Virus record (IMG/VR): IMGVR_UViG_3300025133_003111 | Coordinates: 1 to 31,895 of that record | DNA from: a virus | DNA: 31,895 nucleotides | Strand: one strand, 5' to 3' | Shown here: positions 1 through 31,895 of the stretch, piece after piece | Numbering within the stretch: the stretch's first letter is position 1 | How the letters are laid out: each line of letters starts with the position of its first letter | The notes under the pieces: generated by a model | Databases searched by the model: none | The model's input: the letters and a program-made list of their open reading frames with translations, nothing else | What the model was told of the DNA's origin: nothing | Program-made: the position numbers and the translations under genes

Positions 1-33
1 TCACAAATAAAATTTGGATAGACGGGGTTAAAC

Positions 34-53
34 TACATGAATCCATGTATAAT
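34..53 (+). promoter_or_regulatory. Palindrome overlapping a consensus -10 box
   Basis: Bases 34-49 form a perfect inverted repeat, TACATG-AATC-CATGTA. A perfect TATAAT lies at 48-53 and shares its first two bases with the right arm. No good -35 hexamer sits 16-18 bases upstream (the sequence there is GGGTTA-like). A repressor-type palindrome laid over a -10 box could be an operator, but six-base arms are short and the match may be chance. Confidence 0.25.
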
Positions 54-108
54 TGTAAAACCAGGAAGTTCATAAATATCGAGAGTAAAAGACATGAAAA
101 GAGTCCTT

Positions 109-128
109 TTGGTAAGCTGTGATACCAA
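109..128 (+). other. Small hairpin in the leader
   Basis: TTGGTA (109-114) and TACCAA (123-128) are perfect reverse complements separated by eight bases, with a possible extra G-U pair outside. A competing five-base stem, AAAAG (97-101) with CTTTT (106-110), shares two of its bases, so the two could be alternatives. The function is unknown. Confidence 0.3.
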
Positions 129-190
129 GTTGCATTAGTTTTAGAATTATGTTAATAAGAGAGTGTTTGATGGTTTTTGTCTCTCTCCTT

Positions 191-278
191 GGGACTTGGT
201 CTTATCTTATATGTGTAACCTAATTGCCTTTGGGATCAAAAAGGTACTATTTGATAAGACTGAGTCCCTAACTTTTTT
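191..278 (+). terminator. Long inverted repeat followed by a T-run (terminator-like or processing site)
   Basis: Bases 191-206 pair with 253-268 along 16 positions: 14 Watson-Crick pairs plus two adjacent G-U pairs in the middle. After a two-by-two mismatch the pairing continues for three more bases (209-211 with 248-250). Inside the 46-base loop a second stem is possible, CCTTT (227-231) with AAAGG (240-244). Four bases after the main stem comes a run of six T (273-278). The whole fold looks like a large rho-independent terminator or an RNase III-type processing hairpin. It could also be a small structured RNA. It lies upstream of queE and downstream of the candidate -10 box at 48-53, so it may attenuate transcripts started at the left end. 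Confidence 0.4.
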
Positions 279-310
279 ATACTATGATGATACGAACAAT
301 AATAGTTGTA

Positions 311-340
311 TTGCTAACTACTCTTCTATATTTATATTAT
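311..340 (+). promoter_or_regulatory. Candidate sigma70-type promoter for the early operon
   Basis: TTGCTA (311-316) and TATTAT (335-340) are separated by 18 bases. They match the consensus hexamers at 4/6 and 5/6 positions. Transcription would start around 347, giving queE a leader of under 20 bases, which fits the lack of a clear Shine-Dalgarno before its ATG. The region is AT-rich, so such matches are expected by chance. Confidence 0.3.
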
Positions 341-363
341 ATTTTCTTTCTACTAACTAGTAG

Positions 364-957
364 ATGAAATATAAAATTAAAGATATATTTGGGCCAACAA
401 TCCAAGGGGAAGGTGCTTTGATGGGTACACCTTGCGCTTTCCTGAGATTCAGCAAATGCAATCTTTGGGACGGACGGGAAGAGAGTAGACATCTCGCAGA
501 GTGCAAAATTTGCGACACCGATTTTCTGGAATACAAAAAAATGACCGCAGAACAAATAGTCAAAAAGTTAAAGCCCTACAGAAATTATGCGGAATGGTTG
601 GTGGTGAGTGGTGGGGAGCCATTGTTGCAATTTGATTTTAATTTGGCAAGCCAGTTAGATGAATGGAAAATTTGTGTGGAAACAAATGGAACACAAGCCA
701 TTGACTTTCAGGTTGACCATGTAAGTTTTTCTCCAAAAACAAAAATGGAACGAATCAAATTAAAAAAATGTGATTCTTTGAAAATCTTATGGCCTGACCC
801 TCTTGGTCTGCTTCAAGAGTTCGATTCGTTCCCTGCCAAAAAAAGATTTTTACAGCCCATCAATGGACAGATTAGTTCAACGCTAGACAAACTATATGAA
901 TTAGGGGGGAGATATTTGTTGTCTCCACAACTTCATAAATATATAGGAGTCATGTGA
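364..957 (+). CDS. queE: 7-carboxy-7-deazaguanine synthase (radical SAM)
   Basis: QueE converts 6-carboxytetrahydropterin to 7-carboxy-7-deazaguanine (CDG) using S-adenosylmethionine and a 4Fe-4S cluster. It is a committed step to preQ0, queuosine and 7-deazaguanine DNA bases. The 197-residue protein has the QueE-type spacing C32-x14-C47-x2-C50 for the cluster, in place of the usual radical SAM C-x3-C-x2-C. It also has the N-terminal IQGEG substrate motif (13-17) and the SGGEPLLQ motif near residue 83 that contacts SAM. Length is normal for the compact QueE class. ATG 364 is the first start after a stop pair (tag tag) and has no good ribosome site. The gene overlaps queD by one base. Together with queD and the DpdA-like gene it indicates DNA modification, because phages have little need for tRNA queuosine alone. 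Identification is strong. Confidence 0.93.
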   Translation: MKYKIKDIFGPTIQGEGALMGTPCAFLRFSKCNLWDGREESRHLAECKICDTDFLEYKKMTAEQIVKKLKPYRNYAEWLVVSGGEPLLQFDFNLASQLDEWKICVETNGTQAIDFQVDHVSFSPKTKMERIKLKKCDSLKILWPDPLGLLQEFDSFPAKKRFLQPINGQISSTLDKLYELGGRYLLSPQLHKYIGVM

Positions 958-1349
958 TGTTTATTTTAAAAAAAGAGTTTCGCTTTGAGGCAGCACATTA
1001 TCTGCCTCTAGTTCCAGACCGCCATCCATGCAAACGACTCCATGGACATTCTTATGCCGTGGCGATTGAGGTTGGCTCGAAACATTTAAAAAATGGGTTC
1101 GTTGTGGATTTTGCAGAAATTAATAAGTTAATTAAGCCAGTCATAGAAAAGTTAGATCATCAACTGCTTAATGAGTTCGTGGAGAACCCAACCGTTGAAA
1201 ATTTGTGTTCCTATGTTGCGGATAATTTTTTAGCCAACATTGTAGATAACACATACGACAGACGTGATCAAGAAATATACCTTTTAGCCGTGGAAGTTTC
1301 AGAGACAGCGAAAACGAAATGCAGACTCGAGTTGAAGGAAGTCCTATGA
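957..1349 (+). CDS. queD: 6-carboxy-5,6,7,8-tetrahydropterin synthase
   Basis: QueD turns 7,8-dihydroneopterin triphosphate (made from GTP by FolE) into 6-carboxytetrahydropterin, the substrate of QueE. Counting from ATG 957, the zinc ligands are H14 (in FEAAHYLP) and H29 and H31 (in LHGHSY). C25 is the likely catalytic cysteine, H68 lies in LDHQLLN, and a late glutamate lies in VEVSETAKTKC. All are standard for the 6-pyruvoyltetrahydropterin synthase/QueD family, and about 130 residues is the usual size. An in-frame GTG at 954 could also start it, but AGGAG at 945-949 is better spaced for ATG 957, which overlaps the queE stop as TGATG. No folE or queC is visible in the window, so the host would supply GTP cyclohydrolase. 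Confidence 0.93.
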   Translation: MFILKKEFRFEAAHYLPLVPDRHPCKRLHGHSYAVAIEVGSKHLKNGFVVDFAEINKLIKPVIEKLDHQLLNEFVENPTVENLCSYVADNFLANIVDNTYDRRDQEIYLLAVEVSETAKTKCRLELKEVL

Positions 1350-1975
1350 GAATTTATCTTGCCAACCACTCTAGCCCTACACTTCATTATTTAGCAGGGA
1401 GGTATCTAGGTAGGATAGGGTGGCTCTTAACGCCTGATGGGTTTAAATCATGTAAACCTAGGCCTTGGATACCTATGGCCTTCGATAACGGAGCTTTTTC
1501 GGCATATCAAAATAAGACGGAGTGGAATGAAGAGGCATGGTTGGAAATGTTAAAGAAAATTGATCGACTGAATATTGAGCCTGAATGGGTTTTGGCTCCA
1601 GATTGTGTGGGAGACAAGGATGAAACCCTTAAAATGTTTTATATATACAGATATCATCTTAGTTCGAGAAACTTTAAAACTTTTTTTGCCGTTCAAGACG
1701 GGTGTTTACCTCAAGATGTACCTACAACCGCACACGGTATATTTGTAGGAGGGACTCTAGCTTGGAAATGGAAGACTTTATCCATGTGGTGTAAGGCCTT
1801 TAAAAGGGTACACGTTGGCAGAGTAAACCGTCCTAATCGACTAATTCAATGTTACAAGGAAAAAGTGGAAAGTGTAGATGGTACGGGATGGTTCAGAAGA
1901 CCTCCATTAGAATGGCAGGATGAATTAGAAACATTTTTCAACAAACATTCAGATACAAAGGAGAAACAAAAATGA
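1346..1975 (+). CDS. dpdA: Short TGT/DpdA-like 7-deazaguanine DNA transglycosylase
   Basis: This is probably the enzyme that exchanges guanine for a 7-deazaguanine in phage DNA. From ATG 1346 (209 residues) it shows, in order, the landmarks of the tRNA-guanine transglycosylase barrel. AFDNGAF (D47) resembles the TDSGGFQ motif. APDCVGD (86-90) and FAVQDG (114-119) follow. GIFVGGT (131-137) resembles the glycine-rich GGLAVGE loop. VHVGRVNRP (155-163) comes next, and SVDGTGW (D178) sits where the nucleophilic aspartate is expected. The alignment is by eye. Bacterial TGT and DpdA are about 370 residues or more, so this is a reduced form without the usual zinc-binding tail. An in-frame ATG at 1319 exists, but 1346 overlaps the queD stop as ATGA and follows AAGGA. 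Adjacent queE and queD make the role likely. It could instead act on RNA. Confidence 0.72.
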   Translation: MRIYLANHSSPTLHYLAGRYLGRIGWLLTPDGFKSCKPRPWIPMAFDNGAFSAYQNKTEWNEEAWLEMLKKIDRLNIEPEWVLAPDCVGDKDETLKMFYIYRYHLSSRNFKTFFAVQDGCLPQDVPTTAHGIFVGGTLAWKWKTLSMWCKAFKRVHVGRVNRPNRLIQCYKEKVESVDGTGWFRRPPLEWQDELETFFNKHSDTKEKQK

Positions 1976-2280
1976 CAGCTTTAGCTTCAATGGTACTCAC
2001 CGTATTTACTTCTTACCTTGTCAATCCATCCTGGTTTGACTCCGGTTCATACCGCTATGAATCCACACACTCTACTCTAGAAGAATGCCAGCTAGTCAAG
2101 CATGGTTTAGATGCCGTCTGTGCAGGAGACTCTCCGTCTCACCTGTATGTAAACTACGATTGGCATAGGGATGAAGATGTACCAGAGGATTTCAATAAGC
2201 CTATGGTGTTCACAAAGTGTGATTATTGGGCAGGGTGTTATTCGCATAGACCAGTAACAAGGACTAACACAGTACAATGA
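1972..2280 (+). CDS. Small protein with hydrophobic N-terminus and four cysteines
   Basis: I do not recognise this 102-residue protein. Residues 1-17 are hydrophobic and could be a signal sequence or membrane anchor, though a leading positive charge is missing. The rest is polar, with cysteines at 39 and 50 and two more near 83 and 88, a pattern that would allow two disulfides in the periplasm. The start is well supported: AAAGGAG at 1957-1963, ATG 1972, and a four-base ATGA overlap with the dpdA-like gene. Its own end overlaps the next gene the same way. Position next to a membrane protein in the early operon would fit an envelope or superinfection-exclusion role, but that is inference only. 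Confidence 0.6.
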   Translation: MTALASMVLTVFTSYLVNPSWFDSGSYRYESTHSTLEECQLVKHGLDAVCAGDSPSHLYVNYDWHRDEDVPEDFNKPMVFTKCDYWAGCYSHRPVTRTNTVQ

Positions 2281-2492
2281 TCTGGATTGAGAGCTTCCTA
2301 TCTATATGGGCTTTAGTAGCCATTAGATTGTTAGCTCAAGGCCACAAGGCAGGGCCTATCGTTGGATGGATAGGTCAGGTCTTGTGGGTTTCCATGTGGA
2401 TATACACTAGACAATATGGTTTTATTCTTATTGATGTCGGACTAGGGTATATCTACTTGGAAGCTTATTTTAAAGGTAAAAAAAGTGAATAA
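2277..2492 (+). CDS. Small integral membrane protein
   Basis: This 71-residue protein is mostly hydrophobic, with about two membrane segments. One is near residues 5-20 and the second runs through roughly 28-64, possibly as two shorter helices broken at the TRQYG turn. It ends in the charged tail FKGKKSE. The aromatic Trp/Tyr-rich stretch recalls fragments of PnuC-type nicotinamide riboside transporters, but it is far too short to be one, and I give no function. ATG 2277 overlaps the previous stop as ATGA. Translational coupling to the Cys-containing protein before it suggests they work together. Confidence 0.6.
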   Translation: MIWIESFLSIWALVAIRLLAQGHKAGPIVGWIGQVLWVSMWIYTRQYGFILIDVGLGYIYLEAYFKGKKSE

Positions 2493-3015
2493 ACCTATGA
2501 GTTTAAGACACCACTCAGGACTATATACTCCAGAAGATTTAGACAAGATCACAGAACTAGGTGATTCACTAGATTTAATAGAAGGTGCAGTCTTGGTGGA
2601 TGGAAAGGATGCAGTAGAGCACAAGAAAAGAAACACCAAGATAGCATGGGTACACCATACCCTTGAAACAGCTTGGATATTCATAAAGATGGCTAAACTA
2701 TGGGAGCTAGAACCTATCTCTATGCTGCAATCATTTCAATATAGTTTATACAATGTCGGGGGTCACTACGATTGGCACAGGGATTTAGGTGCTAATGATG
2801 AGATCGTGAGTAACAGGGTGATATCAGGTGTTCTTCAGTTGAGTGAACCCACAGATTATACAGGTGGTCTACTGGAAGTAGAAAATCATTTTGGCCCACA
2901 TACGATTGAGAAAGAACGGGGCATGGTGACTTCTTTTCCTGCTGGATGGAGACACAGAGTTACACCTGTTACTCACGGTGTTAGAAAGACTTTAGTTATG
3001 TGGGGGTTGCGTTAG
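2485..3015 (+). CDS. 2-oxoglutarate/Fe(II)-dependent oxygenase (prolyl-4-hydroxylase-like)
   Basis: A double-stranded beta-helix oxygenase that would hydroxylate a substrate while decarboxylating 2-oxoglutarate. The iron triad is visible: H98 and D100 in YDWHRD, and H157 in WRHRVTPV. R167 in GVRKTLV would bind the 2-oxoglutarate carboxylate. The spacing matches the P4H/PKHD branch common in marine phages, and 176 residues is a complete catalytic domain. GTG 2485 has AAAGG eight bases upstream and overlaps the previous gene by eight bases; ATG 2497 is the alternative start. The substrate is unknown. It may be a protein or a nucleic acid base, and its place in one operon with the deazaguanine genes makes base hydroxylation worth considering. 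Family assignment is firm. Confidence 0.88.
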   Translation: MNKPMSLRHHSGLYTPEDLDKITELGDSLDLIEGAVLVDGKDAVEHKKRNTKIAWVHHTLETAWIFIKMAKLWELEPISMLQSFQYSLYNVGGHYDWHRDLGANDEIVSNRVISGVLQLSEPTDYTGGLLEVENHFGPHTIEKERGMVTSFPAGWRHRVTPVTHGVRKTLVMWGLR

Positions 3016-5414
3016 TGTTACACAGGCAGAAACTTTTAGAAGAAGAAATGATAACCTTAGGTGTTAAAAGGTATCGTCACGAAAATACAGAGGCTAGAAA
3101 AGGTAAACATGAGTCTACTACTCCTGCTGGTATTCAATTCATTCGTAAAGGCTGTGGGAAAATAAGTAAAGCCTTAGATAAACTGAAGCTAGACTATATC
3201 AAAGGTGAGCCCATCCAATGTGAAAAAGAAGTGATGGAGCTATTAACTAACTCTGTATCTTCTGAGGTAGTCGCTTTCTTAGCTTTGAAAGCTTGTGTTA
3301 ACCACTTGTCTACTCCGGTTAAACTAGTCAAGGTAGCTTTAGAGATCGGGTCTTTCATAGAAGATGAAACAAGGTTCAGAGCCTTTGCTAAAGAGAATGC
3401 TCCCTTGTTTGGTGTGGTTACTAGGGATCTCTCAAAGAGAACCACTAATTACAGGAAACAAAAAAGAGTACTTGTCCATTCAGCTAACAAAGCTGGTATT
3501 GAGTGGCATAACTGGTTAACTTCAGATAAAACCAGGATGGGAGTATTGCTTATCAAAATGGTTTGTGAACATACCAAATTATTTGAAATTAAGAAACATA
3601 CTAATGACAATCATAAGAAGTTTAAAAAAGTGTACTGGTTAGAAGCTACTGAGGCTAGTCTTAAATGGATAGATAATAAAAATAGTGTATGTGAGTTATT
3701 AAGTCCAGTTAAGATGCCTTGTCTTATCTATCCTAGAAAATGGGATAGCGTTTATACTGGTGGTTACTACCAGTACACTAATATGAATTTGGTTAAAACT
3801 AATGATGCAACATATCTTCAACAATTAGACAATACTAATTTAAAGGAGGTGTTTCATGCCACCAATATCGTACAAGGAACGGGCTGGAGAATTAACAGTA
3901 AAGTCTTTGAAGTTATGGAAGCCTTATATGACAATCAATCAATGTGTAAGGTTGTCCCTGAGTTTGGACAAAGACACATGGAAGAGCCATACCCTAAAAC
4001 AGGGACAAAGGAAGAAATAATAGAATGGAAAAGAAGAGCTACACTACTACATTCAGAGAATGTCAGGTTAAAAACAAAGCGTATACAGTTTGCTCAGTTA
4101 ATGTGGATGACAAGGAAATTCAAGGATGAGAAAGCTATCTATTTCCCTCATACCTTGGACTTTCGTGGACGTATGTATGCCAACACAGCTTTCCTCAATC
4201 CCCAAGGTGAGGATTCCGCAAAAGGCTTGCTGGAATTCTCTACGGGAAAAGCTTTGGGTTCTTCAGGATTGTCATGGTTCAAGGTACACCTCAGCAATAC
4301 TTGGGGGTTCGATAAGGCATCCTTGGAAGAAAGGTTCGAGTGGACTGAAAACAACGAGGACTTAATACAGAGAGTTGGTATTGATCCTCTTAGAAATCGT
4401 GAATGGATGGATGCAGACAAACCTTGGCAATTCCTTAGGGCTTGCTTTGAGTATGTTTGTTGTAACAATGATGAGGATTACATATCTCATCTTCCTATCA
4501 CGGTGGATGGTAGTTGCAATGGTCTCCAACATTTTTCTGCTATGCTAAGAGATGATGTTGGAGGCTCTGCAACTAACCTTATCAACCATGAGCAACCGGA
4601 GGACATTTATGAAATCGTTAAAAAAGAAGCAGAAAAAGGAATGGTTCTGGATAATAATCCTGACTTCACTTTATGGAGTAATGGTTGTCTATCTCGTTCA
4701 TTGGTTAAACGCCCAGTAATGACTACTCCTTATGGAGCTACCCTATATGGAATGAGGGATCAAATACATGAAGAACTTAAAAAGCAAATGGATAAAGGTG
4801 TGGTATTTCCTGGTATTGATAATGGGATTGATCTCTGGCCTCATTGTAAATACTTGGCTCTTCATATCTATTCAGCTATTGGTAGAGTTGTGGTCTCTTC
4901 TAGACAAGGCATGAAGTGGTTACAAGATGTAGCTAAAGCTGCTAACAAATTAAAAAGACCTATATACTGGACTCTTCCTACTGGTTTTGTAGTTAAACAG
5001 AAGTATATAAGGTCTGTAGTAAAACAAATTAAGACTATAATAAATGGACGGATGGCTTCTTTATTTGCAGGACATAGTGATGCTGAGAAGATGCACAATT
5101 TTAGACAAGTCAATGGTATTGCTCCTAACTTTGTTCATAGTTTGGATGCTTGTCACCTTATGAAAACTATAATTAATGCTAAAGATAATCATGGTATTGA
5201 ATCGTTTTCTGTAGTACATGATTCTTTTGGCACTCATGCCTGTGACATTGAACAATTAGGTATAGTGCTCAGAGAAACCTTTGTAGACATTTATGAAAAA
5301 GATGTATTGAAAAAATTTATGGAAGAACAGGGAGACTTAGATTTGCCAAGTCTTCCTGAGTATGGTAAATTAAATATTGAGGAAGTGAAAGATGCAGAAT
5401 TCTTTTTTAGCTAA
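3000..5414 (+). CDS. T7-type single-subunit DNA-directed RNA polymerase
   Basis: Transcribes the phage genes from phage-specific promoters (T7 gene 1 homologue). The 804 residues carry DFRGRMY, then palm motif A in VDGSCNGLQHFSAM (D503, matching T7 D537), the fingers motif KRPVMTTPYG (K570 and Y578, matching T7 K631 and Y639), and motif C VHDSFGTHA (D741, matching T7 D812). The region around IYWTLPTGF aligns with the T7 promoter-specificity hairpin, with different residues. The C-terminal EFFFS resembles the T7 FAFA foot. T7 RNAP has 883 residues; most of the difference is in the N-terminal domain. GTG 3000 is used here. GTG 3015, which overlaps the oxygenase stop as TAGTG, is an equally good start, and ATG 3048 would cut into sequence resembling the T7 N-terminus. 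A higher-GC patch around 4130-4470 is noted separately. Confidence 0.96.
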   Translation: MGVALVLHRQKLLEEEMITLGVKRYRHENTEARKGKHESTTPAGIQFIRKGCGKISKALDKLKLDYIKGEPIQCEKEVMELLTNSVSSEVVAFLALKACVNHLSTPVKLVKVALEIGSFIEDETRFRAFAKENAPLFGVVTRDLSKRTTNYRKQKRVLVHSANKAGIEWHNWLTSDKTRMGVLLIKMVCEHTKLFEIKKHTNDNHKKFKKVYWLEATEASLKWIDNKNSVCELLSPVKMPCLIYPRKWDSVYTGGYYQYTNMNLVKTNDATYLQQLDNTNLKEVFHATNIVQGTGWRINSKVFEVMEALYDNQSMCKVVPEFGQRHMEEPYPKTGTKEEIIEWKRRATLLHSENVRLKTKRIQFAQLMWMTRKFKDEKAIYFPHTLDFRGRMYANTAFLNPQGEDSAKGLLEFSTGKALGSSGLSWFKVHLSNTWGFDKASLEERFEWTENNEDLIQRVGIDPLRNREWMDADKPWQFLRACFEYVCCNNDEDYISHLPITVDGSCNGLQHFSAMLRDDVGGSATNLINHEQPEDIYEIVKKEAEKGMVLDNNPDFTLWSNGCLSRSLVKRPVMTTPYGATLYGMRDQIHEELKKQMDKGVVFPGIDNGIDLWPHCKYLALHIYSAIGRVVVSSRQGMKWLQDVAKAANKLKRPIYWTLPTGFVVKQKYIRSVVKQIKTIINGRMASLFAGHSDAEKMHNFRQVNGIAPNFVHSLDACHLMKTIINAKDNHGIESFSVVHDSFGTHACDIEQLGIVLRETFVDIYEKDVLKKFMEEQGDLDLPSLPEYGKLNIEEVKDAEFFFS

Positions 5415-5658
5415 TTCAAATGTAAAGAATGTGTCAGCAGGAATGATGGCAGTAGTAGATTCAATACATGAGTATAGTAAAGCAGAAAGACACGCTATAA
5501 TTCTTAGTGTGTTTAATTGTTTATACAATAACAAACTTGAAGAGTTGTACAGCGTTGCTGATGTAATGCTGATGGTAGACACAATGAGAGAAGAGTGCAA
5601 ACGCACAAAGGTTCCCGAATTTGGGGGAGCAGAACGATACATTAAAGGAGAATTATAA
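5392..5658 (+). CDS. Small helical hypothetical protein between RNAP and SSB
   Basis: I do not recognise this 88-residue protein. It is predicted by eye to be largely alpha-helical and mildly acidic, without membrane segments or metal motifs. ATG 5392 has GAGG about nine bases upstream and overlaps the end of the polymerase gene by 23 bases. Its stop overlaps the SSB start by one base (TAATG), which supports it as a real coupled gene. T7 has several small host-takeover proteins in the equivalent interval, including the gp2 inhibitor of host RNA polymerase. No sequence likeness to those is visible. Confidence 0.62.
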   Translation: MQNSFLANSNVKNVSAGMMAVVDSIHEYSKAERHAIILSVFNCLYNNKLEELYSVADVMLMVDTMREECKRTKVPEFGGAERYIKGEL

Positions 5659-6224
5659 TGGCAAAACAAAAGTTTGAAACCCATGTATCACCAGCTGGAA
5701 TTGCAGTATACCCTTGGCTTAACAAACCGGATACTAAGTTTGATGCTGACGGAGTATTCTCAGTTAAACTTATCTTTGACAAGGCTGCAACTAAAAAGAT
5801 TAGTGACGTGGTAAAGCCACTTATGAACGGTGGTAAAAACAACCCTATTAAACCTGAGGTAGATGATCAGGGAGAAAAGACAGGGAAGTATGTTGCTAAC
5901 TTTAAGATGAAAGCTCATGTAAGAACCAAAGGTGGTGATGAGTGGGATCAGAAGCCCATCCTGGTGGACTCTAATGGTAATCGTATGATTGCAGCCATAG
6001 GTGGTGGAAGTAGACTTCAAGTAGCCTATGAAGCAGTACCCTATGATGCTATGGGAGGTGGTGTTAGTTTGAGAATGAAGAAGGTACGGGTGCTTGATCT
6101 TGTTGAGTACCAAGCTAAGGATGATGGTACAGACTGGGGTAAAGAGAAGGGCAGCTATGTAGCACCTAAGGATGAATTTGAAGAAGCAGAGGATGTAGTA
6201 GATGAAGATGAAGAAGATTTCTAG
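5658..6224 (+). CDS. Single-stranded DNA-binding protein (T7 gp2.5-like)
   Basis: Coats single-stranded DNA at the replication fork and recruits polymerase and helicase. The 188-residue protein starts with the gp2.5-like MAKQKFETHVSPAG segment, has an OB-fold-like beta-rich core, and ends in a strongly acidic tail with a terminal phenylalanine (DEDEEDF). That tail is the hallmark of gp2.5 and is used to bind the polymerase and helicase. T7 gp2.5 has 232 residues, so this one is somewhat compact. AAAGGAGA lies just before ATG 5658. Position between RNAP and endonuclease I matches T7 gene 2.5. Confidence 0.88.
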   Translation: MAKQKFETHVSPAGIAVYPWLNKPDTKFDADGVFSVKLIFDKAATKKISDVVKPLMNGGKNNPIKPEVDDQGEKTGKYVANFKMKAHVRTKGGDEWDQKPILVDSNGNRMIAAIGGGSRLQVAYEAVPYDAMGGGVSLRMKKVRVLDLVEYQAKDDGTDWGKEKGSYVAPKDEFEEAEDVVDEDEEDF

Positions 6225-6630
6225 CAGTCAGTTGCGTAGGGGTATGAAAGAGGGGTATCGTTCAGGACTTGAATCTTCAGTAGGAGCACAGCTTAACTCT
6301 GCTAAGGTCAGGTGGGAATATGAGACTGAACGTATCCCGTATACTCCTAAAGTAAAAACTTATACTCCTGATTTTATTTTAAAAGGCAAAGGGGTTAAGT
6401 TTTATATCGAAACTAAGGGTAGGTTCCTTGGGTCAGACAGAACTAAACACCTTCTGCTTAAGGAGCAACACCCTCAGTTGGATATAAGGTTTGTCTTTAC
6501 TAACCCGAATCAAAAACTATACAAGGGAGCCAAGACAACATATGGAGAGTGGTGCAAAAAACATGGATTTAGCTTTTCCAAAGGAAGCATACCAGACAGT
6601 TGGATCAGAGAGTGTCTGCATACGACATGA
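6202..6630 (+). CDS. Endonuclease I, Holliday-junction resolvase (T7 gp3-like)
   Basis: Cuts branched DNA and degrades host DNA to supply nucleotides. The 142 residues show the PD-(D/E)XK active site of T7 endonuclease I in order: E24 in YRSGLE, D57 in TPDFIL, and E70 with K72 in YIETKGR (T7 E20, D55, E65, K67). Length is close to the 149 of T7. ATG 6202 overlaps SSB by 23 bases; ATG 6208 is an alternative. The 3' end overlaps the primase-helicase gene by at least 68 bases, more than usual for this genome. Confidence 0.92.
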   Translation: MKMKKISSSQLRRGMKEGYRSGLESSVGAQLNSAKVRWEYETERIPYTPKVKTYTPDFILKGKGVKFYIETKGRFLGSDRTKHLLLKEQHPQLDIRFVFTNPNQKLYKGAKTTYGEWCKKHGFSFSKGSIPDSWIRECLHTT

Positions 6631-8206
6631 ACCCTGTCCTTCCTGTGGATCAAAGGATAACTTAGCGAGGTATGACGATGGACACGCTTTCTGTTTTAGT
6701 ATTGACTGTGATCATTATGAGCATAGCAATAGTAACCCTTCTACTGATTATCAGAACAGCCCACCTAAAAACCCAAAGACTTTTATCCCAGTTAGAGGAG
6801 ATTTCAAAGAAATACCAAAGAGAAAAATATCGGAATCTACTTGTAGGAAATTCGGGTATAAAATTGGGGAATACAATGGAGAACGAGCGCACATTGCAGC
6901 GTTTGTTAAAAACGGAGAAGTCGTAGGACAGAAGGTTCGATTAAAGAATAAAGATTTTAGAACTCTAGGTGATTGCTCTGACTTATGGGGCCAACACTTA
7001 TGGAGTAGTGGTAAGAAGATATGTATAACTACAGGAGAAATAGATGCACTTAGTATTGCAGAAGCTCAGAACTGTAAGTGGCCTGTGGTCTCCATTCCAA
7101 ATGGTGACAAGTCTGCAAAAAAAGTTGTTGCAAAAAATTTGGAGTGGTTACTTGGTTTTGAAGAAACGATTCTCATGTTTGACATGGACAAGTCCGGTCA
7201 GAAAGCAGCTCAAGAAGTGGCTGAACTATTCCCACCAGGAAGGTGTAAGATTGCCAGATTGGGAAAGAAGGATGCCAACCTGTTACTTACAGAAGAAGGA
7301 GGATCGGCAGTAGTAGATGCTATCTGGAGAGCTAGAGTACATAGACCAGATGGTATCATAGCAGGGGCTGACACATGGGACTTGGTTAATTGTCCTATGA
7401 CTGCTAGTGACCATGAGTATCCTTGGCAGGAATTAAATAATAAAACTTTAGGAGCAAGAAAAGGTGAAATTGTTACGTTCTGTGCAGGAACTGGTGCAGG
7501 TAAATCTACAGCTGTTAAAGAAATCGCTTCTTATCTTCTCAGTAAGGGTGAGACTGTCGGTTATATTGCATTGGAGGAATCTGTTAGACAAGCTGCCGTA
7601 GACTTCATGTCTATTGAAGCAAATAAAATGTTACATTTAGAAAAGGATTTAGATGAAGAGTACAGGAGAGGTATTTGGGAAAAGGTATTTGCAGATAACA
7701 GATTATATTTGTATGATCATTGGGGGAGTCTAGATGCTGATGTTCTGGCTAGTCGTATTCGTTATCTCGTTCACTCCTGCAATGTGTCTTGGATTGTTCT
7801 TGATCATCTCAGTATTATGGTCAGCGGAATTGAAGGTGGAGATGAAAGAAGATTAATAGATAATATCATGACACAACTTAGGTCATTAGTTGAAGAACTT
7901 AATATTGGTATGTTTATTGTCTCTCATTTAAAGAGACCTCAACAAGGAAAGGGACATGAAGATGGAAAACAAGTCACTCTCAGCGATCTTAGAGGGTCAG
8001 GAAGCATTGCTCAACTCAGTGATTTCGTCATTGGACTTGAGAGAGACCAGCAGTCGGACGGTGAGACCTCTATTAGAGTACTTAAGGCAAGATATAAAGG
8101 CTCATCTACGGGACTTGCAGGAAGGTTGTACTACGATACAACTACAGGAAGGCTCAGAGAATGTAATGAAAAGAGTTTTAGACCAGATGAACGAGAGGCT
8201 TTCTAA
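6563..8206 (+). CDS. DNA primase-helicase (T7 gp4-like)
   Basis: A two-part replication protein: N-terminal zinc finger and TOPRIM primase, and C-terminal RecA-like hexameric helicase. Counting from ATG 6563, the finger cysteines are C25, C28, C44 and C49. The last pair is spaced C-x4-C where T7 has C-x2-C. TOPRIM residues D207 and D209 (MFDMDKSG) and the KDAN motif are kept. The first catalytic glutamate of the T7 EGEID motif (E157) is a threonine here (TGEID, T157). The helicase part has Walker A GTGAGKST (K314), the LEES glutamate, Walker B IVLDH, a VSHLK motif and DLRGSGSIAQLSD. The tail ends in Phe, as in T7. In-frame ATGs at 6491 and 6542 exist, the latter behind AAGGGAG, but they deepen the overlap with endonuclease I. 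The 6563 start also gives the same residue numbers as T7 in the TOPRIM domain. Confidence 0.93.
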   Translation: MDLAFPKEAYQTVGSESVCIRHEPCPSCGSKDNLARYDDGHAFCFSIDCDHYEHSNSNPSTDYQNSPPKNPKTFIPVRGDFKEIPKRKISESTCRKFGYKIGEYNGERAHIAAFVKNGEVVGQKVRLKNKDFRTLGDCSDLWGQHLWSSGKKICITTGEIDALSIAEAQNCKWPVVSIPNGDKSAKKVVAKNLEWLLGFEETILMFDMDKSGQKAAQEVAELFPPGRCKIARLGKKDANLLLTEEGGSAVVDAIWRARVHRPDGIIAGADTWDLVNCPMTASDHEYPWQELNNKTLGARKGEIVTFCAGTGAGKSTAVKEIASYLLSKGETVGYIALEESVRQAAVDFMSIEANKMLHLEKDLDEEYRRGIWEKVFADNRLYLYDHWGSLDADVLASRIRYLVHSCNVSWIVLDHLSIMVSGIEGGDERRLIDNIMTQLRSLVEELNIGMFIVSHLKRPQQGKGHEDGKQVTLSDLRGSGSIAQLSDFVIGLERDQQSDGETSIRVLKARYKGSSTGLAGRLYYDTTTGRLRECNEKSFRPDEREAF

Positions 8207-8258
8207 ATTAGAAGACTACGTTTACCCTAAAGATAAAATTTTTCAGGAGAGACCATGA
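8166..8258 (+). CDS. Possible 30-residue coupled mini-gene
   Basis: A short open frame starts at ATG 8166, 12 bases after GGAAGG, inside the end of the helicase gene, and stops at TGA 8256-8258. It overlaps the DNA polymerase ATG as ATGA, the same junction used by most genes here. The peptide is a charged amphipathic helix (MNERLSKLEDYVYPKD in its middle). It bridges the gap between helicase and polymerase and may mainly keep ribosomes coupled, or it may simply be leader sequence. No function is known. Confidence 0.38.
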   Translation: MKRVLDQMNERLSKLEDYVYPKDKIFQERP

Positions 8259-10060
8259 GTTTAGATTTAATTATTGATATAGAGACAGATGGTTTATTAC
8301 CGGATGTAAGTAAGATACATTGTATCGGTATGTCAGTAGTTGAAGCTCAAGCAGGACAAGTATTTTCTAACCAGGAACCCTATGATTGTTTAGATGATGC
8401 CTTAGAAATTATGAGTTCTGCTAAGTCTATTACTGGACATAATATTATAGGTTATGATCTACCAGTACTAAAGAAAATCTTAGGGTGGACACCTAGTAAG
8501 AGTACACAGATTATTGATACTCTTGTACTCTCTAGGTTGTGCCATACTAACTTGTATGAAATTGATGTTAAAGAAAAATGTATTGATACTAAATTGTATG
8601 GGTCACATAGTCTGAAAGCTTGGGGTCAAAGAATAGGTGTGCTTAAGAAAAGTTTAGGTACACAGGATGATGATGTGTGGCATAAGTTTACTCCTGCTAT
8701 GGCAGATTATTGTGTACAGGATGTTAGTGTATCAGCTCATCTTAAATATCATTTTGATGTTATGGAATATTCTTTAGAAGCTGTAGACATAGAACATAAA
8801 TTTGCACAGATAATTCAAAGACAGGTAGAACATGGTTATGCTTTTAATGTTAACAAAGCTAAAGAACTATATGTTAGATTACTTAAGAGACAAGAAGAGT
8901 TAGGATCTCAACTTAGGAATAGTTATGGTAGTTGGTTTATTTCAGAAGGGGAGGTTACTCCTAAAGTAAGTAATAAAAAAAGAGGTACAAGTAAAGGTTC
9001 TATTTATAATAAAATTAAACGTGTAGAATTTAATCCTAATTCCAGAGATCATATTTCTAGATGTCTAATGAAGCAAGGCTGGAGACCTACAGAGTTTACA
9101 GCTAGTGGTAAACCTAAAATAGATGAATCAGTTTTAAGGAAGTTACAGTTACCTAATTGTCAGGAACTGAAAGAACACTTCCTGATTTCTAAACGTGTTT
9201 CACAATTAGCGGAGGGAAACCATGCTTGGCTTAAACTTGAACGTGATGGCAGAATATACGGATCAGTTAATACAAATGGGGCAGTCACTGGTCGTTGTAC
9301 TCATAGCAGTCCTAATGTGGCACAAGTCCCTGCATCATACAGTCCGTATGGTACTGAGTGTCGTAGTTTGTTTAGAGCTGGTAAAGATCGTGTATTGGTT
9401 GGTTGTGATGCTGATGGTTTAGAACTTAGAGCACTAGCAGGATACCTTAAAAAATATGATGGAGGTATATATGCCCAAGCAGCAGTCGATGGTACTAAGG
9501 ACAAGGGTAGTGACGTTCACTCCCTCAATAGAGATGCACTTGGACTATCATCAAGAGATATTGCAAAGACTTTTTTCTACGCTTTCATTTACGGGGCAGG
9601 AGATCAAAAACTTGGTAAAATTCTTGGGGGTGGTGCAAAGAGAGGCAAACAAGGCAGAGCTGCCCTGTTATCTGGAATCAGGGGCCTTATGGAGCTTACC
9701 AAAAAGGTTAAGCAAGTCTACCGTAGACGTGGGCATCTCATTGGACTTGACGGTAGGGAACTACACATACGTTCAGAACACTCTGCTTTAAATACGTTGT
9801 TGCAAAGTGCAGGAGCTATTCTTATGAAGAAGGCTTTAATCTTATTAGATGAACGTCTGAAGATGCACTACAAGGAAGGTGACTATGAGTTTGTAGCTAA
9901 CATTCATGATGAGTTTCAAATAGAGGTTAAAGAAGAATATGCAGAAGAAATCGCAAAACACTCAGCTGAAGCTATTTCCAGAGCAGGACAATACTTTGAA
10001 TTTGACTGCCCACTTTCCGCAACTAGCCATATTGGAAAAACATGGGCTGAAACACATTAA
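8255..10060 (+). CDS. Family A DNA polymerase with 3'-5' exonuclease (T7 gp5-like)
   Basis: Replicates the phage genome. The 601 residues contain the exonuclease motifs DIETDG (D8, E10), GHNIIGYDLPVL and YCVQDVSV. Polymerase motifs follow: A at DADGLELRAL (D385), B at RDIAKTFFYAFIYG (K438, Y442, Y446) and C at NIHDEFQIEV (H551, D552). Y442 corresponds to T7 Y526. Between SW (W227) and FNPNSRDHI (F259) there are only 31 residues. T7 has a much longer stretch here that contains its thioredoxin-binding loop, which accounts for much of the length difference from 704. Processivity must therefore be gained differently. ATG 8255 follows AGGAG. Base composition rises after about 9450. The C-terminus IGKTWAETH resembles the T7 end. 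Confidence 0.96.
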   Translation: MSLDLIIDIETDGLLPDVSKIHCIGMSVVEAQAGQVFSNQEPYDCLDDALEIMSSAKSITGHNIIGYDLPVLKKILGWTPSKSTQIIDTLVLSRLCHTNLYEIDVKEKCIDTKLYGSHSLKAWGQRIGVLKKSLGTQDDDVWHKFTPAMADYCVQDVSVSAHLKYHFDVMEYSLEAVDIEHKFAQIIQRQVEHGYAFNVNKAKELYVRLLKRQEELGSQLRNSYGSWFISEGEVTPKVSNKKRGTSKGSIYNKIKRVEFNPNSRDHISRCLMKQGWRPTEFTASGKPKIDESVLRKLQLPNCQELKEHFLISKRVSQLAEGNHAWLKLERDGRIYGSVNTNGAVTGRCTHSSPNVAQVPASYSPYGTECRSLFRAGKDRVLVGCDADGLELRALAGYLKKYDGGIYAQAAVDGTKDKGSDVHSLNRDALGLSSRDIAKTFFYAFIYGAGDQKLGKILGGGAKRGKQGRAALLSGIRGLMELTKKVKQVYRRRGHLIGLDGRELHIRSEHSALNTLLQSAGAILMKKALILLDERLKMHYKEGDYEFVANIHDEFQIEVKEEYAEEIAKHSAEAISRAGQYFEFDCPLSATSHIGKTWAETH

Positions 10061-10085
10061 AACTTTAGAAGACTTGGTAGTATTT

Positions 10086-10487
10086 ATGAAACAAGTCAAC
10101 ACTATTTTATATAAAAGTAATCCAAACAATCAACATAAAGGAAGAAAGGATGCAAATGCTTATCAGAAGTATAGACGGGAAGTTAGAAAAAGTTTTTTAG
10201 CTTGGTTGTTTTGTTATACTTGTCAAGATTGTGGACTTGTTAATACTACTAGGGCTTTACATTTTCATCATCTAAATCCTAAAGATAAGCTTTTTAACAT
10301 TCTACAGGGAGGGGCTTGTGAGCCTGATAAATTTAAATTATTTACCGAAATACTTAAATGTGTCTATGTATGTGAGAACTGTCACTATCAAAGACACGCT
10401 AACATGGGAGATGTGAATGAAGACTTCACGGCTATTAATAGACGGAGACATACTTACATACAGAACTTGTTGGGCTGTTCAGAATGA
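10086..10487 (+). CDS. HNH-type homing endonuclease-like protein
   Basis: A zinc-finger HNH nuclease fold is visible: C46-x2-C49, then HFHH (59-62) followed by NPKDK, then C96-x2-C99-H100, as in phage HNH proteins with a structural zinc. The N-terminal part is basic (KGRKDANAYQKYRREVRK), suitable for DNA contact. It stands free between DNA polymerase and exonuclease, a favoured position for homing HNH genes, and no intron is visible. The frame is open from 9939 inside the polymerase gene. ATG 10086 is my choice because it clears the polymerase stop, but its ribosome site is weak; TTG 10074 and ATG 9939 are alternatives. Its 3' end overlaps the exonuclease gene by 71 bases, unusually deep, as if inserted or extended into it. 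The active-site call is by eye. Confidence 0.75.
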   Translation: MKQVNTILYKSNPNNQHKGRKDANAYQKYRREVRKSFLAWLFCYTCQDCGLVNTTRALHFHHLNPKDKLFNILQGGACEPDKFKLFTEILKCVYVCENCHYQRHANMGDVNEDFTAINRRRHTYIQNLLGCSE

Positions 10488-11160
10488 GGTAGAATGGCCT
10501 GATGGTATTGTAACTACAGCTACTAACTTAGCAGAGCTTAAAGCTCAAGCAGATAGTAGCATAAGGTATTGGCAGGAGAAGATAGGTATATCTACTCTTA
10601 TCATATGTTTCTCTCCAAAAGGGTCAAAATATTTTCGGCATAAAATTTTAGAGGAATATAAAGGTAACAGAAAAGCTACAAAGAAACCGTTAGGTTATCA
10701 TTTTCTAGTGGAGTATCTTAAAGAAACTTACACTACCTTTACGTTAAATGAGTGTGAAGCTGATGATGCTCTAGGTATACTAGCTACTGATGGTAGTTAC
10801 TCTAGGAATGTTATTGTTAGTATTGATAAAGATATGTTGACGATACCATGTGAATACTTTAACATGGATACTGAGGTGACTGAGACTGTGACTGAAACTC
10901 TTGCAGATTATATGCACTTGTATCAGACATTAGTGGGTGACAATACTGACAACTATAAAGGTTGTCCTGGTGTTGGCCCTAAGAAAGCAGTAGAGGTACT
11001 TAAGAATCCTACTTGGGATAATGTTCTAGCATCTTTTAATAAGGCTGGTCTTACTGAGGAAGATGCCTTAGTACAAGCAAGAGTAGCTAAGATATTACGA
11101 GCTGATGATTATAACTTTAAAACTGAGGAGGTAATTCTATGGGAGCCGTCAAGAAATTAA
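10417..11160 (+). CDS. 5'-3' exonuclease (T7 gp6-like, FEN/5'-nuclease family)
   Basis: Removes RNA primers and degrades DNA from 5' ends, also supporting recombination. The 247 residues carry the conserved acidic clusters of the family: LLIDGDIL (D9, D11), an ECEADDALG motif, VSIDKDM, and GDNTDNYKGCPGVGPKKA, which is the aspartate pair plus the helix-hairpin-helix-like DNA-binding loop. The FRHKILEEYKGNR stretch matches the arch region that grips the single strand. T7 gp6 has 300 residues. GGGAG at 10406-10410 lies six bases before ATG 10417, inside the HNH gene, so this start is sound despite the overlap. Its own end contains the ribosome site of the next gene. Confidence 0.92.
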   Translation: MKTSRLLIDGDILTYRTCWAVQNEVEWPDGIVTTATNLAELKAQADSSIRYWQEKIGISTLIICFSPKGSKYFRHKILEEYKGNRKATKKPLGYHFLVEYLKETYTTFTLNECEADDALGILATDGSYSRNVIVSIDKDMLTIPCEYFNMDTEVTETVTETLADYMHLYQTLVGDNTDNYKGCPGVGPKKAVEVLKNPTWDNVLASFNKAGLTEEDALVQARVAKILRADDYNFKTEEVILWEPSRN

Positions 11161-11459
11161 TGTATTGTGAAGAGTGTGGACAAGATGATTATGATCACTT
11201 AGCTTATTGTAAGAAATTTGGAGAAGATCAGTTGAATGATCAATGGAAAGGTGGTAGTACTAACATACGTCCTAGTTACTATGCTAAATATAAGATTGAT
11301 CCTTGGACTTTTATTATAGAGAATCAATTAGGGATGGACGTAGGTAGTGTAGTTAAATATGTAGTACGACACCGTGATAAGAATGGTGTTGAAGATTTAA
11401 ACAAAGCAATAAAATGTATTGAGATGATGAAGGAGTATTATTATAATGAAAAAAGTTAG
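11139..11459 (+). CDS. DUF3310-like protein with N-terminal Cys cluster
   Basis: The C-terminal two thirds (about residues 45-100) match the DUF3310 pattern often found in phages: RPSYYAKYKIDPW, then GMDVGSVVKYVVRHRDKNG, then VEDLNKAIKCIEMM. From memory T7 gp1.7, a nucleotide kinase, has a domain of this type. That suggests but does not prove a nucleotide-metabolism role. Residues 10-24 hold CEECGQ and a further AYC, a possible small zinc-binding knuckle. AGGAGG lies just upstream of ATG 11139, one of the strongest ribosome sites in the window, and the gene overlaps the exonuclease by 22 bases. Next to MazG-like and RNR genes it fits nucleotide-pool management. Confidence 0.7.
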   Translation: MGAVKKLMYCEECGQDDYDHLAYCKKFGEDQLNDQWKGGSTNIRPSYYAKYKIDPWTFIIENQLGMDVGSVVKYVVRHRDKNGVEDLNKAIKCIEMMKEYYYNEKS

Positions 11460-11820
11460 AGAGTTTCATAAGAAGATGGAGTTAGCCATTGATCAACCTT
11501 ACAGCAAAGAGTTAATGAACTTTAGGTTACGGCTCATCTTTGAAGAGATACAAGAACTGGCAAGTGCAGCTCTTGATATTGAAACTACTACTAATACAGA
11601 AGAACGTAATGTTATGATGCAAGACTTACTTAAAGAAATGTGTGACGTTGTGTATGTGATTAAAGGTATGGCAGTATCATTTGGTATGGACTTTGATAAA
11701 GCATTTGAATTAGTCCATAAGTCTAACATGAGTAAGCTACCACTAATCAAGGATGCTAATGGTAAAGTCCAGAAGGGCTTGAACTATGAGCCTCCGATAC
11801 TGGAGGGATTAATTAATTGA
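11446..11820 (+). CDS. MazG-like all-alpha NTP pyrophosphohydrolase
   Basis: Members of this fold hydrolyse NTPs or dNTPs to monophosphates and pyrophosphate. Many phages carry them to clean the nucleotide pool or dampen (p)ppGpp signalling. The 124 residues show the magnesium-binding pattern: FEEIQEL (an EExxE) near residue 32, and KEMCDVVYV (ExxD) further on. The typical C-terminal stretch GMDFDKAFELVHKSNMSKL is also present. AAGGAG lies ten bases before ATG 11446. The gene overlaps its upstream neighbour by 14 bases and touches the RNR start as TTGA. Its substrate cannot be read from sequence. Confidence 0.82.
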   Translation: MKKVREFHKKMELAIDQPYSKELMNFRLRLIFEEIQELASAALDIETTTNTEERNVMMQDLLKEMCDVVYVIKGMAVSFGMDFDKAFELVHKSNMSKLPLIKDANGKVQKGLNYEPPILEGLIN

Positions 11821-13775
11821 CTCAACCATCAGTTAGAGCACAAGTAATAACAAGACGTACCTACAATAGACCTACGGAGACAGGCTATGAGACGTGGGAG
11901 CAGACTGTAGATAGAGTTATAGATCACCAAAAATGGTTGTGGGCTAGAGCTGCTGGATTTAAGAATGAGTATAGTTCTTTCTTTTCTATAGAAGGACATG
12001 ATGGATTTACAGAGCTTAAAGAATTACGTCAGTTGATGTTAGAACGTAAGGTTATGGTATCTGGTAGGACATTATGGTTAGGAGGAACTGATCTCTCTAA
12101 GAAAAGAGAAGCTAGTCAGTTTAATTGTGCTCATCTTAAAGTGGAGACTATACATGATGTCGTTGATAGCTTGTGGCTCTTGTTGCAGGGATGCGGAGTT
12201 GGCTTTACGCCAGTTGTCGGTACGCTGTCAGGATTTACATCCCCAATCTCAGAAGTTCAAGTTATCCGCTCTAAGAGAACCAAGAAAGGAGGACATGAAG
12301 GAAACAAAGAATCTTTCGATGCCGATACCGGGACTTGGACTCTTGTTGTTGGAGACTCCGCTGAAGCATGGGCAAAAAGTATCGGTAAGCTTCTCGCTTA
12401 CAAAGGGAAAACTACAAAGTTCGTACTCGATCTCACACAACTCAGACCTGCTGGCCTCAGATTGTCTGGTTATGGATGGATCAGCTCAGGAGATGCTCCC
12501 CTTGCAAAGGCATTTTCCTCAATCGTTGGGATTCTAAACAAGAAGTCTGGACAGCTACTAAGTAAGATGGATATACTTGATGTAATGAACTGGTTAGGAA
12601 CGGTGCTATCTTCTCGTAGGTCAGCTGAGATAGCTTTGGTTTACCATGATACTCCAGAGTGGGAACAGTTCGCAAGAGCTAAAGATGATCTAACATCTTC
12701 TCCCCACCGTTCTCAATCTAATAACAGCGTAGTCTTTTGGAAGGAGCCTACTGATGCACAACTGGGACAGGTCTTTGAGATTATTAAAGAAAGCGGAGGT
12801 TCAGAACCAGGAATTATCAATGGAAAAGAAGCAAGAAGAAGAGCACCTTGGTTTTCAGGAGTCAACCCATGTGCAGAAATCCTCCTTGGAAATAAAGCTT
12901 TCTGTAATCTTACCGAAGTGGATATTGGAAAGTTCAGAGATGACAACGGAGGACTCGATAGAGCAATCTATGTTACAGCTAGGGCGAACTATAGGCAAAC
13001 GCTTGTCAACCTTGATGATGGAATCCTACAAAGAACATGGCATGAGAACAACGAATATCTCAGACTCTGTGGAGTTGGTCTTACGGGAATCACCACCAGA
13101 GATGACCTTAATGAATACGATTATAAGAGATTTAAAAACATAGCAATACACGGGGCTTACTCAATGGCAGACGAGCTAGGTACTCAACGTCCTAAGAATG
13201 TCACTACTATTAAACCTAGTGGTACATTGAGTAAGATTATGGATACTACTGAAGGATGCCATAAACCTATCGGTAAGTATATCTTTAACAATGTTAACTT
13301 TTCTGTTAATGATCCTATGTTACCTAAGCTGAGAGAAGCAGGGTATCATGTGGTTACTAATCCTATTGATGAACATAATGTTATTGTTACTTTTCCTGTA
13401 GCTTGGGAGAACATTAGGTTTTCTAAAGAGGGAGATAAATATGTTAATGACGAGACGGCTATTGAACAGTTGGAACGATACAAGTTACTCATGGATTCTT
13501 ACGTTGAACAGAACTGCTCGATTTCAGTTTATTATAAAGAGGATGAAATCCCTGCTATTAGAAATTGGCTTAAGGATAATTGGTCTAGCTACGTTGGTGT
13601 TAGCTTTCTTCCCATTACTAATACCGTCTATTCGTACCTACCGCAAGAAGTTGTAACAGAAGAAGCATACAATGAGTACGTCTCACAGTTAACTGAAGTA
13701 GATTTTAGTTCTACTGATAGTTCACATGAGATAGAAAATGATGAGTGTGTTACTGGTGTGTGTCCTACTAAATAA
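11817..13775 (+). CDS. Adenosylcobalamin-dependent (class II) ribonucleotide reductase, monomeric
   Basis: Reduces ribonucleotides (by family, triphosphates) to deoxyribonucleotides using coenzyme B12, thus independent of oxygen but dependent on host cobalamin. The key cysteines of the Lactobacillus leichmannii-type enzyme are all present. C104 (QFNCAHL) and C363 (FCNLTE) would form the reducible pair. C352 (NPCAE) is the thiyl-radical cysteine with E354 nearby. C644 and C649 form the C-terminal shuttle pair. The 11-residue spacing C352-C363 equals that of C408-C419 in the reference enzyme. The 652 residues are shorter than the 739 of that enzyme. Translation appears to start at TTG 11817, with GGAGG at 11802-11806 and a TTGA overlap with the MazG-like stop; no ATG or GTG fits. 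Two patches of higher GC and different codon choice lie inside (see findings). Confidence 0.93.
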   Translation: MTQPSVRAQVITRRTYNRPTETGYETWEQTVDRVIDHQKWLWARAAGFKNEYSSFFSIEGHDGFTELKELRQLMLERKVMVSGRTLWLGGTDLSKKREASQFNCAHLKVETIHDVVDSLWLLLQGCGVGFTPVVGTLSGFTSPISEVQVIRSKRTKKGGHEGNKESFDADTGTWTLVVGDSAEAWAKSIGKLLAYKGKTTKFVLDLTQLRPAGLRLSGYGWISSGDAPLAKAFSSIVGILNKKSGQLLSKMDILDVMNWLGTVLSSRRSAEIALVYHDTPEWEQFARAKDDLTSSPHRSQSNNSVVFWKEPTDAQLGQVFEIIKESGGSEPGIINGKEARRRAPWFSGVNPCAEILLGNKAFCNLTEVDIGKFRDDNGGLDRAIYVTARANYRQTLVNLDDGILQRTWHENNEYLRLCGVGLTGITTRDDLNEYDYKRFKNIAIHGAYSMADELGTQRPKNVTTIKPSGTLSKIMDTTEGCHKPIGKYIFNNVNFSVNDPMLPKLREAGYHVVTNPIDEHNVIVTFPVAWENIRFSKEGDKYVNDETAIEQLERYKLLMDSYVEQNCSISVYYKEDEIPAIRNWLKDNWSSYVGVSFLPITNTVYSYLPQEVVTEEAYNEYVSQLTEVDFSSTDSSHEIENDECVTGVCPTK

Positions 13776-13777
13776 TG

Positions 13778-13795
13778 ATGACATAGCCATGTCAT
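13778..13795 (+). promoter_or_regulatory. Perfect hairpin after the RNR gene
   Basis: ATGACAT (13778-13784) and ATGTCAT (13789-13795) are perfect reverse complements around the four-base loop AGCC, three bases after the RNR stop. No T-run follows, so it is not a typical rho-independent terminator. It sits in the 48-base gap that separates replication genes from structural genes. It could be a processing or mRNA-stability element or a binding site. It shares ACAT, CCATGT and a following ATAA with the palindrome at 34-49. Confidence 0.45.
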
Positions 13796-13823
13796 AAATA
13801 TCAAGTCTTTAGGAGAGCCTTAC

Positions 13824-14039
13824 ATGGATTTTGAGAATGATATAGTTATTACCAATGGTCTAATTAGAATTTTAGAAGATAGATTTGGGTCTCATTTGGT
13901 TTACTCTTGTGATACTTGGGATGAAACTTGTGAACTTAAAGGTCAACTTAAAATTTTACATTGGTTAAAAGATAAACAGGAAGAATTAAGAGAAGCACAG
14001 TTTAGAAATACAGAACAAATTAATATTAATACAAGTTAG
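13824..14039 (+). CDS. Small acidic hypothetical protein
   Basis: I do not recognise this 71-residue protein. It is acidic and helical, with two cysteines (YSCDTWDETC) and a basic-acidic helix toward the end. The N-terminus resembles small phage proteins that begin with a short strand and a helix, but no motif is diagnostic. AGGAG lies just before ATG 13824. It is the first gene after the hairpin at 13778-13795 and opens the morphogenesis block. Confidence 0.6.
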   Translation: MDFENDIVITNGLIRILEDRFGSHLVYSCDTWDETCELKGQLKILHWLKDKQEELREAQFRNTEQININTS

Positions 14040-14048
14040 GAGAACATA

Positions 14049-14285
14049 GTGTTACACCTATTGTCAGTCCTTATGTGTATGGGAGGAGCACCCCCAACCC
14101 CTCCCCCACCCCCTCCTCCTCCTCCACCTCCCAGCCCTCCAGCTCCTATAGCAAATTTAAGTGCTAAGAGTCCTACAGAAAAAGCAACTACTAAAGCTAA
14201 GACTAGGACATCAAGGAGAGCTACAGGTAAATCGAGGTTCAGGACTCCTGGTGCAGGTGGGCCAACTGGATTGAATATAGGTTAG
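14049..14285 (+). CDS. T7 gp7.3-like tail assembly/virion protein with polyproline run
   Basis: The C-terminal half resembles T7 gp7.3: a basic Lys/Thr/Arg-rich stretch (KAKTRTSRRATGKSRFR) followed by a glycine-rich end GGPTGLNIG, where T7 ends SSGGGINI. gp7.3 is a small virion protein needed for tail assembly and adsorption, encoded just before the portal as here. The N-terminal half differs: a short hydrophobic segment MLHLLSVLMCMGG, then a run of eleven prolines inside a region of about twenty almost pure Pro residues. GTG 14049 follows AGGAG at 14038-14042; ATG 14072 is out of frame. The proline run would slow ribosomes unless EF-P helps. The gp7.3 assignment is inferred from the tail sequence and position. 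Confidence 0.62.
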   Translation: MLHLLSVLMCMGGAPPTPPPPPPPPPPPSPPAPIANLSAKSPTEKATTKAKTRTSRRATGKSRFRTPGAGGPTGLNIG

Positions 14286-14288
14286 ACT

Positions 14289-14807
14289 ATGTGTGATCCA
14301 ATTTCCATTGGTATTGGTATTGGTGCAGCAACTGGAGCTATTGGTGCAGCTGCTACTGGTGGTGATGTATTACAAGGAGCATTAATAGGCGGTGCAATGG
14401 GTGGAGTCACTGGTGGTATGGGTGGCTTAGGTGCTGGCTCTACTGCTTCTGGTATTGGTAGTACTTTAGGTGCTAGTACCTCTACATCTTTTATCAATGC
14501 CGTTGGAAGTAGTGTCACTCAAGCAGGGGCATTAGGATTTGGAGCTATGAGTTTAGGTGGGTCAATGGCTATGGGCATGATGGCTCCTAAAACTCCAGAC
14601 TACTCAGGTTACACTCCTGTTTCTCAGTATGCTCAACAATATAATAGTCAACAAATAGAAACCACAGGTAGTGGTGGTAGACAGGCAGCAGCTTCTTTAG
14701 CTGAGGCTATCCAAAGAAGTAGACAACGTAAACTATCTCAAGAAGACGTGGGTGATCTTAGTATTGACACGTCTGCTTTTGCATCCACAGGACTACAACT
14801 AGCATGA
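14289..14807 (+). CDS. Glycine/alanine-rich putative virion protein
   Basis: A 172-residue protein starting MCDPISIGIGIGAATG. About its first 100 residues are Gly/Ala/Ser-rich and hydrophobic with repeated GG and GA steps, followed by a polar tail with Gln- and Arg-rich helices (QRSRQRKLSQED). Similar MCDP-starting proteins are common next to the portal in T7-like phages and are usually treated as minor virion or internal proteins; T7 gp6.7 is a possible counterpart. Glycine-zipper stretches like these can insert in membranes, so a role in genome ejection is conceivable. ATG 14289 has only a weak ribosome site three bases after the upstream stop. The end overlaps the portal start as ATGA. Confidence 0.6.
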   Translation: MCDPISIGIGIGAATGAIGAAATGGDVLQGALIGGAMGGVTGGMGGLGAGSTASGIGSTLGASTSTSFINAVGSSVTQAGALGFGAMSLGGSMAMGMMAPKTPDYSGYTPVSQYAQQYNSQQIETTGSGGRQAAASLAEAIQRSRQRKLSQEDVGDLSIDTSAFASTGLQLA

Positions 14808-16357
14808 CACAAGAAACTGCACTAAGTAAAAAATATAGTGACCTTGCTGTATTTAGACAGACATTCTTGGAGGAAGCTTGGGATGCAGCTGAGTTAACTT
14901 TACCTTTTATTCTTCCTAGAAATGCTACATACAATCAGACATTACCTACTCCATATCAAGGGGTAGGAGCAAGGGGCATAAATAATTTAACAGCAAAATT
15001 ATTATTGACTTTGTTCCCACCGAATTCTCCATTCTTTAAGTTTCAAATAGATGACTTCACGCTAGAAGAGTTACAACAACAACGTGCTCCGGTAGAAGAA
15101 GGACTGAACTCTATGGAGAGAGCAGTCATGGATGAGATAGAAGGTAAGGCTATGCGTGTACCACTCAATGAGTGTATACGTCATCTACTTATTACAGGTA
15201 ATGCTGTACTCCATGCTGATAAGAACAATGCTATAAGAGTATTTCATTTAGATCAGTATGTAGTTAGACGTGATCCTCAAGGGGTTGTACTAGAGATAGT
15301 AGTCAAAGAACAAATGAGTAGAGAGCTGTATAAAGACTTGTTTAACTCAGCTCCACCTAAAGAAACTGGTACTTCTGCTGATGGTAATGAAAAAGAATTA
15401 AGTCTCTACACTTCAGTTAGACGTGTAGGTGACAAGATAAAAGTAAGACAAGAAGTAAACGATAAAAGAATTCCTGGTACAGACTCTGAGTATCCTGTAG
15501 ATAAAAACCCTTGGTTAGCTTTACGATACAATGCTATTGATGGTGAGGACTATGGACGTGGGTTTGTAGAGGAATATTTAGGTGATCTTAAAACAGTAGA
15601 AGGATTAAGTAAAGCTATCATTGAGGGTACAGCTGCTGCTGCTAAGGTATTGTTCTTAGTTAAACCCAATGGTACTACCAAGATGCGTACTATCAGTAAC
15701 GCACCTAACCTAGCTGTTAGACAGGGTAACAAAGATGATGTCACAGTAGTACAAGTAGAAAAGTTTAGTGACTTCAGAGTAGCAAGAGAAACAATGGAAG
15801 GTGTAGAGCGCAGACTAGCTGCTGCCTTCTTGTTAAACCAAAGTGTACAAAGGGATGCTGAGAGAGTAACCGCTGAAGAGATCCGGTTTCTAGCTAATGA
15901 ACTAGAGACTAGTCTAGGTGGTATCTATAGTCTTCTTTCACATGAACTTCAGTTACCACTAGTCAAACGAATTATAGCAGTCTTGGAAAGAGAAAAGAAA
16001 TTACCTAAGTTACCTGAGGGTACAGTAGAACCTGTGATCATAACGGGGTTTGAAGCACTAGGTAGAGGTAATGATGCCAACAAGCTGGCTACTTTTCTTC
16101 AGACTGCCACACAGATTTTAGGGCCAGAAGCTGTACTAGGATATACTAATGCTAGTGACGTTCTTAAACGTCTAGGAGTAGGCTTTGGTATAGACATGAA
16201 GGGACTCATCAAGAGTGAGGAACAAGTACAACAAGAGAGACAACAAGCCCAACAAGCACAACAACAAGCAGAGATGATGAAAGCTGCTACACCCAATGCT
16301 GTTACACAGGGTGGTGAAATGATTCGACAAGGAGCACAACAAAGTGAGCAGAACTAA
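14804..16357 (+). CDS. Portal protein / head-tail connector (T7 gp8-like)
   Basis: Forms the dodecameric ring through which DNA enters and leaves the head and to which the tail binds. The 517 residues match the T7 gp8 family. The N-terminal helix is followed by LPRNATYNQTLPTPYQGVG and the LTAKLLLTLFPPNSPFF motif. The core is mixed alpha/beta, and the late segment RVTAEEIRFLANELETSLGG is highly typical. T7 gp8 has 536 residues. The C-terminus is Gln-rich (VQQERQQAQQAQQQAE) and probably coiled. ATG 14804 overlaps the previous stop. No terminase is seen in the window, as expected for T7 order. Confidence 0.95.
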   Translation: MTQETALSKKYSDLAVFRQTFLEEAWDAAELTLPFILPRNATYNQTLPTPYQGVGARGINNLTAKLLLTLFPPNSPFFKFQIDDFTLEELQQQRAPVEEGLNSMERAVMDEIEGKAMRVPLNECIRHLLITGNAVLHADKNNAIRVFHLDQYVVRRDPQGVVLEIVVKEQMSRELYKDLFNSAPPKETGTSADGNEKELSLYTSVRRVGDKIKVRQEVNDKRIPGTDSEYPVDKNPWLALRYNAIDGEDYGRGFVEEYLGDLKTVEGLSKAIIEGTAAAAKVLFLVKPNGTTKMRTISNAPNLAVRQGNKDDVTVVQVEKFSDFRVARETMEGVERRLAAAFLLNQSVQRDAERVTAEEIRFLANELETSLGGIYSLLSHELQLPLVKRIIAVLEREKKLPKLPEGTVEPVIITGFEALGRGNDANKLATFLQTATQILGPEAVLGYTNASDVLKRLGVGFGIDMKGLIKSEEQVQQERQQAQQAQQQAEMMKAATPNAVTQGGEMIRQGAQQSEQN

Positions 16358-16583
16358 AGATACAAATAAGAAAGAAAAAGTCAAAGAAAAAGATAAGATA
16401 GCTAGGTCTATTACAAGTAAGGCAGAGCTAAAAGATGCTGAAGTAGTTAGTAAAGTGTTAGAGCAGAAACCTGAAGTTAGGACACAAGGTTCTCTCCCAT
16501 CAACGTACACTAGGATACAGCTACGCAATGGGACAATTAAAGAAACTTATGGAGAACGATATGGCAAACCAACTGACGGTTGA
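16344..16583 (+). CDS. Small basic hypothetical protein between portal and scaffold
   Basis: I do not recognise this 79-residue protein. It opens with a Lys-rich charged stretch (KDTNKKEKVKEKDK), followed by a helix and a C-terminal TRIQLRNGTIKETYGERYG segment that looks folded. GTG 16344 has AAGGAG about nine bases upstream and overlaps the portal gene by 14 bases. Its end overlaps the scaffold start by 23 bases. No other frame fills the roughly 200 bases between portal and scaffold, which supports it. T7 has no direct equivalent here. Confidence 0.6.
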   Translation: MSRTKDTNKKEKVKEKDKIARSITSKAELKDAEVVSKVLEQKPEVRTQGSLPSTYTRIQLRNGTIKETYGERYGKPTDG

Positions 16584-17337
16584 GAGTGAACAAGTAGATG
16601 TAAGTGCTGAAGAAGCACACAATCAAGAGATGATAGACTTGGTGGAAGAGAAGGAAATTACTCCACCAGGAATGGAACCTCAAGATAAGTTTGGTGGTGA
16701 CTATGACAAACTTATGCAGAGCTACCAAGAACTAGAAAAGAAATTAGGTCAACCTGCACAACCTGAAGTAGAAGCTGTAGAATCAGACTTAAGTATACCT
16801 CAAGCTCCTGAAGTAGAAGAAGGTAAGTTTGATATGGCTGCTTTACAACAAGAGTATATGTCTACTGGTGCTTTAACAGATCAAAGTTACAAGCAACTAG
16901 AAGATGCTGGTATCAGTAGAGAGTATGCTGATACATATATTGCTGGAGTCAAAGCTTTAGGTGAACAAATAGGTAACAATGTTAAAGCATCTGTAGGTGG
17001 AGATGCTGAGTATAGCAACATGGTAGAATGGGCTAAGTCTAACTACAGTCCAGAACAAATACAAGCTTACGATAGAGCTGTAAATAGTGGTGATGTTAAT
17101 ACTGCTATTATGGCAGCTAAAGGTTTACGTTCTGATTATACCAACACAGCTGGTAGTGAAGGCACGACTTATGGAGGCACACAAGCTGAACCTGAGGGTT
17201 CAGGAGATGTCTTCAGGTCTAATGCTGAAGTAACTGCTGCTATGAAAGACCCAAGGTATGAGTATGATACTGCTTATAGGCAGGACGTACTAGGTAAATT
17301 AGAACGATCAGATATATTCTCTCAAGGGAGACTATAA
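16561..17337 (+). CDS. Capsid assembly scaffolding protein (T7 gp9-like)
   Basis: Guides assembly of the procapsid and is then released. The 258-residue protein is acidic, especially in the first third, and helical. It has the family-typical ASVGGDAEYSNMVEWAKSNY segment followed by SPEQIQAYDRAVNSGD, then a disordered Gly/Thr/Ser linker and a C-terminal segment DPRYEYDTAYRQDVLGKL that contacts capsid protein in related phages. GGAG at 16551-16554 lies six bases before ATG 16561. An in-frame ATG at 16528 has no ribosome site and would deepen the overlap with the upstream gene. Position between portal and capsid is as in T7. Confidence 0.9.
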   Translation: MANQLTVESEQVDVSAEEAHNQEMIDLVEEKEITPPGMEPQDKFGGDYDKLMQSYQELEKKLGQPAQPEVEAVESDLSIPQAPEVEEGKFDMAALQQEYMSTGALTDQSYKQLEDAGISREYADTYIAGVKALGEQIGNNVKASVGGDAEYSNMVEWAKSNYSPEQIQAYDRAVNSGDVNTAIMAAKGLRSDYTNTAGSEGTTYGGTQAEPEGSGDVFRSNAEVTAAMKDPRYEYDTAYRQDVLGKLERSDIFSQGRL

Positions 17338-17469
17338 GTAGTACTGCTATAAAGTATTTAAACAAGTAAACAGAAGCCAGCTGCGGTTGATAACTTCTAG
17401 TTGAAAGTTAAAGAAAAGTGTAGCTAATTTTGTTAGATACTTTTTATTAATTAAAACTAGGAGAACAGT
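17338..17469. other. 132-base non-coding gap before the capsid gene
   Basis: The second-largest gap between genes in the window. It is AT-rich with no open frame of note. It contains a weak imperfect hairpin (AACTT ... AAGTT with interruptions, near 17392-17409) and an AGGAGA ribosome site just before the capsid ATG. In T7 the strong late promoter phi10 sits exactly here, so a phage promoter is expected, but I cannot identify one because no repeated motif shared with other gaps is visible. Confidence 0.5.
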
Positions 17470-18450
17470 ATGTCAGTTACGAATACTACTGCACCCGTCC
17501 TTACTATGACAAGGACAGGTCAGCAAAACTCTACTGGTGATTCCTCTGCATTATTTCTTAAAGTATATGCAGGAGAAGTATTGACTGCTTTTGAACAAGC
17601 TAGTGTAACTATGGATAAACACGTTATCCGTAGTATCTCTAGTGGTATCTCTGCACAGTTTCCTCTAGTATGGAAAACTGCTGCTACTGAGTATGCCTAT
17701 ATCAATGGCTCAGGTGATACTGGAACTACTGGTATTGAATTGGATGGTACGATCATCCACAAGAACGAGAAGGTCATCTCTATTGATGGTCTCCTCATTG
17801 CTGATCACTTTGTGAACAACCTTGATGAGGCTATGTCTCACTTTGAGGTACGTTCTATTTACGCTAAGGAAGCTGGTATTGCCTTGGGTACACAATGGGA
17901 TCAAAATGTATTACAACAAGGAGTATTAGGAGCACGTTCAGCTACGTTGGTTAGTGGTGGTAATGGTGGTTCTGTACTTACTAACTCTTCTTATGGTACT
18001 TCCGGTGCTACATTAGGTGGTGGTCTGTTTGATGCTGCTGAACAACTGGATGAGAATAATGTACCTGAGAGTGATAGGTATATGTTTGTTCGTCCTGCTC
18101 AGTATTACCTCATGGCTGAGACTACTGACCTGATCAATCGTGATTGGGGTGGACGTGGAGTTTATGCAGAAGGTGAAGTAATGAAGGTAGCTGGTGTTCA
18201 CATTGTGAAGACTAATAACCTACCTATTAGTAATATTAGTTCAGCCCAAGTAACGACACATGATGGTAACTTCAGTACGACTAAAGCACTCGTTATGCAC
18301 AAGTCATCTGTAGCTACTGTTAAGTTGTTGAACCTTGCAGTTGAAACTGAATACAGCATTAAGAATCAGGGTTGGATCATTGTAGCTAAGTATGCAATGG
18401 GACACGGATTTATCCGTCCTGAAGGTTGTGTTGAATTTAAAACCTCATAA
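17470..18450 (+). CDS. Major capsid protein (T7 gp10A-like, HK97 fold)
   Basis: Main shell protein. The 326 residues match the T7 gp10A family: a Ser/Thr-rich N-arm, SSALFLKVYAGEVLTAFEQAS, then the ISSGISAQFPLVWKT beta segment, and the long helix region HFEVRSIYAKEAGIALG. The C-terminal part contains VMHKSSVATVKLLNLAVE. T7 gp10A has 345 residues. A good AGGAGA ribosome site and the long upstream gap fit high expression. No frameshift-extended gp10B form is evident: the stop at 18448-18450 is followed by a new gene with its own ribosome site. Confidence 0.96.
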   Translation: MSVTNTTAPVLTMTRTGQQNSTGDSSALFLKVYAGEVLTAFEQASVTMDKHVIRSISSGISAQFPLVWKTAATEYAYINGSGDTGTTGIELDGTIIHKNEKVISIDGLLIADHFVNNLDEAMSHFEVRSIYAKEAGIALGTQWDQNVLQQGVLGARSATLVSGGNGGSVLTNSSYGTSGATLGGGLFDAAEQLDENNVPESDRYMFVRPAQYYLMAETTDLINRDWGGRGVYAEGEVMKVAGVHIVKTNNLPISNISSAQVTTHDGNFSTTKALVMHKSSVATVKLLNLAVETEYSIKNQGWIIVAKYAMGHGFIRPEGCVEFKTS

Positions 18451-18467
18451 ATTAAAGGAGACAGATT

Positions 18468-19304
18468 ATGGTTGATATTGCTGCTGTAGCTGATCCTTTA
18501 TCAGTTGCTGCCCAAACAGTTACTAATGTATCATTGCATACGGTGTATGCTGATAATGCTACTGTTGGTACATCTTATGAGTTAATGACAAACCTCAATG
18601 CTGATATTACTCAGCTAGGTACAGCTGGAGATGGTATAGAAGTTGTTGGTGGTGATGCTGCTGACGATGGTTCTCCTGCTGGAACTGGTGCTCAGACTGT
18701 AAAGGTCAAAGGATTGGATACTTCTTTTAATATTAAAGAAGCTGATCTGACTTTGAACGGCACAGGTATTGTTGAGCAAGGTGATACCACTTGGACTTTT
18801 GTTAACGAAGCGTACATCACAGCTGCTGGCTCTGGTTTGGCTGCTGCTGGTACGCTAACTTTCTCCAATGATGCTGCTGGAAATAACTTAGGTCTCATAG
18901 AAGCAGGAGACTATGGTATTCATAACTGCTGGTGGAAGATACCAGCTGGACATACGGGATATGTTCATGGCTTTTGGGGAAACGTAACCGCTGTAGCTAC
19001 GTCTGCTGGTGGAGCTTACTTTGCTCTCCAGATTGCTCGACATGGGCTTCAAGGCGCAGCTAGTTCAGAAACTTGGGATACTGTAGCGGAAATGTATGTG
19101 TCTGAACCAGACAATGACATTGCTACAACGTCACAAGTAGTGCCAGGATTCTTTTCATTTCCTGGTAATGTACCTTTTGTTTGTCCAGCTAAATCTATTG
19201 TACGTTTAGCTGCTAAATCTGCAAGTGGGTCTACAGCCTGTACTGGTGGATTTAATATTATGATACAAGGTAGTGGTAGTGGAACTACTGTTACTGAGAG
19301 TTAA
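18468..19304 (+). CDS. Putative capsid-associated structural protein
   Basis: A 278-residue protein rich in Gly, Ala, Thr and Ser, with alternating hydrophobic strands and no long helices, suggesting a beta-sandwich. It has its own AAAGGAG ribosome site 17 bases after the capsid stop and ends just before the terminator, so it is co-transcribed at capsid level. Position and composition suggest a decoration protein or head fibre. The middle part (GIHNCWWKIPAGHTGYVHGFWG) and the end (PAKSIVRLAAKSASGS) look like a jelly-roll similar to those in phage adhesins. I know no T7 counterpart. The role is inferred from context only. Confidence 0.55.
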   Translation: MVDIAAVADPLSVAAQTVTNVSLHTVYADNATVGTSYELMTNLNADITQLGTAGDGIEVVGGDAADDGSPAGTGAQTVKVKGLDTSFNIKEADLTLNGTGIVEQGDTTWTFVNEAYITAAGSGLAAAGTLTFSNDAAGNNLGLIEAGDYGIHNCWWKIPAGHTGYVHGFWGNVTAVATSAGGAYFALQIARHGLQGAASSETWDTVAEMYVSEPDNDIATTSQVVPGFFSFPGNVPFVCPAKSIVRLAAKSASGSTACTGGFNIMIQGSGSGTTVTES

Positions 19305-19310
19305 TCTAAG

Positions 19311-19344
19311 AGGAGCCTAGGGCAACTTAGGCTCCTTGTTTTTT
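19311..19344 (+). terminator. Rho-independent terminator between head and tail genes
   Basis: AGGAGCCTA (19311-19319) pairs perfectly with TAGGCTCCT (19328-19336) across an eight-base loop, giving a nine-base stem that a G-U pair can extend inward. TTG and six T (19339-19344) follow. It lies seven bases after the stop of the capsid-associated gene, the same place as the T7 T-phi terminator after gene 10. It would let capsid-region transcripts end while partial read-through feeds the tail genes. Confidence 0.92.
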
Positions 19345-19357
19345 ATTTGAGGACACA

Positions 19358-19948
19358 ATGACTGATACAAGTAGAACCGTAAGTGCTCTAGTTACTAACT
19401 TGTTTCAAGATGGTCAAGCAGCTGGTTCTATTACACCTCAGGACTTGCGTGATCTTGTTGAGACCTGTCAAGTTAAACAAGGAAGCATCTATTTAAGTAC
19501 AGCTGGATCAACAACGATTTCAGGACAAGCAAACGTAACTCCTTCTTCTTTAACTAACATGGTTGAAGTAACTACAGGTGGTACGTTTACTTTAAGTACA
19601 GCTCCTACTGCTAATGAATTTGATATGAATGCAGATGGACGTTTAAGATATACAGGTACACCTACAACAAATGTAAAGTTTGATTGTAGTGCTATGGTTG
19701 AACTTAATACTTCTGCTGTTAGTAAAGAATTAGTAATGGCAGTAGCTAAAAATGGAACAATAGTTACGGGAGCTAAAATAGGTGGTATTACTCCTTCTGT
19801 AACTGTTAACTCTGTACCTATAGCAGTCTCAGGATTTGCTTCAATGGCAACTAATGATTACCTAAGTGTATTCATTGGTAACGTAGACTCTACTGACAAT
19901 ATTACTTGTCGTATGTGTCAACTAACAGCTCACAGTCTGGTAACTTAA
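19358..19948 (+). CDS. Putative structural protein of the tail/head-fibre type
   Basis: A 196-residue protein beginning with a short helical segment SRTVSALVTNLFQDGQAAGS, then ITPQDLRDLVETC. This N-terminal pattern is seen in several phage fibre and decoration proteins. The rest is beta-rich (TTGGTFTLSTAPTANEFDM and so on) and looks like a TNF-like jelly roll. It is the first gene after the terminator, with GAGG before ATG 19358, and it precedes tail tube A. T7 has no gene at this position, so it may be an added receptor-binding or decoration subunit. Function is inferred from composition and place. Confidence 0.5.
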   Translation: MTDTSRTVSALVTNLFQDGQAAGSITPQDLRDLVETCQVKQGSIYLSTAGSTTISGQANVTPSSLTNMVEVTTGGTFTLSTAPTANEFDMNADGRLRYTGTPTTNVKFDCSAMVELNTSAVSKELVMAVAKNGTIVTGAKIGGITPSVTVNSVPIAVSGFASMATNDYLSVFIGNVDSTDNITCRMCQLTAHSLVT

Positions 19949-19949
19949 A

Positions 19950-20555
19950 ATGGCTTTTATATCCTTAACACCTATGACAGAGCTTGAAGCTGTTAATATA
20001 CTTCTGGCTGCTATAGGTGAAGCTGCTGTATCTAGTCTTGAAACAGCTACTACAGTAGAAGTAACTCAAGCTAAGAAATTGCTTTCTAATGTAAACAGAG
20101 CAGCTCAACAAAAGGGATGGCATTTTAATACAGAGTGGGACGTAGTGTTAACTAGGGATAGTGACAATAGGATTCCACTTAGTGAGTCTATTCTTTCTGT
20201 GTATCAACCGGGCCAACTAATGACCATTAGGGGTAGGTCTGGTAGTATGTATGCTTATGATCTAGATAACAATACTTTTACTTGGACTAAGAATTTAAAC
20301 AATGCTGTTACTATTACCTTACTAGACTTTGTAGATACACCTAATACCTTTAGACAATACGTAACTACTAGAGCTGCTAGGATTTTCCAAGAGGAAATTA
20401 TAGGACAAGTATCAGCTGAAACTGTAAACAGACAAGAAGAAGCAGAAGCCTATGCTGATCTGTTAGATGATGATGCAGAACGATCAGGATTAAACGTAGC
20501 TTATGGGACATTAGATATGTTAAATACGACTCAGCTTCACCGGAAATTATGGTAG
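19950..20555 (+). CDS. Tail tubular protein A (T7 gp11-like)
   Basis: Forms the upper ring of the short tail, binding the portal above and gp12 below, and is an adaptor for fibre attachment. The 201 residues match the gp11 family: MTELEAVNILLAAIGEAAV at the start, the NRAAQQKGWHFNTEW motif, VLTRDSDNRIPL, and a late helix region TTRAARIFQEEIIGQ. T7 gp11 has 196 residues. ATG 19950 lies one base after the upstream stop and has a poor ribosome site, so coupling is likely. The gp12 gene starts immediately after its stop. Confidence 0.93.
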   Translation: MAFISLTPMTELEAVNILLAAIGEAAVSSLETATTVEVTQAKKLLSNVNRAAQQKGWHFNTEWDVVLTRDSDNRIPLSESILSVYQPGQLMTIRGRSGSMYAYDLDNNTFTWTKNLNNAVTITLLDFVDTPNTFRQYVTTRAARIFQEEIIGQVSAETVNRQEEAEAYADLLDDDAERSGLNVAYGTLDMLNTTQLHRKLW

Positions 20556-22982
20556 ATGCCCTTAATTACAGAGCAAATAAGCAATCTAATAAATGGAGTT
20601 TCTCAGCAACCACCTAGTCTAAGACTTGCTTCTCAATGTGAAGTACAAGAGAATGGCATGGTTACTATTGCTGAAGGTCTTAAAAAGAGACCTCCATTAG
20701 AGCACGTTGCTAAGATAACTAATAAGACAGATACAGATGCTAAAGTACATTTCATAGACAGAAGTGATACCGAAAGGTTTGTATTAGTAATGGCTTCAGA
20801 CCAGTTTGATACTGCATTTTCTAGTGATTTTACTGGCACACAAATAGAGCTAACAGATTTAAGTGGTAACTCACAGAGTATAAGTGGTGACACAGGAGAT
20901 GCACTTACATATATTACCACAAGTGATGCTAGGGATAACTTAAGATTATTTACAGTAGCTGATTATACTTTTATATTAAACAAGAATCAGACAGTAGCTA
21001 AGAGTTCTACTGTAAGCTCCTCAAGAGACCCTGAAGGCATTGTTTTTGTAAAGCAAGCCTCCTCTGCCACTACCTTTAAAGTCTTCTTAAATGGAGTCTC
21101 AGTAGGTTCTATATCAGCTGACGCTGATGCTGATACTTTAGTTACAAATGTGGCTACAGCCATGAGTAGTGTTTCTGGTTTTACTGTTACTAAATTTGGT
21201 AGTAGTAATGTTCATGTAACCAGATCAGATGGGGCAGACTTTACGCTTCATGCAGAAGCTCCTGAGGCTAACATGATAGCTATTAAAGATAGTGTAGTAG
21301 ACTTTACAGACCTTCCTGCTAGAACTAAAGATGGTTTTACTATTAAGATTACAGGAGACCCTAGCTCCGGTACTGATGATTACTGGATTAAACATAATAA
21401 CCAAGCTGATGAAGACGTAGGTGAGTGGGTAGAGACTGTAGCACCAGGATTAGCTAATAGCTTAGATGGTACTACCATGCCTCTACAGTTGGTTAGAACT
21501 TCAGAAGACCCTTGGGATGATGCTTTTAGTGCTGACTATGGTGAAACTGTATTCTCTTTATCTACTATTACATGGACAGAGAGACTAGCAGGAGATGAAG
21601 TAACAGCTCCTGATCCTACTTTTGTAGGTGAGACCCTTAATGATATGTTCTTCCACAAGAACAGACTAGGGTTTCTAGCAAATGAAAACATTATATTGTC
21701 TGAGTTAGGTGAGCATTTCAACTTCTATGCTACTACGGCTACTGATCTATTAGATACAGACATGATTGATTTGGCAGCCCCTACTAATAAAGTTAGTATT
21801 CTACATAATGCTGTACCATTCAATGAAGACCTAGTATTATTTAGTGACTTTGGACAGTTTAAGTTGACTGAGTTTGCAGCTGGTGGTCTTACTCCTACTA
21901 ATGCCAAGCTCTCTTTGCTTACTGAGTATGAACATGATAAACTAGTACAACCTGTAGTTAACGGTAGGAAGGTTTACTTCTCTGATGAGAATGATGGCTT
22001 CTCTGTGCTACGAGAGTTCGGTATAGTAGAAGATTTACAAGAAGAAACAGCAGAAAATATTACGTCTCATGTACCTAGTTATATCAAAGGTAAAGGTTTT
22101 GAGATTGTACCTCATGATGACTTTATGTTTATACTGTCTGATGAGAACTTAAATGAAGTATTCTTATACAAGTTTCTCTTTCAACAAGGACAGAAGAAAT
22201 TAAGCTCTTGGTCTAAGTGGAAATTTAAAGATGAAGAAAAAGTAATAGGTATGACCGTAATGGATCATATAGCTTACTTTGTTATTGTTAGACCTGATGG
22301 TACTTATCTAGACAAGATGTCTTTACAAGATGCCAACCTTACAGACTTAACTGAGAGTTCAACTCAATTAAGTTTTAAGGTATTACTAGATAGGGCTGTA
22401 GAACTTACCGGAGTATATAACTCTGGTGCTGATACTACTAGTTGGACATTGCCTTATCCAGATGACTTTGGATCAACTTTCAGAGTAGTCTTAGGAGCAG
22501 CTTGGGAAGGTAAAGAAGGAGCACAAGTACAAGGGTTAACTCAAACTACTGCTACTACAGTAACTGCTACTGGAGATTACTCAGCTGGCTCTGCTTTTGT
22601 AGGTAAGGAATATCAGTTCTTATATGAGTTTACTGAGCCTACTATTAAGACAGAAGTACAAGGAAGACTTAGTTCTTTATCTGGTGGTATACTAAAGATT
22701 CGTAAGTTTAACATTAACTATTTTAAAACTGGTTACTTTGAATTTAAAGTCACAGCTCCTGGTAGAGACGCATTTACCCATAAGTTTACTGGTAGAATAC
22801 TAGGGTCAGCTTTGAATACCATAGGTACTATACCATTTGAAACTGGTAACTTTAAGAAGTTAATACTAGCTGATGCTAAAAGTTTAAAATTAGAAGTTGT
22901 GTCTAACTCATACCTACCACTTGCTCTTACGGGTGCAGATTGGGAAGGTAACTATGTAGTGAGGACAGTAAGCAGGAGATAA
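20556..22982 (+). CDS. Tail tubular protein B, nozzle (T7 gp12-like)
   Basis: Forms the hexameric tail nozzle. The 808 residues match the gp12 family from the first segment, TEQISNLINGVSQQPPSLRL, through the beta-propeller core with FFHKNRLGFLANENIILSE, AAPTNKVSILHNAVPFNE and FSDFGQFKLTE, to a beta-sandwich C-terminal part. T7 gp12 has 794 residues. ATG 20556 directly abuts the gp11 stop. The segment FVKQASSATTFKVFLNGVSV followed by an alternating Asp/Ala stretch is an insert typical of this family's less conserved platform domain. Confidence 0.95.
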   Translation: MPLITEQISNLINGVSQQPPSLRLASQCEVQENGMVTIAEGLKKRPPLEHVAKITNKTDTDAKVHFIDRSDTERFVLVMASDQFDTAFSSDFTGTQIELTDLSGNSQSISGDTGDALTYITTSDARDNLRLFTVADYTFILNKNQTVAKSSTVSSSRDPEGIVFVKQASSATTFKVFLNGVSVGSISADADADTLVTNVATAMSSVSGFTVTKFGSSNVHVTRSDGADFTLHAEAPEANMIAIKDSVVDFTDLPARTKDGFTIKITGDPSSGTDDYWIKHNNQADEDVGEWVETVAPGLANSLDGTTMPLQLVRTSEDPWDDAFSADYGETVFSLSTITWTERLAGDEVTAPDPTFVGETLNDMFFHKNRLGFLANENIILSELGEHFNFYATTATDLLDTDMIDLAAPTNKVSILHNAVPFNEDLVLFSDFGQFKLTEFAAGGLTPTNAKLSLLTEYEHDKLVQPVVNGRKVYFSDENDGFSVLREFGIVEDLQEETAENITSHVPSYIKGKGFEIVPHDDFMFILSDENLNEVFLYKFLFQQGQKKLSSWSKWKFKDEEKVIGMTVMDHIAYFVIVRPDGTYLDKMSLQDANLTDLTESSTQLSFKVLLDRAVELTGVYNSGADTTSWTLPYPDDFGSTFRVVLGAAWEGKEGAQVQGLTQTTATTVTATGDYSAGSAFVGKEYQFLYEFTEPTIKTEVQGRLSSLSGGILKIRKFNINYFKTGYFEFKVTAPGRDAFTHKFTGRILGSALNTIGTIPFETGNFKKLILADAKSLKLEVVSNSYLPLALTGADWEGNYVVRTVSRR

Positions 22983-22983
22983 C

Positions 22984-23430
22984 ATGAAGCCTTACCATAG
23001 AGAATCACAGTTAGATGATTTAACTTGTCTTTCATTACATCTTAGATATGAAGATAGACGTGAGGTTGAGGCATTAGGACATAAAGTAAATCAAGCCTTA
23101 GCTTTAGGATATGGCAATAGTACTATCTGCCGTTCTATTATAGACAATAGAGGTAGAGTAGTAGGTATCTATGGTGTAGTCCCGTTGTCAGCTAAGTGTG
23201 GTCAAGTGTGGATGCTAGGTACTGATGGTCTTGTTAAGATCAAGACTGCTTTCCTTAAACAATCAAGATCAGAGGTAGAAGGTATGAATAGCGTATATCC
23301 ACATCTCTGTAATATTATTGACTCAAGAAATAAAGTACACCTTAAGTGGATCAAATGGTGTGGCTTTAAGATACTTGGAGAAAAGGTTATTAATAACGTG
23401 AAGTTCTATGAATTCTGTAGGTTAGCCTGA
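22984..23430 (+). CDS. T7 gp13-like protein with GNAT-type features
   Basis: A 148-residue protein in the exact place of T7 gene 13, between gp12 and gp14. T7 gp13 (138 residues) is needed for proper internal-core assembly and has an acetyltransferase-like fold. Here the shared shape is visible: an N-terminal charged helix region, IYGVVPLSAKCGQVWMLGTDGL (strand, turn, strand, as in the T7 CGDQCWFVTSD stretch), and a late HLKWIKWCGFKILGE strand like the C-terminal CoA-fold segment. ATG 22984 follows the gp12 stop by one base, and its stop overlaps the next start (TGATG). Whether it acetylates anything is unknown. Confidence 0.78.
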   Translation: MKPYHRESQLDDLTCLSLHLRYEDRREVEALGHKVNQALALGYGNSTICRSIIDNRGRVVGIYGVVPLSAKCGQVWMLGTDGLVKIKTAFLKQSRSEVEGMNSVYPHLCNIIDSRNKVHLKWIKWCGFKILGEKVINNVKFYEFCRLA

Positions 23431-24002
23431 TGTCATACGAAATGCTACAGTTAGCATCTTTTGGTTTAGGTGTAATGAATCAATATACTTCTTATCAAGC
23501 AGATGTTAGAGACCACTATACTCGTATAGATACAGCTAATAGACAGGCTGCATTAAATAATCAATTAGCTTATAATTCTTTTCTTCATATTAATGAAGAA
23601 CAGATGTTAACTACAGCTAAACGATCTTTTGATGTTGCAGCTATATACAAACAAATTAGAGCTGCTAAAGCTACGGCTATGGCTCAAATGGAATCTCAAG
23701 GTGGAGACTCTACTATAGGTTCAGGTTTGGCAAGAGTACAAAATATACAAAGACAAGGATTAGAAGCTTTAGCTAGAAAAGATTTAAACTTTCAAACAGA
23801 ACTTAACGACTTTAAAACAAGACGTAAAAATACTACACTTGAAACTTTAAGTAAAAATAATCAAGCATTTTCTGGTTTAACTTCTGTACCAGATGCTACT
23901 GGTTTAGTAGCTCAAACTATAGGTTTAGGCATTGAGAAATATACTGATCTTGGATATTACACAGGTGCTGATGGTAAAATTCATGCTAGAGGAGCTGAAT
24001 AA
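23430..24002 (+). CDS. Internal virion protein (T7 gp14-like)
   Basis: In T7, gp14 leaves the head during infection and forms the outer-membrane pore of the ejection conduit with gp15 and gp16. The 190-residue protein shares the gp14 layout. A short hydrophobic N-terminus with Gly precedes a long helix region (QAALNNQLAYNSFLHINEEQ, then KQIRAAKATAMAQMESQGGD). The GGDSTIGSGLARVQNIQRQG segment matches GSSMDRIKRVTEGQ of T7, and another long helix follows before a Gly-rich end. T7 gp14 has 196 residues. ATG 23430 overlaps the gp13-like stop by one base; its own stop overlaps the next ATG. Confidence 0.85.
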   Translation: MSYEMLQLASFGLGVMNQYTSYQADVRDHYTRIDTANRQAALNNQLAYNSFLHINEEQMLTTAKRSFDVAAIYKQIRAAKATAMAQMESQGGDSTIGSGLARVQNIQRQGLEALARKDLNFQTELNDFKTRRKNTTLETLSKNNQAFSGLTSVPDATGLVAQTIGLGIEKYTDLGYYTGADGKIHARGAE

Positions 24003-27000
24003 TGCCTCAAGATAATATATTTAAAATTGATCCTATACGAACTGATTTAACAGCTCCTGTTACTAATGTAACGGTACAACAACCTTTAGATACTTCTAGA
24101 AATGACCAACGATTATCTTTAGGTTTATCTTCTTTATCTGATTCATTTACCAGACTAGCTAGAACACGACAAGCTGATCAAATTCATAATGATACTATTA
24201 CTGCTGAATTAGCAGCAGCTTATGAACAAGAAATGCCCGGTGGTTTAGAACCTGAAGCTCAATTAGCTTATTCTAGAGCTGTAGATAGAACTACTAAAGG
24301 TAAAATAATACAGCAAATGCAGGATTTTCTGTTAATTGAAGGATCAGATATTTTAAGTGATAATCGTGTTGACAGAAAAACTAGAGCAACCTCTTTTAAA
24401 AACCAATTATTAGGGATTTTACAGGGAGGAAAAGCTAGTATTTCTAAGGTTAATGCAGCTGAAATGTTTGCAGACATGGACACCATGTTTGGTCAAATCA
24501 TGGGAAAAGCTAATGTTTTTCTAGCTAAAGACAAGAAACAAGAAGCAATGGCTACAGCTTCTAGTTCTTTTAGACAACTGTTTAAAGAACATTTAGCTTT
24601 TATGGAAGAACTAATCCCTAAAGTTTCTGATACTGATGAATTAGGAAATGAATTATCTGCTAGTCAATACGCTCAAAAGCTTAGTAAATTTCATTCAGGC
24701 TGGACTGCTAAACATATTAATTCTAAATGGTTTAATAAAGCAGTAACTGAAATTTCAAGAACTAATGTAGGAGCTGATATACAAGATATTAAAGCTACAG
24801 CATTAACTATAGTTGGTGACGAGTTACTTAAAAAGATAGCTAAAAATCCTGAGTTAGTCAATGAAGGATTGATGAGAGACATTATATCTAATGTTAAAGG
24901 AAGTACAAAAGGTGTAACATTACAAGATGAAATAGATTCTCAGTCTGAGTTTGGTAAGGTATTAGAAGGTGTATATAAAGATTATAATTCAGGATTGAAG
25001 TCTACCTTAAAGTCTTTAGAGAAAACTAGAACTGACAATGATAAAGCTAGAAATATACGAATTGCTGACCATATTCAGGATGGTTTAATTACAGGTAAAT
25101 ATAAAACTAAAGAAGAAGCTTTAAATTTAGCTATCAGTATAACTGATGATGCTAAACAACGAGCTGTTACAAAACATATCAATGCACATTTTAGTGGTGA
25201 AAATAAAAAAGATATAGGTCATGCTGACTTTGGGCCTTTAGTTAAATTTGGAGCTGATAACTTTTATGATGCAGCTACAGATACATTTGATAGTGTAGGA
25301 TTTTATGCTTATGCAGGAGAACAAGGTTTTAAAACTACAGCTATAGAAAAAGCTGCTGCTCAGGCTAACCCACAGACAAGACGTGGTGAAAGAAGAAAAG
25401 AGTTTTTTGCTCAAGAACCTATCAAACAACTAACACAGAGTTTTGATAATATATTAAAATCTACTCTTAAAGAATATGACTTACTCTCTAAATATAATGC
25501 ACTTGCAGCTAAATTTGGAGATAAGAAAGTAGACTTAAATAATCCATTAGTTAGAAAAAAATTAGGAATAACTGGTGAAGTAGGTCTTAAAATAAGAAGA
25601 GTATTAGATGCTCAGATTGCTTTAGGTGCTGCTTTAGAATCTTTAATTAGAAATAATCCTGATGTTCCTGTTCATCAACTAGTAGCTGAAGCACAAAAAC
25701 AAGCTCAAGGATTAATACAAGATGCTATTACTGATAAACCTTTTGGAACAGCTGTAGCTGTAGCAGAATCAGGTAAAGAAAAAGTAAAACCTCTTGCAGA
25801 AAAACTTGTTGAAGGTTTTATGATGTATCATCAAGATTTAACTGAGATACCTCAAGTTAATTTTATAAATTCTAAAAAAGGATTGTTTTCTACTAATAAA
25901 GAAGCTAAAGAAGATTATGGCAAGAAAGCTACAGATGAATTAAAAGCTTATGATAAAGCAAAAGCAAAACTAGTAAAAATTCAAAAAGAATATAAAAGTG
26001 CTTCTCCTGCCCAAAAAGCTAGAATAGTAGCTAGTTTTGGTGCTAACCCTGAAAACTTAAAAGTATCTACAGCAATCCCTGAGATTGCAGAAATTGTTAA
26101 TCCTGATCCTGCGGTTAGAAGACACTTAGCTGCTAGAAAACTAGCAGGACAAACTGAAATACAACAACCTATGAAACTTGATCAACCTTCTGCTTGGGAT
26201 ACGTTTACAGATTTCCTTCAAGGTTTAAGAACAAAAGTTATTAAACCAGCTGCTAAAGAGGTATCACAAAGTCTTCAACAATTTGTAGGAAGAAGACGTG
26301 GAGATAAACCTACTGATATTATTGATTTAAAAAAAGAAAGACAGTTAGTTGATGTTAGTCCTAAACCAACTCCATTAAAAAAAACAGAGGAACTAAAAAC
26401 AAATGAAATTAGTCCTAAGCTTCCTGATGATACAGATGTTGTTCCTAGGATTTCCGATGCTGATATTGCTCCCTTTGCTCCTTCCCTAGAAACAAATGAA
26501 CCAGCTATAGATAAAAATAGTCTTACAAAAACTGCAATTAACATTTTAAAGACAGCACAATCTTTATTTGTATCTGAAGCTTCTGGGGAAGAAGTAGTTT
26601 CTGAAGCTATAAAGGTAATAAATAAAATTGGATTTCCAGATGATAAAGGTTTTCTAAAAGAAATTGCAAAACATGAGTCTCATTCAGGTAAGCATCAAGA
26701 TACTTTTAGAAAAAATTATCATGGTGGGATTTATCAAATTGATAAGATAGGATTTACAAAGACACAAGATATTAAATCTCATCCTAAACTAAAAAAATGG
26801 TATAAAAAAATAAAAGATATTAGTGGTGTTGATTGGACTAAAGTTAAATGGGAAGATTTACGAAAACCTTTTTATTCTACTTTAGCTGCAAGATTATATT
26901 TAATCACCATTCCAGCAGTAATCCCTAAAACTTTAAAAGAACGAGCTAAATATTATAAGAAATATTACAATAGATCAGGTAAAGGAACTCCTAGTAAATT

Positions 27001-27019
27001 TATGGAAAGTCAAAAATAA
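24002..27019 (+). CDS. Internal virion protein (T7 gp15-like) with C-terminal lytic transglycosylase domain
   Basis: The first about 750 residues are long, helical and Lys/Glu/Ala-rich, in the place of T7 gp15 (747 residues), which forms the periplasmic part of the ejection tube. After a Pro/Lys/Asp-rich linker (about 760-860) comes a domain not found in T7 gp15. It reads FLKEIAKHESHSG (candidate catalytic E892), then NYHGGIYQIDKIGF, then a W/K-rich stretch, ending YYNRSGKGTPSKF. The order of a Glu after a helix, a GGIYQID strand and a late YN-x-GKGT segment is that of SLT/lysozyme-like peptidoglycan hydrolases. In T7 this activity is at the N-terminus of gp16; the gp16-like protein here lacks it. 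The transglycosylase call is by eye. ATG 24002 overlaps the upstream stop. Confidence 0.82.
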   Translation: MPQDNIFKIDPIRTDLTAPVTNVTVQQPLDTSRNDQRLSLGLSSLSDSFTRLARTRQADQIHNDTITAELAAAYEQEMPGGLEPEAQLAYSRAVDRTTKGKIIQQMQDFLLIEGSDILSDNRVDRKTRATSFKNQLLGILQGGKASISKVNAAEMFADMDTMFGQIMGKANVFLAKDKKQEAMATASSSFRQLFKEHLAFMEELIPKVSDTDELGNELSASQYAQKLSKFHSGWTAKHINSKWFNKAVTEISRTNVGADIQDIKATALTIVGDELLKKIAKNPELVNEGLMRDIISNVKGSTKGVTLQDEIDSQSEFGKVLEGVYKDYNSGLKSTLKSLEKTRTDNDKARNIRIADHIQDGLITGKYKTKEEALNLAISITDDAKQRAVTKHINAHFSGENKKDIGHADFGPLVKFGADNFYDAATDTFDSVGFYAYAGEQGFKTTAIEKAAAQANPQTRRGERRKEFFAQEPIKQLTQSFDNILKSTLKEYDLLSKYNALAAKFGDKKVDLNNPLVRKKLGITGEVGLKIRRVLDAQIALGAALESLIRNNPDVPVHQLVAEAQKQAQGLIQDAITDKPFGTAVAVAESGKEKVKPLAEKLVEGFMMYHQDLTEIPQVNFINSKKGLFSTNKEAKEDYGKKATDELKAYDKAKAKLVKIQKEYKSASPAQKARIVASFGANPENLKVSTAIPEIAEIVNPDPAVRRHLAARKLAGQTEIQQPMKLDQPSAWDTFTDFLQGLRTKVIKPAAKEVSQSLQQFVGRRRGDKPTDIIDLKKERQLVDVSPKPTPLKKTEELKTNEISPKLPDDTDVVPRISDADIAPFAPSLETNEPAIDKNSLTKTAINILKTAQSLFVSEASGEEVVSEAIKVINKIGFPDDKGFLKEIAKHESHSGKHQDTFRKNYHGGIYQIDKIGFTKTQDIKSHPKLKKWYKKIKDISGVDWTKVKWEDLRKPFYSTLAARLYLITIPAVIPKTLKERAKYYKKYYNRSGKGTPSKFMESQK

Positions 27020-30000
27020 TGGTAGATATAGTCAAACCTGATATAGAAAGTATCACAAGTGATTTTCATACTTTTAGTAAAGCACAAGCTGATTACCAAG
27101 GGTCTGAAGAACAGCAACTTGATGAATATACTAAAGCCCATGAAGAATACGTTGCACCATTAGCCGAAGAAGAATTAGAAAAACAAAATGCTAATCCAAA
27201 TGATGATAGTTTAATTCAAAATATATTAGAGATATTACCAGATGTAGCTATAGGTGCTGTTAAAAGTGTAGGTGAAATAGTTGAAGCTGCTGGTGGCCCT
27301 GAAAATATATTTAATCTTAATAAACCTGATGATACCTTTAGTGCTATAGTTCAAACTTTTGGTCAATTTGGGATACCTTATTTGGGTAGTGTAAAAGCAG
27401 TATCCTATGCTACTAAAGCTGCTAATATACTTAAAAAATCTCCTAAATTAAAAGTTGCTGCTGACTCTATGATTGCTGGTATGCCTGTAGATGCTTTTGC
27501 TTTTGATCCTGAGGAAGGCAATATGTTTAATTTTGCTATATCAGCTTTAGGAGTATCTGAAGATGGTAGAGCTGGAGCTGCTATTAAAGAGTATCTTGCA
27601 GTACAAACTGATGATCCAGAAGCTTTAGCTAGAGCTAAAAACGCATTAACAGGTGTTATAGGTACTGTTTTATTTGACCGCTTTATTAGGTTAATGGGTG
27701 GTACTATAAAAGCAGGAACTAAAGCTGTAAAGAATATTACTAAAGGAGATACAGATTTTGTTAAAACTGATCCTTCTGTAGGTGATACTGTTTTTGGTAA
27801 ACAAAAAGAAACTACTCCTAAACCTAAAGTAACAGTCAAAGAAATAACTAATGATGAAGATGCAGCAAAAGAACTATCAGACACTCTATCAGAAGACTTT
27901 GTAGAAAACTATGTTAATCCCATGAGGGATTTACCACAAGAAGAACTTGCGTATGTTAGTTCTAAGTTAGATAGTGTAGATGCTGCTATATATAAAGAAG
28001 CTAATAAAGATGTTGAAGATTTTGCTGCTACTTATAATAAAGCTTCTGATGAAGAAAAAAGTAAATATGTTCAAGTTTTTACAGATGTTATCGAAGGTAA
28101 GACTTTAAGTGATATTGATTTAGACCTTCTCAATCCTTTTAATATAACTAAACTTAACTCTCCTCAAGAACGTCTTTCAGTTATTTCTCAGTTAGGTGAG
28201 ATTATGAAAGATAAATTACCTAGAAATGTATCTAAAGCTAGTAAACAAGCAAGAAGACAGTTTTTAGATGAAGAAATAAATAGAATCACTAAGTATTGGG
28301 GAGTTGATCCTGAAGCTTTTGTAAAACATTTAAGGACTGTTACTGGTTCTGTAGATAATGCTATAGCTTATATTCAATCTTCTAAATTAATAACAGATAT
28401 ACAAGTACAAAAAGGTCTTAAATTAGGAAGAGCTTTCCTAAAAAGTAAAGACCCTAAAGACTACGAAGCTTTTACAGCAGCAGCTGTAAACTCAGTAGAG
28501 ACAGCAAGAGGAGCTAGTGGCTTAGGCACAGCTTTTGGTAGAGGATTAGCTGAATTTAAACATATAGCTGACATGGGTGATTTAGCTAGTCAAGCTGATT
28601 TGATGAAAGCTAAAATGATGAATGATGTTATTACATCTACACCAGAACTAGGTAAAAAAAGAGCTTCAGTTATGGTTAAATTAGATGAGATTGCTGAATT
28701 TGAAAAGAAAGAAAATCCTGAAAGGTTTAAAAAACAAAAACCTTTAACTGATGAACAAAAAGCCGATAAAAATATTAAGAGGTTAGAAAAATATTTAAAG
28801 GATTTACAAACTGGTAAAGATAAAACTTCTAAAAGAACCAGAACTCCAAGAGAACAAGAGATATTAGATCAGATTAAAGCTTTTAAAGCCGAAAAGAAAC
28901 TAACTGAAATATTTTCAGCAGAACAAATGCAAACTAGGGCTAGATTTAAAAGTACTTTAATGTCTACTAAAGCTAAAACTAGGGATGTTTTATCTGAAAT
29001 CTATATTAATGGTTTATTATCTAGTTTTAAAACAAGTATTATTAATTTAGCTGGTAATACTTCTGCTATTATGTCTAGTATTATTGAACGATGGTATGCA
29101 GCAGCTACCAATGTATCAGCTGATGGAGTAACTTTAGGAGAAGCTGCACAATTAACTTGGTCTTATGTAGCAACTTTACCTGATTTCTTTAGACAAATGC
29201 ATTATGCTATGAAACATGGGCCTAGTGATGGTGCTATGAAGTTAGATATGGTTAAACCACATGATAGAGCTATTACTCCTGAATTGTTCAATGCTCAAGG
29301 TAATGTTGCAAAAGCTATAGATTACTTTGGTAAAGCAGTTAATCTTCCTGGTAGAGCTTTATTATCTGCTGATGAAGCTTTTAAAATGCTAAATTATAGA
29401 GCTGAACTTGATGCTTTAGCTTATAGAAAAGCTAAATCAAAAGTAGGAGCTATTGGAGATAAACGTATATTAGCTGAAACAATGGGTGATATTAAAAAGA
29501 ATATGTTAGATCATCCTGATTTAATGGAACAAGCTAAAGGTTTTTCTGAAATTAATACATTTACTAATAAATTACCAGAAGTTGATCGAATTGATTTTAA
29601 TACAGGAGAAATTACCCAAGTAGGAGGGATGTCTAGGACATTTAAGAAGCTTATTGATAGAGACCCTACTGGATTAATGAGAGTATTTATACCTTTTTTT
29701 CAAACTCCAGTTAATTTGCTATCTCATGCAGGACAACGAACTCCTTTAATTAGGAGAATGAGCGATTCTTTAATGGCAGATTTGAAGTCTCAGAATCCTG
29801 CAACTAGGCAACTTGCAGAAGCTAAGATTGCTACAGGTAATATGATGTGGATGACCGCTTTTGGTTTAGCTATGACAGGAAACTTTACTGGTGCTCCTCC
29901 TGCTGATATAGACCTAAGAAGAAGACAAGAAGAAGCTATGGGTGGAGCCTTTTGGTATTCCTATATGACTGACGATGGTTGGGTTAATTATAATAGACTT

Positions 30001-30990
30001 GATCCTCTTGGTATTGTTCTTAGTGGTGCTACTACTATAGCTACTTTAGCTAAATCTTTAATAACCTTAACAGAACAAGGTGCTAAAGGAGGCTATGATC
30101 AAGAAATCTTTGATGCTTACCAAGCTACTTTTGCTGATGCAGCTATTGGTTTAACTAGAATGGTAACAGATCGTCATTACTTACAAGGTTTTGGTAATAT
30201 GATTGATCTAGTTACAGGTGATCAAAGAGGACTTAGTAGAGCTTTGGGTAACTTAGCTACGGCTGTTGATCCTACTGCAAGTTTTTATTCTAGTTTTAGA
30301 CGTGGTATTGATAGAGGGATTAATCCAGTTAGAGAAACTAAAATAAAACAAGAAGAATTAGAAGCTAGTGATCCTATTACAGCAGGGTATCAAGCTATTG
30401 TTCAAGAATTAGACTCTATATTTTCTACATCTTTATCTTTAATTCCTGGTGTAGGATCAGAAAGACCAGCTTCTATTAATTTAGTAGGAGAAAAACGATT
30501 TTATCCTGGCACTTCTACTAGTGATGATCTTCATGTAGAGCCTTTAGAAGTCATTTCTAATACATTTAATACTATGTTTAATCCTCTCGCAGGAGGAACA
30601 AGGTCAAAGAGTGCTGTAATGAATAAACTTGCTCTTTTAGGTTCAACTTTACAAGGCCCTGAATTAGTATCTAGTATTAGTGGAGTTAAATTATCACAAG
30701 AAGAACATCAATTCTTTGCTCAAACATGGACTGAATTAAATAAAAAACTAGAAAAAAGAGCTGGTTCTAAAGCTTTTGATAGAATGGCTGAAGGAGCACA
30801 ATTAGAAGAACTTGAAATGAACATAGCAATTAATAAAGAAATAGCACAAATTCAAACTGAAAGTAAATTTCCTAGAATTGCAAATGCTTCAATGACTAAT
30901 GAATTAGATGATCTTATGAATATGTCGACTGAGACTATTCCTAAAACTGGAGCTGCTAATCTTTTTAACTTAGGACAGGGACAACCATAA
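27019..30990 (+). CDS. Internal virion protein (T7 gp16-like) lacking the N-terminal transglycosylase
   Basis: The 1323 residues match T7 gp16 (1318) in length and position. gp16 forms the inner-membrane channel and ratchets DNA into the cell. The N-terminus (MVDIVKPDIESITSDFH) is an acidic helical region without the Glu and GGIxQ motifs of the T7 transglycosylase domain. Hydrophobic stretches occur around residues 75-160 and 205-235 (AIKEYLAVQTD to IGTVLFDRFIRLMGG). A charged coiled region lies around 545-640. The C-terminal half (LRVFIPFFQTPVNLLSHAGQ-like and FWYSYMTDDGWVNYNRLDPL segments) resembles the conserved late part of this family. ATG 27019 overlaps the upstream stop. It may depend on the gp15-like protein to open the cell wall. 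Confidence 0.87.
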   Translation: MVDIVKPDIESITSDFHTFSKAQADYQGSEEQQLDEYTKAHEEYVAPLAEEELEKQNANPNDDSLIQNILEILPDVAIGAVKSVGEIVEAAGGPENIFNLNKPDDTFSAIVQTFGQFGIPYLGSVKAVSYATKAANILKKSPKLKVAADSMIAGMPVDAFAFDPEEGNMFNFAISALGVSEDGRAGAAIKEYLAVQTDDPEALARAKNALTGVIGTVLFDRFIRLMGGTIKAGTKAVKNITKGDTDFVKTDPSVGDTVFGKQKETTPKPKVTVKEITNDEDAAKELSDTLSEDFVENYVNPMRDLPQEELAYVSSKLDSVDAAIYKEANKDVEDFAATYNKASDEEKSKYVQVFTDVIEGKTLSDIDLDLLNPFNITKLNSPQERLSVISQLGEIMKDKLPRNVSKASKQARRQFLDEEINRITKYWGVDPEAFVKHLRTVTGSVDNAIAYIQSSKLITDIQVQKGLKLGRAFLKSKDPKDYEAFTAAAVNSVETARGASGLGTAFGRGLAEFKHIADMGDLASQADLMKAKMMNDVITSTPELGKKRASVMVKLDEIAEFEKKENPERFKKQKPLTDEQKADKNIKRLEKYLKDLQTGKDKTSKRTRTPREQEILDQIKAFKAEKKLTEIFSAEQMQTRARFKSTLMSTKAKTRDVLSEIYINGLLSSFKTSIINLAGNTSAIMSSIIERWYAAATNVSADGVTLGEAAQLTWSYVATLPDFFRQMHYAMKHGPSDGAMKLDMVKPHDRAITPELFNAQGNVAKAIDYFGKAVNLPGRALLSADEAFKMLNYRAELDALAYRKAKSKVGAIGDKRILAETMGDIKKNMLDHPDLMEQAKGFSEINTFTNKLPEVDRIDFNTGEITQVGGMSRTFKKLIDRDPTGLMRVFIPFFQTPVNLLSHAGQRTPLIRRMSDSLMADLKSQNPATRQLAEAKIATGNMMWMTAFGLAMTGNFTGAPPADIDLRRRQEEAMGGAFWYSYMTDDGWVNYNRLDPLGIVLSGATTIATLAKSLITLTEQGAKGGYDQEIFDAYQATFADAAIGLTRMVTDRHYLQGFGNMIDLVTGDQRGLSRALGNLATAVDPTASFYSSFRRGIDRGINPVRETKIKQEELEASDPITAGYQAIVQELDSIFSTSLSLIPGVGSERPASINLVGEKRFYPGTSTSDDLHVEPLEVISNTFNTMFNPLAGGTRSKSAVMNKLALLGSTLQGPELVSSISGVKLSQEEHQFFAQTWTELNKKLEKRAGSKAFDRMAEGAQLEELEMNIAINKEIAQIQTESKFPRIANASMTNELDDLMNMSTETIPKTGAANLFNLGQGQP

Positions 30991-31895
30991 TGGCTAACTC
31001 AAAAGTACAATATACAGCTGATGGCAGTACACAAGCTTTTGCTGTAACCTTTCCATTTATCAGTAGGTCTCATGTAAGTGTAGAAGTAGATGGATCAGCT
31101 GCTACATTTACTTGGAACAATGATAGTCAGATTACAATTTCAAGTCCTACTTTAAGTGGCTCAGAGATTGTACTAATAGCCCGTAGTACATCTAGGGATA
31201 CACGCTTAGTTGACTATGTAGATGGCAGTAACTTAACTGAAACTGACCTTGATTTAGACAGTAAGCAAGCCTTTTATATGGCTCAGGAGTCCTTAGATGA
31301 GCTTACATTGCTAGATGATGCAGCTGTGGCTACCTCAACTCATATACTGGTAGGTAATGGTACTACGTTTACTAATGTAGCTATGTCTGGTGATGCAACT
31401 ATTAGTCAAGCAGGAGCTGTAACTATAGCTAATACATCTGTAGAAACTGCTATGATAGCTAATGATGCTATTACTAGTGCTAAGATAGCTGACGATGCTA
31501 TTGATTCTGAGCACTATACAGATGGTTCCATAGATACGGCTCATATTGCAAATGCAAATGTTACTACAGCTAAAATAGCTGATGATGCTATTACTGGAGC
31601 TAAGATTGCGTTATTTGGTGATTCTTATGCTGCTACTAATGGTCATATATTGGTAGCTGATGGTACTGATTTTGACAATGTAGCTATGTCAGGAGATGTA
31701 ACTATTAATAATTCTGGTGTTACAGCTATAGGTTCAGGAGTTATAGTTAATGCTGATGTTAATGGTAGTGCTGCTATAGATGCTACTAAGATACATAATG
31801 GAACTATTACTAATACTGAATTTGGATATTTAAATGGAGTCTCTTCTAATATTCAATCTCAATTAGATGGTATTGTAGCTGGAGCTGTAACTGAT
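30990..31895 (+). CDS. Tail fibre protein (T7 gp17-like N-terminus), truncated by the window edge
   Basis: The 302 visible codons run off the right edge. Residues 1-110 are a T7 tail-fibre attachment domain: VQYTADGSTQAFAVTFPF, then ARSTSRDTRLVDYVDGSNL, then DLDLDSKQAFYMAQESLDEL, closely following the T7 gp17 N-terminus that binds the tail. After about residue 110 the sequence becomes repetitive: units built on IADDAITxAKIA and two copies of a HILVxxGTxFxNVAMSGD module. Such repeats form trimeric beta-structured shafts in phage fibres. Both ends of the junction are clear: ATG 30990 overlaps the upstream stop (TAATG). The receptor-binding tip is beyond the window, so host range cannot be judged. 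Confidence 0.93.
   Translation, partial: MANSKVQYTADGSTQAFAVTFPFISRSHVSVEVDGSAATFTWNNDSQITISSPTLSGSEIVLIARSTSRDTRLVDYVDGSNLTETDLDLDSKQAFYMAQESLDELTLLDDAAVATSTHILVGNGTTFTNVAMSGDATISQAGAVTIANTSVETAMIANDAITSAKIADDAIDSEHYTDGSIDTAHIANANVTTAKIADDAITGAKIALFGDSYAATNGHILVADGTDFDNVAMSGDVTINNSGVTAIGSGVIVNADVNGSAAIDATKIHNGTITNTEFGYLNGVSSNIQSQLDGIVAGAVTD
31341..31403 (+). repeat. Tail-fibre module, copy 1
   Basis: Encodes HILVGNGTTFTNVAMSGDATI. A second copy at 31644-31706 differs at several bases but keeps most residues. The two copies flank the IADDAIT-type repeats, so the shaft is built from a larger unit of roughly 300 bases. Confidence 0.7.
31644..31706 (+). repeat. Tail-fibre module, copy 2
   Basis: Encodes HILVADGTDFDNVAMSGDVTI, the partner of the copy at 31341-31403. 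Changes cluster in the variable loop (NGTTFT versus DGTDFD), and the VAMSGD core is identical in protein. Confidence 0.7.

Follow-up and report, generated by a model that had tools for sequence, protein, structure and literature searches.

A queE-queD-dpdA-like operon in a T7-like ocean virus contig and its probable role in replacing guanine in phage DNA

A T7-like ocean virus contig was found to carry an overlapping three-gene operon, queE-queD-dpdA-like, with intact catalytic motifs, the last gene of which codes for a small protein (P0003) predicted to fold as the barrel of the tRNA-guanine transglycosylases (TGT). The cassette probably swaps guanines in the phage DNA for a 7-deazaguanine and thus protects this DNA from host enzymes. 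The new element here is a minimal TGT-fold family tied to partial 7-deazaguanine pathways, in a T7-like phage. In the reading that we prefer, and to which we give a probability of about one half, phage QueD and QueE would raise the level of 7-carboxy-7-deazaguanine (CDG), a host QueC would make preQ0 and the small DpdA-like enzyme (mini-DpdA) would insert preQ0 in the phage DNA.

The three-gene cassette

The whole stretch of DNA analysed (31.9 kb), hereafter the window, is a linear IMG/VR virus contig that has no end repeats and is incomplete. It contains neither terminase nor right-end genes and is about 5 kb short on the left compared to its siblings, as in the sibling L094 ~5 kb separate the terminase from the point that matches the window. 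The T7-like traits are a single-subunit RNA polymerase, an endonuclease I, a PolA and a T7-type scaffold and connector, and the nearest DNA polymerases are those of distant marine and other isolates (<=46%). The window also codes for an adenosylcobalamin-dependent class II ribonucleotide reductase (11817-13775; TIGR02505, 508 bits).

The identity of the three genes and their location at 364-1975, as proposed in the initial annotation, were confirmed by profile matches, motifs and fold (Table 1). QueE matched TIGR04508 over its full length (E 1e-38) with a score of 133 bits, which is below the family cut-off of 240 bits, and also matched phrog_2076 (E 2.5e-21). Its Cx14CxxC and GGEP motifs are found at residues 32 and 83, respectively. 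QueD scored above the cut-off of TIGR03367 (91.7 bits), matched PF01242 (E 7e-28) and contains a CxxxHGH motif at residue 25 (CKRLHGH). Both proteins retain their metal-binding and catalytic motifs.

Profile searches of the 31.9 kb window gave no match to QueC and FolE of the preQ0 pathway, nor to QueF, YhhQ or the TGT Pfam models, in agreement with the earlier remark that queC was not visible there. Since the contig is incomplete, this absence of queC concerns the window and not necessarily the genome, and the missing part could hold the gene. Leftward extension by the terminal 30-mer yielded no overlapping virus contig, and neither copy of the cassette reaches further left. The second copy lies on another contig (L001), with 98.96% identity over 6.6 kb, which argues against misassembly. 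With QueE as the query, no virus loci beyond L001 were found.

Table 1. Cassette genes and flanking anchors in the window
Feature	Coordinates	Strand	Description
Leader, left anchor	128..275	+	Conserved block, then 16-bp hairpin; blastn matches to L094, L095, L129, L098 and L100; alignment A4
queE	364..957	+	CDG synthase, radical SAM, Cx14CxxC type; 197 aa
queD	957..1349	+	6-carboxytetrahydropterin synthase; 130 aa; ATG at 957 overlaps the queE stop
P0003 gene	1346..1975	+	Putative small DpdA-like guanine transglycosylase; ATG at 1346; 209 aa; predicted 8-stranded barrel
Conserved 102-aa ORF, right anchor	1972..2280	+	Present in cassette-less L094, L095, L098 and L129

The leader is common to cassette-less siblings. 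Its invariant block (GTTGCATTAGTTTTA...GTCTCTCTCC) is located at 128-192, and the arms of the hairpin vary among the phages whereas their pairing is kept (fold z -3.4). This element is possibly a promoter, an RNase III site or a terminator. On the right, homology to the closest siblings begins at 1940-2005, and the positions of the two anchors thus indicate that the segment between them has the cassette in place of small early genes. A scan of 68 loci whose RNA polymerase or DNA polymerase is related to that of the window (67 found via RNA polymerase, L001 apart, and the reference phage L159) revealed neither que genes nor a transglycosylase gene, and the cassette is therefore as unusual in this T7-like group as had been supposed.

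The 2OG-Fe(II) oxygenase (2485-3015) and the 102-aa and 71-aa ORFs were rejected as parts of the cassette, because cassette-less relatives keep them. A C5-cytosine DNA methyltransferase is encoded in the variable early region of the relative L126, which agrees with an anti-restriction role. A 215-aa protein without Pfam match (L129 1506-2153, L095 792-1439) is also found in the variable early region of the siblings, where GP88-family proteins (PF17338) recur (L094 3512-4135, L126 3457-4167).

Predicted fold and conserved residues of P0003

Sequence searches of P0003 in Pfam, NCBIfam, PADLOC and PDB returned nothing useful, and the informative sources were PHROGs, structure and relatives. The sole match in the profile libraries was phrog_15826, of unknown function (E 2.5e-23), and P0003 has the motifs of this family of ~210-aa proteins, namely DNG, PDxxx, QDG, VGGTxxWK, HxGRVN and DGTGW (alignments A1 and A2). 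A comparison of the A2 and A1 profiles was left out of the evidence, as both contain one common sequence. Alignment A2 comprises P0003 and 36 non-redundant relatives from uncultured viruses, and the residues invariant in it are D47-N48, P85-D86, Q117-x-G119, F133-x-G-G...W140-K141, H156...N161 and S176-x-D-G-T-G-W182. Among these, D47, D86, Q117, G135-G136 and D178, invariant in all 37 sequences, stand at the ends of strands 3-6 and 8, and H156 is likewise conserved. Strands 3 to 8 carry one conserved motif each, in the order found in TGT. Next to the conserved QDG, residue 120 is a Cys in P0003 and a Met in nearly all relatives.

The AlphaFold2 model of P0003 is a confident eight-stranded barrel (pLDDT 92.9, pTM 0.90). 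When this model was compared to the PDB using Foldseek, the best 50 matches were all tRNA-guanine transglycosylases (E 2e-6 to 6e-5), including complexes with preQ1 and preQ0 and covalent-intermediate complexes, and alignment with TGT by VIA-align gave a Z of 14.8 over 201 of the 209 residues. The structure prediction thus bears out the TGT barrel that had been suspected initially and places P0003, as modelled, in the TGT/DpdA fold superfamily. The TGT catalytic set (two Asp, a base-recognition Asp, Gln and Gly) is present in barrel order. According to motif order, rather than residue superposition, D178 on strand 8 would be the nucleophile and D47, located after strand 3, the general acid/base.

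The best structural match, found in BFVD, was A0A0F7L9Z1, a 499-aa protein of an uncultured marine virus (27% identity over 208 columns, TMq 0.79). It has twice the length of P0003 and seems to consist of the small transglycosylase domain fused to another domain. Further down the ranking by fold, proteins of Vibrio nt-1 and of Cellulophaga phiST came only at places 27 and 34, respectively.

Distribution of the small family and linkage to que genes

At least 563 relatives of the small family were found in IMG/VR, and 24 isolate records, of the same kinds, were obtained with each of three different queries. A tree of 48 sequences separated the isolates from a group (support 95/94) made up of P0003 and the sequences from metagenomes and MAGs, within which P0003 has a long branch. 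The que label requires at least 6 changes across the starred branches of this tree. Since the small family is frequent among uncultured viruses, with its nearest isolates outside the que-linked clade, isolate collections may underestimate how widespread 7-deazaguanine DNA is. Next to the DNA polymerase gene of the isolate phiG7 (L005 13244-13836), and likewise of SHIN8, two overlapping frames together make up the small transglycosylase gene, and in Erythrobacter phage R6L (L002 7878-10383) and Rhodococcus phage ReqiPine5 (L007 5941-7572) this gene is near a PAPS-reductase-type gene.

Linkage was analysed in 81 loci (79 relatives, the window and L001), picked by similarity to P0003 and including many near-copies. 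The transglycosylase gene is adjoined by que genes in 48 of them, and in 21 of the 36 non-redundant ones. All que genes detected (66/66) share the strand of the transglycosylase gene and lie at most 644 bp from it, and in many cases the stop codon of one gene overlaps the start codon of the next. A tally over the whole length of 47 virus contigs, which may be fragments and of which several with QueD only exceed 39 kb, gave QueD only in 14, QueD and QueC in 5, QueC only in 3, QueC and QueE in 2 and no que gene in 23, whereas FolE was found in none; a weak QueE match (E 8e-4) in one QueD contig was left uncounted. The combination of QueE and QueD is specific to the window and L001.

A phage with QueD alone makes no 7-deazaguanine itself, and host enzymes must therefore take part in this family. 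As the subsets are variable and FolE is never present, the hosts most likely supply the missing steps and complete the pathway for the small-family viruses; this variety makes the old guess that hosts complete phage pathways directly testable. If the host complements the pathway, the absence of QueC from the window is expected, and as the relatives carry almost any subset, most often QueD alone, this absence is by itself no argument for CDG in DNA. Between the two explanations offered in the initial annotation, host supply is hence favoured by the variable subsets and CDG insertion is less favoured, and the lack of QueC loses its value as a special sign of the latter. A strong QueC match was found elsewhere in the genome in six of seven bacterial MAGs with a relative of P0003, and a QueE-type match also in six of seven, a test of QueC in the host that is weak owing to binning. 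Some members may have a different function, since 23 of the 47 contigs have no que gene and the family is represented, with no que gene nearby, in mycobacteriophages, which infect hosts without the Q pathway (PMC6884629).

Proposed function and alternative explanations

According to the preferred reading, dihydroneopterin triphosphate, the product of host FolE, would feed phage QueD and QueE and lead to a larger CDG pool. Host QueC would then convert CDG to ADG and preQ0, and the mini-DpdA would swap guanine for preQ0 in the phage DNA, the likely benefit being resistance to host restriction enzymes. The QueC of the host is an assumption in this scheme. We found no biochemistry of the small DpdA-like family in the accessible literature. 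If the preferred reading holds, a barrel of ~210 residues that lacks the additional domains of known TGTs would suffice for base exchange, presumably on DNA. It would be among the smallest enzymes of this kind and suited to structure work and to tools for writing modified bases in DNA.

The small transglycosylase might instead insert CDG, or decarboxylated 7-deazaguanine, directly and without any need for QueC. Such an explanation fits the presence of QueD and QueE without QueC in the 31.9 kb, which would leave CDG as the end product, and the Cys120 beside QDG in place of Met. Cui et al. 2023 reportedly found dCDG and its decarboxylated form, 7-deazaguanine, in phage DNA. CDG was also raised by Hutinet et al. 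for the phage Bipper, which lacks only QueC (PMC6884629). However, relatives from the same clade (95/94) have either QueC beside the transglycosylase (10 of the 47 contigs) or QueD alone, so that the family in general is not organised around CDG, and the contig is incomplete. We therefore regard direct insertion as rather unlikely, and as a shade more doubtful its widest form, in which P0003, as a member of a widespread family of barrel-only DNA-guanine transglycosylases, inserts CDG or its decarboxylated product independently of host QueC, QueD, QueE and the 209-aa enzyme being sufficient.

It is improbable that the cassette boosts queuosine in host tRNA, with QueD and QueE raising the precursor and the small enzyme acting on tRNA. 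Hosts with the Q pathway already possess a tRNA TGT and would not need a second one, P0003 consists of the barrel only and is unmatched by the TGT Pfam models, and DNA is the substrate of those members of the wider fold group that occur in phages. On the other side, the fold of P0003 is that of the tRNA-guanine transglycosylases, and Hutinet et al. propose such a boost for phages that have que genes but no DpdA (PMC6884629). About equally improbable is that the small family performs another base exchange or nucleotide salvage, the que linkage being only a supply of related substrates. The coexistence with a full-size DpdA in three phages (Sonali, phiG7 and R29Z) and the mycobacteriophage members without a que gene nearby would agree with another reaction, but these isolates all fall outside the que-linked clade of P0003 (95/94). 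Finally, the absence of the cassette from all 68 scanned phage relatives would agree with a non-functional cassette that is decaying or an artefact of assembly, but this is very improbable given that the motifs are intact, the genes overlap and L001 repeats the cassette with a different adjacent leader.

Comparison with known systems

No direct (BLAST) similarity of P0003 to canonical DpdA (DpdA1) was detected, and by sequence P0003 is not a DpdA1 member. Using hhalign, the small family gave a partial match to five phage DpdAs (Prob 92.6, E 4.7e-7, 110 columns) that spans the DSGAF/LDxIGD motifs of canonical phage DpdA, and the two are thus distant relatives. Compared with DpdA1-type proteins, the canonical phage DpdAs, the small family is a separate one; it may equal a DpdA subfamily named by Cui et al. 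2023 (DpdA3/DpdA4). A small-family member and a full-size DpdA are found in one genome in Arthrobacter phage Sonali (gp81 beside gp87, of the DpdA1 type), Escherichia phage phiG7 (split gp20/21 beside gp16) and Vibrio phage R29Z. The earlier observation that P0003 is unusually small is correct (209 aa), but rather than a shortened canonical DpdA it represents a separate small family that coexists with full-size DpdA.

The DpdA1 type (9g, CAjan, Seurat, Sonali gp87) has a TGT-type barrel and que-gene neighbours, as has P0003, and the order of motifs is common to both (DSGAF/DNGAF, LDxIGD/PDxxGD, IGG/VGG, HGxG/HxGRVN and DSSSW/DGTGW). The small family differs by its length (~210 aa versus ~300 aa) and by having QDG where the DpdA1 type has the WH motif. 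Bacterial and human TGT (Z. mobilis 2z1x, 1q2r) have the same fold and order of catalytic motifs as P0003, but share only 10-14% identity with it and are longer (~370 aa versus 209 aa), and P0003 has no TGT Pfam match. The actinophage phrog_15826 proteins (Majeke gp54, Aoka gp40 and Sonali gp81) belong to the family of P0003, with 27-32% identity and the invariant residues in common; however, they are on another branch than the metagenomic clade with P0003 and their operon has no que genes. Some annotators have labelled isolate relatives of P0003 as 'DpdA-like'.

In gene content, the phage described here can be likened to Mycobacterium phage Bipper, which has DpdA and preQ0 genes and no QueC, although Bipper lacks QueC only whereas the window is without FolE as well (PMC6884629). 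Short transglycosylases like P0003 are also found in Pantoea phage MED16 (gp38, 261 aa) and Salmonella phage 7-11 (gp32, 234 aa), both of which are closer than P0003 to the canonical DpdA motifs. These two DpdA singletons go with dADG in the virion DNA; the phages have no que genes, and a host-made precursor is thought to be used. In CAjan, dPreQ0 depends on the phage DpdA, and DNA modified in this way is protected from restriction enzymes (PMC6884629).
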